Source: Streptomyces catenulae (GTDB lineage: Bacteria > Actinomycetota > Actinomycetes > Streptomycetales > Streptomycetaceae). From it: DNA of 64,000 nt. Made by a program: the position numbers and the translations under genes. Under the pieces are notes generated by a model. It was given only the letters and a program-made list of their open reading frames with translations. It had not been told where the DNA came from and ran no database searches. Positions within the stretch are counted from its first letter, which is position 1; every line of letters starts with the position of its first letter. Below, piece after piece: positions 1 to 64,000 of this stretch. The stretch lies in contig NZ_JODY01000017.1 in the NCBI RefSeq assembly GCF_000718015.1, forward strand, positions 1 to 64,000, given 5' to 3'.

Positions 1-175
1 CTCGGTGACGCATAATCACGTCGCGGTGTGAAATTCGGGCATGCCGAAATTCGTCCCGGTGAGGAGTCGTGCAGTAGTGGTGTGCCGCGATGCGGCGGAT
101 GGCTGCCACAGAACCGTTCCGGCTGAGTGGCAACTCGGAGAACACTACGTATCGGCCAGGGCCGTGTCAACCCGG

Positions 176-781
176 TCAGTCGAGGTCGCTGAGGCGGCCT
201 TCGGCGTCGGGCTGGGTCTCCTCCACGCGGCGCAGGAGACGGGTGAGGACCGCGCCGAGGATGCGGCGCTCCTCGCCGTCGAGGTCCTGGAGGAGGTCCT
301 CCTCGAAGACGGAGGCCATCCGCATGGCCTCCAGCCACTTCTCGCGGCCCTCGTGGGTCAGCTCGACGATCACCCGGACGCGGTTGTTCTCGTCCCGCTC
401 GCGGTTGACCAGCCCTTCGGCCGCCATGCGGTCGATGCGGTGGGTCATCGCCGCGGGGGTGAGGCCGAGGCGCTTGGCGAGTTCGCCGGGGCCGAGGCGG
501 TACGGGGCGCCCGAGACGACGAGGGCCTTGAGGACCTCCCATTCGGCGTTGCTCATGCCGAGGGTGGCGGTCTGGCGTCCGTAGGCGACGTTCATCCGGC
601 GGTTGAGTCGCTGGAGTGCGGAGACGACCTGTTCCACCTGGGGGTCGAGGTCTTGGAACTCTCGCTGGTAGGCCGCGATCTGTTCCTCAAGGCTCGGCTC
701 GGTGGCACCGGCCGTATCTGAGGTCTCAGGCATGCGCCGCAGTATGGCATGGAACTCATTGGCGTTGAAGTCCTTCGCCAT
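176..781 (-). CDS. MarR-family transcriptional regulator
   Basis: This 201-residue winged-helix regulator of the MarR/SlyA type has an N-terminal helical dimerisation segment and a wHTH near residues 80-135 (WEVLKALVVSG, LGPGELAKRLGLTPAAMTHR), followed by a wing with acidic residues (RERDENNRVRV). It is divergent from an MFS exporter, and a palindrome lies 12 bp upstream of the ATG at 781, so self-repression and control of the exporter are inferred. An internal ATG at 733 is a possible alternative start; neither has a strong ribosome binding site. The ligand is unknown, though MarR/MFS pairs usually respond to phenolic or antibiotic-like compounds. Confidence 0.9.
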   Translation of the reverse strand: MAKDFNANEFHAILRRMPETSDTAGATEPSLEEQIAAYQREFQDLDPQVEQVVSALQRLNRRMNVAYGRQTATLGMSNAEWEVLKALVVSGAPYRLGPGELAKRLGLTPAAMTHRIDRMAAEGLVNRERDENNRVRVIVELTHEGREKWLEAMRMASVFEEDLLQDLDGEERRILGAVLTRLLRRVEETQPDAEGRLSDLD

Positions 782-792
782 GTACTCTTTAG

Positions 793-813
793 CTTCGAAC
801 TTTAGAGTTGAAG
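793..813. promoter_or_regulatory. Palindromic MarR operator candidate
   Basis: An inverted repeat has arms CTTCgAACT (793-801) and AGTTGAAG (806-813) with a four-base centre and one unmatched base. Its length and AT-rich character fit MarR operators. It sits in the divergent marR/MFS intergenic region, immediately upstream of the marR start, in DNA that is less GC-rich than its surroundings. Confidence 0.6.
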
Positions 814-947
814 TCTTCAGGGTGTGATCGTCCGGTCCCCTGGAGCAGCGGGGGCTTCTTGGTGTCCGCGCGCCCGTCCGTCGGGCTTCCTCCGCAGTTC
901 ATCCCGTACTTCCTGATCGTCTTCCGACCTGACCTAGGTAGGTGAGT

Positions 948-2240
948 GTGACCACCGCAATGGGCGCCGCGCTGCGCCGGATCCAGCTGGGGAACGCGCT
1001 GAGCGCGTTCGGCAACGGCTTCACGGTTCCGTATCTCTACGTCTATGTGGCGAAGGTGCGGGACCTGGGTGCCAGTACCGCGGGTGTGGTGCTGGCGATG
1101 CTGGCGATCTCCGCGCTGGCCGTGCTGCCGCTGACCGGTCGGGCCATCGACCGGCGCGGTCCCCTTCCGGTGGCCGTCGTCGGTACGGTCTCGGCGGCGC
1201 TCGGTGCGCTGGGGATGGGGCTCTCCGTCAGCCAGGCGCAGGTCATCGCGTCGGCGGTGGCGCTCGGTGCCGGTATCGCGGTGATCCAGCCGGCGCTCGC
1301 CACGATGATCGTGTGGTGCTCGACGACGGTGACCCGCTCGCGGGCGTTCGCCACACAGTTCTTCCTGAACAACCTGGGTCTGGGTATCGGCGGGCTGGTC
1401 GGCGGGCTGCTCGTCGACCCGGCGCACGCGTCGAGCTTCGTGCGGCTCTTCGCCATCGAGGCGGCGATGTTCCTGGTGCTCGGTGCGGCGGTGGCGACCG
1501 TACGGCTGCCGCGGGCGCCGAAGGTCGAGGACGCGGTGCCGACCGGTGAGCGGCCGCAGGGTGCGTGGCGGGCGCTCTTCGCCGACCGGCGGATGGTGTG
1601 GCTGTGCGTGCTGGGCTTCGTCCTCTTCTTCGCCTGCTACGGACAGTTCGAGTCGGGGCTCGCGGCGTACGCCACCGAGGTCACCCGGATCGCTCCGGCC
1701 ACGCTGGGGATCGCGCTGGCGGCCAACACGGCGGCGATCGTGGTGGCGCAGTTCGTGGTGTTGAAGCTCGTCGAGCGGCGGCGCCGCAGCCGGGTGATGG
1801 CGCTGGTCGGGCTGATCTGGACGGTGGCGTGGGTCGCGGCCGGTCTGTCCGGGCTGGTGCACGGCTCGCAGGTGATCGCGACGACGCTGCTGATCTCGAC
1901 GTACGCGCTCTTCGGTATCGGTGAGTCGCTGCTGTCGCCGACGGTGGCGCCGCTGGTGGCCGATCTGGCGCCGGCGTCGCTGATCGGGCAGTACAACTCG
2001 GCGTTCGCGCTGGTCAAGCAGTTGGCGCTGGCGATCGGTCCGGCCGTGGGCGCGCTGATGGTGGGCCACGGGATGTCGGCGGCGTACATCGGGATGCTGG
2101 TGCTGTGTGCGCTGGGGATCACGGTGCTGTCGCTGCGGCTGGGGCGGATGCTCACCCCGGTGCAGGACAACCCGCACCGTGCGGCGGCCGCTCCGGTGCG
2201 TGCGGTGCAGGACGCGGAGACCGCGGTGGCGGTGGCCTGA
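948..2240 (+). CDS. MFS transporter
   Basis: This is a 430-residue major facilitator with about 12 hydrophobic helices. The loop after helix 2 (GRAIDRRGPLPV) is the MFS motif A analogue, and a long cytoplasmic linker near residues 185-205 divides the two halves. It probably exports a small lipophilic compound. The GTG at 948 was chosen because AGGTAGG lies five bases upstream; a GTG at 942 overlaps that site. It is divergent from the MarR gene and presumably controlled by it. A perfect terminator hairpin follows the stop. Confidence 0.9.
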   Translation: MTTAMGAALRRIQLGNALSAFGNGFTVPYLYVYVAKVRDLGASTAGVVLAMLAISALAVLPLTGRAIDRRGPLPVAVVGTVSAALGALGMGLSVSQAQVIASAVALGAGIAVIQPALATMIVWCSTTVTRSRAFATQFFLNNLGLGIGGLVGGLLVDPAHASSFVRLFAIEAAMFLVLGAAVATVRLPRAPKVEDAVPTGERPQGAWRALFADRRMVWLCVLGFVLFFACYGQFESGLAAYATEVTRIAPATLGIALAANTAAIVVAQFVVLKLVERRRRSRVMALVGLIWTVAWVAAGLSGLVHGSQVIATTLLISTYALFGIGESLLSPTVAPLVADLAPASLIGQYNSAFALVKQLALAIGPAVGALMVGHGMSAAYIGMLVLCALGITVLSLRLGRMLTPVQDNPHRAAAAPVRAVQDAETAVAVA

Positions 2241-2298
2241 GCGGTCCCGGCGGGCGGTGACCCGTACCCGTAGGGGGAGCCCGTACAGGGGAAGAGTG

Positions 2299-2338
2299 AT
2301 GACGAACGGCCCGGCGAGTGCGCCGGGCCGTTCGTCAT
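2299..2338. terminator. Bidirectional intrinsic terminator
   Basis: A perfect 18-bp stem (2299-2316 with 2321-2338) closes a four-base loop between the convergent ends of the MFS gene and the phosphatase gene. It can serve both strands. It has no long U-tract, as is usual in Streptomyces. Confidence 0.85.
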
Positions 2339-2346
2339 GAGCGGGG

Positions 2347-4149
2347 TCAGGGGGACGGGAGGGCGAATTCGCACCAGACGGCCTTGCCGCCGTCGGGGGT
2401 GCGGCGGGAGCCCCAGTTGGAGGCGATGGTCGCGACGATGGAGATGCCGCGGCCCGCCTCGTCCGCGGGCTCGGCGGTGCGGCGGCGCGGGAGGTGGTCG
2501 TCGCCGTCGGTGACCTCGACGATCAGGCGGCGGTCGGTGCGGCGCAGCCGCAGGCGCATCGGCGGGGTGCCGTGCTGGAGGGAGTTGGCGACCAGCTCGC
2601 TGGCGGCGAGGACGCCGAGGTCGTGCAGCTCGGGGGCGAAGCGCCAGGAGGCGAGCACCCCGGAGGCGAAGGCGCGGGCGCGCGGGGCGGCCTCGGTGCC
2701 GCCGTGCAGCTCCAGGACGGCGTTGTGGAACAGCTCGGCGTCGTGGCCGGTGCGCTCGGGGTGCTGGACGACGAGGATCGCGACGTCGTCGTCGTGCGCG
2801 TCGGTGATGCCCATGGAGCGCAGCAGGCGGTCGCAGACGACGGCGGGGGCGTCGTCCGCCCCGGCGAAGGCGGTGGCCAGCGCCTCGACGCCGTGGTCGA
2901 TGTCCTTGTCGCGGCGTTCGACGAGGCCGTCGGTGTAGAGGACGGCGGCGGCGCCCGCACCGAGCGGGACGGTGCCGGAGGTGTGCAGCCAGCCGCCGGT
3001 GCCCAGGGGTGGGCCGGTCGGTTCGGCGGCGCGGTGGACGGTGCCGTCGGCGTCGCGGACGAGGATCGGCAGGTGCCCGGCGGAGGCGTAGACCAGACGG
3101 CCCTCGTTGGGGTCGTGGACGGCGTAGACGCAGGTGGCGATCTGGCTGGCGTCGATCTCGGCGGCGAGGCCGTCGAGGAGCTGGAGGACCTCGTGGGGCG
3201 GCAGGTCGAGGCGGGCGTAGGCGCGGACGGCGGTGCGCAGCTGGCCCATGACGGCGGCGGCGCGGACCCCGCGGCCCATGACGTCGCCGATGACGAGGGC
3301 GGTGCGGCCGCCGCCGAGGGTGATGACGTCGTACCAGTCGCCGCCGACCGCGGCGTCGGTGCCGCCGGGGCGGTAGGTGGCGGCGACGCGGAGGTCGTCG
3401 GGCTGCTCCAGCTCCTGCGGGAGGAGGGAGCGCTGGAGGGTGACGGCGGCGGCGCGCTGGCGGGCCTCGCTGGCGCGGAGGCGTTCGGCCGATTCGATCT
3501 GGTCGGTGACCTCGGCGCCGAAGACAAGGACGCCCTTGTGCGGGGCGACGCAGGCGACCTCCGGGTCGGGGGCCGGGCCGCTGGCGGCGACCTCGATGGG
3601 GGTGCAGGTGAAGGTGTAGTAGGTGTCGCGGACGCGGGCGGCTCCGGCGCGGATGCGGCGGGATTTGACGGTGCGGGGGCGGCCGCTGCGCAGGACCTGG
3701 TCCATCAGGGGGAGCAGGCCGAGTTCGTCCAGCTCGGGCAGGGCCTCGCGGGCGGTGCGGCCGGCCGGGCGGGGGCCGAAGACGGTGGCGTAGGCGGCGT
3801 TGACGTAGGCGAGGCGGTGCTCGGGGCCGTAGACGACGGCGACCAGGGCGGGGATGGTGCCGAGGATGTCGTGGACGGAGAGGGCGTCGACGGTGGGCGG
3901 GGTGGGGGTGCCCGTGAGGCCCTCGGTGCCCGTGGGGTCCTCGGGGGCAGCGGGTGGCTCCCCGCCGTCGGGGCCGGTGGGGCCGGAGGTCTCGGCGCGG
4001 GCGGCCGGGACGGCGCCGCCGGGCGGGGGTTCGGCCGCGGTGGGGCGGGCGGCGGGTGCCTGCCGGCCGTTGGGCGGGGTGGCGGCCGGGCGTGCGGTCC
4101 GGCCGGTGCGCCGCTGGGGGAGCTTGGCGCTCCAGCGCGTGAAGATCAC
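2347..4149 (-). CDS. PAS / SpoIIE-type PP2C phosphatase / HATPase protein
   Basis: This 600-residue regulatory protein has a low-complexity Pro/Gly N-terminus (1-85) and a PAS sensor domain (about 90-200; LAYVNAAYATVFG). A SpoIIE-like PP2C phosphatase domain follows (about 245-455; GGDWYDV, GDVMGRG, and the metal-binding DDDVAIL). A GHKL ATPase/anti-sigma-kinase domain ends it (about 470-595; ASELVANSLQHG, GRGISIV). Such fusions act in partner-switching control of alternative sigma factors by dephosphorylating anti-anti-sigma proteins. No anti-sigma partner is encoded beside it. The start is GTG at 4149, with AGAGG nine bases upstream. Confidence 0.92.
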   Translation of the reverse strand: MIFTRWSAKLPQRRTGRTARPAATPPNGRQAPAARPTAAEPPPGGAVPAARAETSGPTGPDGGEPPAAPEDPTGTEGLTGTPTPPTVDALSVHDILGTIPALVAVVYGPEHRLAYVNAAYATVFGPRPAGRTAREALPELDELGLLPLMDQVLRSGRPRTVKSRRIRAGAARVRDTYYTFTCTPIEVAASGPAPDPEVACVAPHKGVLVFGAEVTDQIESAERLRASEARQRAAAVTLQRSLLPQELEQPDDLRVAATYRPGGTDAAVGGDWYDVITLGGGRTALVIGDVMGRGVRAAAVMGQLRTAVRAYARLDLPPHEVLQLLDGLAAEIDASQIATCVYAVHDPNEGRLVYASAGHLPILVRDADGTVHRAAEPTGPPLGTGGWLHTSGTVPLGAGAAAVLYTDGLVERRDKDIDHGVEALATAFAGADDAPAVVCDRLLRSMGITDAHDDDVAILVVQHPERTGHDAELFHNAVLELHGGTEAAPRARAFASGVLASWRFAPELHDLGVLAASELVANSLQHGTPPMRLRLRRTDRRLIVEVTDGDDHLPRRRTAEPADEAGRGISIVATIASNWGSRRTPDGGKAVWCEFALPSP

Positions 4150-4539
4150 GGAGGGGTACCTCTTACTTCGCTTCGTCGCGCGGGCTCGGACCTGTCGTCA
4201 CGCTCCCGTTGTCGCCCGAAGGGCGCCGGGCAGGACCTTCCGGGCACGTCCTGGGGCCGTCGGCTCGTGGGACGTGCCTGCCGGGGGACCGGCGGGCGGT
4301 CGGCCGGGGTCCTGTGGGGCGCTCTCTGACGTGATGCAGCAAACGTCCGAATTCCTCGTGATTATTACTCTTCGCGGAGACGAGCCCACCCATGGTCACA
4401 CGACCAGTGTGGCCGACCCGCGCGGTATCCGTCAGACGTCCGGGCACCGGGGTGGAGTTCCGGACTCCGTTTCGCCCGGCCGGACCCGGTGCGGCCGGGC
4501 CGCGCGGGTGGGGCGTGGCGTGTCCCGGCGGGCGGTGGG
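4150..4539. other. Gene-free stretch upstream of the PP2C gene
   Basis: No coding segment is supported here. The part near 4335-4385 is AT-richer than the rest and is the likely promoter region of the minus-strand phosphatase gene. I could not identify a confident -35/-10 pair. Confidence 0.4.
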
Positions 4540-5928
4540 TCAGCTGGCCTCGTTGTGGCGGCCCGTACCGGCGGCCAGCTCGAATTCGGCGCGGGGGTTC
4601 TCCAGCGAGCCGAGCGAGACGATCTCGCGTTTGAACAGGCCGGAGAGGGTCCACTCGGCGAGCACCTTGGCCTTGCGGTTGAAGGTGGGGATGCGGCTGA
4701 GGTGGTAGGCACGGTGCATGAACCACGCCGGGTAGCCCTTGAGCTTGCGGCCGTAGACGTGGGCGACGCCCTTGTGGAGGCCGAGGGAGGCGACGGAGCC
4801 GACGTACTTGTGCCGGTAGTCGAGGAGCGGGCCGCCGCGGACGGCGGCGGCGACGTTCTCGGCGAGGGTGCGGGCCTGGCGTACCGCGTGCTGGGCGTTG
4901 GGGGCGCAGAGGGCGGGCGGGTCGTCCGGCGTGGCGGGTTCGGGGGCGGTCAGGTCGGGGACGGCGGCGGCGTCCCCGGCGGACCAGACGTGGTCGACGC
5001 CGTCGACCTGGAGGGCGGCGGTGCACCGGAGGCGGCCGTGGCCGTTGAGGGGCAGGCCGGTGGCGGCGAGGATCGGGTGCGGTTTGACGCCCGCGGTCCA
5101 CACGAGGGTGCGGGTGGGGAAGCGGGAGCCGTCGCTGAGGACGGCGGTGCGGTTCTCGCAGGAGTCGAGGCGGGTGTCGAGGCGGACGTCGATGTTGCGG
5201 GCGCGCAGCTCGCGTACGGCGTAGCGGCCCATCTCGGGGCCCACCTCGGGAAGGATCTTTCCGGTCGCCTCGACGAGGATCCACTTCAGGTCGGTGGCCT
5301 CGATGTTGTGGTAGTAGCGGGCGGCGTAGCGGGCCATGTCCTCCAGTTCGGCGAGCGCCTCGACGCCTGCGTAGCCGCCGCCGACGAAGACGAAGGTGAG
5401 CGCGGCGTCGCGGACGGCCGGGTCGCGGGTGGAGGAGGCGATGTCGAGCTGTTCGAGGACGTGGTTGCGCAGGCCGATGGCCTCCTCGACGGTCTTGAAG
5501 CCGATGCCGAAGTCGGCGAGCCCGGGGACCGGGAGGGTGCGGGAGACGGAGCCGGGGGCGAGGATCAGCTCGTCGTAGGGGATCTCGGTGTCGGCGGCGC
5601 CGGTCGCCTCGGTGGCGAGGGTCTCGACGGTGGCGGTGCGCGCGTCGTGGTCGAGGGCGGTGACCTCGCCGATGACGACCCGGCACTGCGGCAGCACCCG
5701 GCGCAGCGGCACGACGACATGGCGGGGGGAGATGGATCCGGCCGCGGCCTCGGGGAGGAACGGCTGATAGGTCATGTACGGCTCGGGGTCCACCACGGTG
5801 ATCTCGACGCCGCCCTGCCGCAGCTCCTGCTTGAGTTTCCGCTGCAGCCGCAGGGCGCTGTACATGCCCACGTAGCCGCCGCCGACGATCAGGATGCGCG
5901 CCACATCGTTCGAAGACACAGCCTTCAC
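4540..5928 (-). CDS. ndh: Type II NADH:quinone dehydrogenase (NDH-2-like)
   Basis: This 462-residue FAD-dependent pyridine nucleotide oxidoreductase would pass electrons from NADH to menaquinone without proton pumping. The N-terminal dinucleotide fold has GGGYVG at residues 16-21 for FAD, a second GGGYAG near residue 170 binds NADH, and AGDAAAVPD followed by CAPNAQHAVRQA closes the FAD site. The C-terminus (WFMHRAYHLSRIPTFNRKA) resembles the amphipathic membrane-attachment region of NDH-2. The GTG at 5928 was chosen because GAGGAG lies seven bases upstream; a longer open frame to 6069 has no support. It is divergent from a TetR regulator that may control it. Confidence 0.88.
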   Translation of the reverse strand: MKAVSSNDVARILIVGGGYVGMYSALRLQRKLKQELRQGGVEITVVDPEPYMTYQPFLPEAAAGSISPRHVVVPLRRVLPQCRVVIGEVTALDHDARTATVETLATEATGAADTEIPYDELILAPGSVSRTLPVPGLADFGIGFKTVEEAIGLRNHVLEQLDIASSTRDPAVRDAALTFVFVGGGYAGVEALAELEDMARYAARYYHNIEATDLKWILVEATGKILPEVGPEMGRYAVRELRARNIDVRLDTRLDSCENRTAVLSDGSRFPTRTLVWTAGVKPHPILAATGLPLNGHGRLRCTAALQVDGVDHVWSAGDAAAVPDLTAPEPATPDDPPALCAPNAQHAVRQARTLAENVAAAVRGGPLLDYRHKYVGSVASLGLHKGVAHVYGRKLKGYPAWFMHRAYHLSRIPTFNRKAKVLAEWTLSGLFKREIVSLGSLENPRAEFELAAGTGRHNEAS

Positions 5929-6350
5929 AGAGCTTCTCCTCGCGGTGGACCGGTCCCGGCAGGGCCCCGGGGTCAGGCCGGCCGGTGGCACGGCAGCCCC
6001 AGGAGGCACTGTGCCCCCGGGAAGGCACAGCACTGTTCCATGACGCCTTCCCGGCCGCGCTTTGTCCACAGGCTCGACGAAATGCGCGGGCGGTCGCGCG
6101 GGGCCGGGCGGAGGGTCGGCTTCCGCGGTGTGCGAGCGAGGTGCGCAGGTCAGGCGGGCGGTGGCGGGGCGCTGGGGGAACGCCGTGGAGAAGGTGGTGC
6201 CGGTATAGGCCGATCGGGGGTGCGGAGTGCCCGGAACTGACCCTTCATTCTTGACCGGGGCTCAACTATGTTCGGTAGCTCGTGGGGGCGGGCCCGCTCA
6301 TCGGCGCGCCCCTTTTCCGTCAGGGCGGGGAGTCTCCGGGGGGAGACGTC
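5929..6350. promoter_or_regulatory. Divergent ndh/tetR intergenic region
   Basis: This 422-bp region must hold both promoters. The clearest element is an inverted repeat with arms CTGTGCC (6009-6015) and GGCACAG (6024-6030), about 80 bp upstream of the ndh start. It does not match the Rex operator consensus TTGTGN8CACAA. It could be the TetR site. Confidence 0.4.
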
Positions 6351-7187
6351 ATGACCGGGGGATCACATATGCATATGCAGGGCACACATTGGTCGGGCAC
6401 CGTCACGGCGCCCGTTAACGGCGGCCGGGCCGCCATGGCGCACGGCGGCGAGGCCGACGGGCGCACCGGGCGGCCCGCAGGAGGGGGCTCCCGCAGCGCG
6501 CCGCTGCGGGTGGACGCCCAGCGCAATCTGGAGCACGTGCTGCGCGCCGCGCGCGAGGTCTTCGGCGAGTTGGGGTACGGCGCGCCCATGGAGGACGTCG
6601 CCCGGCGCGCACGGGTCGGCGTCGGGACGGTCTACCGCCGCTTCCCGAGCAAGGACGTGCTGGTACGGCGGATAGCCGAGGAGGAGACGTCCCGGCTGAC
6701 CGAGCAGGCGCGCACCGCGCTGGGCCAGGAGGAGGACCCCTGGTCGGCGCTCTCCCGCTTCCTGCGGACGTCGGTCGCCTCGGGCGCCGGGCGGCTGCTG
6801 CCGCCGAACGTGCTGCGCGTCGGCACCGGTCCGGAGGCGGAGACGGTGGTCCCCGAGGGGGCGGCCGACGCCGGGCAGTCCGCCGCCGCGGGCGCCCGGG
6901 TGCCGCAGCAACGGGTGCCGGTGGCGGGCGGGGAGCCCGCCGTGGACGCGTACGGCGCGGAGGCGGAGCGCACCGGGGGTGTGCCCGCGCTGCTGGATGT
7001 CGTCGGGCGGCTCGTGGAGCGCGCCAGGTCGGCGGGGGCGCTGCGGCCGGACGTCACGGTCGGCGACGTACTGCTGGTGATCGCCACCAGCGCGCCGACG
7101 CTGCCCGATCCGGGGCATCAGCAGGCGGCGTCCGCGCGGCTGCTGGACATTCTGCTGGAGGGGCTCCGGTCGCGGCCGCAGAGCTGA
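6351..7187 (+). CDS. TetR-family transcriptional regulator
   Basis: This protein of about 278 residues has a TetR HTH near residues 60-110 (VLRAAREVFGELGYG, VARRARVGVGTVYRRF). The ligand domain carries an Ala/Gly/Pro-rich insertion near 165-215, which is long for the family. The ATG at 6351 has GGGGGGAG six bases upstream; an ATG at 6435 gives a protein closer to normal TetR length but lacks a ribosome binding site. It is divergent from ndh, so local control of respiratory NADH oxidation is plausible. A 12-bp palindrome lies within codons 6-9. Confidence 0.85.
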   Translation: MTGGSHMHMQGTHWSGTVTAPVNGGRAAMAHGGEADGRTGRPAGGGSRSAPLRVDAQRNLEHVLRAAREVFGELGYGAPMEDVARRARVGVGTVYRRFPSKDVLVRRIAEEETSRLTEQARTALGQEEDPWSALSRFLRTSVASGAGRLLPPNVLRVGTGPEAETVVPEGAADAGQSAAAGARVPQQRVPVAGGEPAVDAYGAEAERTGGVPALLDVVGRLVERARSAGALRPDVTVGDVLLVIATSAPTLPDPGHQQAASARLLDILLEGLRSRPQS

Positions 7188-7410
7188 CGTAAGGGTGAGA
7201 TCCGGCCGGGGCGGCGCGTCCCGGCCGGAGCGCTGTCCGCCGCCGGTGCCGGGGCGCGCACATTGTGCCCCGGAACCGCGTCCGAAGGGGCTCTCTCCGG
7301 GGAGCGCGCCCCGGACGAGTGGTTGCGGGGACTGACCCCTCGACCCGGGCGTGTCGTGTGGCACGCTTGCGCGGTGTTCCGGTGTGACGGCGTGTTCGGG
7401 GGCCTTGGCG

Positions 7411-9375
7411 ATGACTCTTGACGGGCGGGACGAACAGCACGGTGGCGACCACACCACCACGGATCCGGACGGACGGACGGGACAGGTCCCGGGACAGACG
7501 GGGCCGCTGGGCGCCACTCCCCCGGCCGCCGGTCCGACGGCGCCGCAGGCGCGCGCCGGGGGGACGCCGCTCGCCGGTGTGCCGCCGCAGCGCGAGCGCA
7601 CCGAGCCGCCGGGCGCCGGATCCGAGGGCCCGTCAGCCGCGTCCGGGCCGCGGGAGGGTACGGAGGACGCCGAGGGCGGTCCGGCATCCGATGCCGCGCT
7701 GATCACCGCGATGCGCGCCGGGGACGACGGTGCGTACGAGCAGCTCTACCGCCGCCATGCCGAGGCGGTGCGCCGCTATGCGCGCGGCTGCTGCCGGGAC
7801 GCGCACACCGCCGAGGACCTGACCGGCGAGGTGTTCGCCCGCACGTTGCAGGCGGTGCGGGGCGGGGCGGGGCCGGACACCGCGGTGCGGGCGTATCTGC
7901 TGACGACGGTCCGGCGGGTGGCGGCCGCCTGGGCGAAGACCGCGAAGCGGGAGCAGCTGGTCGAGGACTTCGCGGTGTTCGCGGTCTCGGCGGCGGGGGC
8001 GTCGATGGGCGCCGGTGGCGGTCCGGGCAGCGGGGTCGATCTCGGCGCCGACGTCCGGGCGATGCAGGAGGCCGAGCGGACGCTGGCGATGCAGGCGTTC
8101 CGCAGCCTGCCGGAGCGCTATCAGACGGTGCTGTGGCACACCACCGTCGAGGAGGAGACGCCCAGTCAGGTCGCGCCGCTGCTCGGGCTGACCGCCAACG
8201 CCACCGCGGTGCTGGCGCACCGGGCCCGCGAGGGGCTGAAGCAGGCCTATCTGCAGGCGCACGTCAGCCAATCGCTGACCGCCGGTGGCGACTGCGCGCG
8301 CTACGCCGACCGGCTCGGCGCGTACGCCCGCGGCGGGTTGCGGATGCGGGCGGAGCGGGGGCTGCGCAAGCATCTCGACGGGTGTGCGCGGTGCCGGACG
8401 GCGGCGATGGAGGTCGCCGACGTCAACCAGCGGATCGGCGCGCTGCTGCCGGTCGCCGTCATCGGCTGGTTCGCCGCCACGTACGCGGTCAAGGCCGCGG
8501 CGGCGGTCGCCGGGACGGCCGGGGTCGGCGCGGTGGCCGGGGCGGGGGCCGCGGCGGCGGCGACCGGTGGCGGTTCCTCGGGCGGTGCGGCGGGCGGCGC
8601 CGCGGCGGGGGAGGCGCTGGGGATGCCCGCGAAGGTCGCGATCGGCGCCGGGGTGATGGTCGTCGCCGGTGCGGCGCTGGCGATGGCGATGACCGGGGCG
8701 CAGGAGCCGCCGAAGCAGCCGGAGGCGCGGAAGGCGCCGACGCCCGCCGTGGCGCCGCGGACGCCCGCGCCCACGCCGACGCCCACGCCGAGGCCGGAGC
8801 CCACGCCGCCGCCCGCCACCCGTCCGGCGCCGCCGCCCCCGCCGAAGCCCACCCCGAAGCCGACGCCCACGCCCACCCCGCCCAGGCCCAGCCCGACGCC
8901 GACGCCCACGCCGACGCCGACCCCCACGCCGAGCCCGGCGCCGACGCCGTACCCCCTCAACTCCCTCGGGATGGACCTCGGTGGGGACGGTACGGAGCCG
9001 GAGGTCCATCTCTGGGGCAGCAGTTGGATATGGCAGCGGGACGCGCCGGAGATCGCCGAGCGGTCGTACCCGCACGGGGTGACGGTCCACGGCGCGTCCA
9101 GCGTCGTCATCGACCTCAACCGCCCCTGCACCTCGTACGACGCGGTCGCCGGGGTGGACGATCTCAGCCTGGGGCGGGGCGCGGTGCGGTTCTCCGTGGA
9201 GGGGGACGGCGCGCCGCTGTGGCACTCCGACGTGGTGCGCGGCGGGCGGCCCGGGGTGCCGGTGCACGTGCCGCTGACCGGCGTGAAGACGCTGCGGCTG
9301 AGCGTGGCGCCGCAGCGGCCGATGGACGCGTTGACGCTCGCGGACTGGGCGCGGTCGGAGATCAACTGCCGCTGA
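7411..9375 (+). CDS. ECF-like sigma factor fused to zinc anti-sigma motif, TM segments and NPCBM-like domain
   Basis: This is a 654-residue multidomain protein. After a Gly/Pro-rich N-terminus come sigma region 2 (about 93-155; YEQLYRRHAEAVRRYA) and region 4 (about 229-285; LPERYQTVLWHTTVEEETPSQVA). A zinc anti-sigma-like motif with HLDGCARC (Hx3Cx2C) lies near 295-330, and two hydrophobic segments near 343-365 and 408-430. A Pro/Thr-rich spacer (about 435-515) leads to a C-terminal domain matching the NPCBM/NEW2 carbohydrate-binding fold (SYPHGVTVHGASSVVIDL). The layout suggests a membrane-tethered sigma factor carrying its own inhibitor and an external sensor. Domain calls are from motif reading. 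The ATG at 7411 has GGGGG eight bases upstream; GTG at 7384 is an alternative. Confidence 0.85.
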   Translation: MTLDGRDEQHGGDHTTTDPDGRTGQVPGQTGPLGATPPAAGPTAPQARAGGTPLAGVPPQRERTEPPGAGSEGPSAASGPREGTEDAEGGPASDAALITAMRAGDDGAYEQLYRRHAEAVRRYARGCCRDAHTAEDLTGEVFARTLQAVRGGAGPDTAVRAYLLTTVRRVAAAWAKTAKREQLVEDFAVFAVSAAGASMGAGGGPGSGVDLGADVRAMQEAERTLAMQAFRSLPERYQTVLWHTTVEEETPSQVAPLLGLTANATAVLAHRAREGLKQAYLQAHVSQSLTAGGDCARYADRLGAYARGGLRMRAERGLRKHLDGCARCRTAAMEVADVNQRIGALLPVAVIGWFAATYAVKAAAAVAGTAGVGAVAGAGAAAAATGGGSSGGAAGGAAAGEALGMPAKVAIGAGVMVVAGAALAMAMTGAQEPPKQPEARKAPTPAVAPRTPAPTPTPTPRPEPTPPPATRPAPPPPPKPTPKPTPTPTPPRPSPTPTPTPTPTPTPSPAPTPYPLNSLGMDLGGDGTEPEVHLWGSSWIWQRDAPEIAERSYPHGVTVHGASSVVIDLNRPCTSYDAVAGVDDLSLGRGAVRFSVEGDGAPLWHSDVVRGGRPGVPVHVPLTGVKTLRLSVAPQRPMDALTLADWARSEINCR

Positions 9376-9412
9376 TCCGCGGCCCGTCGGACGGGTCCGC
9401 CGAGGGGTCCGC

Positions 9413-11512
9413 TCAGAGGCGGGCCCGGGGCGGGACCCCGGCGGCGACCGCGCGGCGGCGCGGGGAGGTGGCCGCGTCGGTCCAGCAGCTGCCGCGCCGC
9501 AGCACCAGACGGCGCAGCCACAGCTCGGTGGAGACCAGTTCGGCCAGGCCGTCCAGGGGCAGCGCGGCGCCCTCGGCGGCGGCCCGCAGCGCCTTGCGGA
9601 CCACCCGCGCCTCGACCAGCCCGGCGTCGGCGAGCAGCGGGGCGTCGAAGAGCTGCACCAGTCCGTCGACGGCGGCGCGCAGCCCGGTGCGCTGGGCGGC
9701 GGTGTGCGGGAGGTGCACGGTGGCGCCCCAGCCCGGCGGCAGTTCGCGGACGCCCGCCCCGGCGAGGACGGAGCGGAGGACGGCGGCGCGGGCGCCGGGC
9801 TGGACGCGCAGGGTGTCGGGCAGCGCGCGGCAGGCCAGCACCACCTGGTTGTCGAGGAACGGCGCGTGCAGCCGCTGGCCGCGGACCTCCACGGCCTGTT
9901 CGAAGACGCGGTGGTCGGCGGCGCGGCGGGCCAGCGCGGCGCGCGCCCGGCGCTCGCCCGGGCGTCCCGCGCCGGGGGTGCGCGCCGCCGCCGCGCCCAG
10001 CAGGACGGCGACCTCGGCGAGCGCCTCGCCGGTGAGCCAGCGGGCGGCGGGCCCCGGGCGGCACCAGAACAGCGCGGCGAGGGAGGCGTCGACGGCGCCC
10101 GGGTCGCCGACGCCGTCGATCCGCCGCTCCCTCAGCCGCCGCGCGGTCTCGGCGACCCCGGTCCCGTAGGGCGTACGGGCGAGTTTGCGGGCGGCGCGGT
10201 AGACGGTGAAGGGGACCAGGACGGACTGGGCCGAGGGGCCGTCGGCCCTGGCCAGGGCGGTGACCGGGCGGAGCAGATGGCGTCGGCGGCGGTCGAGGAG
10301 GAGGTCGGCGAGGCGGGCCGGGTGGGCGTCGAGGACCTGGCGGGCGCCGTGGCCGGTGAAGTGGTCGGCGCCCCCGGCGAGCAGGCGGCTGCGGTGGCGG
10401 AACGCGGTGACGAGGGAGGGGCCCGGCTCGTCGGTGAGCGGGAGGGTGCCGAGCCCGGCGAAGGGCAGCGCCTCCTCGCCGCCGGTGACGACGCGGTGGT
10501 GCAGCCGGGGGTTGTCGGCGAGGGCGCGGGCCCGCTCCAACTCGGCGTCGCGGTGGGCCCGGCCGCCCTGGGTGGCGTGGTCGGTGAAGGTGACGGCGAG
10601 GAGGCGCTCGCCGTGGCCGGTGAGCGCCCCCGGTGCGCCGGGCAGCCCGGCGGCCAGCAGGGCGAGGGTGCCGGAGGCGCTGCCGCCGGAGAGGTCGGCG
10701 GCGACACCGGGGGCCGGGGCGCCGCGGGCCGCGCGCCGCTCGGCGGGGCCCATGCCCGGCACCGGTCCCGGGTCCAGACCGACGGGGCCGTCGGAACCGT
10801 CCGGGCCGTCCGGGGCGGCCACGTGCCGGGGGCTCGACAGCCGGGCCCGGACCGCGTCGACCAGCGCCTCGCGGACGCCGTCCACCGCCTGCTCCGGGGC
10901 GACCCGGGGACCGGCGACGGCCAGCGAGGCGGCCGGTTCGTACGAGGTGATCTCGTGGGCGCCGCCGCGCAGCACCAGGGCGTGGCCGGGCGGGACGCGG
11001 CGCACCCCTTCGTAGGGCGTGCCGGAGCCGAGCGCCTCGGGGGCGTCCGGGCAGGCCAGCAGGGCGCCGAGGTGGCCGATGTCGAGTCCGGCCTCGATGA
11101 GGTCGGCGAGCGGCAGGGCGGCGGTGGCGAAGGCGGTGCCGCCCTCCCAGGGGGTGTGGAAGACGGGGCGGGCCCCGGCGAGGTCGCCGGTGATCGTGAG
11201 GCGGCGGCCCATGCGGACGACGGCGGTGTAGCTGCCGGGCCAGGCGGTGAGATGGCGCAGCGCACCGCCGCGGGCCGCGAAGAGGCCGACGCGCAGCTGG
11301 TCGTCGGTGGCGCCGCAGACGCCGAAGACGGCGAGCGCGGTCTCCGGGTCGGCGCGGACGACGCGGACCTCGTCGGGCCGCCAGTCGCCGACCGCCCACA
11401 GCGGATCCGGTCCGTCCCACAGGAGTTGGGCGCCCACGGGCAGGACCGTGCGGCTCCCCCCGGTGGCGGCCGGCCCCGCGGGGGCACTGCTCCACCCCAC
11501 CAACCAGCGCAT
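9413..11512 (-). CDS. Asparagine synthase-related protein (lasso-cyclase-like)
   Basis: This 699-residue protein has a glutamine-amidotransferase-like N-terminal half (VYEPLAA-type fold, YEGVRRVPPGHALVL) and a C-terminal ATP-pyrophosphatase-like synthase domain with DLSGGSASGT as the PP-loop and APFLDNQVVLACRALP near the end. The protein begins MRWLVGW, without the Cys2 nucleophile of glutamine-dependent synthetases, so it is unlikely to hydrolyse glutamine. Lasso peptide cyclases share this architecture, but no precursor, RRE protein, leader peptidase or exporter lies nearby. The ATG at 11512 has GGGGAGG four bases upstream. The substrate is unknown. Confidence 0.85.
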   Translation of the reverse strand: MRWLVGWSSAPAGPAATGGSRTVLPVGAQLLWDGPDPLWAVGDWRPDEVRVVRADPETALAVFGVCGATDDQLRVGLFAARGGALRHLTAWPGSYTAVVRMGRRLTITGDLAGARPVFHTPWEGGTAFATAALPLADLIEAGLDIGHLGALLACPDAPEALGSGTPYEGVRRVPPGHALVLRGGAHEITSYEPAASLAVAGPRVAPEQAVDGVREALVDAVRARLSSPRHVAAPDGPDGSDGPVGLDPGPVPGMGPAERRAARGAPAPGVAADLSGGSASGTLALLAAGLPGAPGALTGHGERLLAVTFTDHATQGGRAHRDAELERARALADNPRLHHRVVTGGEEALPFAGLGTLPLTDEPGPSLVTAFRHRSRLLAGGADHFTGHGARQVLDAHPARLADLLLDRRRRHLLRPVTALARADGPSAQSVLVPFTVYRAARKLARTPYGTGVAETARRLRERRIDGVGDPGAVDASLAALFWCRPGPAARWLTGEALAEVAVLLGAAAARTPGAGRPGERRARAALARRAADHRVFEQAVEVRGQRLHAPFLDNQVVLACRALPDTLRVQPGARAAVLRSVLAGAGVRELPPGWGATVHLPHTAAQRTGLRAAVDGLVQLFDAPLLADAGLVEARVVRKALRAAAEGAALPLDGLAELVSTELWLRRLVLRRGSCWTDAATSPRRRAVAAGVPPRARL

Positions 11513-12219
11513 GCCGCCTCCCCGCTCCCCGTGCCGCGGGGGCGCGCCACCGCCCCGTACCGCGGATTTCAGCCGTTGTGCCGTCCATGCTGCCATGACG
11601 GGGGCGTACGGGAGCCGAGCGGAGCGGCGGGGTGGCGCCCGGCGGCGGGGAGTTGACGCGGCGGGCGGGTCCGGGGCGCGGGGTGCGGACCGGAGCGGGG
11701 GCGGGGCGCGCGGCGGGCGCCGGGGGCGTGCCGCGGGGCGCGTCGCGCGGTGACGGAGGGTGCCGGACGGGTCCGCGGCGCGTTTCCGCCGCCCGTCGTT
11801 ATTCGGCCAAACTCTGCTGAACTCCGTTCAATTGGCGCCGCGCCACGGCGTGTCGCACGGTGCGGCGGCGCGGGGCCGCTCCGGCTCGCGCGACGGTCCG
11901 GGAAGCGGGCTGCGCCTCCCGGACCGGACCACCGCCCGCGGGGAATGGAGCGGCGGTATCCCCCAGCCCACCGGATCCAGTACAGCGGGCCGACCCACGC
12001 GGCACCCATGCAAGCGGCGGCGTTCCCGGGGAGGCAGCGCGCACATGTGGGCGCACGGCAACACGTACCCGGAGCACATGCCAACTCCCGCTCCCCCGAG
12101 CCGAGATGAATCTCGCCATCCGGGACACCGGCCCTTAACGGTCGGGATCCGGCGAACTACTCTGGGTGGACGCACGCCCCGGGGCACCGGGGCTGCCGTC
12201 GCAGTGTCGAGGGGTGCGC
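11513..12219. promoter_or_regulatory. Divergent intergenic region between the synthase-like gene and the TPR regulator
   Basis: This 707-bp region holds no gene I can support. Most is extremely GC-rich and low in complexity. The segment 11795-11835 is AT-richer (includes TTCAATTGG) and the segment 12100-12165 also drops in GC, so these are the best promoter candidates. I searched for a short lasso-precursor-like frame beside the synthase gene and found none. Confidence 0.45.
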
Positions 12220-13677
12220 ATGTCCAGGGATATACGCGGGCCGAACGAGAAGCTCGGCACCGTTCTCGCCCTCGCGGGTATCAGCAACGCCGGTCTGGCG
12301 CGCCGGGTGAACGACCTCGGCGCACAGCGCGGGCTGACGCTTCGTTACGACAAGACGTCGGTCGCCCGCTGGGTCTCCAAGGGGATGGTGCCGCAGGGCG
12401 CCGCGCCCCATCTGATCGCCTCCGCGATCGGCAGCAAGCTGGGACGACCGGTCCCGCTGCACGAGATCGGCCTCGGGGACGCGGATCCGGCGCCCGAGGT
12501 CGGGCTGACATTTCCCCGCGATGTGGGCGCAGCGGTGCGTTCCGCCACCGATCTCTACCGACTGGATCTGGCCGGACGGCGGGCCGGCGGCGGAGGGATC
12601 TGGCAGAGCCTGGCCGGATCCTTCGCCGTCAGCGCGTACGCCACCCCCGCCTCCCGGTGGCTGATATCCCCGGCCGACAGCTCGGTGGCACGGAACGCGG
12701 TCGAGGCGGCCGAGGCGGGCGAGAAGGAGGCCGCCTCCGCCGCGGACGCGGCGACGCCCCAGCATGTCGGCCACAGCGACGTCAGCAAACTCCGCGAGGC
12801 GGCGGAGGACGCGCGCCGCTGGGACTCCAAGTACGGCGGCGGCGACTGGCGTTCGTCCATGGTGCCGGAGTGCCTGCGGGTGGACGCGGCCCCGCTGCTC
12901 CTCGCCTCGTACAGCGACGAGGTGGGGCGCGCCCTCTTCGGCGCGACCTCCGAACTCACCCGGCTCGCCGGGTGGATGGCGTTCGACACCGGGCAGCAGG
13001 AGGCCGCCCAGCGCTACTACATCCAGGCGCTGCGGCTGGCCCGCGCCGCGGCCGACGTCCCCCTGGGCGGCTACGTCCTCGCCTCGATGTCCCTCCAGGC
13101 GACGTACCGCGGCTTCGCCGACGAGGGCGTCGATCTCGCGCAGGCGGCGCTGGAGCGCAACCGCGGGCTGGCCACCGCACGCACCATGAGCTTCTTCCGC
13201 CTGGTGGAGGCGCGCGCCCAGGCGAAGGCCGGGGAGGCCCGGGCCTGCGAGGTGGCGCTGAAGGCCGCCGAGGGGTGGCTGGAGCGCTCCCGCGGCGGCG
13301 ACGCCGACCCGTCCTGGCTCGACTTCTACTCCTACGAGCGGTTCGCCGCCGACGCCGCCGAGTGCTACCGCGATCTGCGCCTGCCCCGCCAGGTGCGCCG
13401 CTTCACCGAGCAGGCGCTCTCCCGGCCCACCGAGGAGTTCGTCCGCTCGCACGGGCTGCGGCTGGTGGTCTCCGCCGTCGCCGAGCTGGAGTCCGGCAAC
13501 CTCGACGCCGCCTGCGCCGCGGGCACCCGTGCCGTGGAGGTGGCCGGCCGTATCTCCTCGGCCCGCACCACCGAGTACGTCCGCGATCTGCTCCACCGCC
13601 TGGAGCCGTACGGGGACGAGCCGCGGGTGGTGGAACTGCGCGAGCGGGCCCGCCCGTTGCTGGCGGCGCCCGCGTAG
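12220..13677 (+). CDS. Sporulation-associated TPR-type regulator
   Basis: This 485-residue protein has an N-terminal HTH-like segment (about 10-65; [27 protein letters not shown]) and a long alpha-helical C-terminal half with TPR-like repeats ([43 protein letters not shown]). The architecture is that of the large Streptomyces family annotated as sporulation-associated or transcriptional regulatory TPR proteins, related in layout to NsdA. The ATG at 12220 has GAGGGG five bases upstream. It stands alone, divergent from the synthase-like gene. The precise regulon is unknown. Confidence 0.8.
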
Positions 13678-13968
13678 GCGCACCGGGGCACGCGGGGCGG
13701 ACGGGCCGGAGCGTCGGCCGGGGCCAGGGCCGGGGCCGGGTGGCCGGTCGGTCGGGGTTCGGTCGGCCGATCGGTGGACCGCTTCCGCCGGAGTTGCCCG
13801 TTCCGCCGCCGTTTCGCAGGCTCTGCGGGGGTTCCCGCCCTGGTCGCGCGGTGTTGTCAGTACCTCGCGTCATGATGGGGTAGGTCGTCGGGCGACGGCG
13901 AGCGGGCCGCGGTCAGGGGTGGCCCGCGTCGGGGGCGGTTCCCGCGTTCTCGCGGTTGGGGAGGTGCA

Positions 13969-15183
13969 GTGGCGGCGCACGACTGCGACGTGCTGGTGAT
14001 CGGTGCGGGCATCGTCGGACTCTCGACGGCCCATGCCCTCACCCGCGCCGTACCGGGGCTGCGCGTGACGGTGCTGGAGAAGGAGTCCGGCCCGGCCCGG
14101 CACCAGACCGGCCGCAACAGCGGCGTGATCCACAGCGGTATCTACTACCCGCCCGGCTCCCTCAAGGCCCGCTACGCCCTCCGGGGCTCGGCCGAGCTGG
14201 TGGCGTTCTGCGCCGAGCACGCCATCCCGCACGAGGTCACCGGCAAGCTGATCGTCGCCACCGACCGCGCCGAGCTGCCCCGGCTGCACGCCCTCATCCA
14301 GCGCGGACGCGAGCACGGGCTGCCCGTCCGCGAGCTGGGCCCGGCGCAGATCACCGAGTACGAGCCGGAGGTCCGCGGCCTCGCCGCCATCCATGTCGGC
14401 ACCACCGGCATCTGCGACTTCGGCGCCGTCGCCCGCACCTTCGGCCGCCTCGCCCGGGAGGCCGGGGCCACGATCGCGTACGGCGCCGAGGTGACGCGGA
14501 TCGGGCGGCGCCCGGGGCGGGTCGCCGTCGCCACGGCGGACGGCACGGTCCACCGCGCCCGCGCCCTGGTCAACTGCGCCGGGCTGCACAGCGACCGGAT
14601 CGCCCGGCTGGCCGGTGACGACCCGGGTATGCGGATCGTGCCCTTCCGCGGCGAGTACCACCTCCTCGCCCCGGAGCGCGCCGGGCTGGTGCGCGGTCTG
14701 GTCTACCCCGTCCCCGACCCGGCGTTCCCGTTCCTCGGCGTCCATCTCACCCGCGGCGTCGACGGCGCCGTCCACATCGGCCCGAACGCCGTCCCGGCCC
14801 TGGCCCGCGAGGGCTACGACTGGCGCACCCTGCGCCCCACCGAGCTGGCCGGGACCCTCGCGTACCGCGGCTCGTGGCGGATAGCCCGGCGCCACTGGCG
14901 GTACGGCGCGGGCGAGCTGCACCGCTCACTCTCCCGCCGCGCCTTCACCACCGCCGTGCGCCGTCTGCTGCCCGCCGTCACCGAGGACGATCTGCGCCCG
15001 GCGCCCGCCGGGGTCCGCGCCCAGGCGGTCCTGCCCGACGGCACCCTCGTCGACGACTTCCTCTTCGCCGACTCCCCCGGCATCGTCCACGTCCTCAACG
15101 CCCCGTCCCCGGCGGCCACCGCGTCGCTGCCCATCGGGCGGGAGATCGCGGAGCGGGTGACGGCGGTGCTGGACCGGCGCTGA
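13969..15183 (+). CDS. lhgO: L-2-hydroxyglutarate oxidase
   Basis: This 404-residue FAD enzyme of the DAO family oxidises L-2-hydroxyglutarate to 2-oxoglutarate, a metabolite-repair step that feeds electrons to the quinone pool. The N-terminal Rossmann motif is VIGAGIVGLS (about 8-17), followed by RHQTGRNSGVIHSGIYY, a hallmark of LhgO proteins. The C-terminal segment includes VLNAPSPAATASLPIG. Length matches the family (about 400). The GTG start at 13969 has a GGGGAGGT site about five bases upstream. A strong hairpin follows the stop, and the next gene is convergent. Confidence 0.93.
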   Translation: MAAHDCDVLVIGAGIVGLSTAHALTRAVPGLRVTVLEKESGPARHQTGRNSGVIHSGIYYPPGSLKARYALRGSAELVAFCAEHAIPHEVTGKLIVATDRAELPRLHALIQRGREHGLPVRELGPAQITEYEPEVRGLAAIHVGTTGICDFGAVARTFGRLAREAGATIAYGAEVTRIGRRPGRVAVATADGTVHRARALVNCAGLHSDRIARLAGDDPGMRIVPFRGEYHLLAPERAGLVRGLVYPVPDPAFPFLGVHLTRGVDGAVHIGPNAVPALAREGYDWRTLRPTELAGTLAYRGSWRIARRHWRYGAGELHRSLSRRAFTTAVRRLLPAVTEDDLRPAPAGVRAQAVLPDGTLVDDFLFADSPGIVHVLNAPSPAATASLPIGREIAERVTAVLDRR

Positions 15184-15191
15184 ACGCACAG

Positions 15192-15226
15192 GTGGGCGGT
15201 GCGGGCGCGGGGCCCGCACCGCCCAC
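15192..15226. terminator. Bidirectional intrinsic terminator
   Basis: A 15-bp GC-rich perfect stem (GTGGGCGGTGCGGGC with its complement) closes a five-base loop. It is between the convergent lhgO and beta-propeller genes. Confidence 0.8.
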
Positions 15227-15265
15227 GCGGTGCTCATGGACGGCGGGCCGTCCGGCGGAGGGTCG

Positions 15266-17257
15266 TCAGTCGGCGGGGATGGGCATCGGGGAGCCGCTCG
15301 ACGCCTTGTAGGCGCGGAGGAACGGCTGGGAGGTCGACACCGACTCCCCCTCGACGTACAGCACCCGCTCGTTGCCGTCCCACTTCATCGACATGTTCGG
15401 CGCGGACGGCAGATCGTGCTTCTCGGTGAAGAGCGTGCCCATCAGCTCCGTCTTGGCGTCCCGCAGCCCCAGCGACAGCAGTTCGGGGTCCTGCGTGGCG
15501 GGGTGCGAGGGGCTGCCGTGGGAGGCACCGACCGCGATGACGTGCTCTCCGTCGAGCGCTACGGCAGCCGCCCCGGACCGCTTCCACAGGCGCTTGCCGG
15601 TCTTCAGGTCGACGGCGGTCGTGCCCGCGTGGTTGCCGTACGTCGTCACCAGCACCTTCGCGTCCTGGTCGACCATGGTCGTCCGGGCTTCGAGGTCCAG
15701 CTCCGCGAGGTCGCCCGTCAGCTCGATGGTCTTGTCCGGCTTCGGCCGGCTCTCGGTGTCGAACGTCCGCAGCACCCGCTTGTCGTTCGGGCCGTTGCCG
15801 CCCATCAGGAGGACCAGCGGGTCGTCGGAGACGATGCGCTCGACCTCCAGCTTCTCGTTGGGGACGAACGCGTTGAAGCTGTCCAGCTCGTGCTCCTGGA
15901 CCAGCAGCGTGCGGTGCGGCTTCGCCTTCGAGCAGTCGCTGACCCGCGCCAGGTACTCGTTGCTCATACCGAACGACGCGGTGCAGTCACCGGCGGGCCA
16001 CTTGAGGGTCCACTTGCCGGCGCCGCCGGAGATGGCGTAGCCGGAGTAGGTGTTGCCGATGGCGGCCACGACCTGCTCATGGCTGATGCCGACGAGCGGG
16101 TGGTCCTCCGACTGGCGGCCCTTGAGGTTCCGTACCCACAGGGTGTGGCCGGACTTGGTGTCGAAGACGGAGAGGAACGAGCAGTCGCCGCCGCCGGAGT
16201 CGAAGACCGCGGCGCCGACGCCGTCGCCGTTCGGCTCCGCGGGCAGCGCGCAGACCTCACCGGCGCCCTTCGGCGCCTCCAGCTCCCATTCCTTCTTACC
16301 GGTCTGGTCGTTGTAGGCGCGGACGCCGTCCTTGTCGCCGTAGACGACGGCGCCGTCGGTCATCCACACCGACCGCATCCCGAGCTTCTCGTCGGGCGGG
16401 GTGGCGCTCTTCTTCAGATCGACGTTCCACATCTGCGCCATGGAGAGCGGCGGCCGCTGCTCCGCCCCGTCGTCGGAGGAGCCGCGCAGCAGGAAGTACC
16501 CGCCGGTGCCGAGCGCCACCACCAGGACGAACACGATCGCGAGGATCGCGGCCAGCGGTATCCCGCGCCGCTGCCCGCCCGGCGGCAGCGGCGCCCCCGG
16601 CACCCCGCCGGGCCCCGGCCCGAACGGCGCCCCGCCCTGCGGCGGCTGCCCGAACCCCTGCGGTCCACCGCGCGGCGGGAAGCCCGCACCGCCCTGCCCG
16701 GGAGCCATCGGGCCGCCGGGCGGCGGATACATTCCCGGCGCACCGGGCTGCTGACCGTACGCACCGGGGACGCCCTGGCCGGGGGCGTACGGTCCGGGGG
16801 CGCCGGGCTGTCCCTGGGGCGCGCCGTACGGGCCCGGGGGCGGCGGCGTTCCCGGGTGTCCCTGGGGCGCGGGGGGCTGCGGGGCGCCGGGCTGCCCCTG
16901 CGGCGGCACCGGCGGGGTGCCGGGCGCGGGGGGCTTGGCCATGGAGAGCTGCATGGTTCCGGCGGGGCGCGCCGGAGCCTGCTGGTCCGCAGCCTGCTGG
17001 TCCGCAGCCGCGGGCGGCTGGACGGCGGCGAGCTTCATGGTCCCGGCGGGGCGCGCGGGGGCGGATGCCTCCGGTCCCGGCGGGGGAGCTGCGGGGGTGG
17101 CGGGTGCCCCGGGGGTGGCCCCGGGGGTGGCCGGTGTGGGGGCGCCGGGGGCGGCGCCCGGCTGGCCCTGGCCCGGCGTCGCGGTGTCGGGCCGGGTCGG
17201 CCCGGAGCCCGGTGGCTCTTCCTGCGGATGAGCCCCGTTCCCCTGCTCCTGCGTCAT
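15266..17257 (-). CDS. Membrane-anchored PQQ-like beta-propeller protein
   Basis: This 663-residue protein has a 230-residue cytoplasmic Pro/Gly/Ala/Gln-rich region, one transmembrane helix (about 231-255; IPLAAILAIVFVLVVALG) and an extracellular domain with repeated beta-propeller blades of the PQQ/WD-like type (DKDGVRAYNDQTGKKEWELE, VFDTKSGHTLWVR, AVDLKTGKRLWKR). The cytoplasmic part contains two near-identical motifs, ARPAGTMKL (near 71) and ARPAGTMQL (near 99). Similar layouts occur as stand-alone sensors or as extracellular parts of AfsK-like kinases; no kinase domain is present. The ATG at 17257 gives the MTQEQGNG start. Its function is unknown. Confidence 0.85.
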   Translation of the reverse strand: MTQEQGNGAHPQEEPPGSGPTRPDTATPGQGQPGAAPGAPTPATPGATPGAPATPAAPPPGPEASAPARPAGTMKLAAVQPPAAADQQAADQQAPARPAGTMQLSMAKPPAPGTPPVPPQGQPGAPQPPAPQGHPGTPPPPGPYGAPQGQPGAPGPYAPGQGVPGAYGQQPGAPGMYPPPGGPMAPGQGGAGFPPRGGPQGFGQPPQGGAPFGPGPGGVPGAPLPPGGQRRGIPLAAILAIVFVLVVALGTGGYFLLRGSSDDGAEQRPPLSMAQMWNVDLKKSATPPDEKLGMRSVWMTDGAVVYGDKDGVRAYNDQTGKKEWELEAPKGAGEVCALPAEPNGDGVGAAVFDSGGGDCSFLSVFDTKSGHTLWVRNLKGRQSEDHPLVGISHEQVVAAIGNTYSGYAISGGAGKWTLKWPAGDCTASFGMSNEYLARVSDCSKAKPHRTLLVQEHELDSFNAFVPNEKLEVERIVSDDPLVLLMGGNGPNDKRVLRTFDTESRPKPDKTIELTGDLAELDLEARTTMVDQDAKVLVTTYGNHAGTTAVDLKTGKRLWKRSGAAAVALDGEHVIAVGASHGSPSHPATQDPELLSLGLRDAKTELMGTLFTEKHDLPSAPNMSMKWDGNERVLYVEGESVSTSQPFLRAYKASSGSPMPIPAD

Positions 17258-17590
17258 TCCGACCGACCCCCTGGTTTGTTCGTTGTGGCGGCCACGCATC
17301 GTATGCAGCCCGCTGCACAGCGCGCCAACCGCCCCGGGGGTAGGCGCCGCAAGGGACAGGGGGCGTGCGGGCGCGGTGTGTGGAGGGTGTGGGGGAGGCG
17401 TGTTCGGACGGGTGGGGTGGGGCTTGGGCGGAAGGGGCGGGGCTTGGGCGGAAGGGGCGGAACGTGGCCACCGCCCTCGCCCGCCTCGGCCTGCGGTGGG
17501 GTTCCTGGGCGGCTGGGGGGAGGCGGCCGGGGCCTGGGCGGCCGGGTGGGGGAGCGGCTCGGGGACGGGGCCTGGGCGGCAAGGCCGGAG

Positions 17591-17810
17591 GTCAGCTAGG
17601 GCCGTCGACTCGGGGGGATCGGGGCCGAGGCGGCAAGGTCGGATCGTCAGCTAGGGCCGTCGGCTCGGGGTGGTCGAGGCCGAGGCAGCAGGGCCGGACG
17701 GTCGGCTCGGGCCATCGGCCCCGTACCCCCGCGCGAGGGCGGATGGTCGGCTCAGGCCATCGCCCCGCCCCACACCGCAAGGCCCGAACAGTCAGCTCAG
17801 CCCATCGCCC
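17591..17810. repeat. Five diverged direct repeats, 45-55 bp spacing
   Basis: The core GTCRGCTMRGSCCRTCG begins at 17591, 17646, 17701, 17746 and 17791. The first three copies are 55 bp apart and the last two 45 bp apart. Flanking GGCAAGGCCGGA-like sequence is shared by most copies. The copies decay progressively, which suggests an old tandem expansion in intergenic DNA. Units are unlike CRISPR repeats: there are no unique spacers and the identity is low. Confidence 0.65.
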
Positions 17811-18015
17811 CCCCCCGCAAGGCCGAACGCCCCACCCCCGGAGGTAGCCCCCGGGGAGCCACCCACTCCCGACCGGACCGCCCGGCCGGGGGCCGATCAC
17901 CCGCCGCTCACTGCCTGCTCACCGTCCGCCGATCGCCCGCTCACCGCCCGCTCACCGCCCGTCCACTGGCCGACGGCCCCGCTCATCGGGAACGCGTCCG
18001 GCCGCCCGGGGCCCG

Positions 18016-18030
18016 TAGAATCTCCGGACT
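18016..18030 (+). promoter_or_regulatory. -10-like element of a leaderless trmB transcript
   Basis: TAGAAT at 18016-18021 ends nine bases before the GTG start codon, and no ribosome binding site is present. This spacing is what a leaderless transcript would show. I cannot identify a good -35 hexamer. Confidence 0.4.
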
Positions 18031-18936
18031 GTGTCCGAGAATCCCCGCACCCCCGAGTCCGGCAGCCAGGAAACCAGCGTCCCGGAAGGCACCGCCCCGT
18101 ACCGGGCGGACGGCGCCCCGGCCGACGGCGCTGGGCACGACGGCCCCGTGAACGACGGCGTCCCGGAGTCCGGCGGCGCCGAGGCGTCCGGCGCGACGCG
18201 GATCCGCCGCGACGGCCCGATGTTCCCCGACGGGAGCGGGCCCGCCGCCGACCCGGCCGGTGACCACCACGAACGCCGGATCCGCTCCTTCCAGCCCCGC
18301 CGCAGCCGCGTCTCGCCGAGCCAGGCCGCCGCGCTGCGACGCCTGTGGCCGGTGTGGGGCCGGGACATCGACGGGCTCTCCCGGATCGACCTCGACACGT
18401 TCTTCGACGGCCGCCCGGTCGTCCTGGAGATCGGCTTCGGCATGGGCGAGGCCACCGCGCAGATGGCCGCGGCCGACCCGGACACCGGCATCCTCGCCTG
18501 CGACGTCCACACCCCCGGCCAGGGCAACCTCCTCGCCCTCGCCGAACGGAACGGCCTGACCAACATCCGCGTGGTCAACGGCGACGCGATCATCCTGCTG
18601 CGCGAGATGCTCGCCCCCGGCTCCCTGGCCGGGCTGCGCGTCTTCTTCCCCGACCCCTGGCCGAAGAAGCGCCACCACAAGCGGCGCCTGATCCAGCCGG
18701 AGTTCATCGGCCTGGCCACCACCCGCCTCGCCCCCGGCGCCCTCGTCCACTGCGCCACCGACTGGGAGCCCTACGCCGAGCAGATGCTCGACGTCCTCAC
18801 CGCCGAACCCACCCTCCACAACCTCCACCCCGACTACGCCCCCCGCCCCGACTTCCGCCCCCTCACCAAGTTCGAGGGCCAGGGCCTGGAGAAGGGACAC
18901 GTGGTCCACGACCTGATGTTCCGACGGGGGGAGTAG
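18031..18936 (+). CDS. trmB: tRNA (guanine-N7-)-methyltransferase
   Basis: This 301-residue enzyme methylates N7 of G46 in the tRNA variable loop using S-adenosylmethionine. The SAM-binding motif EIGFGMGEAT is near residue 133, and the family signature FFPDPWPKKRHHKRR is near 205. The C-terminus (FRPLTKFEGQGLEKGH) also fits TrmB. The first 85 residues are an acidic, Pro/Gly/Ser-rich extension absent from most bacterial TrmB proteins and probably disordered. The GTG start was chosen for the adjacent -10 element. A terminator follows. Confidence 0.93.
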   Translation: MSENPRTPESGSQETSVPEGTAPYRADGAPADGAGHDGPVNDGVPESGGAEASGATRIRRDGPMFPDGSGPAADPAGDHHERRIRSFQPRRSRVSPSQAAALRRLWPVWGRDIDGLSRIDLDTFFDGRPVVLEIGFGMGEATAQMAAADPDTGILACDVHTPGQGNLLALAERNGLTNIRVVNGDAIILLREMLAPGSLAGLRVFFPDPWPKKRHHKRRLIQPEFIGLATTRLAPGALVHCATDWEPYAEQMLDVLTAEPTLHNLHPDYAPRPDFRPLTKFEGQGLEKGHVVHDLMFRRGE

Positions 18937-18969
18937 GGGCGGGCGGCGCCTCGCCATCGCGTGGTGCCG

Positions 18970-19008
18970 AGGTGAGGGGTTCTGGCCTGAGGTCCCCTCA
19001 CCTTTCTT
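18970..19008. terminator. Intrinsic terminator after trmB
   Basis: Arms AGGTGAGGGG (18970-18979) and CCCCTCACCT (18994-19003) are followed by TTTCTT, an unusually good U-tract for this genome. It can serve trmB and, in reverse, the convergent endonuclease gene. Confidence 0.75.
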
Positions 19009-19010
19009 CG

Positions 19011-19958
19011 TCAGCTTTTGTGGTCAATCGGCGTACTGAAACGGTCGTCCCAGCGCTGCCGATGGTGGCGCACAAACTCAACCTTTATTTCGTGCTCGCG
19101 CACCTTCTTCAGCTTGCCTTTGATCGTCCGGGTCAAACCATCGAGTACGTCAAGGTGATCGGAGAGCTGAAGCGCACCTCGATCAAACAAGGCATGGCAG
19201 TTAGCGCACAGGCAGAGCACATTTCCCAGCACATCCGGCCCGTTATGCGGCTTGCCCAGCGCCCGGATATGCGCGGCCTCGCTATACGCCTCGCCCTCAG
19301 GAGAGACCTGTAGGCGAGTCTCACACATTTGGCACGTATTGCCGTACATTTCCTTGACGGCGCGCACCACCTTGGAATTCCGCACCAGGCGCTGATACTC
19401 CACCGCACGGCGCACCTGCTCCTCGACGGGAGTATCTTCGATCGGCGGCGCTATCGGCTTCGCCTTGGGCGTCTCACCAGGCGCCAGCTTCACCAGCTTG
19501 AACTGGCAGACGAGAAAGCCTTCTTTCCCGACGGTCATCCAGTGGTCGGCCACCCGAAACAAGCCGCAATATTCATATCCCCCCATCGCCTTGCGTCGCT
19601 TCTTCCCCCTGATCTTCAGACCGCGAATGACGCGTACTGAGTTACCGCGCGCCTCGTTGAGCAGCAGTCCAGCATTTCCGGGAAATTCCATACTCTGGTC
19701 CGCATAGAGACGTCCCGTATCGCGGTCGCGACACCCCTCTCCGGTATAGACGATCTCTTCTTCGCCATAGACATCATCGAGATATCCACCAGAGAGGACG
19801 ATGGAATCTACGCCACCCGAAGCAGTTCCCGCGATTCCCCTACCAAGGGCGCGATGCACCCCGGCTGCATGGAGCTCCGCGTGCCCCTTGAACCACTGCC
19901 CCTCAGATACCCCATCAGGGGCGCCAAAGCTAATGGGGGCCGACTTCTCCTTCACCAT
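19011..19958 (-). CDS. SRA (YDG)-HNH modification-dependent endonuclease
   Basis: This 315-residue protein has an SRA/YDG domain at about 15-165 (GVHRALGRGIAGTASGGVDS, IVLSGGYLDD, EIVYTGEGCRD, YCGLFRVADHW), which flips out modified cytosine. A C-terminal HNH nuclease follows (CQMC near 204, AHIRALG near 228, NVLCLCANCHALFDRG near 249). This is the architecture of type IV, modification-dependent restriction enzymes such as TagI-like proteins; ScoMcrA is a larger relative. All expected Cys/His ligands are visible, so it is probably active. GC is visibly lower than its neighbours, indicating recent acquisition. The ATG at 19958 was chosen because the SRA homology begins shortly after; no good ribosome binding site is present. 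Confidence 0.88.
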   Translation of the reverse strand: MVKEKSAPISFGAPDGVSEGQWFKGHAELHAAGVHRALGRGIAGTASGGVDSIVLSGGYLDDVYGEEEIVYTGEGCRDRDTGRLYADQSMEFPGNAGLLLNEARGNSVRVIRGLKIRGKKRRKAMGGYEYCGLFRVADHWMTVGKEGFLVCQFKLVKLAPGETPKAKPIAPPIEDTPVEEQVRRAVEYQRLVRNSKVVRAVKEMYGNTCQMCETRLQVSPEGEAYSEAAHIRALGKPHNGPDVLGNVLCLCANCHALFDRGALQLSDHLDVLDGLTRTIKGKLKKVREHEIKVEFVRHHRQRWDDRFSTPIDHKS

Positions 19959-20187
19959 GGGTCGATCTTGCCAACCTGATGGGGGAATAGCACGCGTCTG
20001 CAAGCGATGTGCGCAGCGCCACATCTTTCTGGCGTCCAGCTCCTTGAGGATCAAGAGAATCAGTTGAGGAAACGAGTCGCGTTCTCCCCGATGTCGTAGC
20101 GCGCCGGGCAGCCCCTTCAGGTCCGAGGGGGCGGGCGTAAGGTCCAGCAACGAGACGGTTTATCAAACCCGTGAACGAGAGGCATGA

Positions 20188-20499
20188 GTGATGGCGATGG
20201 CAGGCATTCCGACAGCAGCAGTGGCCGCGACCGGTCTCGTGGGTGGTTACGCCGTGGCCCGGTGGACGAAGAAGCGGCCCCTGGGTGGGGTGGCGTTGGC
20301 GGCTGCCGGGGCGGTGGCGGCCAAGGGGTGGCAGGAGAAGGCCGGCGGGAAGGCCGCGGCGGCGCTGGGCGGGGCGTATGTGGCGGCGTTCGCCGGGTCG
20401 CATCCGCTGGCGAAGAAGATCGGTGCCTGGCCGTCGGTGTTCGCGGTGGCCGGTGGCATGGCGCTGGCGTCCTGGGCGGTGGCGGACCGGCGCGGGTGA
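20188..20499 (+). CDS. Small hydrophobic conserved protein
   Basis: This 103-residue Ala/Gly-rich protein has two or three hydrophobic stretches (AGIPTAAVAATGLVGGYAVA, GGVALAAAGAVAA, WPSVFAVAGGMALASWAVA). It is probably an integral membrane protein. The GTG at 20188 has GAGAGG five bases upstream. I do not recognise a domain. The stop lies at the start of a tandem repeat array, whose first unit encodes the last residues (ADRRG). Confidence 0.7.
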   Translation: MMAMAGIPTAAVAATGLVGGYAVARWTKKRPLGGVALAAAGAVAAKGWQEKAGGKAAAALGGAYVAAFAGSHPLAKKIGAWPSVFAVAGGMALASWAVADRRG

Positions 20500-20600
20500 C
20501 CTCGGCGGGGTGGCGACCCAAGCGGACCGGCGCGGGTGCCCCGGCGGGATGGCGACCCAAGCGGACCGGCGCGGGTGCCCCGGCGGGATGGCACGGGTGC
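20482..20600. repeat. Tandem 39-40 bp repeat, about three copies
   Basis: Units beginning gcggaccggcgcgggtg start at 20482, 20522 and 20561. Unit 2 is 39 bp, unit 1 has a one-base insertion, and unit 3 is complete for 32 bases before diverging. The array begins inside the 3' end of the small hydrophobic gene and continues into the intergenic region. Confidence 0.8.
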
Positions 20601-20727
20601 CCCCGGCGGGACGCCCCGGGCCGGGCACGGGCCGAAGGTCAATGGCCAGCGACCCACCGGAGCCCACGAACGGCACGCCCCACCAACAGCACACCCGCCC
20701 CGCGAGCCACCTCCCCCTCACCCCACC

Positions 20728-21852
20728 TCAGCCCCCTCCCCGCCTCAGCTCCCTCCTCACCTCGTCCCCCGGGAACCGTGTCCGTTTGGATTTCTCGATC
20801 AAGCGGCGGTGGAACTCGTCCAGGATCGTCGCGTGGGGGGCGTGTCGGTCGAGGAGGGTGGTGAGTTCGGGTGGGAGGGCGTGGGGGCGGGGGGCCGTGG
20901 GCCAGGTTTTCAGGAAGGGTTCCTGATCGAGGGCTTTGCGTACGGGGGCCGGGAGATGGTGGCGGAGGAGATGCCACGGTGCGTACGAGCGGTCGTACAC
21001 GAGGTGGTCGGTGAGGAAGGCGGACTCCTCGGGGGTGAGGTCGAAGTCGCGGCTGAGGGCGAGGCCGAAGTCCGTGAAGTAGATCCGGTGGCCGTCGGTG
21101 AGCAGGTTGGCGAAGTGGGTGTCGAAGTGGACCAGCCCGTGGGCGCTCATGAACGCGGTGCCGCGTAGCAGTTCGCGCTCCGCCCAGAGGTAGGGCGCGC
21201 AGCCGCCGGGCTCCGCCCAGGCGCCCTCGCGGACGTCGGTGAACCGGTCCGCGAGCGTGCGGGGCAGGTGTTCCAGGAAGAGCACCAGGCTGGCGGAGGA
21301 GTTCCCGATGGCCTCCAGTCGGCGGCGTACCGCGCCGGATCCCTCCCAGTGGGCGACGGCCCCGTCGATGCCGCCGAACTCGTCGGCGAAGTCGGCCGGG
21401 GGCCGGTCCGGCAGCACGCGCCAGTGGTACAGGAGCGGGAAGCCTTGGTACGCGTCGCCCAGGACCCAGGCGGTGGTCATGAGGTGCGCGGCCAGCTCCC
21501 GCCAGGCGCCGAAGCCCGCCGAGCCGACCCCGTACTGGTAGTGCACGGGGAGGCCGAAGAGGTTGGCGGTGGAGCGGAGGTGTTCCGGGCGCCGTTCGAG
21601 GTCGGTCAGCGGGACTCGTTTGACGAAGACCCGGCGCCCCGCGACCGCCATCTCCGCTCGTCGGCCGCCGATGCCCGAACCCTGCGCCGGGGCGGCGGCC
21701 ACCGCGTCGCCGAGGGCGCGGTCGCTCAGCAGGGAGAGCCGCGCGCCCACCTCCGCGTACGCCGCCCGACGCGCAGCGGGGAGCGGACCGGGGCCCGCAC
21801 CCGATGCCCGGACCGCGTCCGCGTCCACGTCCGCGTCCACGTACCTGTCCAT
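20728..21852 (-). CDS. Protein-kinase-like / aminoglycoside phosphotransferase-like protein
   Basis: This 374-residue protein has a kinase-like fold: a probable N-lobe lysine (RRVFVKRVPL), the catalytic-loop analogue GLVHFDTHFANLL (near 225-240) and a DFG metal-binding motif in YFTDFGLALS (near 247). HFDxHxxN resembles aminoglycoside phosphotransferases and HipA-like kinases more than Ser/Thr kinases (HRDxKxxN). The substrate is unknown. The N-terminus carries a short (VDAD) repeat, so the true start could be slightly internal. The gene runs toward the repeat array and has no obvious operon partner. Confidence 0.75.
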   Translation of the reverse strand: MDRYVDADVDADAVRASGAGPGPLPAARRAAYAEVGARLSLLSDRALGDAVAAAPAQGSGIGGRRAEMAVAGRRVFVKRVPLTDLERRPEHLRSTANLFGLPVHYQYGVGSAGFGAWRELAAHLMTTAWVLGDAYQGFPLLYHWRVLPDRPPADFADEFGGIDGAVAHWEGSGAVRRRLEAIGNSSASLVLFLEHLPRTLADRFTDVREGAWAEPGGCAPYLWAERELLRGTAFMSAHGLVHFDTHFANLLTDGHRIYFTDFGLALSRDFDLTPEESAFLTDHLVYDRSYAPWHLLRHHLPAPVRKALDQEPFLKTWPTAPRPHALPPELTTLLDRHAPHATILDEFHRRLIEKSKRTRFPGDEVRRELRRGGG

Positions 21853-21950
21853 GGGCAGCTCTCCTCTCCCCCGCTCCCCTGCTCCCCTACGTAACCGGCC
21901 GCCCCGGCACCCGACACCGGGGGCGGCCCCCGTTCGCCCTTCCGCTCCCT

Positions 21951-21984
21951 CCGCCTCCTACGCCTCCTACGCCTCCTACGCCTC

Positions 21985-21992
<8 letters not shown>
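21951..21992. repeat. 9-bp tandem repeat (cctcctacg)
   Basis: Four to five perfect copies of a 9-bp unit cover the stop codon of the aldo/keto reductase gene; TAG is read from within the array. Slippage here would alter only the last codons or the 3' trailer. Confidence 0.75.
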
Positions 21993-22926
<934 letters not shown>

Positions 22927-23030
22927 ACGGCCATTCAACACAGCTCGGGTCAGGGGCATTTCCCGGCTACGGCATCCGGGTGCACCGACCCGGGAGCGGC
23001 GCCGGGCCCCGGACTCCGCTCGGGGCCGCC

Positions 23031-24179
23031 TCAGACGTTCAGGCCCCGGGCCCGCAGCCACGGCATGGGGTCGATCGGGCCGCCGCCACCGGGGCGGACC
23101 TCCAGGTGGAGGTGGGGGCCGGTGACGTTGCCGGTGGCGCCGACGCGGCCGATGACCTCGCCGGTGGAGACCTTGCCGCCGGTCTTCACCATCGACGAGA
23201 GATGGCAGAACCACAGCTCCGTACCGTCGTCGAGGGTGAGGACGATGCGGTAGCCGTACGCACCGGCCCAGCCCGCCTGGGTGATGGTGCCGGAGTGGAC
23301 GGCCTTGACCGGCGTGCCCGTGGGGGCGGCGAAGTCCTGGCCGGTGTGGTCGGCGGCCCAGCGGTCACCGGCCTGGCCGAAGCCGGCGGTGAGGGTGTAC
23401 GAGGTGACCGGCAGCAGATAGCTCTTGGCCAGCTCGGCCAGGCGCGCGGCCTCGGCCTTCTTCCGGGCCTCGGCCTCCCGCTCCGCCTTGGCCGCCGCCG
23501 CCTTGCGCGCGGCCTCGGCGCGCTCCGCCTTCGCGTCGGCCACCGCCTCCTTGTGGTCGCTCGTGGCGGTCTGCTCCGCCCGGGCGAGCGCACGGTGTTC
23601 GGCGGCGTCCCGGGCGTCGCGCTCCCCGGCCTCCTGCTGGGTGTCGGCCTGCTGGAGGATGCGGCTGCGCAGCGCCTCCCCGGCGCCGGTGCCCTGCCCG
23701 TCCTCGGCGGTGAGCCCGGCGGACGAGAGCGGCGCCGCGGCGGTGGCGGGGTGGGACGCGTCGTCGGAGCCGAGCAACGGGCCGATGCCGGGCAGCGATT
23801 CGGCGTCCGGCAGCGCCCCGGTGACGTCGGAGGCGAGGGCGCCGATGTCCGGCATGGAGATCGGGACCGGCGGCTTGTCCTCGGCGGTCGCCATGCCACC
23901 GGCGCCGACCGCCGCGATCACGCCGACGCCGAGGACCGTGCCGCTGCGGGCGAGCGCGGAGCGCTGCTTCCCGACGCGGTGGCGGCCCCGGACGGAGCGC
24001 ACGGACTCCTCGGTCGGGTTCCACTCACCGGGCTCGCCGTCCGCGTAGCCGTACGGACCGGGGCCCTCCGGGGCGAACGCGCCCGGGGCGAAGGTGGCCG
24101 TATCGGTCAGGGAACCGGGCAGATCCTGGGGGAGGTCGTGGGGGTACGGGGCCTCGGGGGCAAGCCTGTTGGACGCCAC
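23031..24179 (-). CDS. M23 family peptidoglycan endopeptidase
   Basis: This 382-residue secreted or membrane-linked protein has a hydrophobic segment near 75-100 (SGTVLGVGVIAAVGAGGMATA), which follows a 70-residue cytoplasmic or signal n-region. A coiled coil rich in Ala/Glu/Lys lies at about 180-255, and a C-terminal lysostaphin-like M23 domain has HTGQDF and HLHLEVRP, the zinc ligands. It probably cleaves peptide cross-links in the cell wall during growth or germination. The GTG at 24179 has GGAAAGGAG eight bases upstream. The 5' leader carries a c-di-AMP riboswitch, tying expression to osmotic or wall signalling. Confidence 0.92.
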   Translation of the reverse strand: MASNRLAPEAPYPHDLPQDLPGSLTDTATFAPGAFAPEGPGPYGYADGEPGEWNPTEESVRSVRGRHRVGKQRSALARSGTVLGVGVIAAVGAGGMATAEDKPPVPISMPDIGALASDVTGALPDAESLPGIGPLLGSDDASHPATAAAPLSSAGLTAEDGQGTGAGEALRSRILQQADTQQEAGERDARDAAEHRALARAEQTATSDHKEAVADAKAERAEAARKAAAAKAEREAEARKKAEAARLAELAKSYLLPVTSYTLTAGFGQAGDRWAADHTGQDFAAPTGTPVKAVHSGTITQAGWAGAYGYRIVLTLDDGTELWFCHLSSMVKTGGKVSTGEVIGRVGATGNVTGPHLHLEVRPGGGGPIDPMPWLRARGLNV

Positions 24180-24194
24180 GGGGGCGCACTCCTT

Positions 24195-24335
24195 TCCTTC
24201 CTTCGCGCCTACCGGGTTAGCTGACGGGTTCGGAGCAGGAAGGTCTCCTACGGGCGGCCTCTGGCCGAGGCGTCCGATTCACCCCATGGAGGTGGTTCCC
24301 CGGTTCCCTCCGCGCCGCTCGGGGCGCCGGGTCAA
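24195..24335 (-). ncRNA. c-di-AMP riboswitch (ydaO-yuaA type)
   Basis: Read on the minus strand, the leader of the M23 gene contains conserved ydaO blocks in order: GGGAACCGGGGAACCAC, then GGGGTGAATC, GTAGGAGACC, and finally CCGAACCCGTCAGCTAACCC followed by GGTAGGCG. It ends just before GGAAAGGAG, the ribosome binding site. Such elements are known upstream of Streptomyces rpf and other cell-wall hydrolase genes, where c-di-AMP lowers expression. Boundaries are approximate. Confidence 0.88.
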
Positions 24336-24729
24336 AGGCAGGACACATCACGGCAGTTCACGAAATATCGGCGCATCGACGTGCGGGGAGGCGCCGTATG
24401 CGGAAGTGACCACCGGTGTGCCTGGGTGCCCGGCATACCTGAAGAGCGCGTACGGGATTCGGCGTGGGGGCACGGTGCCGCCTCTGCGACGGCTGGGACG
24501 ACCGCGCTCCGTTATCGGACAGTAATAGAGATCGCGGCCGATTTCCAAGCGATCCCGCGAATCCACTCCGTACGACTACGGCTCTTGGCCAAGACTTTTC
24601 GGGGCAACGCACGTACAAACCGGTCGAGTTGATCGTCGTTCACGAAACGGCCTGCGGGTGATTGTGCATCACTTGTTATGCGGAGGGGTGCACATTCCTC
24701 ACGCTCCGTGAGGGCAGTAGCGTCTGATC
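24336..24729. promoter_or_regulatory. Divergent promoter region (M23 leader / DUF2332 gene)
   Basis: This region holds no gene. The part 24500-24700 is AT-richer. TTGTTATGCGG near 24671 is a possible element for the plus-strand gene, and TTGGAA with TATTAC around 24525-24550 (minus strand) a possible one for the riboswitch transcript. Both are weak calls. Confidence 0.35.
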
Positions 24730-25839
24730 ATGGTCGTCGACTTCGTCAACAACGCACCGGCCCTGGCAGCGCGCTACCGGGACTTCTCCTGGTGGGAGGC
24801 GCGGGGCCGGTGTGCGGCCCACGAGGAGCTGACGGCACGGATCGGGCACGACCGGGAGCTGTGCGAACTCCTCGCCGCGTCCCTCCCGGTGGGCAACAAA
24901 CAGCAACCCAACCTCCTGCTGGCGGCCGTCCGCCACCTCGACGGGCCGCACGCCGAGCAGGGTCCGCGCGGGGAGCTGGCGTACGGGCGCTGGCGCGAGT
25001 GGACGATCCGGCACTGGGACGAGGTCCGGGCGGTCGTCATGAGCCGCTCCACCCAGACCAACGAGCCGGGCCGCTGCGCCACCCTGCTGCCCCTCCTGGC
25101 CCGCCTCCGCGGCCCGTTGGCCCTCCTGGAGGTCGGCACCTCGGCCGGCCTCTGCCTCCACCCGGACCGCTACCGGTACGCGTACGAGCCGGACGGCGTC
25201 TCCCCGGGGACGGCCGGGCCGGACGCGCCCCCGGAGGCGCACACCCTCGGCGCCCCGGACAGCCCGGTCACCTTCCGGTGCCGGATCGGGCGGGAGGACC
25301 GGGTGGCCGCGGCGGAGGCGGCGCCGCCCGCGCGGCTGCCGGAGGTCGTCTGGCGCGGCGGTATCGACCTCGCCCCGCTCGACCCGGTGGACGACCCCGA
25401 GGCGCTGCGCTGGCTGCGCTCCCTGGTGTGGCCGGGCACCCCGGAGCGCGCGCGGCGGCTGACGGCGGCGGTGGACGCGGTACGGGCGGCGCCGCGGCCC
25501 GAGATCGTCCGCGGTGACCTGGTCGAGGAGTTGCCGACGCTGGCGGCGCGGGTCCCGGCGGACGCCACGCTCGTCGTCTTTCACACCTCGGTGCTGCCGT
25601 ATCTGCCGCCCGCGCACCGGGAACGGTTCGCCGACCGGGTGCGGGCGCTGCTCGCCGGGCGGCCGGGCGGCGGCCACTGGATCTCCCAGGAGCACCACTC
25701 CGTCACCCCGTGGCTGCCCGCCCCGACCGCCGACCGCCTCGCCCCGGACCACCGGGAGCAGCTGCTGACCCTCGCGCTGGACGACCGCCCGGTGGCGCTG
25801 ACGGGGGCACACGGCCAGAGCCTCCACTGGGTGGCGTAG
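24730..25839 (+). CDS. DUF2332 family protein
   Basis: This 369-residue protein has the DUF2332 layout common in actinobacteria: an N-terminal helical part (RYRDFSWWEARGR), TQTNEPGRCATLLPLLA, LLEVGTSAGLCLHPDRY (a SAM-methyltransferase-like GxG turn) and a C-terminal HTSVLPYLPP followed by HWISQEHH. The fold suggests a methyltransferase relative, but no activity is established. It stands alone and ends at a very strong terminator. Confidence 0.85.
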   Translation: MVVDFVNNAPALAARYRDFSWWEARGRCAAHEELTARIGHDRELCELLAASLPVGNKQQPNLLLAAVRHLDGPHAEQGPRGELAYGRWREWTIRHWDEVRAVVMSRSTQTNEPGRCATLLPLLARLRGPLALLEVGTSAGLCLHPDRYRYAYEPDGVSPGTAGPDAPPEAHTLGAPDSPVTFRCRIGREDRVAAAEAAPPARLPEVVWRGGIDLAPLDPVDDPEALRWLRSLVWPGTPERARRLTAAVDAVRAAPRPEIVRGDLVEELPTLAARVPADATLVVFHTSVLPYLPPAHRERFADRVRALLAGRPGGGHWISQEHHSVTPWLPAPTADRLAPDHREQLLTLALDDRPVALTGAHGQSLHWVA

Positions 25840-25849
25840 CGGTCCGCCC

Positions 25850-25909
25850 CCGGGGCCGTACCGGCGCGCGGGCCCGGGCCGCACGCCCCGCGCGCCGGTA
25901 CGGCCCCGG
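25850..25909. terminator. Bidirectional intrinsic terminator
   Basis: Perfect 21-bp arms (25850-25870 and 25889-25909) lie between the convergent DUF2332 and phosphatase genes. It is the longest perfect hairpin in the window. Confidence 0.85.
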
Positions 25910-25974
25910 CCTCCCCGCGCGCCCCGGCGCACCCCATGGCGCCGCGCGCCCCGCCGCTCCCCGGAGCGCCCCGC

Positions 25975-27114
25975 CTACTCCTCCAGCGGCCGCTGCACCG
26001 CCAGCAGCGCCATGTCGTCCGCGCCCGCCCCGCCCGTGTGCGCAGCGACCTCGGTGACCAGCGTGTCCAGCAGCCGCTCGGGGCCGGAGAAGACCCGGCC
26101 GCGCAGCCGGGCCACCGGGTCGTAGAACTCCCCCGCCCGGTTGCGCGCCTCCGTCAGCCCGTCCGTGAACAGCAGCAGGACCGAACCGGCGGGGTAGAAG
26201 AGTTCGTCCGCGCGGTCCGGCCACCCGGCCACCTCGCTCATGCCCAGCGGCAGCGCGTGCACCGCGGGCACCAGCGCCCGCAGCCCGCCGTCCGGGTTGA
26301 GCAGCAGCGGCGGCGGATGCCCCCGGTTCAGGACGCGCAGCACCGCGCGCTCCCCGGGCGGGATCTCCGCCAGCACCGCCGTGGTGAACCCCTCGTACTG
26401 GTCCAGCCCCTCGCGCCGCCGCCCCTCCCGCTGGAGCGCCCGCTCCAGCCGCCCGGCCACCGCCTCCAGCGTCGCCTCCTGCTCCGCCGCCTCCCGGAAC
26501 GCCCCGATGACGATCACCGCCGCCTCGACCGCCTCCAGCCCCTTCCCCCGCACATCCCCGACGATCAACCGGACCCCGTGCGGCGTCTCCTGCACCGCGT
26601 ACAGGTCCCCGCCGATCCGCGCGTCGGCCTGCGCCCCCACGTACCGGGCGGCGACCGCCAACCCCCCGATCCGCTCCGGCGGCGTCGGCAGCACCGCCCG
26701 CTGGGCCGCCTCGGAGACATCGCGTACGGAGGCGAGCCGGGCGTCCGAGAGGCGGACGACCCGGTTGATGCCGAGGGCGAGGACGGCGACGACGAAGACG
26801 GTGGAGACCTCGGTCGCGGAGAGGTTGGCGTCCCGGGTGTCCGTGTAGAGCGCCGCCCCGAGTTCGCCGAGCAGCGCCGCGAGGGCGGTGAGCGCGGTGT
26901 TCCGCAGCGAGTACAGCGGCGCGGCGACCAGCGGCGCCGCCGAGAAGAACGGCGAGGCGGTGTAGCGCGCGGGGGTGATGCTGTCGAAGACGATGCCGAC
27001 GAGGATCAGCAGGGCGGGCAGCCACCGCGCCAACCGGCGGCCGACCGGCGACATCTGCGCCCGCCGCGCCCACCGCTCCCGGTCCTCCGTGCGGACCCGC
27101 CCGCCTCGCCCCAT
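25975..27114 (-). CDS. Membrane SpoIIE-type PP2C protein phosphatase
   Basis: This 379-residue protein has an N-terminal membrane region of about three to four helices (residues 25-125; WLPALLILVGIVFDSI, VFVVAVLALGI) and a C-terminal SpoIIE/PP2C domain with GGDLYAV, GDVRGKG, FTDGLTEARN and GADDMALL for metal binding. It would dephosphorylate serine on an anti-anti-sigma-like partner, sensing something at the membrane. No sensor domain beyond the helices is visible. The ATG at 27114 is preferred (AGAGG nine bases upstream) over GTG at 27120. Confidence 0.88.
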   Translation of the reverse strand: MGRGGRVRTEDRERWARRAQMSPVGRRLARWLPALLILVGIVFDSITPARYTASPFFSAAPLVAAPLYSLRNTALTALAALLGELGAALYTDTRDANLSATEVSTVFVVAVLALGINRVVRLSDARLASVRDVSEAAQRAVLPTPPERIGGLAVAARYVGAQADARIGGDLYAVQETPHGVRLIVGDVRGKGLEAVEAAVIVIGAFREAAEQEATLEAVAGRLERALQREGRRREGLDQYEGFTTAVLAEIPPGERAVLRVLNRGHPPPLLLNPDGGLRALVPAVHALPLGMSEVAGWPDRADELFYPAGSVLLLFTDGLTEARNRAGEFYDPVARLRGRVFSGPERLLDTLVTEVAAHTGGAGADDMALLAVQRPLEE

Positions 27115-27204
27115 CCGCACCGGCCTCTTCCCGCCTCACCTGCCCGCGGCCGACCGTGCTCCCGGCCACTCCTCCGGCACCCAAGGCTTTCCGCCCCTCC
27201 CCCG

Positions 27205-27441
27205 TCACGCGAGCCGAAGGGGTCCGGACGGGTCATACGGGCCCGAGTCGGCCTTGACCCCATAGCCCTCCCCATAGCCCTCCCAATAGCCCTCCCACGG
27301 CTCCTCGCCGGGGCCGTGCACCCAGCCCTTGCCCTGGACCGCGTCCGTCAGGCGCCGGGTGGCGGCGGCGACCTGGTCCGACGTCGAGAACGAGCGGTAC
27401 GCGGGACACGGCAGCCCGCCGAGGGCGCCGAATCGACCTCC
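27205..27441 (-). pseudogene. Beheaded coding segment (C-terminal remnant)
   Basis: One minus-strand frame here has strongly coding third-position GC and ends at a TGA at 27205-27207. It reads RFGALGGLPCPAYRSFSTSD, then VAAATRRLTDAVQGKGWVHG and a WEGYWEGYGEGYG repeat. No ATG, GTG or TTG occurs in this frame before it runs into the divergent ars promoter. It looks like the tail of a gene whose front was lost where the arsenite operon now begins. The other two frames lack this codon bias. The family is not recognised. Confidence 0.45.
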
Positions 27442-27478
27442 ATCGACACAAGGTTGTCCTCTGCATCGAAGTTCATCA

Positions 27479-27492
27479 ACATAGACGTATGT
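27479..27492. promoter_or_regulatory. ArsR operator candidate overlapping the arsR start
   Basis: ACATA-GACG-TATGT is a perfect inverted repeat with five-base arms whose right arm includes the ATG at 27489. AT-rich DNA surrounds it. ArsR-family repressors commonly bind such dyads at their own promoters. Confidence 0.5.
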
Positions 27493-27893
27493 CGAATCAA
27501 GAGTGTGAGGTGCGCGCCCAGGAGGCCGCCGACGGCTGCTGTCCGGCCCTGCTGACCTCCCCGCTGGACGAGGAGCAGGCCGGGGAGTTGGCGAAGGTGT
27601 TCAAGGCGCTCGGGGATCCGGTCCGGCTGCGGCTGCTGTCGATGATCGCCTCCCGCGACGGCGGTGAGGTCTGCGTCTGCGATCTGACCCCCGCCTTCGA
27701 CCTGTCCCAGCCGACCATCTCCCACCACCTCAAACTGCTGCGGCAGGCCGGTCTGATCGACGGCGAGCGGCGCGGGACCTGGGTCCACTACCGGCTGCTG
27801 CCCGCGATGACGGACCGGCTCGCCGGACTCCTCACCCGCCCCGCGGGCGAGCCGCTGCCCGCCCCCGCCGCGGCCCCCGGGGGCCGCGCATGA
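27489..27893 (+). CDS. arsR: ArsR-family metalloregulator
   Basis: This 134-residue winged-helix repressor has LAKVFKALGDPVRLRLLSMI (about 35-55), the EVCVCDLTPAF metal-binding helix near 60 and the recognition helix SQPTISHHLKLLRQAG. Arsenite binding to the CVC cysteines, perhaps with the N-terminal CC pair (DGCCPA), would release DNA. It is translationally coupled to the downstream ACR3 gene (ATGA overlap). The ATG at 27489 has no ribosome binding site and may be leaderless; GTG at 27510 is an alternative. Confidence 0.9.
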   Translation: MSNQECEVRAQEAADGCCPALLTSPLDEEQAGELAKVFKALGDPVRLRLLSMIASRDGGEVCVCDLTPAFDLSQPTISHHLKLLRQAGLIDGERRGTWVHYRLLPAMTDRLAGLLTRPAGEPLPAPAAAPGGRA

Positions 27894-28993
27894 CCGCCGC
27901 GCCCGCGCCGGGCGTGGCCGGGCGCCTGTCGTTCCTCGACCGCTACCTCGCCGTGTGGATCCTGGTCGCCATGGCCGCCGGCCTCGGCCTCGGGCGTCTC
28001 GTACCGGGCCTCGGCGACGCACTGGCGAAGGTCACCGTCACCGGCGTCTCACTGCCGATCGCCCTCGGGCTGCTGGCGATGATGTACCCGGTCCTCGCCA
28101 AGGTCCGCTACGACCGCCTCGACACGGTCACCCGCGACCGCCGTCTGCTGATCCCGTCCCTGGTGCTCAACTGGCTGATCGGCCCGGCCGTGATGTCCGC
28201 GCTGGCCTGGCTCTTCCTGCCCGACCTGCCCGAGTACCGCACCGGCCTGATCATCGTCGGGCTGGCCCGCTGCATCGCCATGGTGATCATCTGGAACGAC
28301 CTGGCCTGCGGCGACCGCGAAGCCGCCGCCGTCCTCGTCGCCCTGAACTCCGTCTTCCAGGTCCTCGCGTTCGGCCTGCTGGGCTGGTTCTACCTCGACC
28401 TGCTGCCCCGGTGGCTGGGACTGGGTGACGGGCAGGGCCTGGACGTGTCCGTGTGGCACATCGCCCTGAACGTGCTCGTCTTCCTCGGCATCCCGCTCGT
28501 GGCCGGATTCCTCACCCGCCGCCTCGGCGAACGCGCCAGGGGCCGCACCTGGTACGAGACGAAGCTGATCCCGCGCATCGGCCCGTACGCCCTGTACGGC
28601 CTGCTCTTCACCATCGTCGTGCTCTTCGCGCTCCAGGGTGACGCGATCACCTCCCGGCCGGTCGACGTGGCCCGGATCGCGCTGCCGCTGCTGGTCTACT
28701 TCGCCGTGCTGTGGACCGGCTCCATGGCCCTGGGCAGGGCGGTCGGGCTCGACCACCCGCGGGCGACCACCCTGGCGTTCACCGCCGCGGGCAACAACTT
28801 CGAACTCGCCATCGCCGTCGCGATCGCCACCTTCGGCGCCACCTCCGGCCAGGCGCTCGCCGGCGTCGTCGGCCCCCTCATCGAGGTGCCCGTCCTGATC
28901 GCCCTCGTCCATGTGGCCCTCGCCGCCCGCCGGTACTTCCCCCGGGCGGCCACCGAGCCGTCCCCCGACGGGACGGACGCCGCCCGCGCCTGA
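27890..28993 (+). CDS. ACR3-family arsenite efflux transporter
   Basis: This 367-residue membrane protein has about 10 helices. The family-defining cysteine is in LARCIAMVIIWNDLACGD (about 125-140), and the conserved glutamate is in AAGNNFELAIAVAIATFG (about 300-318). It exports As(OH)3 from the cytoplasm. Its start overlaps the arsR stop by four bases. No arsenate reductase (arsC) is encoded beside it, so arsenate resistance would need a reductase elsewhere. Confidence 0.93.
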   Translation: MTAAPAPGVAGRLSFLDRYLAVWILVAMAAGLGLGRLVPGLGDALAKVTVTGVSLPIALGLLAMMYPVLAKVRYDRLDTVTRDRRLLIPSLVLNWLIGPAVMSALAWLFLPDLPEYRTGLIIVGLARCIAMVIIWNDLACGDREAAAVLVALNSVFQVLAFGLLGWFYLDLLPRWLGLGDGQGLDVSVWHIALNVLVFLGIPLVAGFLTRRLGERARGRTWYETKLIPRIGPYALYGLLFTIVVLFALQGDAITSRPVDVARIALPLLVYFAVLWTGSMALGRAVGLDHPRATTLAFTAAGNNFELAIAVAIATFGATSGQALAGVVGPLIEVPVLIALVHVALAARRYFPRAATEPSPDGTDAARA

Positions 28994-29030
28994 CCCGGAA
29001 CCCCCGCGCACCGGCCCGTACACGGAACAG

Positions 29031-29066
29031 AAGCGCCCCGCCCGAGGATCCCCGGGCGGGGCGCTT
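29031..29066. terminator. Bidirectional intrinsic terminator
   Basis: Perfect 14-bp arms AAGCGCCCCGCCCG and CGGGCGGGGCGCTT lie between the ars operon and the minus-strand tRNA-Lys gene, and could end both. Confidence 0.8.
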
Positions 29067-29104
29067 CCACATCCGTCGACGGCGCCGCAACGCACCGCAT
29101 CCGG

Positions 29105-29177
29105 TGGGCCATCAGGGGCTCGAACCCTGAACCAATGGATTAAAAGTCCACTGCTCTGCCAATTGAGCTAATGGCCC
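29105..29177 (-). tRNA. tRNA-Lys (anticodon UUU)
   Basis: The 73-nt cloverleaf starts GGGCCATTAGCTCAATTGGC and has anticodon loop CTTTTAA. The T-arm is GGTTCGAGCC with a TTCGA loop, and the acceptor GGGCCAT/ATGGCCC is paired. CCA is not encoded. Confidence 0.95.
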
Positions 29178-29289
29178 GCACCGAGCAGCATAGCCCGACA
29201 CCCTCCCGCGGCCCGAAGGCATTGCCCCACGGAGCGCCCCCGAGCGGCACCACCCGGGCGCGCCCACCGCCGTTCCACCCCCTCAACAC

Positions 29290-29329
29290 GCAGGGCCCGT
29301 ACGGCACTTGTGTGCGGTACGGGCCCTGC
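29290..29329. terminator. Intrinsic terminator downstream of the DEAD-box helicase
   Basis: Arms GCAGGGCCCGTAC (29290-29302) and GTACGGGCCCTGC (29317-29329) form a perfect 13-bp stem. It is 45 bp past the minus-strand helicase stop. Confidence 0.75.
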
Positions 29330-29373
29330 GGAGGGTTCAGCGGCGCCGGGTCACGGCGTCACCTCGGCCGTGG

Positions 29374-31599
29374 TCAGCCGTTGCGCTTCCAGCGCGGCTT
29401 GTCGTCACGGCGGCCGAAGGAACCGGTACCGGCGCCCGAGCCACGGTGGTCGTCACGGCGGCCGTAGGGACGGTCGCCACCGGAGCGGTAACCACCGGAG
29501 GGGCGGCCACCGGAGCGGTCGTCGCGGTTGAACGGACGGTCGCCGCCACCGGAGCGGTAGCCGCCGGAGGACGGACGGCCACCGGAGCGGTCGTCACGGT
29601 TGAACGGACGGCTGGGACGGTCGCCGCGGTCACGGTTGAAGCCGGAGCCGGAGCGGTCGTCGCGGCGGTCGAACGAGCGGCCACCGGAACGGTCGTCACG
29701 ACGGTCGTCGCGGCGGTCGAAGGAACGGCCACCCTGACGGTCGTCACGACGGTCGAAGGAACGCCCACCCTGGCGGTCGTCACGACGGTCGAACGAGCGG
29801 CCACCGGAACGGTCGTCACGACGGTCGAAGGAACGGCCGCCGAAGCGGTCGTCACGACGGTCGTCGCGGCGCTCGAAGGAACGCCCGCCGGAGCGGTCGT
29901 CACGACGGTCGTCGCGGCGCTCGAAGGAACGGCCACCCTGACGGTCGTCACGACGGTCGAACGAACGGCCACCGGAACGCTCGTCACGACGGTCACGGCG
30001 CTCGTAGTTGCCGCGCTCGTCACGCTGCGCCGGGCGGCGCTCCTCGGAGGCGGCGGCCTGGGCCGGAACCTCGGCGGCCACGGCCTCCACGGTCGCGGCG
30101 ACGGCGGCGAGCGCCTCGGCCGGGTCCTCGCCGCGCTCACGGGCGGCGCGGGCGGTCAGCCGGTCCGCGTCCTCACGCAGCTCGGTGGCGCGGCGCTGGA
30201 CGCGCTCCAGCTCCCGGGTCAGCTCCTGGACCTCGCGCTCGGCCTGCTTGGCGGAGTTCGCCGCCGACTCGGCCTGGACCTCGGTGAGCGAGCGCGCACC
30301 GGTGATCCGGGCGACGTCGTCGTCGAAGGCACCGGCGCCGCCGACGATGTGGCGCGAGGCGTCGACGCCCGCGTCCTCCATCAGACGGAAGATCTGCCGA
30401 CGCTGGTGCGGCAGGGACAGCGACACGACGGTGCCGGACTGGCCCGCACGGGCCGTACGGCCGGAACGGTGCAGGTAGTCCTTGTGGTCACCGGCCGGGT
30501 CGACGTTGAGGACCAGGTCGATGCCGTCGACGTGGATACCGCGCGCGGCGACGTCGGTGGCGACCAGGCAGTTGACGTAGCCGTCCTTGAAGTCGGCCAG
30601 GGTGCGGGTACGCGCGCCCTGCGTCATACCGCCGTGCAGCGCGTCGGACTTCACACCGGCGTCGCGCAGCTGCTCGGCGACGCGGTCGGCGCCGAGCTGG
30701 GTGCGGACGAAGATGATGGTGCGGCCCTTACGGGCGGCGATGGCGGCGGTGACCGGCGCCTTGTCCTTCGGCTTCACGACGAGGACGTGGTGGGTCATGG
30801 TCGTGACGTTGCCCTGGGCGCTGTCGACCTCGTGGCTGACCGGGTCGTTCAGGTACCGCTTGACCAGCGTGCCGATCTCGTTCTCCATCGTGGCGGAGAA
30901 GAGCATCCGCTGGCCGCCGGTCGGCACCAGGTCGAGCAGCTCGGTGACCTCGGGCAGGAAGCCCAGGTCGGCCATCTGGTCGGCCTCGTCCAGGACGGCG
31001 ACCTCGACCTCGTCCAGCGAGCAGGCGCCGCGGTTGATGATGTCGCGCAGTCGGCCCGGGGTGGCGACGAGGATGTCGACGCCGCGCTCCAGGGCGTAGA
31101 TCTGGTTGCCCATGGACGTACCGCCGCAGACGACCTTCAGCTTCAGGCCGAGGACGTCGCCGTAGGGCTGCAGCGCGTCGCTGACCTGCATGGCCAGCTC
31201 ACGGGTGGGGGTGAGGATGACGCCGCGGGGGCGCTTCTTCTCGGTGCGGCCACCGGCCAGGCGGGTCAGCAGCGGCAGACCGAAGGAGAGGGTCTTGCCG
31301 GAGCCGGTACGGCCGCGGCCGAGGATGTCGCGCCCGGCGATGGCGTCCGGGATCGTCGCCGCCTGGATCGGGAACGGCGTGGTGACACCGTTCTGCGCCA
31401 GCTTGCGGACGATCTTCTCGTCGAGACCGAGGTCCGCGAAGGTGATCTGCGGCTCCTCGTCGGCGGCGGCCTCCTCGACGGCCTCGGGGGCCTGCTCGGC
31501 GGGGGCCTGCTCGGCCTGCTCGGCGCCCTCGGCGGGAAGCGCCGTCACGGCCTGCTCGTCGTCTGCGGGCAGGACGGACTGTTCAGTGGAAATGGACAT
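29374..31599 (-). CDS. DEAD-box ATP-dependent RNA helicase with Arg/Asp repeat tail
   Basis: This 741-residue helicase has an acidic N-terminus, the Q-motif region (TFADLGLDEKIVRKLAQNG), Walker A GRTGSGKT (near 96), DEAD in VLDEADQMADLG (near 217), SAT in MLFSATMENE, and the RecA2 motifs ATDVAARGIHVDG and HRSGRTARAG. A coiled-coil-like linker (about 450-500) precedes a 200-residue tail built of repeats such as GGRSFDRRDDR. Such RGG/RDD tails bind RNA and promote condensates, so it probably acts in ribosome assembly or mRNA turnover, often in the cold. Its leader can form several hairpins. Confidence 0.93.
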   Translation of the reverse strand: MSISTEQSVLPADDEQAVTALPAEGAEQAEQAPAEQAPEAVEEAAADEEPQITFADLGLDEKIVRKLAQNGVTTPFPIQAATIPDAIAGRDILGRGRTGSGKTLSFGLPLLTRLAGGRTEKKRPRGVILTPTRELAMQVSDALQPYGDVLGLKLKVVCGGTSMGNQIYALERGVDILVATPGRLRDIINRGACSLDEVEVAVLDEADQMADLGFLPEVTELLDLVPTGGQRMLFSATMENEIGTLVKRYLNDPVSHEVDSAQGNVTTMTHHVLVVKPKDKAPVTAAIAARKGRTIIFVRTQLGADRVAEQLRDAGVKSDALHGGMTQGARTRTLADFKDGYVNCLVATDVAARGIHVDGIDLVLNVDPAGDHKDYLHRSGRTARAGQSGTVVSLSLPHQRRQIFRLMEDAGVDASRHIVGGAGAFDDDVARITGARSLTEVQAESAANSAKQAEREVQELTRELERVQRRATELREDADRLTARAARERGEDPAEALAAVAATVEAVAAEVPAQAAASEERRPAQRDERGNYERRDRRDERSGGRSFDRRDDRQGGRSFERRDDRRDDRSGGRSFERRDDRRDDRFGGRSFDRRDDRSGGRSFDRRDDRQGGRSFDRRDDRQGGRSFDRRDDRRDDRSGGRSFDRRDDRSGSGFNRDRGDRPSRPFNRDDRSGGRPSSGGYRSGGGDRPFNRDDRSGGRPSGGYRSGGDRPYGRRDDHRGSGAGTGSFGRRDDKPRWKRNG
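29395..30005 (-). repeat. Intragenic repeat array encoding GGRSFDRRDDR units
   Basis: Within the helicase 3' end, units of 24-36 bp encoding RSFDRRDDR, RSFERRDDRRDDR or PFNRDDRSGGR recur more than ten times. The DNA copies are close enough for slippage or assembly collapse, so copy number may vary between strains. Confidence 0.8.
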
Positions 31600-31760
31600 G
31601 CGAAATGCGAAACCTTCCGGAGTCTCGGCACGCGCCCAAACTCCGTGTGTTTCACAGAGACCGCCTCAATGCGGTCAGCCACGGCAAGGGAGAGAACGCG
31701 CCACGCGGCGCGCTTCTTTTCTGGCGCCGGGCAAATGGGATCAAACGATCTACCACCATA
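31600..31760 (-). promoter_or_regulatory. Structured 5' leader of the helicase gene
   Basis: Three inverted repeats lie between the likely promoter and the ATG: 31619-31644 (GGAGT/ACTCC), 31659-31676 (GACCGC/GCGGTC) and 31697-31712 (CGCGCC/GGCGCG). An AT-richer stretch near 31735-31765 probably contains the promoter. No known riboswitch pattern was recognised. Confidence 0.4.
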
Positions 31761-31830
31761 CGCACCTCCACCCCGGTAAGGCAAATGGCCGCCGCCCCTC
31801 CCGGCGCCCCACCGGGCTCCGCGCCGGGCC

Positions 31831-32352
31831 TCAGCTCAGCACACCCGGCAGCGGCCCCGGCGCCTGCGGCGTGGGCCCCGACGCCCCCGCGCTCGGCGTC
31901 CCGGCCCCACCGGACGGCGGTACGGGGCTGCCCGGCGTGGCGGGCGGCGTCGGCCCGGCGGACGAGGCGGGCCCGGTGGCCGGAACCGACGGCGACGGCC
32001 GCGGACCCACCGGGGAGCCCGGCCCGCGCGGCGGAACCCCGACGGTACGGGACGGCGCGGGCGGCGCGGTGGCGCCCGGACCCGGCGCGCGTCCGGCCCC
32101 GGGCGCCGCGGTCCGGGTCATGCCCCGCTCCCCCGCGGTACCCCCGGGCCGCCCCATGCGGTGCGGCCCCGAACCGCTGCCGTCGACCGTGAGCCCGCCC
32201 GGCGCACGCGGCGCCTTCCCGTCCGTATCGCCGTGCGGAACGGTCCCGCCACCCGGCCGCGGCGCAGGACCGGAGCCGGTGACGCTCACACACCCGGCGA
32301 TCGAGGCGGTCAGCGACGCGGCGACCACCGCCGCGGCCACGGCCCGGCGCAC
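31831..32352 (-). CDS. Pro/Gly-rich lipoprotein
   Basis: This 173-residue predicted lipoprotein has a signal sequence VRRAVAAAVVAASLTASIAG followed by the lipobox cysteine (SIAGC). The mature part is low-complexity Pro/Gly/Ser/Thr without a recognisable domain. The GTG at 32352 has AAGGAGG eight bases upstream, which decides against a much longer frame reaching 32838. It lies upstream of the helicase on the same strand with 231 bp between. The function is unknown. Confidence 0.6.
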   Translation of the reverse strand: MRRAVAAAVVAASLTASIAGCVSVTGSGPAPRPGGGTVPHGDTDGKAPRAPGGLTVDGSGSGPHRMGRPGGTAGERGMTRTAAPGAGRAPGPGATAPPAPSRTVGVPPRGPGSPVGPRPSPSVPATGPASSAGPTPPATPGSPVPPSGGAGTPSAGASGPTPQAPGPLPGVLS

Positions 32353-32666
32353 GGGCCCACCCTCCTTACGGGAGGCGGGCGTTGGCGCGGCGCGCGGCAC
32401 CTCGGGGAGCGGCGGGGCGGTACCCGCCGGGAGCACGGGCGTCGCGGGGTTCGGTCGCACGGGCGGACCTCCGGGCCCGGGGCGCGGACTGCGGCAGGCG
32501 TCGGCGCGGCCGGCTGGGAGAACGGGGGACGCCCTGCCCAACTCCCGCGCCCCGCCCGAGGACACGCGCCGGACGACGCCGATCCTTGGCGCGTCCCCAC
32601 CCCCACCACGGCCGGAACCCACCGCCCGGGGCACGACCGGGCCGCCCGGGGAAGGGCCCGCGCGGC
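32353..32666. other. Gene-free stretch between lipoprotein and zincin genes
   Basis: This is very GC-rich DNA with no supported gene. A longer minus-strand open frame runs through it but lacks coding character. It presumably contains the lipoprotein promoter. Confidence 0.35.
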
Positions 32667-33017
32667 TCAGCCGTACCCGAGTGCGTGCAGCCGCTCGTCG
32701 TCGATGCCGAAGTGGTGGGCGATCTCGTGGACCACCGTCACCTCCGTCTCGGCCACGACGTCCTCCCGGCTGTCGCACATCCGCAGCGTCGGGCCGCGGT
32801 AGACGGTGATCCGGTCGGGCAGCACCCCCGCGTACCACTCACCGCGCTCGGTGAGCGGCGTCCCCTCGTAGAGCCCGAGCAGATCGGGGTCGTCGGACGG
32901 CGGCTCGTCCTCGACGAAGACCGCCACGTTGTCCATCAGCCGGGTCAGCTCCGGCGGGATCCGGTCGAGCGCCTCGGCGACCAGTTCCTCGAACTCCTCG
33001 CGCGTCATTTCCAGCAC
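32667..33017 (-). CDS. Small zincin-like metallopeptidase-family protein
   Basis: This protein of about 116 residues has the zinc-binding motif VVHEIAHHFGIDDERLHALG at its C-terminal end (HExxH plus a downstream Asp/Glu), typical of the DUF1025/zincin-like metallopeptidase family. The N-terminus (MTREEFEELVAEALDRIPPE) is also characteristic. No signal peptide is seen, so it is cytoplasmic; substrates are unknown. GTG at 33017 or ATG at 33008 could be the start. It is divergent from the tRNA operon. Confidence 0.88.
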   Translation of the reverse strand: MLEMTREEFEELVAEALDRIPPELTRLMDNVAVFVEDEPPSDDPDLLGLYEGTPLTERGEWYAGVLPDRITVYRGPTLRMCDSREDVVAETEVTVVHEIAHHFGIDDERLHALGYG

Positions 33018-33136
33018 GGGCCCATTGTCAGCCCCCGACACCCTGCCCCGCCGCCCCCGGCACGCACCGGAACCGCCCCCGGCACGCACCACGGCACCCC
33101 ACCGCAGGCCGCCGCGGCCGCACCGGGTCAACCGTT

Positions 33137-33166
33137 TTGGCGAACCGTCCCCCCATCCCATATGCT
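33137..33166 (+). promoter_or_regulatory. Promoter of the tRNA-Glu/Asp/Phe operon
   Basis: TTGGCG (33137-33142) and TATGCT (33161-33166) are separated by 18 bp, about 50 bp upstream of tRNA-Glu. The segment is markedly less GC-rich than its surroundings and fits a vegetative sigma-HrdB promoter. Confidence 0.55.
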
Positions 33167-33214
33167 TCTCACGTCCCCGACGGCGCCGGTAACGACGCCA
33201 AGGCGGGCCAATTA

Positions 33215-33287
33215 GCCCTCATCGTCTAGTGGCCCAGGACGCCGCCCTTTCAAGGCGGTAGCACGGGTTCGAATCCCGTTGGGGGCA
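33215..33287 (+). tRNA. tRNA-Glu (anticodon UUC)
   Basis: The 73-nt cloverleaf begins GCCCTCATCGTCTAGTGGCC and has anticodon loop CTTTCAA, T-arm GGTTCGAATCC and a paired acceptor. It is the first of three clustered tRNA genes. Confidence 0.95.
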
Positions 33288-33334
33288 CGCAACACCGTGT
33301 GCAAGAATGGCTCAGGTCGTTCCGCGCAATGCAA

Positions 33335-33409
33335 GGTCCTGTGGAGCAGTTTGGAGTGCTCGCCACCCTGTCAAGGTGGAGGCCGCGGGTTCAAATCCCG
33401 TCAGGACCG
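33335..33409 (+). tRNA. tRNA-Asp (anticodon GUC), copy 1
   Basis: The 75-nt cloverleaf begins GGTCCTGTGGAGCAGTTTGG with anticodon loop CTGTCAA and T-arm GGTTCAAATCC. It is identical over its length to the copy at 39217-39291. Confidence 0.95.
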
Positions 33410-33413
33410 CTGT

Positions 33414-33487
33414 GGCTGGGTAGCTCAGTTGGTACGAGCGATCGCCTGAAAAGCGATAGGTCGCCGGTTCGACCCCGGCCCCAGCCA
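33414..33487 (+). tRNA. tRNA-Phe (anticodon GAA)
   Basis: The 74-nt cloverleaf begins GGCTGGGTAGCTCAGTTGGT with anticodon loop CTGAAAA and T-arm GGTTCGACCC. It starts four bases after tRNA-Asp, so the two must be processed from one transcript. Confidence 0.95.
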
Positions 33488-33498
33488 CACCCATTGGG

Positions 33499-33531
33499 AG
33501 AAGGCCCCGATCTTCGGATCGGGGCCTTCTT
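33499..33531. terminator. Terminator of the tRNA operon
   Basis: GAAGGCCCCGATC-TTCG-GATCGGGGCCTTC is a perfect stem with a UUCG tetraloop, followed by TTCG. It also faces the end of the convergent membrane-protein gene. Confidence 0.85.
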
Positions 33532-33546
33532 CGTGTGCGGACGCCG

Positions 33547-34713
33547 TCACTCCGCCGCGTGCGCCGGGGGCTTCTCCGTGTCGCGGCCGCCCGGATGGCG
33601 GTGGCGCCAGACCCAGAAGACCGTGCAGGAGACCACCGACCACCCGGCCAGCACCAGGTACGGGAAGAGGTGCTGGGAGCCGCCGAAGTAGACCGCGTTG
33701 TGCTGGGCGTTGACCGACGCGCCCGGGGGCAGCCACTGACCGATGTGGCCGAGCGCCGACGGCAGCAGCGGCCAGGAGACCGCGCCGCCCGAGGACGGGT
33801 TGCCGAGCAGCACCATCACGCCCCAGGTGGGGATCATCGCCCACCGGCCCATCAGGGTGTTGAACATCGTGAAGACCATGCCGGTCGTGAACATCGTGAA
33901 CGACAGGATCAGCCAGGAGTGCACGAACGGCAGGTGGAGCGCGCCCAGCCACCAGTCGACGACGGCGGCGATGACGAAGCCGCCGAGCAGCGCGTAGGCG
34001 ATCGTGAAGGCGATCCGTTCGGCCGGGTTGAGGCCGCGGGCGTGCACGCTGAGCTGGATCGCGCCGACGAAGCCGACGATCACCGCGGCGAGCGAGATGT
34101 AGAAGAGCGCCAGGCCCCGCGGGTCGCCCTTCTGGAGCGGCTTGATGTCCTGGACGCGGACCGGCACACCGACCTCCGCGCCCACCTTCGGACCCGCCGT
34201 GGCCAGCAGCTCCGCCACCGACGCGCCCGCGGCGCCCGCCACGTCCAGCTCCACACCCGGCCCGCGCGGCCGCACGACCGCGAACTCCCGCTGCTCCTCC
34301 ACCGCCTTCCTGGCCTGCGCATACGTCGGGTACGCGGTGAGCCGCAGGGAGGCGTTCAGCGCCTTCTCCATGCCGTCGGCGAAGAGCTTCTCGCGCGAGG
34401 GGCCGCCGCCCGGCGCGGTCTCCGCCCCGACGATCGCCATCGGCACATGGCGCGGCGTCGGGTTGGCCATGGCGTACGTGTACGAGCCGGCGAAGAGTCC
34501 GGCGGCGGCCGCGAGGATGAAGAGGAGGACGCAGGCGGGGAGGAACGGCGACGCCTTGAAGGCACGCCAGCGCTGTGCGGCGGTCGGGGGTCTGCCGTGG
34601 GCGCCGTGCGCGGCTCCCCCGCCGCCACCGGGCACGTCGCCGTCGTCCCGCGGCCCCGTCCCGTCGTCCGCGGGCGTGCCGTCCGGGCCGTGGGCGCCGT
34701 GTTGATCAGCCAT
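33547..34713 (-). CDS. ABC-2-like / DUF3533 membrane protein
   Basis: This 388-residue protein has a disordered Gly/Asp-rich N-terminus (1-50), one helix (about 55-80; ACVLLFILAAAAGLFAGSY), an extracytoplasmic domain of about 110 residues and then about five helices (FYISLAAVIVGFVGAIQLSV to YLVLAGWSVVSCTVFWVW). The layout matches YhgE/Pip and DUF3533 relatives of ABC-2 permeases, but no ATPase gene is adjacent. The transported substrate, if any, is unknown. The ATG at 34713 lacks a clear ribosome binding site. Confidence 0.75.
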   Translation of the reverse strand: MADQHGAHGPDGTPADDGTGPRDDGDVPGGGGGAAHGAHGRPPTAAQRWRAFKASPFLPACVLLFILAAAAGLFAGSYTYAMANPTPRHVPMAIVGAETAPGGGPSREKLFADGMEKALNASLRLTAYPTYAQARKAVEEQREFAVVRPRGPGVELDVAGAAGASVAELLATAGPKVGAEVGVPVRVQDIKPLQKGDPRGLALFYISLAAVIVGFVGAIQLSVHARGLNPAERIAFTIAYALLGGFVIAAVVDWWLGALHLPFVHSWLILSFTMFTTGMVFTMFNTLMGRWAMIPTWGVMVLLGNPSSGGAVSWPLLPSALGHIGQWLPPGASVNAQHNAVYFGGSQHLFPYLVLAGWSVVSCTVFWVWRHRHPGGRDTEKPPAHAAE

Positions 34714-34899
34714 GCGAACACGCTAAAGCACGTAATGCGGACATACCTCTGCGGGGCGGGGCACCGGAGAACGGGGTGCGGGCGCGGCTGCCCGCCGGGT
34801 GGGCCGCCGTGCCCCGCCCACCGTGGCCGCGGCGCGCGCCCGGCCGCTGCGGCAAATCGTTCGCCAGTCGAATCGGGGAGGTGAGATCCTGGGATCCGT

Positions 34900-37800
34900 A
34901 TGTCCAGTCAGCCTGCCTCCGCCCTGCCCGACGGCGCCTCCGCCGTGTCCGCGGCCGCGCCCACGCTCCCCGCCCTCCTGGAGCGGCTGCCCGAGCTGAT
35001 GCTGCGCGACCAGCAGCGGCTGGGGCGGCGGCTCGACGGCGCCCGGCGGATCCGTAAGCCCGAGGCCCGTGCGGCCGTGCTCGCCGAGATCGCCGAGGGG
35101 ATGGCCGAGGCGGAGGAGCGCGTCGCGCGCCGCCGTGCCGCGGTGCCCGCGATCAGCTATCCCGAGCAGCTGCCGGTCAGCCAGAAGAAGGACGAGATCC
35201 TGGCGGCGATCCGCGACCACCAGGTCGTGATCGTCGCCGGTGAGACGGGCTCCGGCAAGACCACCCAGATCCCCAAGATCTGCCTGGAGCTGGGGCGCGG
35301 CGTCCGCGGTCTGATCGGGCACACCCAGCCGCGGCGGATCGCGGCCCGTACCGTCGCCGAGCGGGTCGCCGAGGAGCTGGACACCCCGCTGGGCGAGGCG
35401 GTGGGCTGGAAGGTCCGCTTCACCGACCAGGTCGGCGGCGAGACGCTCGTCAAGCTGATGACGGACGGCATCCTGCTCGCCGAGATCCAGACCGACCGTG
35501 AGCTGCGCCAGTACGACACCCTCATCATCGACGAGGCGCACGAGCGCAGCCTCAACATCGACTTCCTCCTCGGCTACCTCGCCCAGCTGCTGCCCAAGCG
35601 GCCGGACCTCAAGGTCGTCATCACCTCCGCGACGATCGACCCGGAGCGCTTCGCCCGGCACTTCGGCAGCTTCGCGGCGGTCGGCCCCGGCGCGGCGCGC
35701 CCGGCCGAGGGCGAGGAGGCGCCGAGCGCCCCGATCGTCGAGGTCTCCGGCCGGACGTATCCGGTCGAGGTCCGCTACCGCCCGCTCCTGGAGGAGGGCG
35801 GCAGCGACGGCGACCGCGACCAGATCACCGCGATCTGCGACGCCGTCGACGAACTGCAGGCCGAGGGCCCCGGCGACATCCTGGTCTTCCTCTCCGGCGA
35901 GCGGGAGATCCGCGACACCGCGGACGCCCTCAACAAGAAGAACCTCCGCGCCACCGAGGTGCTGCCGCTCTACGCCCGCCTCTCCCACGCCGAGCAGCAC
36001 CGCGTCTTCCAGCGCCACACCGGCCGCCGCATCGTGCTCGCCACCAACGTCGCCGAGACGTCCCTGACGGTGCCCGGCATCCGGTACGTCATCGACCCCG
36101 GTATGGCGCGGATCTCCCGCTACAGCTTCCGCACCAAGGTGCAGCGGCTGCCGATCGAGCCGGTCTCGCAGGCCAGCGCCAACCAGCGCAAGGGCCGCTG
36201 CGGCCGGACCAGCGACGGCATCTGCATCCGCCTCTACTCCGAGGACGACTTCCTCACCCGTCCCGAGTTCACCGACGCGGAGATCCTGCGGACCAACCTC
36301 GCCTCCGTCATCCTCCAGATGACCGCCGCGGGCCTCGGCGACATCGAGAAGTTCCCGTTCATCGACCCGCCGGACCGCCGCAACATCAAGGACGGCGTCG
36401 ATCTGCTGCACGAGCTGGGCGCGCTGGAGGCCCGTACGAAGGGCGGTTCCGGCGGCGCGGCGAAGGCTCCGGCCAAGGGCGGCGGCCCCCGGCTCACCCC
36501 GATGGGCCGCAAGCTCTCCCAGCTGCCGGTCGACCCGCGGCTGGCGCGGATGGTGCTGGAGGCCGACCGGAACAACTGCGTCCGCGAGGTCATGGTCATC
36601 GCCGCGGCGCTCTCCATCCAGGACCCGCGCGAGCGGCCCGCCGACAAGCAGCAGCAGGCCGATCAGCAGCACGCCCGGTTCAAGGACGAGACCGGCGATT
36701 TCCTGGCGTATCTGAATCTCTGGCGCTATGTGCGCGAACAGCAGAAGGCGCTCTCCTCCTCCGCCTTCCGCCGTATGTGCCGCAATGAATTCCTGAACTA
36801 CCTGCGCATACGTGAATGGCAGGACATCTACTCCCAGATGCGTTCGGTCGCGAAGACCATGGGAATTCATCTGAGCGAGCAGGATGCGGCACCCGACCAC
36901 ATCCATACGTCGTTGCTGGCCGGTCTGCTCTCGCACATCGGCCTGAAGGACACCGACGCGAAGAACGAATATCTGGGTGCCCGCAGCGCCAAATTCGCGG
37001 TCTTCCCCGGCTCCGCGCTCTTCAAGAAGCCACCGCGCTGGATCATGTCCGCCGAGCTGGTCGAGACCTCCCGGCTGTGGGCCCGCGTCAACGCCAGGAT
37101 CGAGCCCGAGTGGATCGAGCCGCTCGCCCAGCACCTGGTCAAACGCACCTACAGCGAGCCGCACTGGGAGCAGAAGCAGGCGGCGGTGGTGGCGTACGAG
37201 CGGGTGACGCTCTACGGCGTCCCGATCGTCGCGCAGCGCAAGGTCGCCTACGGTCGGATCGATCCGGAGACCTCCCGCGATCTGTTCATCCGTAACGCCC
37301 TGGTCGAGGGTGACTGGCGTACGCACCACCAGTTCTTCCATGACAACCGCAAACTCCTCGGCGAGGTCGAGGAGTTGGAGCACCGCGCCCGCCGCCGCGA
37401 CATCCTCGTCGACGACGAAACCCTCTTCGACTTCTACGACCAGCGCATTCCGGCGGACATCGTCTCCGGTGCGCATTTCGACGCGTGGTGGAAGAAGAAG
37501 CGGCAGGAGGAGCCGGAGCTTCTCAACTTCGAGCATTCGATGCTCATCAACGAATCGGCCGAAGCCGTCACCAAGGACGACTATCCCGATTCATGGCGGC
37601 AGGGAAAGCTGAAGTTCAAGGTCACCTACCAGTTCGAGCCCGGCGCGGACGCGGACGGCGTGACCGTCCACATCCCGCTCCAGGTGCTCAACCAGGTCGC
37701 GTCCGAGGGCTTCGACTGGCAGATCCCGGGCCTGCGCGAGCAGTTGGTGACGGAGCTGATCCGCTCGCTGCCCAAGCCGATCCGCCGTAACTACGTGCCC

Positions 37801-39009
37801 GCGCCGAACTTCGCGGCCCGTTTCCTCGACACCACCGTCCCGCTCCAGGGCGCGCTGACGGCGTCGCTGGCCGCCGGGCTCCAGCGGATGGTGGGCGTCC
37901 CGGTCGCCGCCGACGACTTCGACACCGCCAAGGTCCCCGACCACCTCAAGATCACCTTCCGGGTGGTGGACGAGCGGCGCCGCAAGCTGGCCGAGGCGAA
38001 GGACCTGGAGGCGCTGCGGCTCCAGCTCAAGCCGAAGACCCGCGCCGCGATCTCCAAGGCGTTCGAGCAGGCCGCCGACCGCCCCGCCCGCGAGGGCAAG
38101 GGCACCAAGGACGACGGTCCGGCCCTGCCCGGCCCGGAGCAGCGCACCGGCCTGACGTCCTGGACGCTCGGCACCCTGCCCCGCACCTTCGAGACCCGCC
38201 GGGCCGGCCAGCCACTGAAGGCGTACCCGGCACTGGTCGACGAGGGCAGCAGCGTCGCCGTGCGGCTCTTCGACACCGAGGCGGAGCAGCTGACCGCGAT
38301 GTGGGCCGGCACCCGCCGTCTCATCCTGCTCAACATCCCCTCCAACCCCGCCAAGTTCGCCCAGTCGAAGCTGAGCAACCAGCAGAAGCTGGCCCTGTCC
38401 CGCAATCCGCACGGCTCCATCCCGGCGCTCTTCGACGACTGCGTGACCGCCGCCGCCGACCGGCTGATGGCCGCGCGCGGCGGCCCCGCCTGGGACGAGG
38501 AGTCGTTCCGGAAGCTCTTCGACGGCGTCCGGGCCGATCTGGTGGACGCGACGATGACGACGATCGGGCAGGTCCAGGAGGTGCTGGCCGCCTGGCAGGC
38601 GTGCGAACGGCGGCTGAAGGACACCTCGTTCCCCTCGCTGCTCCCGTCGCTCACCGACATCAAGGAACAGCTGGCGGCGCTGATCAGGCCCGGCTTCGTC
38701 ACCGCGCACGGCGCGAAGCGGCTGCCGGACCTGATGCGCTACTTGGTCGCCGCCGACCGCCGTCTCCAGCAGCTCCCGACGAACGCCGAGCGCGACCGCG
38801 CGCGGATGGCGAAGGTCAAGGAGATGCAGGACGAGTACGGCTGGCTCCTCGAACAGTTCCCCCAGGGCCGTCCGGTCCCGGCGGCGGCGCGGGAGATCCG
38901 CTGGATGATCGAGGAGCTGCGGGTCAGCTACTTCGCCCATGCGCTGGGCACCGCCTATCCGGTGTCCGACAAGCGCATCGTCAAGGCGGTCGACGCGGCG
39001 GCGCCGTAG
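34900..39009 (+). CDS. hrpA: ATP-dependent RNA helicase HrpA
   Basis: This 1369-residue DEAH-box helicase has Walker A GETGSGKTTQ (near 114), DEAH in IIDEAHERSLNIDFLLGYL (near 210), SATID (near 243), the RecA2 motif NVAETSLTVPGIRYVID and QRKGRCGRTSDG (near 430). The helicase-associated/OB region and the large DUF3418 C-terminal domain typical of bacterial HrpA follow. Length agrees with the family (about 1300). HrpA resolves stalled or collided ribosomes and processes mRNA. It is flanked by tRNA genes on both sides. Stretches of the middle third (around 36690-37020 and 37530-37620) use visibly less GC-biased codons. Confidence 0.95.
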   Translation: MSSQPASALPDGASAVSAAAPTLPALLERLPELMLRDQQRLGRRLDGARRIRKPEARAAVLAEIAEGMAEAEERVARRRAAVPAISYPEQLPVSQKKDEILAAIRDHQVVIVAGETGSGKTTQIPKICLELGRGVRGLIGHTQPRRIAARTVAERVAEELDTPLGEAVGWKVRFTDQVGGETLVKLMTDGILLAEIQTDRELRQYDTLIIDEAHERSLNIDFLLGYLAQLLPKRPDLKVVITSATIDPERFARHFGSFAAVGPGAARPAEGEEAPSAPIVEVSGRTYPVEVRYRPLLEEGGSDGDRDQITAICDAVDELQAEGPGDILVFLSGEREIRDTADALNKKNLRATEVLPLYARLSHAEQHRVFQRHTGRRIVLATNVAETSLTVPGIRYVIDPGMARISRYSFRTKVQRLPIEPVSQASANQRKGRCGRTSDGICIRLYSEDDFLTRPEFTDAEILRTNLASVILQMTAAGLGDIEKFPFIDPPDRRNIKDGVDLLHELGALEARTKGGSGGAAKAPAKGGGPRLTPMGRKLSQLPVDPRLARMVLEADRNNCVREVMVIAAALSIQDPRERPADKQQQADQQHARFKDETGDFLAYLNLWRYVREQQKALSSSAFRRMCRNEFLNYLRIREWQDIYSQMRSVAKTMGIHLSEQDAAPDHIHTSLLAGLLSHIGLKDTDAKNEYLGARSAKFAVFPGSALFKKPPRWIMSAELVETSRLWARVNARIEPEWIEPLAQHLVKRTYSEPHWEQKQAAVVAYERVTLYGVPIVAQRKVAYGRIDPETSRDLFIRNALVEGDWRTHHQFFHDNRKLLGEVEELEHRARRRDILVDDETLFDFYDQRIPADIVSGAHFDAWWKKKRQEEPELLNFEHSMLINESAEAVTKDDYPDSWRQGKLKFKVTYQFEPGADADGVTVHIPLQVLNQVASEGFDWQIPGLREQLVTELIRSLPKPIRRNYVPAPNFAARFLDTTVPLQGALTASLAAGLQRMVGVPVAADDFDTAKVPDHLKITFRVVDERRRKLAEAKDLEALRLQLKPKTRAAISKAFEQAADRPAREGKGTKDDGPALPGPEQRTGLTSWTLGTLPRTFETRRAGQPLKAYPALVDEGSSVAVRLFDTEAEQLTAMWAGTRRLILLNIPSNPAKFAQSKLSNQQKLALSRNPHGSIPALFDDCVTAAADRLMAARGGPAWDEESFRKLFDGVRADLVDATMTTIGQVQEVLAAWQACERRLKDTSFPSLLPSLTDIKEQLAALIRPGFVTAHGAKRLPDLMRYLVAADRRLQQLPTNAERDRARMAKVKEMQDEYGWLLEQFPQGRPVPAAAREIRWMIEELRVSYFAHALGTAYPVSDKRIVKAVDAAAP

Positions 39010-39146
39010 CCCGGGGCGGGGCGCGACGGCGGGCACCCGGGCTCCGGGAGCGCCCGCCGAAGAGGCCCCGGGAACGGTGCATACCGGCACATACGGGGGC
39101 GCAGGGTCCACCCCGTACGCCGGGCGGGGCATCACCCGGAGCCTGG

Positions 39147-39177
39147 TTCGACCGCACCCCCTGACCTGCTGTAGAGT
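39147..39177 (+). promoter_or_regulatory. tRNA-Asp promoter candidate
   Basis: TTCGAC (39147-39152) and TAGAGT (39172-39177) are 19 bp apart, 39 bp upstream of tRNA-Asp. TAGAGT also precedes two of the tRNA-Gly genes at similar distance. Confidence 0.5.
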
Positions 39178-39216
39178 CTTGCTTCGCAGCGACCGCGCAA
39201 GCGGAAGCGGCAGCAA

Positions 39217-39291
39217 GGTCCTGTGGAGCAGTTTGGAGTGCTCGCCACCCTGTCAAGGTGGAGGCCGCGGGTTCAAATCCCGTCAGGACCG
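39217..39291 (+). tRNA. tRNA-Asp (anticodon GUC), copy 2
   Basis: Identical to tRNA-Asp copy 1 across all 75 nt and a few flanking bases. It is a single-gene transcript with its own promoter and terminator. Confidence 0.95.
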
Positions 39292-39297
39292 CAGCAG

Positions 39298-39331
39298 AAC
39301 GGCCCGCATCCGACAAGGATGCGGGCCGTTC
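39298..39331 (+). terminator. tRNA-Asp terminator
   Basis: AACGGCCCGCATCC-GACAA-GGATGCGGGCCGTT is a perfect 14-bp stem followed by CTTCGTTTC. Confidence 0.85.
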
Positions 39332-40003
39332 TTCGTTTCCCGCGCCGACGGCCCGCGCGCCGTACGGGCGCGCATGCCGTACGGGCGCGCCTCGCCTTTC
39401 CCGCCACGCGGCCGGAGAGCCGCCTCCTGCCGCCACGCCATCACCCCGTTCCGGAACGCGTTTCCGTACCGCGGTCGGTTTCTCCGTGGCGGCGGGATCC
39501 GTGGCCGGGGACGGCGCGCGGGTCCGCTCCTCCGCCCCGGCCGAGCCCGGGCGGCTCAGCGGCCGCGTACGGGCCGTTCAGGAGGCTCGGCGTCCGGATC
39601 CGCTCCGATGGCGCCGTAGGCGCTCACAGGCGCACGCGGCGCGGGCCGGAAGTCCCGCCGTCCGGTGACCCGAGAAGCCGACGCCATCTCCCTTGCCATG
39701 GGAGGTTGGTGACAGAGCGTCGGACAATCCGGCCTTTACCGCAGAGGCAAGTGGAGCTTCAACCTCTTCGCCGTGTGACGGGTGTCACCGTACAAGTTTC
39801 CAGAAGTGGGGAACTTACCCCCGCCCTACAACTGGTCCATTTAATATGTGCAATTGCACCACCCTTCAGGACACCCCAAAGGAGACCGCAAGGTCTGTGC
39901 GCGGAGCACCCCTCAGAGCCCATGAAGGCACCCCGCAAGGGCGCCGGTGGGCACGGTGGAGCGGACGACGGTCCGCGCCGCCGGGAGGCCCGTGAGCGCG
40001 CGC
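39332..40003. other. Gene-free region with a cluster of dyads
   Basis: No gene is supported over about 860 bp up to bldC. The first half is GC-rich. From about 39690 to 39900 the GC falls, and three inverted repeats occur: GTGAC-gggt-GTCAC (39775-39788), AAGTTTCC...GGGGAACTT (39794-39816, one mismatch) and the perfect palindrome GTGCAATTGCAC (39848-39859). A 42-codon frame at 39930 has no ribosome binding site and overlaps the terminator, so I did not call it. Confidence 0.5.
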
Positions 40004-40045
40004 ACAAAAAAGATCGCGCTGGACCCGGCGGAGTCCAGCGCGATC
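40004..40045 (-). terminator. bldC intrinsic terminator
   Basis: On the minus strand a perfect 13-bp stem (40033-40045 with 40012-40024) with an eight-base loop is followed by six U residues (A run at 40006-40011). It is the most canonical rho-independent terminator in the window. It lies about 145 bp past the bldC stop. Confidence 0.85.
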
Positions 40046-40191
40046 GATGACGTACCCGGCTGCTGCGGGTGTGGGCCCGTTGGGGCGGGCGCCGCGTCGA
40101 GTGGAGCTGTGTGGAGCGTGGTGAAGCTAGGGGTGTTGCAGGGGCGCTTCTCGGGTTGGGGGGCCCGAAAACAGCCCGGCTATGCGGTTAT

Positions 40192-40398
40192 TCAGGACTC
40201 GCTGCGCTGCTGCGGAATGCCCGCGAGCAGTGCGCGGACCTCAGCCTCGCGGTAACGCCGGTGTCCTCCGAGCGTGCGGATGGACGTGAGCTTGCCTGCC
40301 TTGGCCCAACGGGTCACCGTCTTCGGGTCCACGCGGAACATCGTGGCGACCTCGGCGGGGGTAAGCAGCGGCTCGGCGTCAGGGGTGCGAGCGGTCAT
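40192..40398 (-). CDS. bldC: Developmental regulator BldC
   Basis: This 68-residue MerR-like DNA-binding protein consists of a single wHTH (LLTPAEVATMFRVDPKTVTR, WAKAGKLTSIRTLGGHRRYR). BldC is a highly conserved Streptomyces regulator that binds DNA as head-to-tail oligomers and holds back entry into development. The sequence matches the known protein in length and motif. GAGGAGG lies six bases upstream of the ATG. It is monocistronic, with a long upstream region and its own terminator. Confidence 0.97.
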   Translation of the reverse strand: MTARTPDAEPLLTPAEVATMFRVDPKTVTRWAKAGKLTSIRTLGGHRRYREAEVRALLAGIPQQRSES

Positions 40399-41013
40399 GA
40401 GCGGCCTCCTCGGGAGAACCGAACCATCACGGTTCTTTCCTCTAAATTCTGCACCTTGACCCGCGTTGCCCGAAATGGCGGACGCGGGCCGAGTCGGTTA
40501 TAGGACGAACGGCTTGTCCTCGGCACTACAACTACACCATCCGTCCAGCCACGTCGGCCAAACCGATGGAATTGCCCTCTCAGGTGTTCAACCTCGACGG
40601 AAGCCGATGGACCATGTCATAGCGGACAGTCACGCCACCGTGACGATCAGTCACAGGGTGATCACGCGTCACTAGACCCCTCAAGGAGCGCAATACCGAT
40701 CTATCCACCCAAAGTTGGACGGAGGAGCCCAAGTCAGACTCCTTGTCCTATTTTGGCACGAGGAGACGGCTTGGGCGCAAGGCCCGTTGTCAGTGCTTTA
40801 GGTCACTGCTGAGGCAAACGCCCGGATCGGGACCTACGTCCTGGAGAACACCAGCCTACGCGACGACGCCCGCTTTCAAGATCATCTCTTGTCGCGGAAG
40901 CATCGCCCGGACGCCCACCGGGATCCGGTCGCGGCACCACGGAAGCCCCGGCACCGCGCCCCGCTCGCCCGCTCCGGCCGGTCCGCCCCGGCCGATCGGA
41001 GCCCACCGGGAGG
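40399..41013. promoter_or_regulatory. Long bldC upstream region
   Basis: This 615-bp gene-free, AT-enriched stretch is upstream of bldC. Near the start codon is a leader dyad GAACC-GTGAT-GGTTC (minus-strand reading, about 40417-40431). Farther up, at 40629-40672, five GTCAC/GTGAC half-sites occur within 44 bp: 40629, 40640, 40650, the palindrome GTGATCAC at 40658, and 40668. The spacing near 10 bp puts them on one DNA face. It likely integrates several inputs. Confidence 0.5.
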
Positions 41014-41853
41014 TCAGCTGGAGAACTGCCGCTCGCGCACCGAGCGCCAGCGGTCGCTCAGCTTCTCGTAGGCGGCGCCCGCGCGCTCGCCGTCGCCGTC
41101 GCGAAGTGCGGCAAGCCCCTCCGCCACCTCCGCCGCCGACCGGTCCTCGGCGAGCAGCTCGCCGGAGACCGCGTGCACCAGCCCGCCGTAGTCCAACTCC
41201 ACCAGGGAGCGCGGGTGGAACTCCTCCAGCCAACGGCCCACGTCCAGCAGGCCGTCGATCAGCGGCCCCTCCTCCAGGGCGTCGCGCAGCGTCCGCAGTC
41301 CGCGCGCCACCCGGCGGCGGGCCTCGACCATCGGGGTGCGGTAGCGCAGCAGCGGTCCGTCGGCACCCTTCGGCTCGTACTCCCGCTCGGCGTCGTCGAA
41401 GAGGACGAACCAGCGGACCGGGACGTGCCAGGTGGCGCCGCGGATCCAGGGGCGGGCGTCCGGATTGCGCTCCTGCCACTCCTCGTAGTCGGTCGCGGCC
41501 TGGCGGCGCACCACCGGGGGCAGCGCGGCGTCCAGCACCGGCGCGGGCAGCAGCTCCGGCAGATCCTGGAGCGCCTGCCAGCCGCGCAGCCGGGTGCGCC
41601 ACGGGCAGATGCAGGGGACGTCGTCGAGGTGGGCGACGAAGGCGTCGGCGCTCTCGTGCACCGGGACCGGGACGGGCGGGGTGGGCAACAGGTCGGCGAG
41701 GGCCTTGCGCTGCTCGTCCTGGGCCGTCGGGGTGGACTCGCGGCGGGCGTACCGGGCCCAGTGGGAGCGCTCCGGCTCCGGGAATGCCGCCAGCGGCTCG
41801 TAGACCCGCAGGTATGCCCCGTACGGGACCGTCACCGACGACGCCAAGGCCAC
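41014..41853 (-). CDS. Conserved Streptomyces protein of unknown function
   Basis: This 279-residue soluble protein has no recognised domain. The N-terminal half has several Trp/Arg/Cys-containing segments (CICPWRTRLRGWQALQDLPE, WIRGATWHVPVRWFVLFDD). The C-terminal half is helical (VELDYGGLVHAVSGELLAED). GC3 is high and the start is GTG at 41853 with AAGGAG five bases upstream, so it is a genuine gene. It lies between bldC and vdh, which is divergent. Confidence 0.8.
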   Translation of the reverse strand: MALASSVTVPYGAYLRVYEPLAAFPEPERSHWARYARRESTPTAQDEQRKALADLLPTPPVPVPVHESADAFVAHLDDVPCICPWRTRLRGWQALQDLPELLPAPVLDAALPPVVRRQAATDYEEWQERNPDARPWIRGATWHVPVRWFVLFDDAEREYEPKGADGPLLRYRTPMVEARRRVARGLRTLRDALEEGPLIDGLLDVGRWLEEFHPRSLVELDYGGLVHAVSGELLAEDRSAAEVAEGLAALRDGDGERAGAAYEKLSDRWRSVRERQFSS

Positions 41854-42071
41854 GCACGCTCCTTCAATCGGAAGTCCGCCACCGGGAGTTACCGGGGGTC
41901 AGGGCCACCGGCGGGCCCGGGACACGGCAAATCGTCGCACGTCCGTCCCCCACGAGTGGGTGATCCCGTGGACCCGGCCGATCTTCGGGTCCCGGAGGTC
42001 TTACGCTCTTCCCGACCGGCCCTCCCCACCCCACAGGAGGGCGTCCTCCCCGGCCTATGGGAGTCACCACC

Positions 42072-43196
42072 GTGACCGACGTACGTCCTTCCTCCGCCGA
42101 GCAGTCCGCCCCGGGGACACCCCCCGCCGAAGGCGTCCTGCACACCCTGTTCCGGACCGAGCAGGGCGGCCATGAACAAGTCGTGCTCTGCCAGGACCGC
42201 GCCAGCGGCCTCAAGGCCGTGATCGCGCTGCACAACACCGCCCTGGGCCCGGCCCTCGGCGGCACCCGCTTCCACGCGTACGCCTCCGAGGAGGAGGCGG
42301 TGCGCGACGCGCTCAACCTCTCGCGCGGGATGTCGTACAAGAACGCCCTCGCCGGGCTGGACCACGGCGGCGGCAAGGCCGTGATCATCGGTGACCCGGA
42401 CACGGTCAAGACCGAGGAGCTGCTGCTCGCCTACGGGCGCGCGGTCGCCTCGCTCGGCGGCCGGTACGTCACCGCCTGCGACGTCGGCACCTACGTCGCG
42501 GACATGGACGTCGTGGCGCGCACCAACAGGTGGACCACCGGCCGCTCCCCGGAGAACGGCGGCGCCGGTGACTCCTCGGTGCTGACCGCGTACGGCGTGT
42601 TCCAGGGGATGCGCGCCTCGGCGCAGCACCTGTGGGGCGACCCGACGCTGCGCGGCCGGAAGGTCGCGGTGGCGGGCGTCGGCAAGGTCGGGTACCACCT
42701 CGTCGGGCATCTGGTCGAGGACGGCGCCGAGGTCGTCGTCACCGATGTGCGCGGCGCCTCCGTCGAGCGGGTGCTCGCGGCGTATCCGCAGGTGACCGCG
42801 GTGGCCGACACCGAGGCGCTGATCCGTACGCCGGGGCTGGACGTCTACGCCCCGTGTGCACTGGGTGGTGCGCTGAACGATGCGTCGGTGCCCGCGCTGA
42901 CCGCCACGGTGGTCTGCGGCGCGGCGAACAACCAGCTCGCCCACCCCGGTATCGAGAAGGACCTCGCCGACCGGGGCATCCTCTACGCGCCGGACTACGT
43001 CGTGAACGCCGGCGGTGTCATCCAGGTGGCGGACGAGCTGCACGGTTTCGACTTCGACCGCTGCAAGGCGAAGGCGGCGAAGATCTTCGACACCACGCTG
43101 GCGATATTCGCTCGTGCGAAGGCCGACGGCATCCCGCCGGTCGCCGCGGCGGACCGGCTGGCGGAGCAGCGGATGGCGGAGGCCCGGCGCGGCTGA
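42072..43196 (+). CDS. vdh: Valine dehydrogenase (Glu/Leu/Phe/Val dehydrogenase family)
   Basis: This 374-residue NAD-dependent enzyme oxidatively deaminates branched-chain amino acids to 2-oxo acids, supplying precursors for branched fatty acids and polyketides. The catalytic lysine region is [17 protein letters not shown], the Rossmann motif [10 protein letters not shown], and the C-terminal [14 protein letters not shown] is conserved. GTG at 42072 has GGGAG eight bases upstream; an ATG at 42057 is less well placed. A hairpin follows the stop. Confidence 0.93.
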
Positions 43197-43216
43197 CGCC
43201 GTCACCCGGACGCCTC

Positions 43217-43252
43217 GGGTGTGTTTCCGCGCCTAAGGCCGGAAACACACCC
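43217..43252 (+). terminator. vdh terminator
   Basis: GGGTGTGTTTCC pairs with GGAAACACACCC across an 11-12 base loop, 20 bp after the vdh stop. Confidence 0.75.
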
Positions 43253-43603
43253 TCCGCCGCGTCGGAACGTCGGCGGGCGCGGCCGGGCACCCCGGCGGTG
43301 CCCGAAATCTGGCCGAAAATCGCCCATTGGGAGACCCGTCGACAGGGGCCGGGGAGACTTCTCTCACCACCCGTCGGCGGGTCGCCGCAAGGGACGGGTT
43401 AAAATCGCAGTTGACCAGCGCGGACAGGGCGCCTCGCAGGTCATGCCGAGCGGCGGGTGATGCGGGCGACGTACCGTATGGCCGCGGAAGCAGGTACCGT
43501 TGAAGCCCTACGGACCGGTCTCTCTGTCGAGAGTCCGCTCTGAATCATGAACGCGTGTCAAGACTCTGGGGCCGTCGAGCCCCGTCGTTGAGGGGGTCGA
43601 GCC
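43253..43603. other. Intergenic region vdh / DUF3073 gene
   Basis: No gene is supported. AT-richer stretches near 43395-43420 and 43540-43560 may contain the DUF3073 gene promoter. GAGGGGG precedes the downstream ATG by about seven bases. Confidence 0.35.
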
Positions 43604-43858
43604 ATGGGGCGCGGCCGGGCCAAGGCCAAGCAGACGAAGGTCGCCCGCCAGCTGAAGTACAACAGCGGTGGGACTGATCTCTCACGCCTGGCCGAAGAGC
43701 TGGGTGCATCGCCGCAACAGCCGGCACAGCAGCCGCCGAACGGCGAGCCGTTCGAGGATGACGAGGACGACGACCCGTACGCGCGGTACGCCGACCTGTA
43801 TAACGACGACGATGACGAGGACGAGAAAGATTCGTCCCAGCATCGTCGCCGCGCCTGA
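43604..43858 (+). CDS. DUF3073 domain protein
   Basis: This 84-residue actinobacterial protein has a basic N-terminus (MGRGRAKAKQTKVARQLKY), a short conserved helix (DLSRLAEELG) and a strongly acidic tail with runs of Asp/Glu (DDEDDDPYARYADLYNDDDD). The basic-to-acidic polarity suggests nucleic-acid or ribosome association, but no function is established. It is next to purM, convergent, as in other Streptomyces. Confidence 0.92.
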   Translation: MGRGRAKAKQTKVARQLKYNSGGTDLSRLAEELGASPQQPAQQPPNGEPFEDDEDDDPYARYADLYNDDDDEDEKDSSQHRRRA

Positions 43859-43948
43859 CGACGCACCGTAGACACTTCCGCGGGAATCCACCCGCGGTTG
43901 TTCTGCGGGCCTCTGTGTATCCGCTCACGGCGCGCACAGCTTCTCCAC

Positions 43949-43985
43949 GGACCCGGTCCGGGGTGTCTCACCTCGGACCGGGTTC
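43949..43985. terminator. Bidirectional terminator between DUF3073 gene and purM
   Basis: GGACCCGGTCCG (43949-43960) pairs with CGGACCGGGTTC (43974-43985), with one wobble, around a 13-base loop. Confidence 0.75.
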
Positions 43986-44009
43986 TGTGCTGCCCCGGCG
44001 ACCGGCGCG

Positions 44010-45098
44010 TCAGCCCGCGTAGTCACCGGTCAGGGTCACCGCTTCGGCGTGGTCACCGCGCTCGACGATCTCACCGCTGACCCAGGCGTCCACGCCGCGG
44101 TCGGCGAGGGTGGTCAGGGCGACGTCCACGGACTCCTGCGGGACGACGGCGATCATGCCGACGCCCATGTTCAGCGTCTTCTCCAGCTCCAGGCGCTCGA
44201 CCGCACCGGCGGAGCCCACCAGGTCGAAGACCGCGCCCGGGGTCCAGGTGGAGCGATCGACGGTGGCGTGCAGTCCGTCGGGGATGACACGGGCGAGGTT
44301 GTTGGCCAGACCGCCGCCGGTGATGTGCGAGAAGGCGTGCACCGGCGCCGTACGGGTCAGCGCCAGGCAGTCCAGCGAGTAGATCTTGGTGGGCTCCAGC
44401 AGCTCCTCGCCGAGGGTCCGGCCGAACTCCGGGATCTCCCGGTCGAGGGCGAGACCCGCGCGGTCGAAGAGGACGTGGCGGACGAGCGAGTAGCCGTTGG
44501 AGTGGAGTCCGGAGGAGGCCATCGCGATCACCGCGTCGCCGCTGCGGATGCGGTCGGCGCCGAGGACCTGATCGGCCTCGACGACACCGGTGCCGGCGCC
44601 CGCGACGTCGAACTCGTCGACGCCGAGCAGACCCGGGTGCTCCGCGGTCTCGCCGCCGACCAGGGCGCAGCCCGCGAGGACGCAGCCCTCGGCGATGCCC
44701 TTGACGATCGCCGCGACCCGCTCCGGGTAGACCTTGCCGACGCAGATGTAGTCGGTCATGAAGAGCGGTTCGGCGCCGCAGACCACCAGGTCGTCGACGA
44801 CCATGCCGACGAGGTCGTGGCCGATGGTGTCGTAGACGCCCATCTTGCGGGCAATGTCGACCTTGGTGCCGACGCCGTCGGTGGCGGAGGCGAGCAGCGG
44901 GCGCTCGTACCGCTTGAGGGCGGAGGCGTCGAAGAGACCGGCGAAGCCGCCGAGCCCGCCGACGACCTCGGGGCGGGTGGCCTTCTTCACCCACTCCTTC
45001 ATGAGATCGACGGCGCGGTCGCCCGCTTCGATGTCGACACCGGCGGCCGCGTAGCTGGCGCCGCTGGTGCGCGCGGGCTCGGAGGACTCAGGAGGCAT
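44010..45098 (-). CDS. purM: Phosphoribosylformylglycinamidine cyclo-ligase
   Basis: This 362-residue AIR synthetase performs step five of purine synthesis, closing FGAM to AIR with ATP. Family motifs are ASATDGVGTKVDIARKMG (about 70-88), VGGETAEHPG (about 145), SSGLHSNGYSLVR and ITGGGLANNL. It lies 32 bp after purF on the same strand, a conserved pair. The ATG at 45098 gives MPPESSEPART; the ribosome binding site is weak, so coupling to purF translation is likely. Confidence 0.95.
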   Translation of the reverse strand: MPPESSEPARTSGASYAAAGVDIEAGDRAVDLMKEWVKKATRPEVVGGLGGFAGLFDASALKRYERPLLASATDGVGTKVDIARKMGVYDTIGHDLVGMVVDDLVVCGAEPLFMTDYICVGKVYPERVAAIVKGIAEGCVLAGCALVGGETAEHPGLLGVDEFDVAGAGTGVVEADQVLGADRIRSGDAVIAMASSGLHSNGYSLVRHVLFDRAGLALDREIPEFGRTLGEELLEPTKIYSLDCLALTRTAPVHAFSHITGGGLANNLARVIPDGLHATVDRSTWTPGAVFDLVGSAGAVERLELEKTLNMGVGMIAVVPQESVDVALTTLADRGVDAWVSGEIVERGDHAEAVTLTGDYAG

Positions 45099-45130
45099 GG
45101 CCCAGAACTTTCGTGTGATGGGTGTGCAGG

Positions 45131-46690
45131 CTACGGACGGCGCAGCGCATCGGCGCCACCGACACCGGCCGTCAGCGTCCCGACGCCGTCGACATCCGGC
45201 TTGGCCCCGCCCGCGCTCTCCGCTTCCAGGAGGTGCTTGCCGAGCAGCTCGGGGTCGGGCAGCTCCATCGGGTACTCGCCGTCGAAGCAGGCGCGGCAGA
45301 GCTTCGGCTTCTCGATCGTGGTCGCTTCGATCATGCCGTCGATGGAGATGTACGCCAGGGAGTCGGCCCCCAGCGACTTGCCGATCTCGTCGACCGTGAG
45401 TCCGTTGGCGATCAGCTCGGCGCGGGTGGCGAAGTCGATGCCGAAGAAGCACGGCCACTTGATGGGCGGCGAGGAGATCCGGATGTGGATCTCCTTGGCA
45501 CCGGCCTCGCGCAACATGCGGACCAGGGCGCGCTGGGTGTTGCCGCGGACGATGGAGTCGTCGACGACCACCAGGCGCTTGCCGCGGATGACTTCCTTGA
45601 GCGGGTTGAGCTTGAGGCGGATGCCGAGCTGCCGGATGGTCTGCGAGGGCTGGATGAAGGTCCGGCCGACGTAGGAGTTCTTGACCAGTCCGGAGCCGTA
45701 CGGGATGCCGCTGGCCTCGGCGTAGCCGACGGCCGCCGGGGTGCCGGACTCGGGCGTCGCTATCACCAGATCGGCCTCGGCGGGCGCCTCGGCGGCCAGC
45801 TTGCGGCCCATCTCCACACGGGAGAGATAGACGTTGCGGCCGGCGATGTCGGTGTCCGGGCGGGCGAGGTAGACGTACTCGAAGACGCAGCCCTTGGGGC
45901 GGGCGTCGGCGAAGCGCGTGGCGCGCAGGCCGTTCTCGTCGATGGCGACCATCTCGCCGGGCTCGATCTCCCGGATGAAGGACGCGCCGCAGATGTCCAG
46001 CGCGGCGGTCTCCGAGGCGACCACCCAGCCGCGCTCCAGACGGCCGAGGACCAGCGGGCGGATGCCCTGCGGGTCGCGGGCGGCGTAGAGCGTGTGCTCG
46101 TCCATGAAGCAGAGCGAGAAGGCGCCCTTGACCTTCGGGAGGACGCGCGGCGCGGCCTCCTCGACGGTCAGCGGCTTGCCGTCCTCGTCGACCTGACCGG
46201 CGAGCAGCGCCGTGACCAGGTCAGTGTCGTTGGTGGCCGCGACCTGGGTCGCGCGGCCGCCCTCGCGGGGCAGGGCCGCGACCAGATCCGCCAGCTCGGC
46301 GGTGTTCACCAGGTTGCCGTTGTGGCCGAGCGCGATCGAGCCGTGCGCGGTGGCGCGGAACGTCGGCTGGGCGTTCTCCCACACCGAGGCACCGGTGGTG
46401 GAGTAGCGGGCATGGCCCACGGCGATGTGGCCCTGGAGGGAGCCGAGCGAGGTCTCGTCGAAGACTTGGGACACCAGGCCCATGTCCTTGAAGACGAGGA
46501 TCTGCGAGCCGTTGCTCACTGCGATGCCCGCGGACTCCTGTCCACGGTGCTGCAGCGCGTACAGCCCGAAATAGGTGAGTTTGGCGACCTCTTCGCCCGG
46601 CGCCCAGACACCGAAGACGCCGCAAGCGTCCTGGGGGCCCTTCTCGCCGGGGAGCAGGTCGTGGCTGAGTCGTCCGTCACCACGAGGCAC
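45131..46690 (-). CDS. purF: Amidophosphoribosyltransferase
   Basis: This 519-residue enzyme catalyses the first committed step of purine synthesis, PRPP plus glutamine to phosphoribosylamine. A 22-residue propeptide precedes Cys23 (DACGVFGVWAP), the Ntn nucleophile. The PRPP loop is VVVDDSIVRGNT, and the cysteines in KWPCFFG and LCRACFDGEYP fit the [4Fe-4S] ligands of the B. subtilis-type enzyme. The start is GTG at 46690. It heads the purF-purM unit and would be feedback-inhibited by purine nucleotides. Confidence 0.96.
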   Translation of the reverse strand: MPRGDGRLSHDLLPGEKGPQDACGVFGVWAPGEEVAKLTYFGLYALQHRGQESAGIAVSNGSQILVFKDMGLVSQVFDETSLGSLQGHIAVGHARYSTTGASVWENAQPTFRATAHGSIALGHNGNLVNTAELADLVAALPREGGRATQVAATNDTDLVTALLAGQVDEDGKPLTVEEAAPRVLPKVKGAFSLCFMDEHTLYAARDPQGIRPLVLGRLERGWVVASETAALDICGASFIREIEPGEMVAIDENGLRATRFADARPKGCVFEYVYLARPDTDIAGRNVYLSRVEMGRKLAAEAPAEADLVIATPESGTPAAVGYAEASGIPYGSGLVKNSYVGRTFIQPSQTIRQLGIRLKLNPLKEVIRGKRLVVVDDSIVRGNTQRALVRMLREAGAKEIHIRISSPPIKWPCFFGIDFATRAELIANGLTVDEIGKSLGADSLAYISIDGMIEATTIEKPKLCRACFDGEYPMELPDPELLGKHLLEAESAGGAKPDVDGVGTLTAGVGGADALRRP

Positions 46691-47000
46691 GCCTTGAGTC
46701 TAGGGCAGGTCGCTGATTCATCCGAACCGGGGATGGCCGGTGGGCCGGATGCCTGCATGTGAGCGGCGCGCGACGGCCGTGCGCCGGTCCGGTGCGCCGC
46801 CCGCCCGCCGGGGCCGCGCACCGGGCGGCGCGGCGGCCACACCCCTTGGGGCGTCTGGCCTCGGGCGGTACGGCGCGGGGCGGACGCACCGGCCGGGGCG
46901 CGGCCCCGGCGGACGGGCGGGAGGCGACCGGGCGCCGCGCCCCGGGCGGGCGGCCGCGGGCGGGTGTGAGATGCGCTACGCCGGGGACGGCAACGGTCTT
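46691..47000. other. purF upstream region
   Basis: This 310-bp, very GC-rich stretch must contain the purF promoter. I see no recognisable operator, riboswitch or gene. Confidence 0.35.
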
Positions 47001-47789
47001 TCAGGACAGGATCGGAAGATACCCGCCGATGTCGGCGCGCTCGCCGCTGGCGGTGACCTTCGCGGCGTCCCGCGCCTCGGACCAGGACGTCCGGCCGGTG
47101 GCCAGGCGTATCCACGTCAGCGGGTCGGTCTCGACGACGTTCGGCGGGGTGCCGCGGGTGTGGCGGGGGCCCTCGACGCACTGGACGACGGCGAAGGGCG
47201 GGACGCGGACCTCGACGGATCCGCCCGGCGCCGCGGCGGCCAGCGCGTCGGCGAGCAGGCGGGTGGCGGTGGCGAGGGCCTGGCGGTCGTAGGGGATCTC
47301 GGTGCCGAGCGCGGCGGCGAGATCGTCGGTGTGCACGACGAGTTCGACGCAGCGGGTGGCGAGGACGTCGACGAGCCGCATGGCGGCGGGCCGGACCGCG
47401 ACCACCCGCTCGGCCGGATCCTCCTCGACGACCCGGGCGAACTCCTCGGCGGTGCGCTCCAGCAGCTCCACCGGGTCGTGGGCGGCGGCCAGCGCGCGGG
47501 TGCGGTCGTCGACCGAGGCAGCGAAGGTGGCGGAGGCGTGCGGCCACTGCGCCGGGGTGGCCTCCGCCCGGGCCGGCGGCGGCAGTTCGAGGCCGCGGGC
47601 GACGCTGCCGGTGGCCATGGAGAGGTGCGCGACCAGCTCGCGCACCGTCCACTCCCCCAGCCGCGTCGGCAGGGCGAACTGCTCGGGGGTGAGGGCGCGT
47701 ACGGCGGCGCGGACGTGGTCGAGCTGGGCCAGGACGGCGGCGCGGGTCTTCCTGCCGTCGTACCGGCGGGCGCGGGCGGCGGATGTCAT
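47001..47789 (-). CDS. Maleylpyruvate isomerase-family, mycothiol-dependent-type protein
   Basis: This 262-residue protein has an N-terminal DinB-like/MDMPI domain with metal-ligand positions in LGEWTVRELVAHLSM and ELVVHTDDLAAALG. A C-terminal sterol-carrier-like segment follows (TDPLTWIRLATGRTSWSEAR). Actinobacteria carry many paralogues, most of unknown substrate; the named activity belongs to only a few. It sits between purF and the repeat-protein gene without obvious operon partners. Confidence 0.85.
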   Translation of the reverse strand: MTSAARARRYDGRKTRAAVLAQLDHVRAAVRALTPEQFALPTRLGEWTVRELVAHLSMATGSVARGLELPPPARAEATPAQWPHASATFAASVDDRTRALAAAHDPVELLERTAEEFARVVEEDPAERVVAVRPAAMRLVDVLATRCVELVVHTDDLAAALGTEIPYDRQALATATRLLADALAAAAPGGSVEVRVPPFAVVQCVEGPRHTRGTPPNVVETDPLTWIRLATGRTSWSEARDAAKVTASGERADIGGYLPILS

Positions 47790-48165
47790 GCGTTTCAGCC
47801 TAGGCGGCACCACCGACAATCGGCCGGGGCTTTCCGCGCTCCGGGCCGTATCGCGGAATGCCGTCCGTGTCCTTTTCCGGCAGATACCGGTGAACGGCCC
47901 GGGAGAAACGTTCTGTGAATCCCGTGGTGCCGCCGTACCGGGAAGGGCGGTACGGAACGTCATGCCTTCCGCACGGCCCGGAAAAGGGCCCGGCGGGCGC
48001 GGGCGGCAGGCGGGCGGAGGGCCGCGGAAGCCTTGCGGGGTGCGGGTTGTGCGGGGGTGGCGCCGTGGTGGGCGGGGCGGTCCGGTGCCGTCCCGGGGCG
48101 CCCCGGGGAACCGGTCAGACAAAAGGGGACGCGTACCACCATGGGTGTGGATAAAGCAGAGGTAA
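47790..48165. other. Intergenic region upstream of the DUF7507-repeat gene
   Basis: No gene is supported over 376 bp. The region is divergent and should hold promoters for both neighbours; GC falls toward 48165. No confident -35/-10 pair was found. Confidence 0.35.
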
Positions 48166-51100
48166 GTGCGTGTACTGATGCCCGCAAAGCGGATAAATAT
48201 CTACGTTCCCCGCATGATGCTGAAACGTAGATATCGGGTATATGGCGAAAGCGGGTGGCACAGCCGGGCGCGGAGATGGGCCATGGCCCTGCTGGGTGTG
48301 CTCAGCATGGTGGCCGCGACGCTCGGCATGCCCGCCACCGCCGCCCATGCCCAAGGGGCGGGCGTACCGCTGGTGAACGAGACGTTCACCGGAGCCACGG
48401 CGGACCCGGAGTTCGAAGGGTTCGGGAACGCGTGCCTGACCGGCGCGCCCTCCGCCCCCGCACCCGGTCCGGGGACGCATCCGCTCGGCGGCTGCCCGAC
48501 GAACGAGGTCGGTCCCGTACCGCCGAACGACGGTGCGCCGCACGGCTATCTGAACCTCACCGACGCCGGTCACGACCGGTCCGCGGCGGCGCTGTACAAC
48601 CACGCCCTCCCCGCGAACCAGGGCCTGGTGACCACGTTCGACCAGTGGCAGTACGGGAACACCACCAACCCGCCGGCCGACGGCATCTCGTTCTTCCTCA
48701 TCGACGGCGCGGCCACGCTGGACGCGCCGGGCGCGTTCGGCGGCAGCCTCGGCTATGCGCAGAAGCTGCCGAACGACGATCCCGGGCAGCCGTTCCTGCC
48801 GGGCGTCAACCGCGGCTACCTCGGCGTCGGTCTGGACGTCCTGGGGAACTTCTTCGGCGACTGGGAGCACCGGGGCAACGGCTGTACGCAGCGGTCCCCG
48901 GCGGGCACCGGGTTCCATGTCCCCGCCCCGGGCGCGAACATGGTCACGCTGCGCGGACCGGGTCACGGCACCGAGGGCTACTGCTTCCTGGACGCCACCA
49001 CCAGCAACTTCTCCACCACCGGACCCTGGCCCTCCACGCTGCCGGGCCAGCTGCACGGGCCGACCACCGCGATGCCGCCGAGCGCGACGCCCGCCGAGGC
49101 CGAGGCGCTGCTGGAGCCGTCGCGGCGCACCGTGACCGTGGAGGTCTCGCCCGCGCCGAACCCGGTCGTCACCGTCTGGATCGACTTCCACGACGGCAAC
49201 GGCACCCAGGAGGTGCTCTCCACCCCGGCGCCCAACCCGGTGCCGAGCACCTACAAGTTCGGGTTCGCCGGATCGACCGGTGACTTCACCGACGTCCATC
49301 TGATCCGGAACGTCACCGTGCACCCGGCCGCGGCGCTGCCGGAGCTCAACCTCGTCAAGCAGGTCTCCGAGGCCACCGAGGTCCCGCAGCCGCTGACGCC
49401 GGGTCAGCAGGTGCCGTTCGAGTACGTCGTCACCAACAGCGGCAATGTCACGCTGAACGAGGTGAACGTCACGGACGACCACGTCCCGGGCATCACCTGT
49501 CCGCAGACCACGTTGGCCAGCGGCCAGAGCATGACCTGTACCGGCACCTATACCGTCACCGACGCGGACGCCGAGGCCGGGTCGGTGACCAATACCGCCG
49601 TCGCCCACGGCACGGGACCCGAAGGGCCGGTGGATTCCCCACCGGACGAAGTGACGCTACCGGTCCAACGCGGGCCGGGACTGCGGCTGGAGAAGACGAC
49701 CGACGAGGGCCGGGAGTACCGCGTCGGTGACGAGGTCACGTACCACTACACCGTCACCAACACCGGTCCGACCACGCTGAACGACATCCGGGTCTCCGAC
49801 GACCACGTCACCGGCATCACCTGCGAGGCCACCACGCTGGCCCCGGACGCGAGTACCGGCTGTACGGGGACGTACACCGTCACCGAGGCGGACGGCCGGG
49901 CCGGGTCGGTGACGAACACGGCCGTCGCCCACGGGACGTCGGACGGCACCCCGGTCGAATCCGGGCCGGACCAGGCGGTCATCGCGGTCGCCTCGGACCT
50001 CTCGCTGAGCCTGACGAAGAGCGTCGACGACTCGCACCCGTACGAGGTCGGGGACGAGGTGACCTACACCTACACGGTCACCAACACCGGGGACGGCACG
50101 CTCGACGACCTCACCGTCACCGACGACCGGGCGACCGGGATCACCTGCCAGGCCACCACGCTGGCGCCGGGCGCGAGTACCACCTGCACCGGCACCTACA
50201 CCGTGACCAGGGCCGACGCGGATCTGGGGAATGTCACCAACGTGGCCTTCGCCCAGGGGCGGTCCGACGGGACGACCGTGCAGTCGCCGCCGGACGACGC
50301 CTCCATCGACGTGGTCCCCAACCAGCCGGGGCTGGAGATCCAGAAGGTCGTCGACTCCTCGCACCCGTACCAGGTCGGTGACACCGTCACCTACCGGTAC
50401 ACCGTGCGGAACTCCGGGAACACCACGATCGACAACGTCACCGTGGCCGACGACCGGGTCTCCGGGATCACCTGTCAGGACACCACGCTGGCCCCCGGGG
50501 AGAGCACCGAGTGCACCGGTACGTACACGGTGACCGCCGCCGACGCGGACGCCGGGCAGGTGCGCAACACCGCCGTGGCCCGCGGACAGTCGGACGGCAC
50601 CGAGGTGGAGTCGCCGCCGGACAGCGCGGAGATCGAGGTCGGACGGAACGAGCCCGGGCTGTCGATCAACAAGACGGTCGACTCCTCGCACCCGTACCGC
50701 GTCGGTGACGAGGTGACGTACACCTACAGCGTCACCAACACCGGCAACACCACGATCAACGGTGTGACCGTCGCCGACGACCGGGTCTCCGGGATCACCT
50801 GCGAGGCCACCACGCTGGCGCCCGGGGCGAGCACCACCTGCACCGGTACGTACACCGTGACCGCCGCCGACGCGGCGGCCGGGAGCGTGGCCAACACGGC
50901 GGTGGCGCACGGGCGGTCCGACGGGACGGCGGTGGAGTCGCCGCCGGACAGCGCCCGGATCGACACCGTGGCCGACCGGCCCGGACTCTCGATCGACAAG
51001 ACCGTCGACACCTCCCGCACCTACGCGGTGGGCGACCGGATCACCTACACCTACCGGGTCACCAACACCGGGAACACCACGATCAGCGGCGTGACCGTCG

Positions 51101-51864
51101 CCGACAACCGGGTCTCCGGGATCGCCTGCCTGGCGACCACGCTGGACCCGGGTGAGAGCACCACCTGCACCGGCAGCTACACGGTGACCGGCGCCGACGC
51201 GGAAGCCGGGCACGTCGCCAACACGGCGGTGGCGCACGGCCAGTCCGACGGCACCACGGTGGAATCGCCGCCGGACAGCGCGGAGGTCCAGGTCGGGCGG
51301 AACGAGCCCCGGCTGTCGATCAAGAAGACCGTCGACACCTCCCGCACCTACCGGGTGGGCGACCGGATCACGTACACCTACACCGTCACCAACACCGGGA
51401 CCACGACGCTGCACGGCGTCGCGGTCGAGGACGACCGGGTCTCCGACGTGACCTGCCGGGCGACCACGCTGGCGCCGGGTGGCAGCACCACCTGCACCGG
51501 CACCTACACCGTCACCAAGGAGGACGCGGAGCGCGGCAAGGTCACCAACACCGCGGTGGCCACCGCCGACGGCGGGGTCCGCTCCGCACCGTCCCAGGCG
51601 ACCGTCCAGGTCAAGGAGCGGAAGCCGTGCAAGGGGAAGGACTGCCGTCCCTGCAAGGGCAAGGACTGCCGCCCGTGCAAGGGGAAGCACTGCGACCGCC
51701 CCTGCCACGGCAAGCACTGTGACAAGCCCTGCAAGGGGAAGCACTGCGACCGTCCGTGCCACGGCAAGGACTGCGACAAGCGGTGCGACGGCAAGCACCA
51801 GGACAAGCACGGTGACGACCACTGCGACAAGCCGTGCGACGGGAGGCGCTGCGAACAGGAGTGA
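48166..51864 (+). CDS. Secreted repeat protein: lectin-like domain, seven DUF7507/DUF11 repeats, Cys/Lys/His tail
   Basis: This is a cell-surface or secreted protein of up to 1232 residues. A signal sequence (WAMALLGVLSMVAATLGMPA, cut near AHA-QG) is followed by a lectin-like beta-sandwich (about 65-390; GISFFLIDGAATLDAPGAFG). Seven Ig-like repeats of about 109 residues follow (VGDEVTYTYTVTNTG, VADDRVSGITC, TCTGTYTVT), each with a conserved Cys pair. The last 80 residues are a tandem PCKGKDCR-type tail with about 16 cysteines and no sortase signal. An adhesive or metal-binding coat role is inferred. The start is uncertain: GTG 48166, ATG 48178, or ATG 48214 inside a hairpin. Confidence 0.85.
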   Translation: MRVLMPAKRINIYVPRMMLKRRYRVYGESGWHSRARRWAMALLGVLSMVAATLGMPATAAHAQGAGVPLVNETFTGATADPEFEGFGNACLTGAPSAPAPGPGTHPLGGCPTNEVGPVPPNDGAPHGYLNLTDAGHDRSAAALYNHALPANQGLVTTFDQWQYGNTTNPPADGISFFLIDGAATLDAPGAFGGSLGYAQKLPNDDPGQPFLPGVNRGYLGVGLDVLGNFFGDWEHRGNGCTQRSPAGTGFHVPAPGANMVTLRGPGHGTEGYCFLDATTSNFSTTGPWPSTLPGQLHGPTTAMPPSATPAEAEALLEPSRRTVTVEVSPAPNPVVTVWIDFHDGNGTQEVLSTPAPNPVPSTYKFGFAGSTGDFTDVHLIRNVTVHPAAALPELNLVKQVSEATEVPQPLTPGQQVPFEYVVTNSGNVTLNEVNVTDDHVPGITCPQTTLASGQSMTCTGTYTVTDADAEAGSVTNTAVAHGTGPEGPVDSPPDEVTLPVQRGPGLRLEKTTDEGREYRVGDEVTYHYTVTNTGPTTLNDIRVSDDHVTGITCEATTLAPDASTGCTGTYTVTEADGRAGSVTNTAVAHGTSDGTPVESGPDQAVIAVASDLSLSLTKSVDDSHPYEVGDEVTYTYTVTNTGDGTLDDLTVTDDRATGITCQATTLAPGASTTCTGTYTVTRADADLGNVTNVAFAQGRSDGTTVQSPPDDASIDVVPNQPGLEIQKVVDSSHPYQVGDTVTYRYTVRNSGNTTIDNVTVADDRVSGITCQDTTLAPGESTECTGTYTVTAADADAGQVRNTAVARGQSDGTEVESPPDSAEIEVGRNEPGLSINKTVDSSHPYRVGDEVTYTYSVTNTGNTTINGVTVADDRVSGITCEATTLAPGASTTCTGTYTVTAADAAAGSVANTAVAHGRSDGTAVESPPDSARIDTVADRPGLSIDKTVDTSRTYAVGDRITYTYRVTNTGNTTISGVTVADNRVSGIACLATTLDPGESTTCTGSYTVTGADAEAGHVANTAVAHGQSDGTTVESPPDSAEVQVGRNEPRLSIKKTVDTSRTYRVGDRITYTYTVTNTGTTTLHGVAVEDDRVSDVTCRATTLAPGGSTTCTGTYTVTKEDAERGKVTNTAVATADGGVRSAPSQATVQVKERKPCKGKDCRPCKGKDCRPCKGKHCDRPCHGKHCDKPCKGKHCDRPCHGKDCDKRCDGKHQDKHGDDHCDKPCDGRRCEQE
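48197..48234 (+). promoter_or_regulatory. Hairpin at the translation start of the repeat-protein gene
   Basis: Perfect 11-bp arms ATATCTACGTT (48197-48207) and AACGTAGATAT (48224-48234) flank a 16-base loop that contains two in-frame ATG codons (48214, 48217). The arms are AT-rich, unlike ordinary terminators here. It could be an RNA switch over the start codon or a repressor operator. Confidence 0.55.
49342..51614 (+). repeat. Seven-copy intragenic repeat of about 327 bp
   Basis: Repeat units begin near 49342, 49681, 50003, 50333, 50659, 50986 and 51312. Units 4 to 7 are the most alike, including runs such as GTCTCCGGGATCACCTG. Copy-number change by recombination is likely. Confidence 0.85.
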
Positions 51865-51968
51865 GGCACCCGGCGCGACGGTGAGGCCCCCGGAGGACTG
51901 ACCGCCACGCCGTACGACAGGGCGTCCGCCGACCACCGGCGGGCGCCCTCGTCGTCGCCGACCGCACG

Positions 51969-52002
51969 GGAACGGCCCGCCGGGAATCCCGGCGGGCCGT
52001 TC
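51969..52002. terminator. Bidirectional intrinsic terminator
   Basis: GGAACGGCCCGCCGGGA pairs perfectly with TCCCGGCGGGCCGTTCC with no spare loop bases, so the innermost pairs open into the loop. It lies between the convergent repeat-protein and purL genes. Confidence 0.85.
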
Positions 52003-52036
52003 CGCGGTCAGCTCACCGCCGCACGGTGGCGCTCCC

Positions 52037-54282
<2,246 letters not shown>

Positions 54283-54286
<4 letters not shown>

Positions 54287-54963
54287 GCGTTGACCAACTT
54301 CTTCAGGATCGAGGTGAAGAACCCGAGGCCGTCGGTGCGGCCCGTGCCGATCAGCGGTTCCACGGCGTGCTCGGGGTGCGGCATGAGGCCGACGACGTTG
54401 CCCGCCTCGTTGGTGATTCCGGCGATGTCGCGGAGCGAGCCGTTGGGGTTCACGTCGAGGTAGCGGAAGGCGACGCGGCCCTCGGCCTCCAGCATGTCGA
54501 GCGTGCGCGCGTCGGCGACGTAGCGGCCGTCGATGTTCTTGAGCGGGACGGAGATCTCCTGACCGGCGGTGTAATCCGTGGTCCAGGCGGTGTCCGCGTT
54601 CTCCACCCGCAGCTTCTGCTCCCGGCAGACGAAGTGCAGGCTCTCGTTGCGCAGCATCGCGCCGGGCAGCAGATGCGTCTCGGTGAGCACCTGGAAGCCG
54701 TTGCAGATACCGAGGACGGGCAGGCCGTCCTTCGCCTGCGCGATGACGGACTCCATCACCGGCGAGAACCGGGAGATCGCCCCCGCCCGCAGGTAGTCGC
54801 CGTACGAGAAGCCGCCGGGCAGCACCACGGCGTCGACCTGCTTGAGGTCCTTGTCCCGGTGCCACAGCGGCACCGCCTCCGCGCCGGCGACCCGGACGGC
54901 GCGCTGGGTGTCACGGTCGTCGAGCGTCCCGGGGAACGTCACGACTCCGACGCGTGCAGTCAT
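54283..54963 (-). CDS. purQ: Phosphoribosylformylglycinamidine synthase subunit PurQ
   Basis: This 226-residue class I glutaminase supplies ammonia to PurL. The nucleophile is the cysteine of [10 protein letters not shown] (near 86), and the His/Glu pair is in [12 protein letters not shown] (near 195). The start overlaps purS by four bases and the end overlaps purL by four. Confidence 0.96.
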
Positions 54964-55211
54964 GATCCGGCCTCGACGCGGACGGTGAAGTCCTCGATGA
55001 CGGTGTTGGCGAGGAAGGTCTCGGCCATCTCGCGGATACGGGCGAGGGCGGCGTCGTCGGCCGGGCCCTCCACCTCAAGTTCGAAACGCTTGCCCTGACG
55101 GACGTCGGCGATCCCCTCGAATCCCAGGCGTGGCAGTGCGCGCTGCACCGCCTGCCCCTGCGGGTCGAGGATCTCCGGCTTGAGCATGACGTCGACTACG
55201 ACGCGTGCCAC
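54960..55211 (-). CDS. purS: Phosphoribosylformylglycinamidine synthase subunit PurS
   Basis: This 83-residue structural subunit bridges PurL and PurQ. Motifs are [20 protein letters not shown] and [17 protein letters not shown]. The GTG at 55211 has GGGAG five bases upstream; GTG at 55217 is the alternative. It is the first gene of purS-purQ-purL. Confidence 0.94.
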
Positions 55212-55217
55212 TGGCAC

Positions 55218-55511
55218 TCCCGGTGGTGTGGTGCGTAAGGCGGTTCCCTCACACTACCGTGTGCGAAATTCTACGCGCATAGATAAGTGATCGTCCCCTC
55301 ACGGTGCGGTATCGGCCCGACGTGCACACCATGGAAAATCCTCGAAAAGATCCACGCTCCGGATTGCGACATGACACGCTGAAGAAATTAACTGGGCTTC
55401 ACAATGCATTGCCCACCGCTGTACAAATGAAAAAGCATTGATTCCTGTCAACAGGATCCGAAGCAACGCCCCACGTCAACACGGGGTTGCTGCACGAAAG
55501 GACCGATATCC
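55218..55511. promoter_or_regulatory. AT-rich divergent region between purS and lsrL
   Basis: The 294-bp region is among the most AT-rich in the window, especially 55330-55450 (GAAGAAATTAACTGG, GTACAAATGAAAAAGC). It contains the dyad CCTGT-CAA-CAGG near 55445-55455 and promoters for both genes. Lsr2-type proteins bind AT-rich DNA, so self-regulation is plausible. Confidence 0.5.
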
Positions 55512-55832
55512 GTGGCGCAGCGCGTAGTGGTAACGCTCTCCGACGACATCGACGGAGGAGAAGCCGCAGAGACGGTCGCCTTCGGATTGGACGGGAAGTC
55601 GTACGAGATCGACCTCAATCCCGCCAATGCGAAGAAACTGCGCGACACCCTGGAGCCGTTCGTCGAGGCCGGGCGGAAGCGGGCCAGGTCAGGCAGGACC
55701 TACCACCGCACCGCGGTGACCCCCGACCCGGCGGCGGTCCGCGCCTGGGCCCGCTCGCACCAGATGGAGGTGCCGCCGCGCGGCCGCATCCCCAAGAAGG
55801 TCTACGAGGCGTTCAGCGCGGCCAACCACTGA
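55512..55832 (+). CDS. lsrL: Lsr2-family nucleoid-associated protein (LsrL-type)
   Basis: This 106-residue Lsr2 paralogue has an N-terminal dimerisation/oligomerisation domain (MAQRVVVTLSDDIDGGEAAE, VAFGLDGKSYEIDLN). The C-terminal DNA-binding domain has the AT-hook-like RGR motif in VPPRGRIPKKVYEAFSAAN, preceded by RAWARSHQMEV. Lsr2 proteins silence AT-rich foreign DNA and specialised metabolism. Its place next to the pur genes suits the second paralogue, LsrL, rather than Lsr2 itself. The GTG start has AAGGA nine bases upstream. Confidence 0.93.
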   Translation: MAQRVVVTLSDDIDGGEAAETVAFGLDGKSYEIDLNPANAKKLRDTLEPFVEAGRKRARSGRTYHRTAVTPDPAAVRAWARSHQMEVPPRGRIPKKVYEAFSAANH

Positions 55833-55869
55833 GCCGCGCGCGGCCCGCCGGGGCCCGCGCGGAGCCGAC

Positions 55870-55900
55870 TTGCACGGCACCCCTGTTGATCAGCTAGAGT
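55870..55900 (+). promoter_or_regulatory. Promoter of tRNA-Gly(UCC)
   Basis: TTGCAC (55870-55875) and TAGAGT (55895-55900) are separated by 19 bp, 50 bp before the tRNA. The spacing and -10 sequence match the tRNA-Asp promoter candidate at 39147-39177. Confidence 0.5.
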
Positions 55901-55950
55901 CTGGAGCACGCCGAGGGGCGAGGCCGAAGGGCCGGGCCCCGAGGAGTCAT

Positions 55951-56022
55951 GCGGGTGTAGCTCAGTAGTAGAGCGCCCTCTTTCCAAGAGGGAGGCGCAG
56001 TGTGCAATCCCTGTCACCCGCT
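55951..56022 (+). tRNA. Atypical tRNA-Gly (anticodon UCC)
   Basis: The 72-nt cloverleaf has acceptor GCGGGTG/CACCCGC, a D-stem GCTC/GAGC with a seven-base loop AGTAGTA, and an anticodon stem CCCTC/GAGGG with loop TTTCCAA. The T-arm is odd: GCAG(T)G-TGCAATC-CCTGT needs a bulged base and its loop has TGC in place of the TTC consensus. The D-loop lacks the G18-G19 pair (AG instead). Loss of G18 and U55 together resembles tRNA-Gly species that feed peptidoglycan synthesis rather than translation. CCA is not encoded. Confidence 0.88.
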
Positions 56023-56111
56023 CTGACAGTTCTCGGTCTTTGGACTCAAGCAGTCTTTTCGATCAGGTAGAGTAGCTGTCGCGCCGCTCGGTGAAAGCCG
56101 GGTGGATGCCT

Positions 56112-56184
56112 GCGGACGTAGCTCAGTTGGTAGAGCGCAACCTTGCCAAGGTTGAGGTCGCGAGTTCGAGCCTCGTCGTCCGCT
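56112..56184 (+). tRNA. tRNA-Gly (anticodon GCC), copy 1
   Basis: The 73-nt canonical cloverleaf begins GCGGACGTAGCTCAGTTGGT and has anticodon loop TTGCCAA and T-arm GAGTTCGAGCC. TAGAGT at 56068-56073 is a probable -10 element. Confidence 0.95.
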
Positions 56185-57265
56185 CAGCGAAAAGGCCCCG
56201 GCCGGTGGAGGCGCCCCATTCATTGGCTATAGTGGTCCCCGCACCGCGCGGCGGAGGCCGGAAACGGCCGCCGGATTCGCACGGAGCATGCGGACGTAGC
56301 TCAGTTGGTAGAGCGCAACCTTGCCAAGGTTGAGGTCGCGAGTTCGAGCCTCGTCGTCCGCTCAGCGAAAAGGCCCCGGCCGGTGGAAGCCGCTCGTACG
56401 CCTCGATGTACTTGGCGCGGGTGGCGTCGACGACGTCCTGCGGGAGGCCGGGGGGCGGGAGTTCGCCGTGGCGGTCCCAGCCGGACGCGGGGGACGTCAG
56501 GTGGTCGCGGACGAACTGCTTGTCGAAGGAGGGCTGGGCGCGGCCGGGCTCCCAGAGGTCGGCGGGCCAGAAGCGCGACGAGTCGGGCGTCAGGACCTCG
56601 TCGGCCAGGACCAGTTCGCCGTCCTTGAAGCCGAACTCGAACTTGGTGTCGGCGAGGAGGATGCCGCGACCGCGGGCGATGTCGCGGGCGCGGGCGTAGA
56701 TGTCGAGGGTGGCGCGGCGCAGCCGGGCGGCGGTCTCCGCGCCGACCTGACGGGCGACCTCCTCGTACGAGACGTTCTCGTCGTGGTCGCCGACGGCCGC
56801 CTTGGTGGCCGGGGTGAAGATCGGGGCGGGGAGTTCGGAGCCGTCGACGAGGCCCTCGGGGAGCGCCAGACCGCAGACCGTGCGGGACTCCCGGTACTCG
56901 GCGAGGCCGGAGCCGGTGAGGTAGCCGCGGGCGACGCACTCGACGGGGGCCATGTCCAGGGAGGTGCAGACGAGGGTGCGGCCCGCCCAGTCGGCGGGGG
57001 CGCCGGGGGGCAGCTCCGTGGAGAGGACGTGGTTGGGGACGAGGTCGGCGAGCTGGTCGAACCACCACAGGGAGAGCTGGGTGAGGACGCGGCCCTTGTC
57101 GGGGATCTCGGTGGGCAGCACCCAGTCGTACACGGAGATGCGGTCACTGGCGACCATGATCAGTTCGCCGTCGGCGTTCTGGTAGAGGTCACGCACCTTG
57201 CCGGTGTGAAGGTGGGTGAGGCCGGGCACCTGCAAGGGCTCGGGCTTTTCTACAAAACCGGACAC
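56123..57265 (-). CDS. purC: SAICAR synthetase with antisense-tRNA-encoded C-terminal extension
   Basis: PurC ligates aspartate to CAIR (purine step eight). Residues 1-293 are typical (GKVRDLYQNADGELIMVASD, VARGYLTGSGLAEY, LADTKFEFG, DATRAKYIEAYERL). The family then normally ends within about ten residues. Here no stop follows YERL; the frame continues 87 residues, antisense through both tRNA-Gly(GCC) genes, to a TGA at 56123. The junction (56387) is the edge of the tRNA repeat unit. The enzyme core is complete, so activity is likely, but the true protein end is uncertain. The start is GTG 57265. Confidence 0.85.
   Translation of the reverse strand: MSGFVEKPEPLQVPGLTHLHTGKVRDLYQNADGELIMVASDRISVYDWVLPTEIPDKGRVLTQLSLWWFDQLADLVPNHVLSTELPPGAPADWAGRTLVCTSLDMAPVECVARGYLTGSGLAEYRESRTVCGLALPEGLVDGSELPAPIFTPATKAAVGDHDENVSYEEVARQVGAETAARLRRATLDIYARARDIARGRGILLADTKFEFGFKDGELVLADEVLTPDSSRFWPADLWEPGRAQPSFDKQFVRDHLTSPASGWDRHGELPPPGLPQDVVDATRAKYIEAYERLPPAGAFSLSGRRGSNSRPQPWQGCALPTELRPHAPCESGGRFRPPPRGAGTTIANEWGASTGRGLFAERTTRLELATSTLARLRSTN
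56290..56362 (+). tRNA. tRNA-Gly (anticodon GCC), copy 2
   Basis: Identical to copy 1 across 73 nt. It lies antisense to the 3' extension of purC. Its own promoter is likely TATAGT at 56228-56233. Confidence 0.95.
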
Positions 57266-57346
57266 GCTGCCTCCGCGTAGGTTGGTCCAGGAGTCCCGGC
57301 GATTCTCCCGTACGCGGAGGGCGGGCGGTGGGGCGGGGGCGACCGG

Positions 57347-58585
57347 TCAGGTGCGGGCGGCGTTGCGGACGAGGGCGGCGAGGGTCAGCAGGGCGAGGAC
57401 CGCGCCGCCGGTCAGGACGGCCGACGGCGACCAGGCGCCGGTGAGCAGGGTGACCAGGTACGGAGCGCAGAAGCCCAGGTAGCACAGGGCCCAGAAGCGG
57501 GCGGTGCGGCGGGCCAGCCGGTGCGGCGGGGTGAGGGCGGCGACCTCGGTGAGGCCGTACGCGACGCAGAGGCCGTAGCCGCCGCCGAGGAGGACCGCGG
57601 CGAGCAGGGCCAGCGCCGGGTCGGTGCGGGCCACCGCGAGGGCACCGAGGAGCAGACCGGCGGCGATGGCGGCGAGCCCGCAGAACGCGGTGGCCATCCG
57701 GTGGCGGGCGGCGAGGCGGCGGGCGAGCGGGGCGACGAGGATGCCGGTGCCGGGGGTGACGGCGGTGGCGAGGCCCGCGTAGACGGTGCGCCAGCCGTCG
57801 AGGTGGGCGTCGACCAGCCCCGGGAGGGTCGCGAAGGCGATGGTCGGGGCGGCGAAGACCCACGGCGCCATGGGGGCGACGAGGCGGCGGAAGGCCGCGG
57901 GGGACGGGTCGGGTGCGGGCTCGGCGGACGGCGCGGGCGTACCGGCCGGGCGGTGGGCGGCGGCGGTCTCCGGGGTGCGGGCCGCGCTGAGGGCGGCAAG
58001 CGTGGCGAGGACGAGGTGCGGGAGGTAGGCGAGCACCATCGGGTGCGGCGCCCACTCGGCTATACAGGCGGCGGCCAGACCGCCGGAGGCGAACCCGGCG
58101 GAGAGGAAGAGACCGGAGCGGCGGGCGGCGGCGCCGGGGCTCGGGGCGGTGCCGTACGGGGCGGCGGACAGCTCCTTGATCCAGACGCTGCCCGCGGTGA
58201 GCAGGGTCCCGGCGCCGATCCCGGTGAGGAAGCGGCCGGGCCACAGCAGCCAGGCGGCGGACGGACCGGCCATCAGCAGACAGGTGGCCAGCAGCGAGAC
58301 GGCGAGCGCGGCGAAGGTGACCGGGCGGCGCCCGCGGCGGTCGGCGGCCGGTCCGGCCAGCAGCAGGCCGGGGATCAGGCCGAGGACGTAGACCGCGAAG
58401 AGGCCGGTGGTGGTGGCGTCGGTCAGGCCCAGGTCGGAGCGGTAGGCGCCGAGGAGGGCGGAGAACTGGTTGGCGCTCCAGCCGGACGCGGTCATCAGCC
58501 AGCCCGCGCGCAGCCAGTGGCGGGGCCCGGCGGCCGGGAGTGCCGGGGCGGCGGGCGCGTCGGTCCGGAGGGAAGGCGTCGTCAT
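57347..58585 (-). CDS. MFS transporter
   Basis: This 412-residue major facilitator has about 12 helices. The motif A loop GPAADRRGRRPV is near residue 75, with a long central loop rich in Ala/Pro (about 210-240). The ATG at 58585 gives MTTPSLRTDA; a longer frame to 58735 overlaps the divergent gene. It is divergent from a LysR regulator that probably controls it. The substrate is unknown. Confidence 0.9.
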   Translation of the reverse strand: MTTPSLRTDAPAAPALPAAGPRHWLRAGWLMTASGWSANQFSALLGAYRSDLGLTDATTTGLFAVYVLGLIPGLLLAGPAADRRGRRPVTFAALAVSLLATCLLMAGPSAAWLLWPGRFLTGIGAGTLLTAGSVWIKELSAAPYGTAPSPGAAARRSGLFLSAGFASGGLAAACIAEWAPHPMVLAYLPHLVLATLAALSAARTPETAAAHRPAGTPAPSAEPAPDPSPAAFRRLVAPMAPWVFAAPTIAFATLPGLVDAHLDGWRTVYAGLATAVTPGTGILVAPLARRLAARHRMATAFCGLAAIAAGLLLGALAVARTDPALALLAAVLLGGGYGLCVAYGLTEVAALTPPHRLARRTARFWALCYLGFCAPYLVTLLTGAWSPSAVLTGGAVLALLTLAALVRNAART

Positions 58586-58684
58586 ACCGGCCGTTCTACG
58601 GGAGGCCCCGGGTCCGGCGCCGCCGCCGTTCAGAATTCGTGAATGCGTACGAGCCGACGGGGGCTCCGGCCGTATCGTGGCGCC

Positions 58685-59608
58685 ATGGATCTGCGGCGGC
58701 TGTCTTCTTTTCTGGCGGTGGTCGAGGAGGGCCACTTCGGCCGGGCCGCGGCCCGGCTGTTCCTGTCACCGGCCGCGGTGACCGGCCACGTCCAGCAACT
58801 GGAGCGGGAATTCGGGGCCCGGCTGCTGGAGCGCGGCCGGGGCACGGTGGTGCCGACGGCGGCGGGGCGGCGGCTGGTCTCGCACGCCCGGACGCTGCTG
58901 GCGGCGGTGAACGCGGCGGTCGAGGACGTCTCCGAGGTGGCCCTGGACAGCGGTCCGGCCGCGCGGGGGCTGCGGGTCGGGGTGATGGGCCACGGTTCGG
59001 CGGAGGTGACGCCCGCCGCGGTCAACGCCTTCCGGCGGGCGCGGCCCGAGGTGGAGCTGCGGCTGGTCCAGCTGAACTTCACGGAGCACTGCAGCGCGCT
59101 GCGCGAGGGCCGGGTGGACGTCGCGTTCGTCCGCCCGGCGATCGAGGCCGAGGACATCGATGTGGATGTGCTGACCACGGAGCGGCGGATCGTCGCGGTG
59201 TCGGCGGGTTCGGTGTACGCGGACGCCCGGCGGGAGGGGCTGCGCGTCGCCGATGTGCTGGATCTGCCGTATCTGCGGCTGCCGCGCCACACGCCGCGGC
59301 CGTTCACGGACTATCTCTACTTCGACGCGGGCGAGCGGCGGGCGCCGGACTGCGCGCTGACCCCGCAGGACGTGCTGACCAGCGTGGCCGCCGGGCGTGG
59401 GGCGGGCTCCGGGCTGGCGTCGTTCGCGCGGTACTACCCGTGGCCCGGGGCGGTGTACGTCCCGGTGCTGGATGCGGCGCCCGCGCACAGTGTGCTGGCG
59501 ACGCGGGCCGGTGACCCCCATCCCGAGGTGCGGATCTTCCGGGCGCTGACGGTGGCGCTGGCCCGCGAGATGGCGCCGTTCGCGCAGCGGGGGCCGGAGG
59601 CGGGGTGA
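58685..59608 (+). CDS. LysR-family transcriptional regulator
   Basis: This 307-residue LTTR has an N-terminal HTH (MDLRRLSSFLAVVEEGHFGR, LSPAAVTGHVQQLEREFGA) and a periplasmic-binding-like effector domain (about 90-300). The ATG at 58685 is at the usual LTTR position. It is divergent from the MFS gene with a 99-bp spacer that contains ATTC-GT-GAAT near 58634, a possible part of an LTTR site. Confidence 0.92.
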   Translation: MDLRRLSSFLAVVEEGHFGRAAARLFLSPAAVTGHVQQLEREFGARLLERGRGTVVPTAAGRRLVSHARTLLAAVNAAVEDVSEVALDSGPAARGLRVGVMGHGSAEVTPAAVNAFRRARPEVELRLVQLNFTEHCSALREGRVDVAFVRPAIEAEDIDVDVLTTERRIVAVSAGSVYADARREGLRVADVLDLPYLRLPRHTPRPFTDYLYFDAGERRAPDCALTPQDVLTSVAAGRGAGSGLASFARYYPWPGAVYVPVLDAAPAHSVLATRAGDPHPEVRIFRALTVALAREMAPFAQRGPEAG

Positions 59609-59691
59609 GCCGACGGCGGCCGGGGGCTGCCGCGGGGCGGGCGCGGCGCGGGGTCCGCCCGCCGGTGCCGTCGGTCCGTTCCGTTACGGCG

Positions 59692-61173
59692 TCAGTCGCG
59701 TTTGCAGATGCGGTCCAGGAGGTTGGCCGTGGCGCGCTGGATGCGGGGGTCGACATGGCCGGGGCGGTCCAGCGCCGGTGACCAGGCGAAGGTGCCGGAG
59801 GCGAAGACCAGGGCGCCGCTGGGGGCGCGGTAGAGCGAGGTCTCCTGGTGGCGGCGGTGGCCCTCGGTGTCGCGGTACGGGGAGTGGGCGAGCAGCACCC
59901 GGTCGGTGTGCTCGGGGAGGCTGGTGCGCGGGAAGTAGCGGTCGGCCTCGCCCGCGACCAGACCGGGGAGGGTGTCGCCCTCACCGGCGCCGGTGGCCTC
60001 CCACAGCCAGTGGGCGCCGTTGCGGACGACGAGCGGCGCGGGCTCCGGCACCCGGCCCGCGTACTGGACGCCCATCAGCCGCTGCTCGGGGTCGCCCACC
60101 TCGCGCCAGAGGGCGGGGCGGCCCGGACCCTGGCGTTTGCGGCAGCTGAGCAGCGCGTCGGGGCCGGAGGGTGACGGGGAGAGGTCGACCTTCCAGTACA
60201 TGGTGTTGGCGGAGAGGAAGACCAGTGAGGTGCCCTGGTCGCGGGCGCGCTCGACGGTGCGGCGCATCGGCGTCGTCCAGTACTCGTCGTGGCCGGGGAA
60301 GATCAGGCCGCGGTAGCGGGACGGGTCGACGCGTCCGGCGTGCAGATCGCGGGCGTCGGCGTAGGCGAGGTCGTAGCCGTACCGCTCGGCCCAGCGGATG
60401 AAGTCGTAGGCGTGGCCGACGTGGAGCGGCAGTCCGGCACCGGCGTAGGGGCGGTCGAAGGAGACGGTGGTGGCGGCGTCCTGCTCGCCGAGGAGCGCGC
60501 CCTCCTCGTCCCAGGCGTGGTAGAGGCTGGCGCCGCTGCGGCCGTCCTCCGGGTAGAGGTTGTACGCCTGCCAGGTGATGTCCGGCAGCAGGAGCAGCAG
60601 ATCGGCCGGGTGGTCGTCGCGGACGGTGAAGGGGATGTGGCTGCGGTAGCCGTCGGCGGTGGTCAGGACGGCGACGTAGGCGCCGAGATTCCAGTACGCG
60701 GGGACCTGGAGGCGCCAGGAGAGCCACCAGTGGTGGCAGGAGACGGTGCGCTCGGCGGCGAGCGGGGCGGGCTGGACGATGCCGGAGAGCCGCGGGCTGG
60801 TGGTGATCTTGAAGGCGCCGGCGCCGCCGTAGTGGCCGATGCGGTAGATGTCGATGCTGAACGGCTGCGGCGGATCGACCGAGACCCGGAAGTCGATGGC
60901 CTCGCCCGGGGCGACCGCGCCGGTGGTGGCGAACCCCTTGATCTGCCGGTGCACGTCGTCGGCGGTGCGCGGGCCGTTGTGCTTACGGGGCGGCGGGACC
61001 CGGGGGTCGCCGTGGGCGGTGGCCTGCTCGACGTACCAGGGCACGAGGTGGCCGGAGTCGAAGTAGGTCTCGCTGCCGCGCAGCCAGGGCAGCGGGCCCT
61101 GGCCGAACGGGTCCGTCACCGCGTGGGCGAGGGCGCCCGATTCCCAGCGCCTGATCTGATCCGTCCCCACCAT
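59692..61173 (-). CDS. N,N-dimethylformamidase beta-subunit-like protein
   Basis: This 493-residue protein resembles the large subunit of dimethylformamidase and related secreted-type hydrolases. It has IDIYRIGHYGGAGA followed by WNLGAYVAVLTTADGYRSHI (immunoglobulin-like part). The catalytic-type part has TWQAYNLYPEDGRSGASLYH, FIRWAERYGYDLAYA and FPGHDEYWTTPMR. No signal peptide is evident. A small subunit gene is not adjacent, so amide hydrolysis is uncertain. The ATG at 61173 has GGGAGGGGAG just upstream. Confidence 0.8.
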   Translation of the reverse strand: MVGTDQIRRWESGALAHAVTDPFGQGPLPWLRGSETYFDSGHLVPWYVEQATAHGDPRVPPPRKHNGPRTADDVHRQIKGFATTGAVAPGEAIDFRVSVDPPQPFSIDIYRIGHYGGAGAFKITTSPRLSGIVQPAPLAAERTVSCHHWWLSWRLQVPAYWNLGAYVAVLTTADGYRSHIPFTVRDDHPADLLLLLPDITWQAYNLYPEDGRSGASLYHAWDEEGALLGEQDAATTVSFDRPYAGAGLPLHVGHAYDFIRWAERYGYDLAYADARDLHAGRVDPSRYRGLIFPGHDEYWTTPMRRTVERARDQGTSLVFLSANTMYWKVDLSPSPSGPDALLSCRKRQGPGRPALWREVGDPEQRLMGVQYAGRVPEPAPLVVRNGAHWLWEATGAGEGDTLPGLVAGEADRYFPRTSLPEHTDRVLLAHSPYRDTEGHRRHQETSLYRAPSGALVFASGTFAWSPALDRPGHVDPRIQRATANLLDRICKRD

Positions 61174-61735
61174 CAGCTCCCCTCCCGCGTCCCCCGTGGG
61201 CCGGCCTGGTTCCGTACACCGCCGGTCGGACACCCGCGGCGGGCCGGCGTCGCGGGCCGCCCGCACAGAGCCGCTACGGCGTGCGGGACCGGCGCCGCGG
61301 AGTTCCTCCGAACCGACGCGGCCACTTCCAGCACATCACATTAAGCACTCAGTTCGTCACCCTTCGTCGCGAATTCAACGGACTTGACGAGAGAAACAAC
61401 CCGACAGGTATACGGAACGGTGCCTTAGGGGGCGTAGAGGAAAGAGCGTTCGGATAGGGACGGGCGGCCGAGGAGGGGCGGCGAGGCCGGAAAGAGGGCC
61501 GCGGGGCCGGTGCCGTGACGCGGAACGCCGGGGCCCGGGGGCCGGGTGGGGCGCCCGGGACGGGCGGCGGCGCGGGCCCGGAGGCATCCGGGGCAGCGGG
61601 CGCCGCGGGGCCGGTGCGGGCCGTCGGCTGGGACGGGCGACAGCGGCGGGCAGGCCGGGCGTTCGGTGTGTTCGGTGTTCAGGGTGTGGGGCTCGGGATT
61701 CGGGATGTGGGCCCGGGATGCAGGTCCGGGGGGGC
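61174..61735. other. Gene-free region with a plus-strand promoter-like element
   Basis: No gene is supported over 562 bp. The part 61320-61440 is AT-rich and includes TTGACG (61384-61389) and TATACG (61409-61414), 19 bp apart, on the plus strand. No plus-strand gene follows. From 61655 to 61730 short degenerate repeats of GTTCGGTGT/CGGGAT type occur. Confidence 0.4.
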
Positions 61736-63694
61736 TCAGGGCAGGCGAACCGGTTTTTCCGGGCGGGCGCCTATGGTCGCGAGCCAGGCGCGGAGCGGGG
61801 CGGCGTCGCCGTCCTCGACGAGGCTGCGGACCGGGGTGCCGAGGTCGGCGCGGCGGGCGCCGTCGATCAGCAGGGCCGGGCCATCCAGCCAGTCGAGGCC
61901 GGGGGCGGCGCCCGCGGTGTCCACGGCGGCGCAGCAGACCATCGCCGTGACGTGGTCGGCGAGCAGATCGCGGCCGGTACGGGGCGGCTGGAGCGGGAAG
62001 AGCGGCAGCTCGCCGTCGGTGAGACCGTCCGCGCCGTCCGGCTCCGGCAGCTCCGGGAACTCCGGGAGGGCGGGCGGCTCGACGCTCTCCGCCGGGGAGC
62101 CGGGGCCGTCGGCCGCACCGGAGCGGTCCGTCGCCGGGGCGGCGGGCGCGTCCGTCGGCCCCGGCTGGGCGGCGCCTTTGGCGGCCGTGGTGCGGGCCTC
62201 GCGGGCCAGCTCCGCGTCCAGACGGGCGGCGACCAGGTCACCGGCCGTGGTGTCGCCGGAGAGGTGGTCGATGACCCGCTCCAGCGTCGGGCCCAGGGAC
62301 GGGGCGGCGGGCGGCGGGGCCGTCGCGGTGGCCAGGGCGGACGGGGGGCGGGCCGGGCCGACGGCGGCGGAGCTGCCGGTCGCGGCCGCGGCGGGGCCCG
62401 CCACCGGGGTGGCCAGGGGCGCGGCGACGGGCGCCACGGCGTCCGGGCCCGTCCGCGGCGCGGTGGTGTCCGGCGTACGGGCCGGGCGGTCGTCGGGGCC
62501 GGGCGGGGGCGCGGCGGGCAGGTCGTCGAGGACGCGGTGGAGGCGGGCGGCCTCCAGGCGCCAGGTGCGGTCGACGACCTCGTCCGGATACTCGCCCCAG
62601 CCGACGGGCGCCCAGCCGGGACCGGCCGCCGCCGGGCCGCCGTGGAAGAGCCGGGCGGCCAGCAGGGAGGTCGCGCCGTCGATGACGCCGGGCTCCTCCA
62701 GGAGATCGCAGGCGGGCCGCTCACCGAGCCGGGCGGTGAAGCCGTCGGCCAGCCGGTCGCGGCGGGACAGCTCGGTGAGCGCGGAGACCACGCCGGAGTC
62801 CAGGTGCGAGGGCCAGCGGCCCAGCCGCCAGGCGGGCAGCGCGACGCGGGTCAGCAGCCGGTCCCACCCCGCGTACGCCAGACCGACCTGCTCCTGGGCG
62901 ACGGTCCGCAGACGGTGGTCGACGTCCTGGGCGCGCTCGGACGCGGCGGCCGCCACGGCGCGCTCCATGAGCGTGGCGTGGTCGCGGCAGGCGCGGAGCA
63001 TCAGATGGGCCACCCGGCCGACGAAGCGGAGCGCCGGGGCCCGTACGCCCCGGGCGCGGGCGGCGACGGCGACCGCGGCGTCCAGCCCGCGGATGAACCG
63101 GCGGGCCGCGGCTATGTCCGGGTCGGCCGCGGGGCCCGTACCGGCGACGACGGGGGCGAGCAGGGCGCGCAGCTCACCGACGCGCATCCACCACAGGAAC
63201 GGGGAGCCGATGACCAGCACCGGGGCCGCCGTCCGCCGGGCGGTGCGGCGGGCGCCGCGGGGCGGGGCGAGCGCGCGGTGGGTGCGGTCCTCCAGCCAGC
63301 TGTCGCAGTCCGGGGTGAGGGCCAGGGCGGACGGTGCGGGGACGTCGAGGCGGTCGGCCAGCTCGCGGACCAGGCGGTGCAGGTCGGGTGCGGCCGTCTC
63401 GGGGACCGGGACGGAGGGGCTGAGCGCGGGCCTGGCCCCGGCGACGACCGCGCCGACCAGTGCGGCGAGCGCCAGCGTCAGCACCGCGACGCCGCAGGTG
63501 ATCAGCCGGGCCAGGCCCCAGCCGGAATCCGCGGCGGCGTCCGGCGTGCCGAGGTGGCCGGTGGCGCCGCCGACCAGCAGCACCACGGCGACCGCGGCGG
63601 GGAGCAGCGCCACGGCGAGCGCCGCGCCGCGGATCCGCAGCACGGCCAGGGCACGGGAGCGCGCCGCGAGGGCGCCTGTTTCCGGACCTGCCAT
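61736..63694 (-). CDS. Membrane protein with degenerate M48-like domain
   Basis: This 652-residue protein has two N-terminal helices (about 20-85; ALAVALLPAAVAVVLLVGGA, LITCGVAVLTLALAALVGAV). An M48-like soluble region follows (SALALTPDCDSWLEDRTH, VLVIGSPFLWWMRVGELRAL). Where an M48 peptidase has HExxH after ELRAVLA, this protein has LLAPVVAG, so the zinc site is absent. A Pro/Ala-rich linker (about 405-530) separates a C-terminal tail. It is probably a non-catalytic scaffold. The ATG at 63694 was chosen for the start of the hydrophobic region; the upstream frame is noise. Confidence 0.65.
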   Translation of the reverse strand: MAGPETGALAARSRALAVLRIRGAALAVALLPAAVAVVLLVGGATGHLGTPDAAADSGWGLARLITCGVAVLTLALAALVGAVVAGARPALSPSVPVPETAAPDLHRLVRELADRLDVPAPSALALTPDCDSWLEDRTHRALAPPRGARRTARRTAAPVLVIGSPFLWWMRVGELRALLAPVVAGTGPAADPDIAAARRFIRGLDAAVAVAARARGVRAPALRFVGRVAHLMLRACRDHATLMERAVAAAASERAQDVDHRLRTVAQEQVGLAYAGWDRLLTRVALPAWRLGRWPSHLDSGVVSALTELSRRDRLADGFTARLGERPACDLLEEPGVIDGATSLLAARLFHGGPAAAGPGWAPVGWGEYPDEVVDRTWRLEAARLHRVLDDLPAAPPPGPDDRPARTPDTTAPRTGPDAVAPVAAPLATPVAGPAAAATGSSAAVGPARPPSALATATAPPPAAPSLGPTLERVIDHLSGDTTAGDLVAARLDAELAREARTTAAKGAAQPGPTDAPAAPATDRSGAADGPGSPAESVEPPALPEFPELPEPDGADGLTDGELPLFPLQPPRTGRDLLADHVTAMVCCAAVDTAGAAPGLDWLDGPALLIDGARRADLGTPVRSLVEDGDAAPLRAWLATIGARPEKPVRLP

Positions 63695-64000
63695 GAGCCT
63701 GCACCCCCTGCTGTCCTCGTGGAGACGGACGGAGACATCGGAGAGATCACGCGAATCGAGCCGAACAGCGGGAGCGCCCGGCGGCTCCGGTCCGCACGGG
63801 CACCGGGCCCGAGCCTTCGCGCGCTCCCCACCACTGTGGCACCGGCCACTGACATCGCAACGCCGGTGACCCACTTGCCGCACGTCCCCGTGGTCGCCGT
63901 ACCGGAGAGCAGCACGGCGCACACAGAACGCTTGCGCGGCACCCTAGTTGGGGGCCCGGCTCCCGTCAGCAGCTCGCCGGATCGGTCACTCGATGGTATG
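63695..64000. other. Upstream region at the window end
   Basis: No gene is supported in the final 306 bp. It presumably carries the promoter of the minus-strand membrane protein. Confidence 0.35.

Follow-up and report, generated by a model that had tools for sequence, protein, structure and literature searches.

The window, a stretch of 64,000 nucleotides from Streptomyces catenulae that lies on a contig (C17) of 190,809 bases in an assembly of 7.05 Mb, carries an unusual tRNA-Gly(UCC) gene of 72 nt at 55951..56022 on the forward strand, referred to here as the special tRNA gene. CCA is not encoded and position 73 is T. ARAGORN calls a tRNA-Gly(UCC) at 55951-56022/3 and the gene scores 52.4 bits with Rfam RF00005, a family with a gathering score of 29, which makes it a transfer RNA and bears out the identity given in a first-pass annotation of this DNA. 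The two adjoining tRNA-Gly(GCC) genes score 70.2 bits with the same family, while the special gene reaches 102.2 bits with covariance model R1, by which it was also located. C2-G71 and U73, both invariant in the 22 sequences of alignment A1, assign it to tRNA-Gly(UCC) together with its UCC anticodon.

Upstream lies a gene for an Lsr2-family protein (55512..55832, forward strand; Pfam PF11774 and PF23359) and downstream a purC-like SAICAR synthetase gene (56387..57265, reverse strand; Pfam PF01259), whose coordinates are those of the homologous part of a frame that remains open beyond; both are conserved neighbours by synteny. Two ordinary tRNA-Gly(GCC) genes, identified by ARAGORN and Rfam, follow the special gene on the forward strand, the first at 56112..56184, with the special gene 89 nt upstream of it, and the second at 56290..56362. 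Farther upstream of the Lsr2 gene, Pfam matches indicate PurS, a glutamine amidotransferase and an AIRS-domain protein. A link to femX was sought in the neighbourhood of the special tRNA and none was found, the neighbours being lsr2 and purine genes. A putative promoter-like stretch can be read at 55870..55900 on the forward strand (TTGCAC, 19 nt, TAGAGT), and a motif count gave at least 80 matches to CTAGAG boxes at -62 to -48 among 173 upstream regions. A Twister-sister match at 55819-55905 on the reverse strand, at 21.6 bits against a threshold of 34, was taken as chance. Elsewhere in the window, the reverse strand carries a match to the Streptomyces sRNA Scr4115 (11892-12000; Rfam RF02829, 97.3 bits against 58) and a c-di-AMP riboswitch (24192-24336; RF00379, 76.2 bits against 38).

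The special gene is set apart by its D- and T-arms, and all of the elements described here are on the forward strand. The D-loop, AGTAGTA (55964..55970), reads A14 G15 T16 A18 G19 T20 A21; the first-pass annotation had recognised this minimal loop and taken both G18 and G19 to be lost, but only G18 is replaced, by A at 55967, and G19 is retained at 55968 with its partner C56 intact at 56005. The anticodon TCC (UCC) occupies 55983..55985 within a loop at 55981-55987 that has T32 and A38. The T-arm (55997..56014), delimited from the Rfam alignment and pair counts, is 18 nt long with stem pairs 49-65 to 53-61; its stem includes A51-U63 at 55999/56012 and can close only if the T at 56001 is left unpaired, this being the bulged base that had been proposed. 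In the T-loop, TGCAATC (56003..56009), position 55 is G (56004) and not U, as first described, and the GTGC sequence that had been singled out is found at 56002-56005. The staphylococcal non-proteinogenic tRNA-Gly shares this GUGC element. Neither the special nor the canonical sequence had the cloverleaf as its minimum when folded as an unmodified single strand. In a normal tRNA, G18 and pseudouridine 55 form a pair with a single hydrogen bond, and the outer pair is G19-C56 (PMC4810234). By this pairing scheme, the G18-U55 contact of the special tRNA is altered on both sides whereas G19-C56, the other elbow contact, is kept.

Conservation of the altered form in Streptomyces

BLAST searches with the gene recovered a full-length special gene in 37 of 37 genomes of the same genus, its own included, and A18 and G55 were read in every one of the 37 sequences. 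A strict sequence pattern matched 177 of 246 same-genus genomes; of the 69 that were missed, ten were tested with R1 and all ten yielded the gene, and the pattern-missed loci that were printed have C in place of T20. In a class-wide search R1 matched 40 of 40 Streptomyces genomes at 96-105 bits and none of 354 other genomes, where the best score was 74.3. For reference, the canonical tRNA-Gly(UCC) of the same genome scores 68 bits with R1, special genes score at least 98 in the test set, and the lowest complete full-form gene elsewhere, from genus g23, scores 85. The samples of 37, 40 and 10 Streptomyces genomes overlap. Meanwhile, a relaxed pattern for altered tRNA-Gly(UCC), blind to T20-to-C variants and to other anticodons, gave two matches outside Streptomyces among 394 genomes of the class and one in a reversed control, and ARAGORN called neither of the two a tRNA.

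The low tRNA score (52.4 bits) and the existence of genera without the special gene might be taken as signs of a decaying pseudogene or a sequence error, an explanation that is very improbable and is refuted by conservation. The loops are near-invariant across the family, the gene comes from independent assemblies, and its stems compensate: in a selection of 22 distinct sequences, 99.6% of the stem cells are paired and two-sided changes occur in 7 of 21 pairs, compared with 0 or 1 in slid controls. Since the special form recurs across the family with compensatory stem changes, it is under selection and is neither a sequence error nor a relic. Furthermore, the gene is amplified, with two or three tandem copies in 8 of 51 carrier loci, which were drawn from the best 80 named loci. 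Three tandem copies lie near 3400-3830 in L278, L285 (S. cinnamoneus), L299, L309 and L319, and two are present in L297, L298 and L322.

Positions 18 and 55 change together. Among 217 UCC tRNA genes, counted as distinct in the gene or its 60-nt flanks but related and so not independent events, 173 have A18/G55, 44 have G18/U55 and none is mixed, which upholds the earlier view that the change is coordinated and not an error. The 44 are made up of 38 canonical genes, of which some belong to other families, and six in which the T-stem is bulged and the elbow is normal, called bulge-only here. Two further special genes (in L286 and L306), which the extraction rule places outside the 217, are both A18/G55. 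G19 is retained in 173 of 173 special genes.

The canonical tRNA-Gly(UCC) of Streptomyces shares its anticodon, acceptor type and U73 with the special one, and is unlike it in having a 17-nt T-arm, a TTCRA T-loop, G18 and G51-C63; the special genes that were read have an 18-nt T-arm with an unpaired base. Pair 51-63 is A-U in all 173 special and all six bulge-only genes, whereas it is G-C in 38 of 38 canonical genes. In the anticodon loop, 32-38 is a Watson-Crick combination in 173 of 173 special genes (C-G in 101, U-A in 72) and C-A in 38 of 38 canonical ones. At 49-65 most special genes (164 of 173) have the strong G-U and nine have A-U, the window gene not among the nine; with G49-U65 so widely kept, A51-U63 alone of the two T-stem changes of staphylococci is general.

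Distribution and history in the Streptomycetaceae

In the R1 searches the special tRNA was found only in the Streptomycetaceae. A family sample of 17 genera has the full form in at least one genome of 13 genera, the bulge-only form in two (g15 and g18) and no such gene in the remaining two, g24 (Peterkaempfera) and g27 (Kitasatospora). G18 and U55 of the bulge-only tRNA were normal in the six genomes read. The first-pass annotation had also raised the T-arm of orthologues, and this is not normal across the family, although in g15 and g18 the same bulged stem carries a T-loop of normal sequence. The bulged T-stem tRNA-Gly(UCC) of these two genera, at the same site (L242, 5676-5748; L243, 5704-5776), is a possible evolutionary intermediate. 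In g23 (L241, 4106-4178) the unpaired T seemingly lies one position earlier, ACATGG as against ACAGTG, and the T-loop is TGCGATT. Genus g29 is mixed, as genome G284 has the special tRNA and G295 does not. The PurC query is also without a match in G295, whereas G284 has PurC as well as the special tRNA; this may be a third loss or an assembly gap.

None of 70 whole Kitasatospora genomes contained the special tRNA when searched with R1, the same model and cut-off having matched 40 of 40 Streptomyces, and it is absent from three of three Peterkaempfera genomes and one named locus. Around the Lsr2 gene, among the best 80 of a larger number of named loci, the special gene is absent in 29 and present in the other 51 of 51. 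In the 29, which consist of 28 Kitasatospora-like loci (of which ten are still filed under Streptomyces) and one from Peterkaempfera, Lsr2 is at least 89% identical to the Kitasatospora query. The lsr2-purC site holds two tRNA-Gly(GCC) genes and lacks the special gene in six Kitasatospora regions and in three of three Peterkaempfera regions; a seventh Kitasatospora stretch that was opened ended before the site. A special tRNA hidden elsewhere in non-carriers was discounted, given that a low-threshold search of three Kitasatospora genomes, two Peterkaempfera genomes and G295 returned nothing above 68 bits.

A PurC tree covers 24 of 29 prepared sequences, five being without enough PurC. Streptacidiphilus (g16), a carrier, stands beside Kitasatospora at 98/93, and Peterkaempfera joins at 84/96. 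The absence label needs two changes on this tree, which favours separate losses. The tree does not fix the order of the steps at the base of the family, where the bulge would have come first and the elbow later. With moderate confidence, we propose that a dedicated non-translational glycyl-tRNA arose in this family independently of the staphylococcal one, and that it is, as far as the searches go, the first in the Actinobacteria. It would have passed from a bulged T-stem that is weak for EF-Tu, as still seen in g15 and g18, to the coupled G18-to-A and U55-to-G changes, followed by loss in at least Kitasatospora and Peterkaempfera.

Decoding redundancy and the likely use of the charged tRNA

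A canonical tRNA-Gly(UCC) with a TTCRA T-loop accompanies the special one in 37 of 37 same-genus genomes. The second, canonical gene that the first-pass annotation proposed to look for is indeed present in the window's genome as a separate gene at G000:C15:95702. With a canonical UCC isoacceptor present, the special tRNA is redundant for decoding, and the possibility that it is the sole reader of GGA was ruled out. GGA makes up 66 of 1295 glycine codons, about 5%, in 27 window ORFs picked by a GC3 rule. As Kitasatospora is without the special copy, it must decode GGA otherwise.

It is nonetheless conceivable, albeit unlikely, that the gene encodes a working translational tRNA for GGA in which drift has simply left the elbow in an alternative A18-G55 arrangement. 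The cloverleaf, the UCC anticodon and G19-C56 are all kept, as is the strong G49-U65 in 164 of 173 genes, and a joint switch at 18 and 55 could preserve an elbow contact. Such a tRNA would be hard to reconcile with the canonical isoacceptor in 37 of 37 Streptomyces and the small share of GGA among the glycine codons of the window, or with a genus, Kitasatospora, that manages without the gene. Its structure also speaks against it: there is an unpaired base within the T-stem of the special genes read, A51-U63 takes the place of G51-C63, and 32-38 is Watson-Crick in 173 of 173 where 38 of 38 canonical genes have C-A.

Use of the special tRNA outside translation, as such, is considered likely; the rarity of GGA in the window, set beside tandem special copies in 8 of 51 loci, was also counted in favour of it. 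The reading preferred here, as a reasonable though far from certain interpretation of the sequence, is that of a functional, dedicated glycyl-tRNA that would avoid EF-Tu and be kept from translation, with FemX as its likeliest user. The retained acceptor stem, U73 and UCC anticodon suggest that GlyRS should charge it with glycine. Judging from published EF-Tu rules, the weak A51-U63 pair, the bulge and the A18/G55 elbow would together weaken binding to EF-Tu-GTP, and free Gly-tRNA would then be available to a tRNA-dependent transferase. U73 has been argued to be the sole protection from D-aminoacyl-tRNA deacylase (DTD) for a Gly-tRNA that does not bind EF-Tu (PMC6097841). The likeliest transferase would be FemX, placing the single bridge glycine onto the diaminopimelate (DAP) of the wall precursor. 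The FemX of S. coelicolor attaches a single glycine to precursors with a D-Ala-D-Ala end, and VanK does so when the end is D-Ala-D-Lac (PMC6001138, PMC4790382); the window's genome has one FemAB ORF. Weissella FemX reportedly depends on an acceptor-stem pair (PMC4052509), and because the acceptor stem is ordinary here, the odd body of the special tRNA would serve avoidance of EF-Tu rather than binding of FemX.

Co-occurrence with FemAB was rejected as proof of the link to FemX, as it does not discriminate between carriers and non-carriers: all 35 Streptomycetaceae genomes tested have FemAB, including 11 that lack the special tRNA, as do seven of seven genomes of Kitasatospora, a genus without it. 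Outside the family, FemAB matches occur in 14 of 22 genomes (13 over the cut-off), where R1 finds no special tRNA. Furthermore, DAP-linked glycine is the norm in the mycelial wall of K. viridifaciens, for which Table 1 of PMC8092295 lists only two glycine-free monomers in the wild type, at 0.69 and 1.00%; these wall data are from K. viridifaciens, and the absence of the tRNA is a separate count over 70 Kitasatospora genomes. The FemAB genes of 11 non-carriers and the DAP-linked glycine of K. viridifaciens make it unlikely that the special tRNA is indispensable for FemX in the family; it may be an aid to FemX or may serve another user. The same wall data (PMC8092295) weaken the idea that Kitasatospora lost the gene through having a meso-DAP wall that needs no glycine bridge. 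Kitasatospora walls contain both LL- and meso-DAP (PMC8545861 for strain SUK42; PMC6113628).

A glycyl donor that acts outside translation for a user other than FemX is possible, though doubtful. That user would be another Gly-tRNA-dependent transferase, or the RNA would have a regulatory role, shared by Streptomyces, Streptacidiphilus and Actinacidiphila and lost in Kitasatospora and Peterkaempfera. This would fit the disappearance of the tRNA from Kitasatospora (0 of 70) and Peterkaempfera while FemAB stays, as well as the glycine-bearing precursors that K. viridifaciens still makes (PMC8092295), and Streptomyces does have Gly-tRNA-dependent FemABX-like enzymes, namely DhpK and Orf11 of BD-12 (PMC12945691). 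However, DhpK and Orf11 belong to single pathways and the tRNA is genus-wide, such that the user would have to be a core gene.

Comparison with known non-translational tRNAs

The way in which charged tRNAs are diverted from translation to tRNA-dependent transferases is, for the most part, regarded as rather unclear (PMC4052509). In a genus amenable to genetics, natural variation that includes carriers, an intermediate and lost states makes tRNA diversion testable, and A18 with G55 would stand in for the G18-U55 elbow contact in a way that is unusual among natural tRNAs. If the proposal is true, a similar solution has evolved twice, and there is a tRNA to use or to avoid when glycine is to be fed to FemX, VanK or Gly-tRNA-dependent antibiotic enzymes in Streptomyces. 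Among the open-licence papers listed, by title and beginning of the abstract and with subscription literature largely outside this search, none describes a tRNA of this sort in Streptomyces or elsewhere in the Actinobacteria.

The closest parallel is the non-proteinogenic tRNA-Gly of S. aureus. According to section 7 of PMC4052509, A49-U65 and A51-U63 there replace G49-U65 and G51-C63, EF-Tu binding is weak, and UU or CU stands in place of G18-G19. The special tRNA resembles it in its UCC anticodon and its redundancy with a proteinogenic tRNA-Gly (PMC4052509, PMC8007984, PMC6097841), in A51-U63 (with A49-U65 in 9 of 173 special genes), in its altered D- and T-loops, in the loss of G18 and in keeping U73, and both hosts have walls with a glycine bridge made by Fem enzymes. 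The likeness to staphylococcal tRNAs put forward in the first-pass annotation therefore stands as regards redundancy, the coordinated change at 18 and 55 and A51-U63, but not as regards a joint loss of G18 and G19. Unlike its counterpart in S. aureus, a member of a distant phylum, the Streptomyces tRNA, known here from its sequence, keeps G19 and mostly G49-U65, and it has an extra bulged base in the T-stem that goes unmentioned in the passages of PMC4052509, PMC8007984 and PMC6097841 drawn on here. The bridge has one glycine in Streptomyces and five in S. aureus.

A second point of comparison is the pseudo-tRNA tRNA-Other of Bacillus cereus, likewise a tRNA-like gene outside translation and one that PMC3399842 links to a wall phenotype. 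In contrast to tRNA-Other, the special gene is a full tRNA-Gly with its acceptor and anticodon intact and is conserved across most of a family. Non-proteinogenic tRNA-Gly is known as a kind; what is new here, as far as has been searched, is its lineage, the way in which the elbow is rebuilt, the bulge and the existence of an intermediate.
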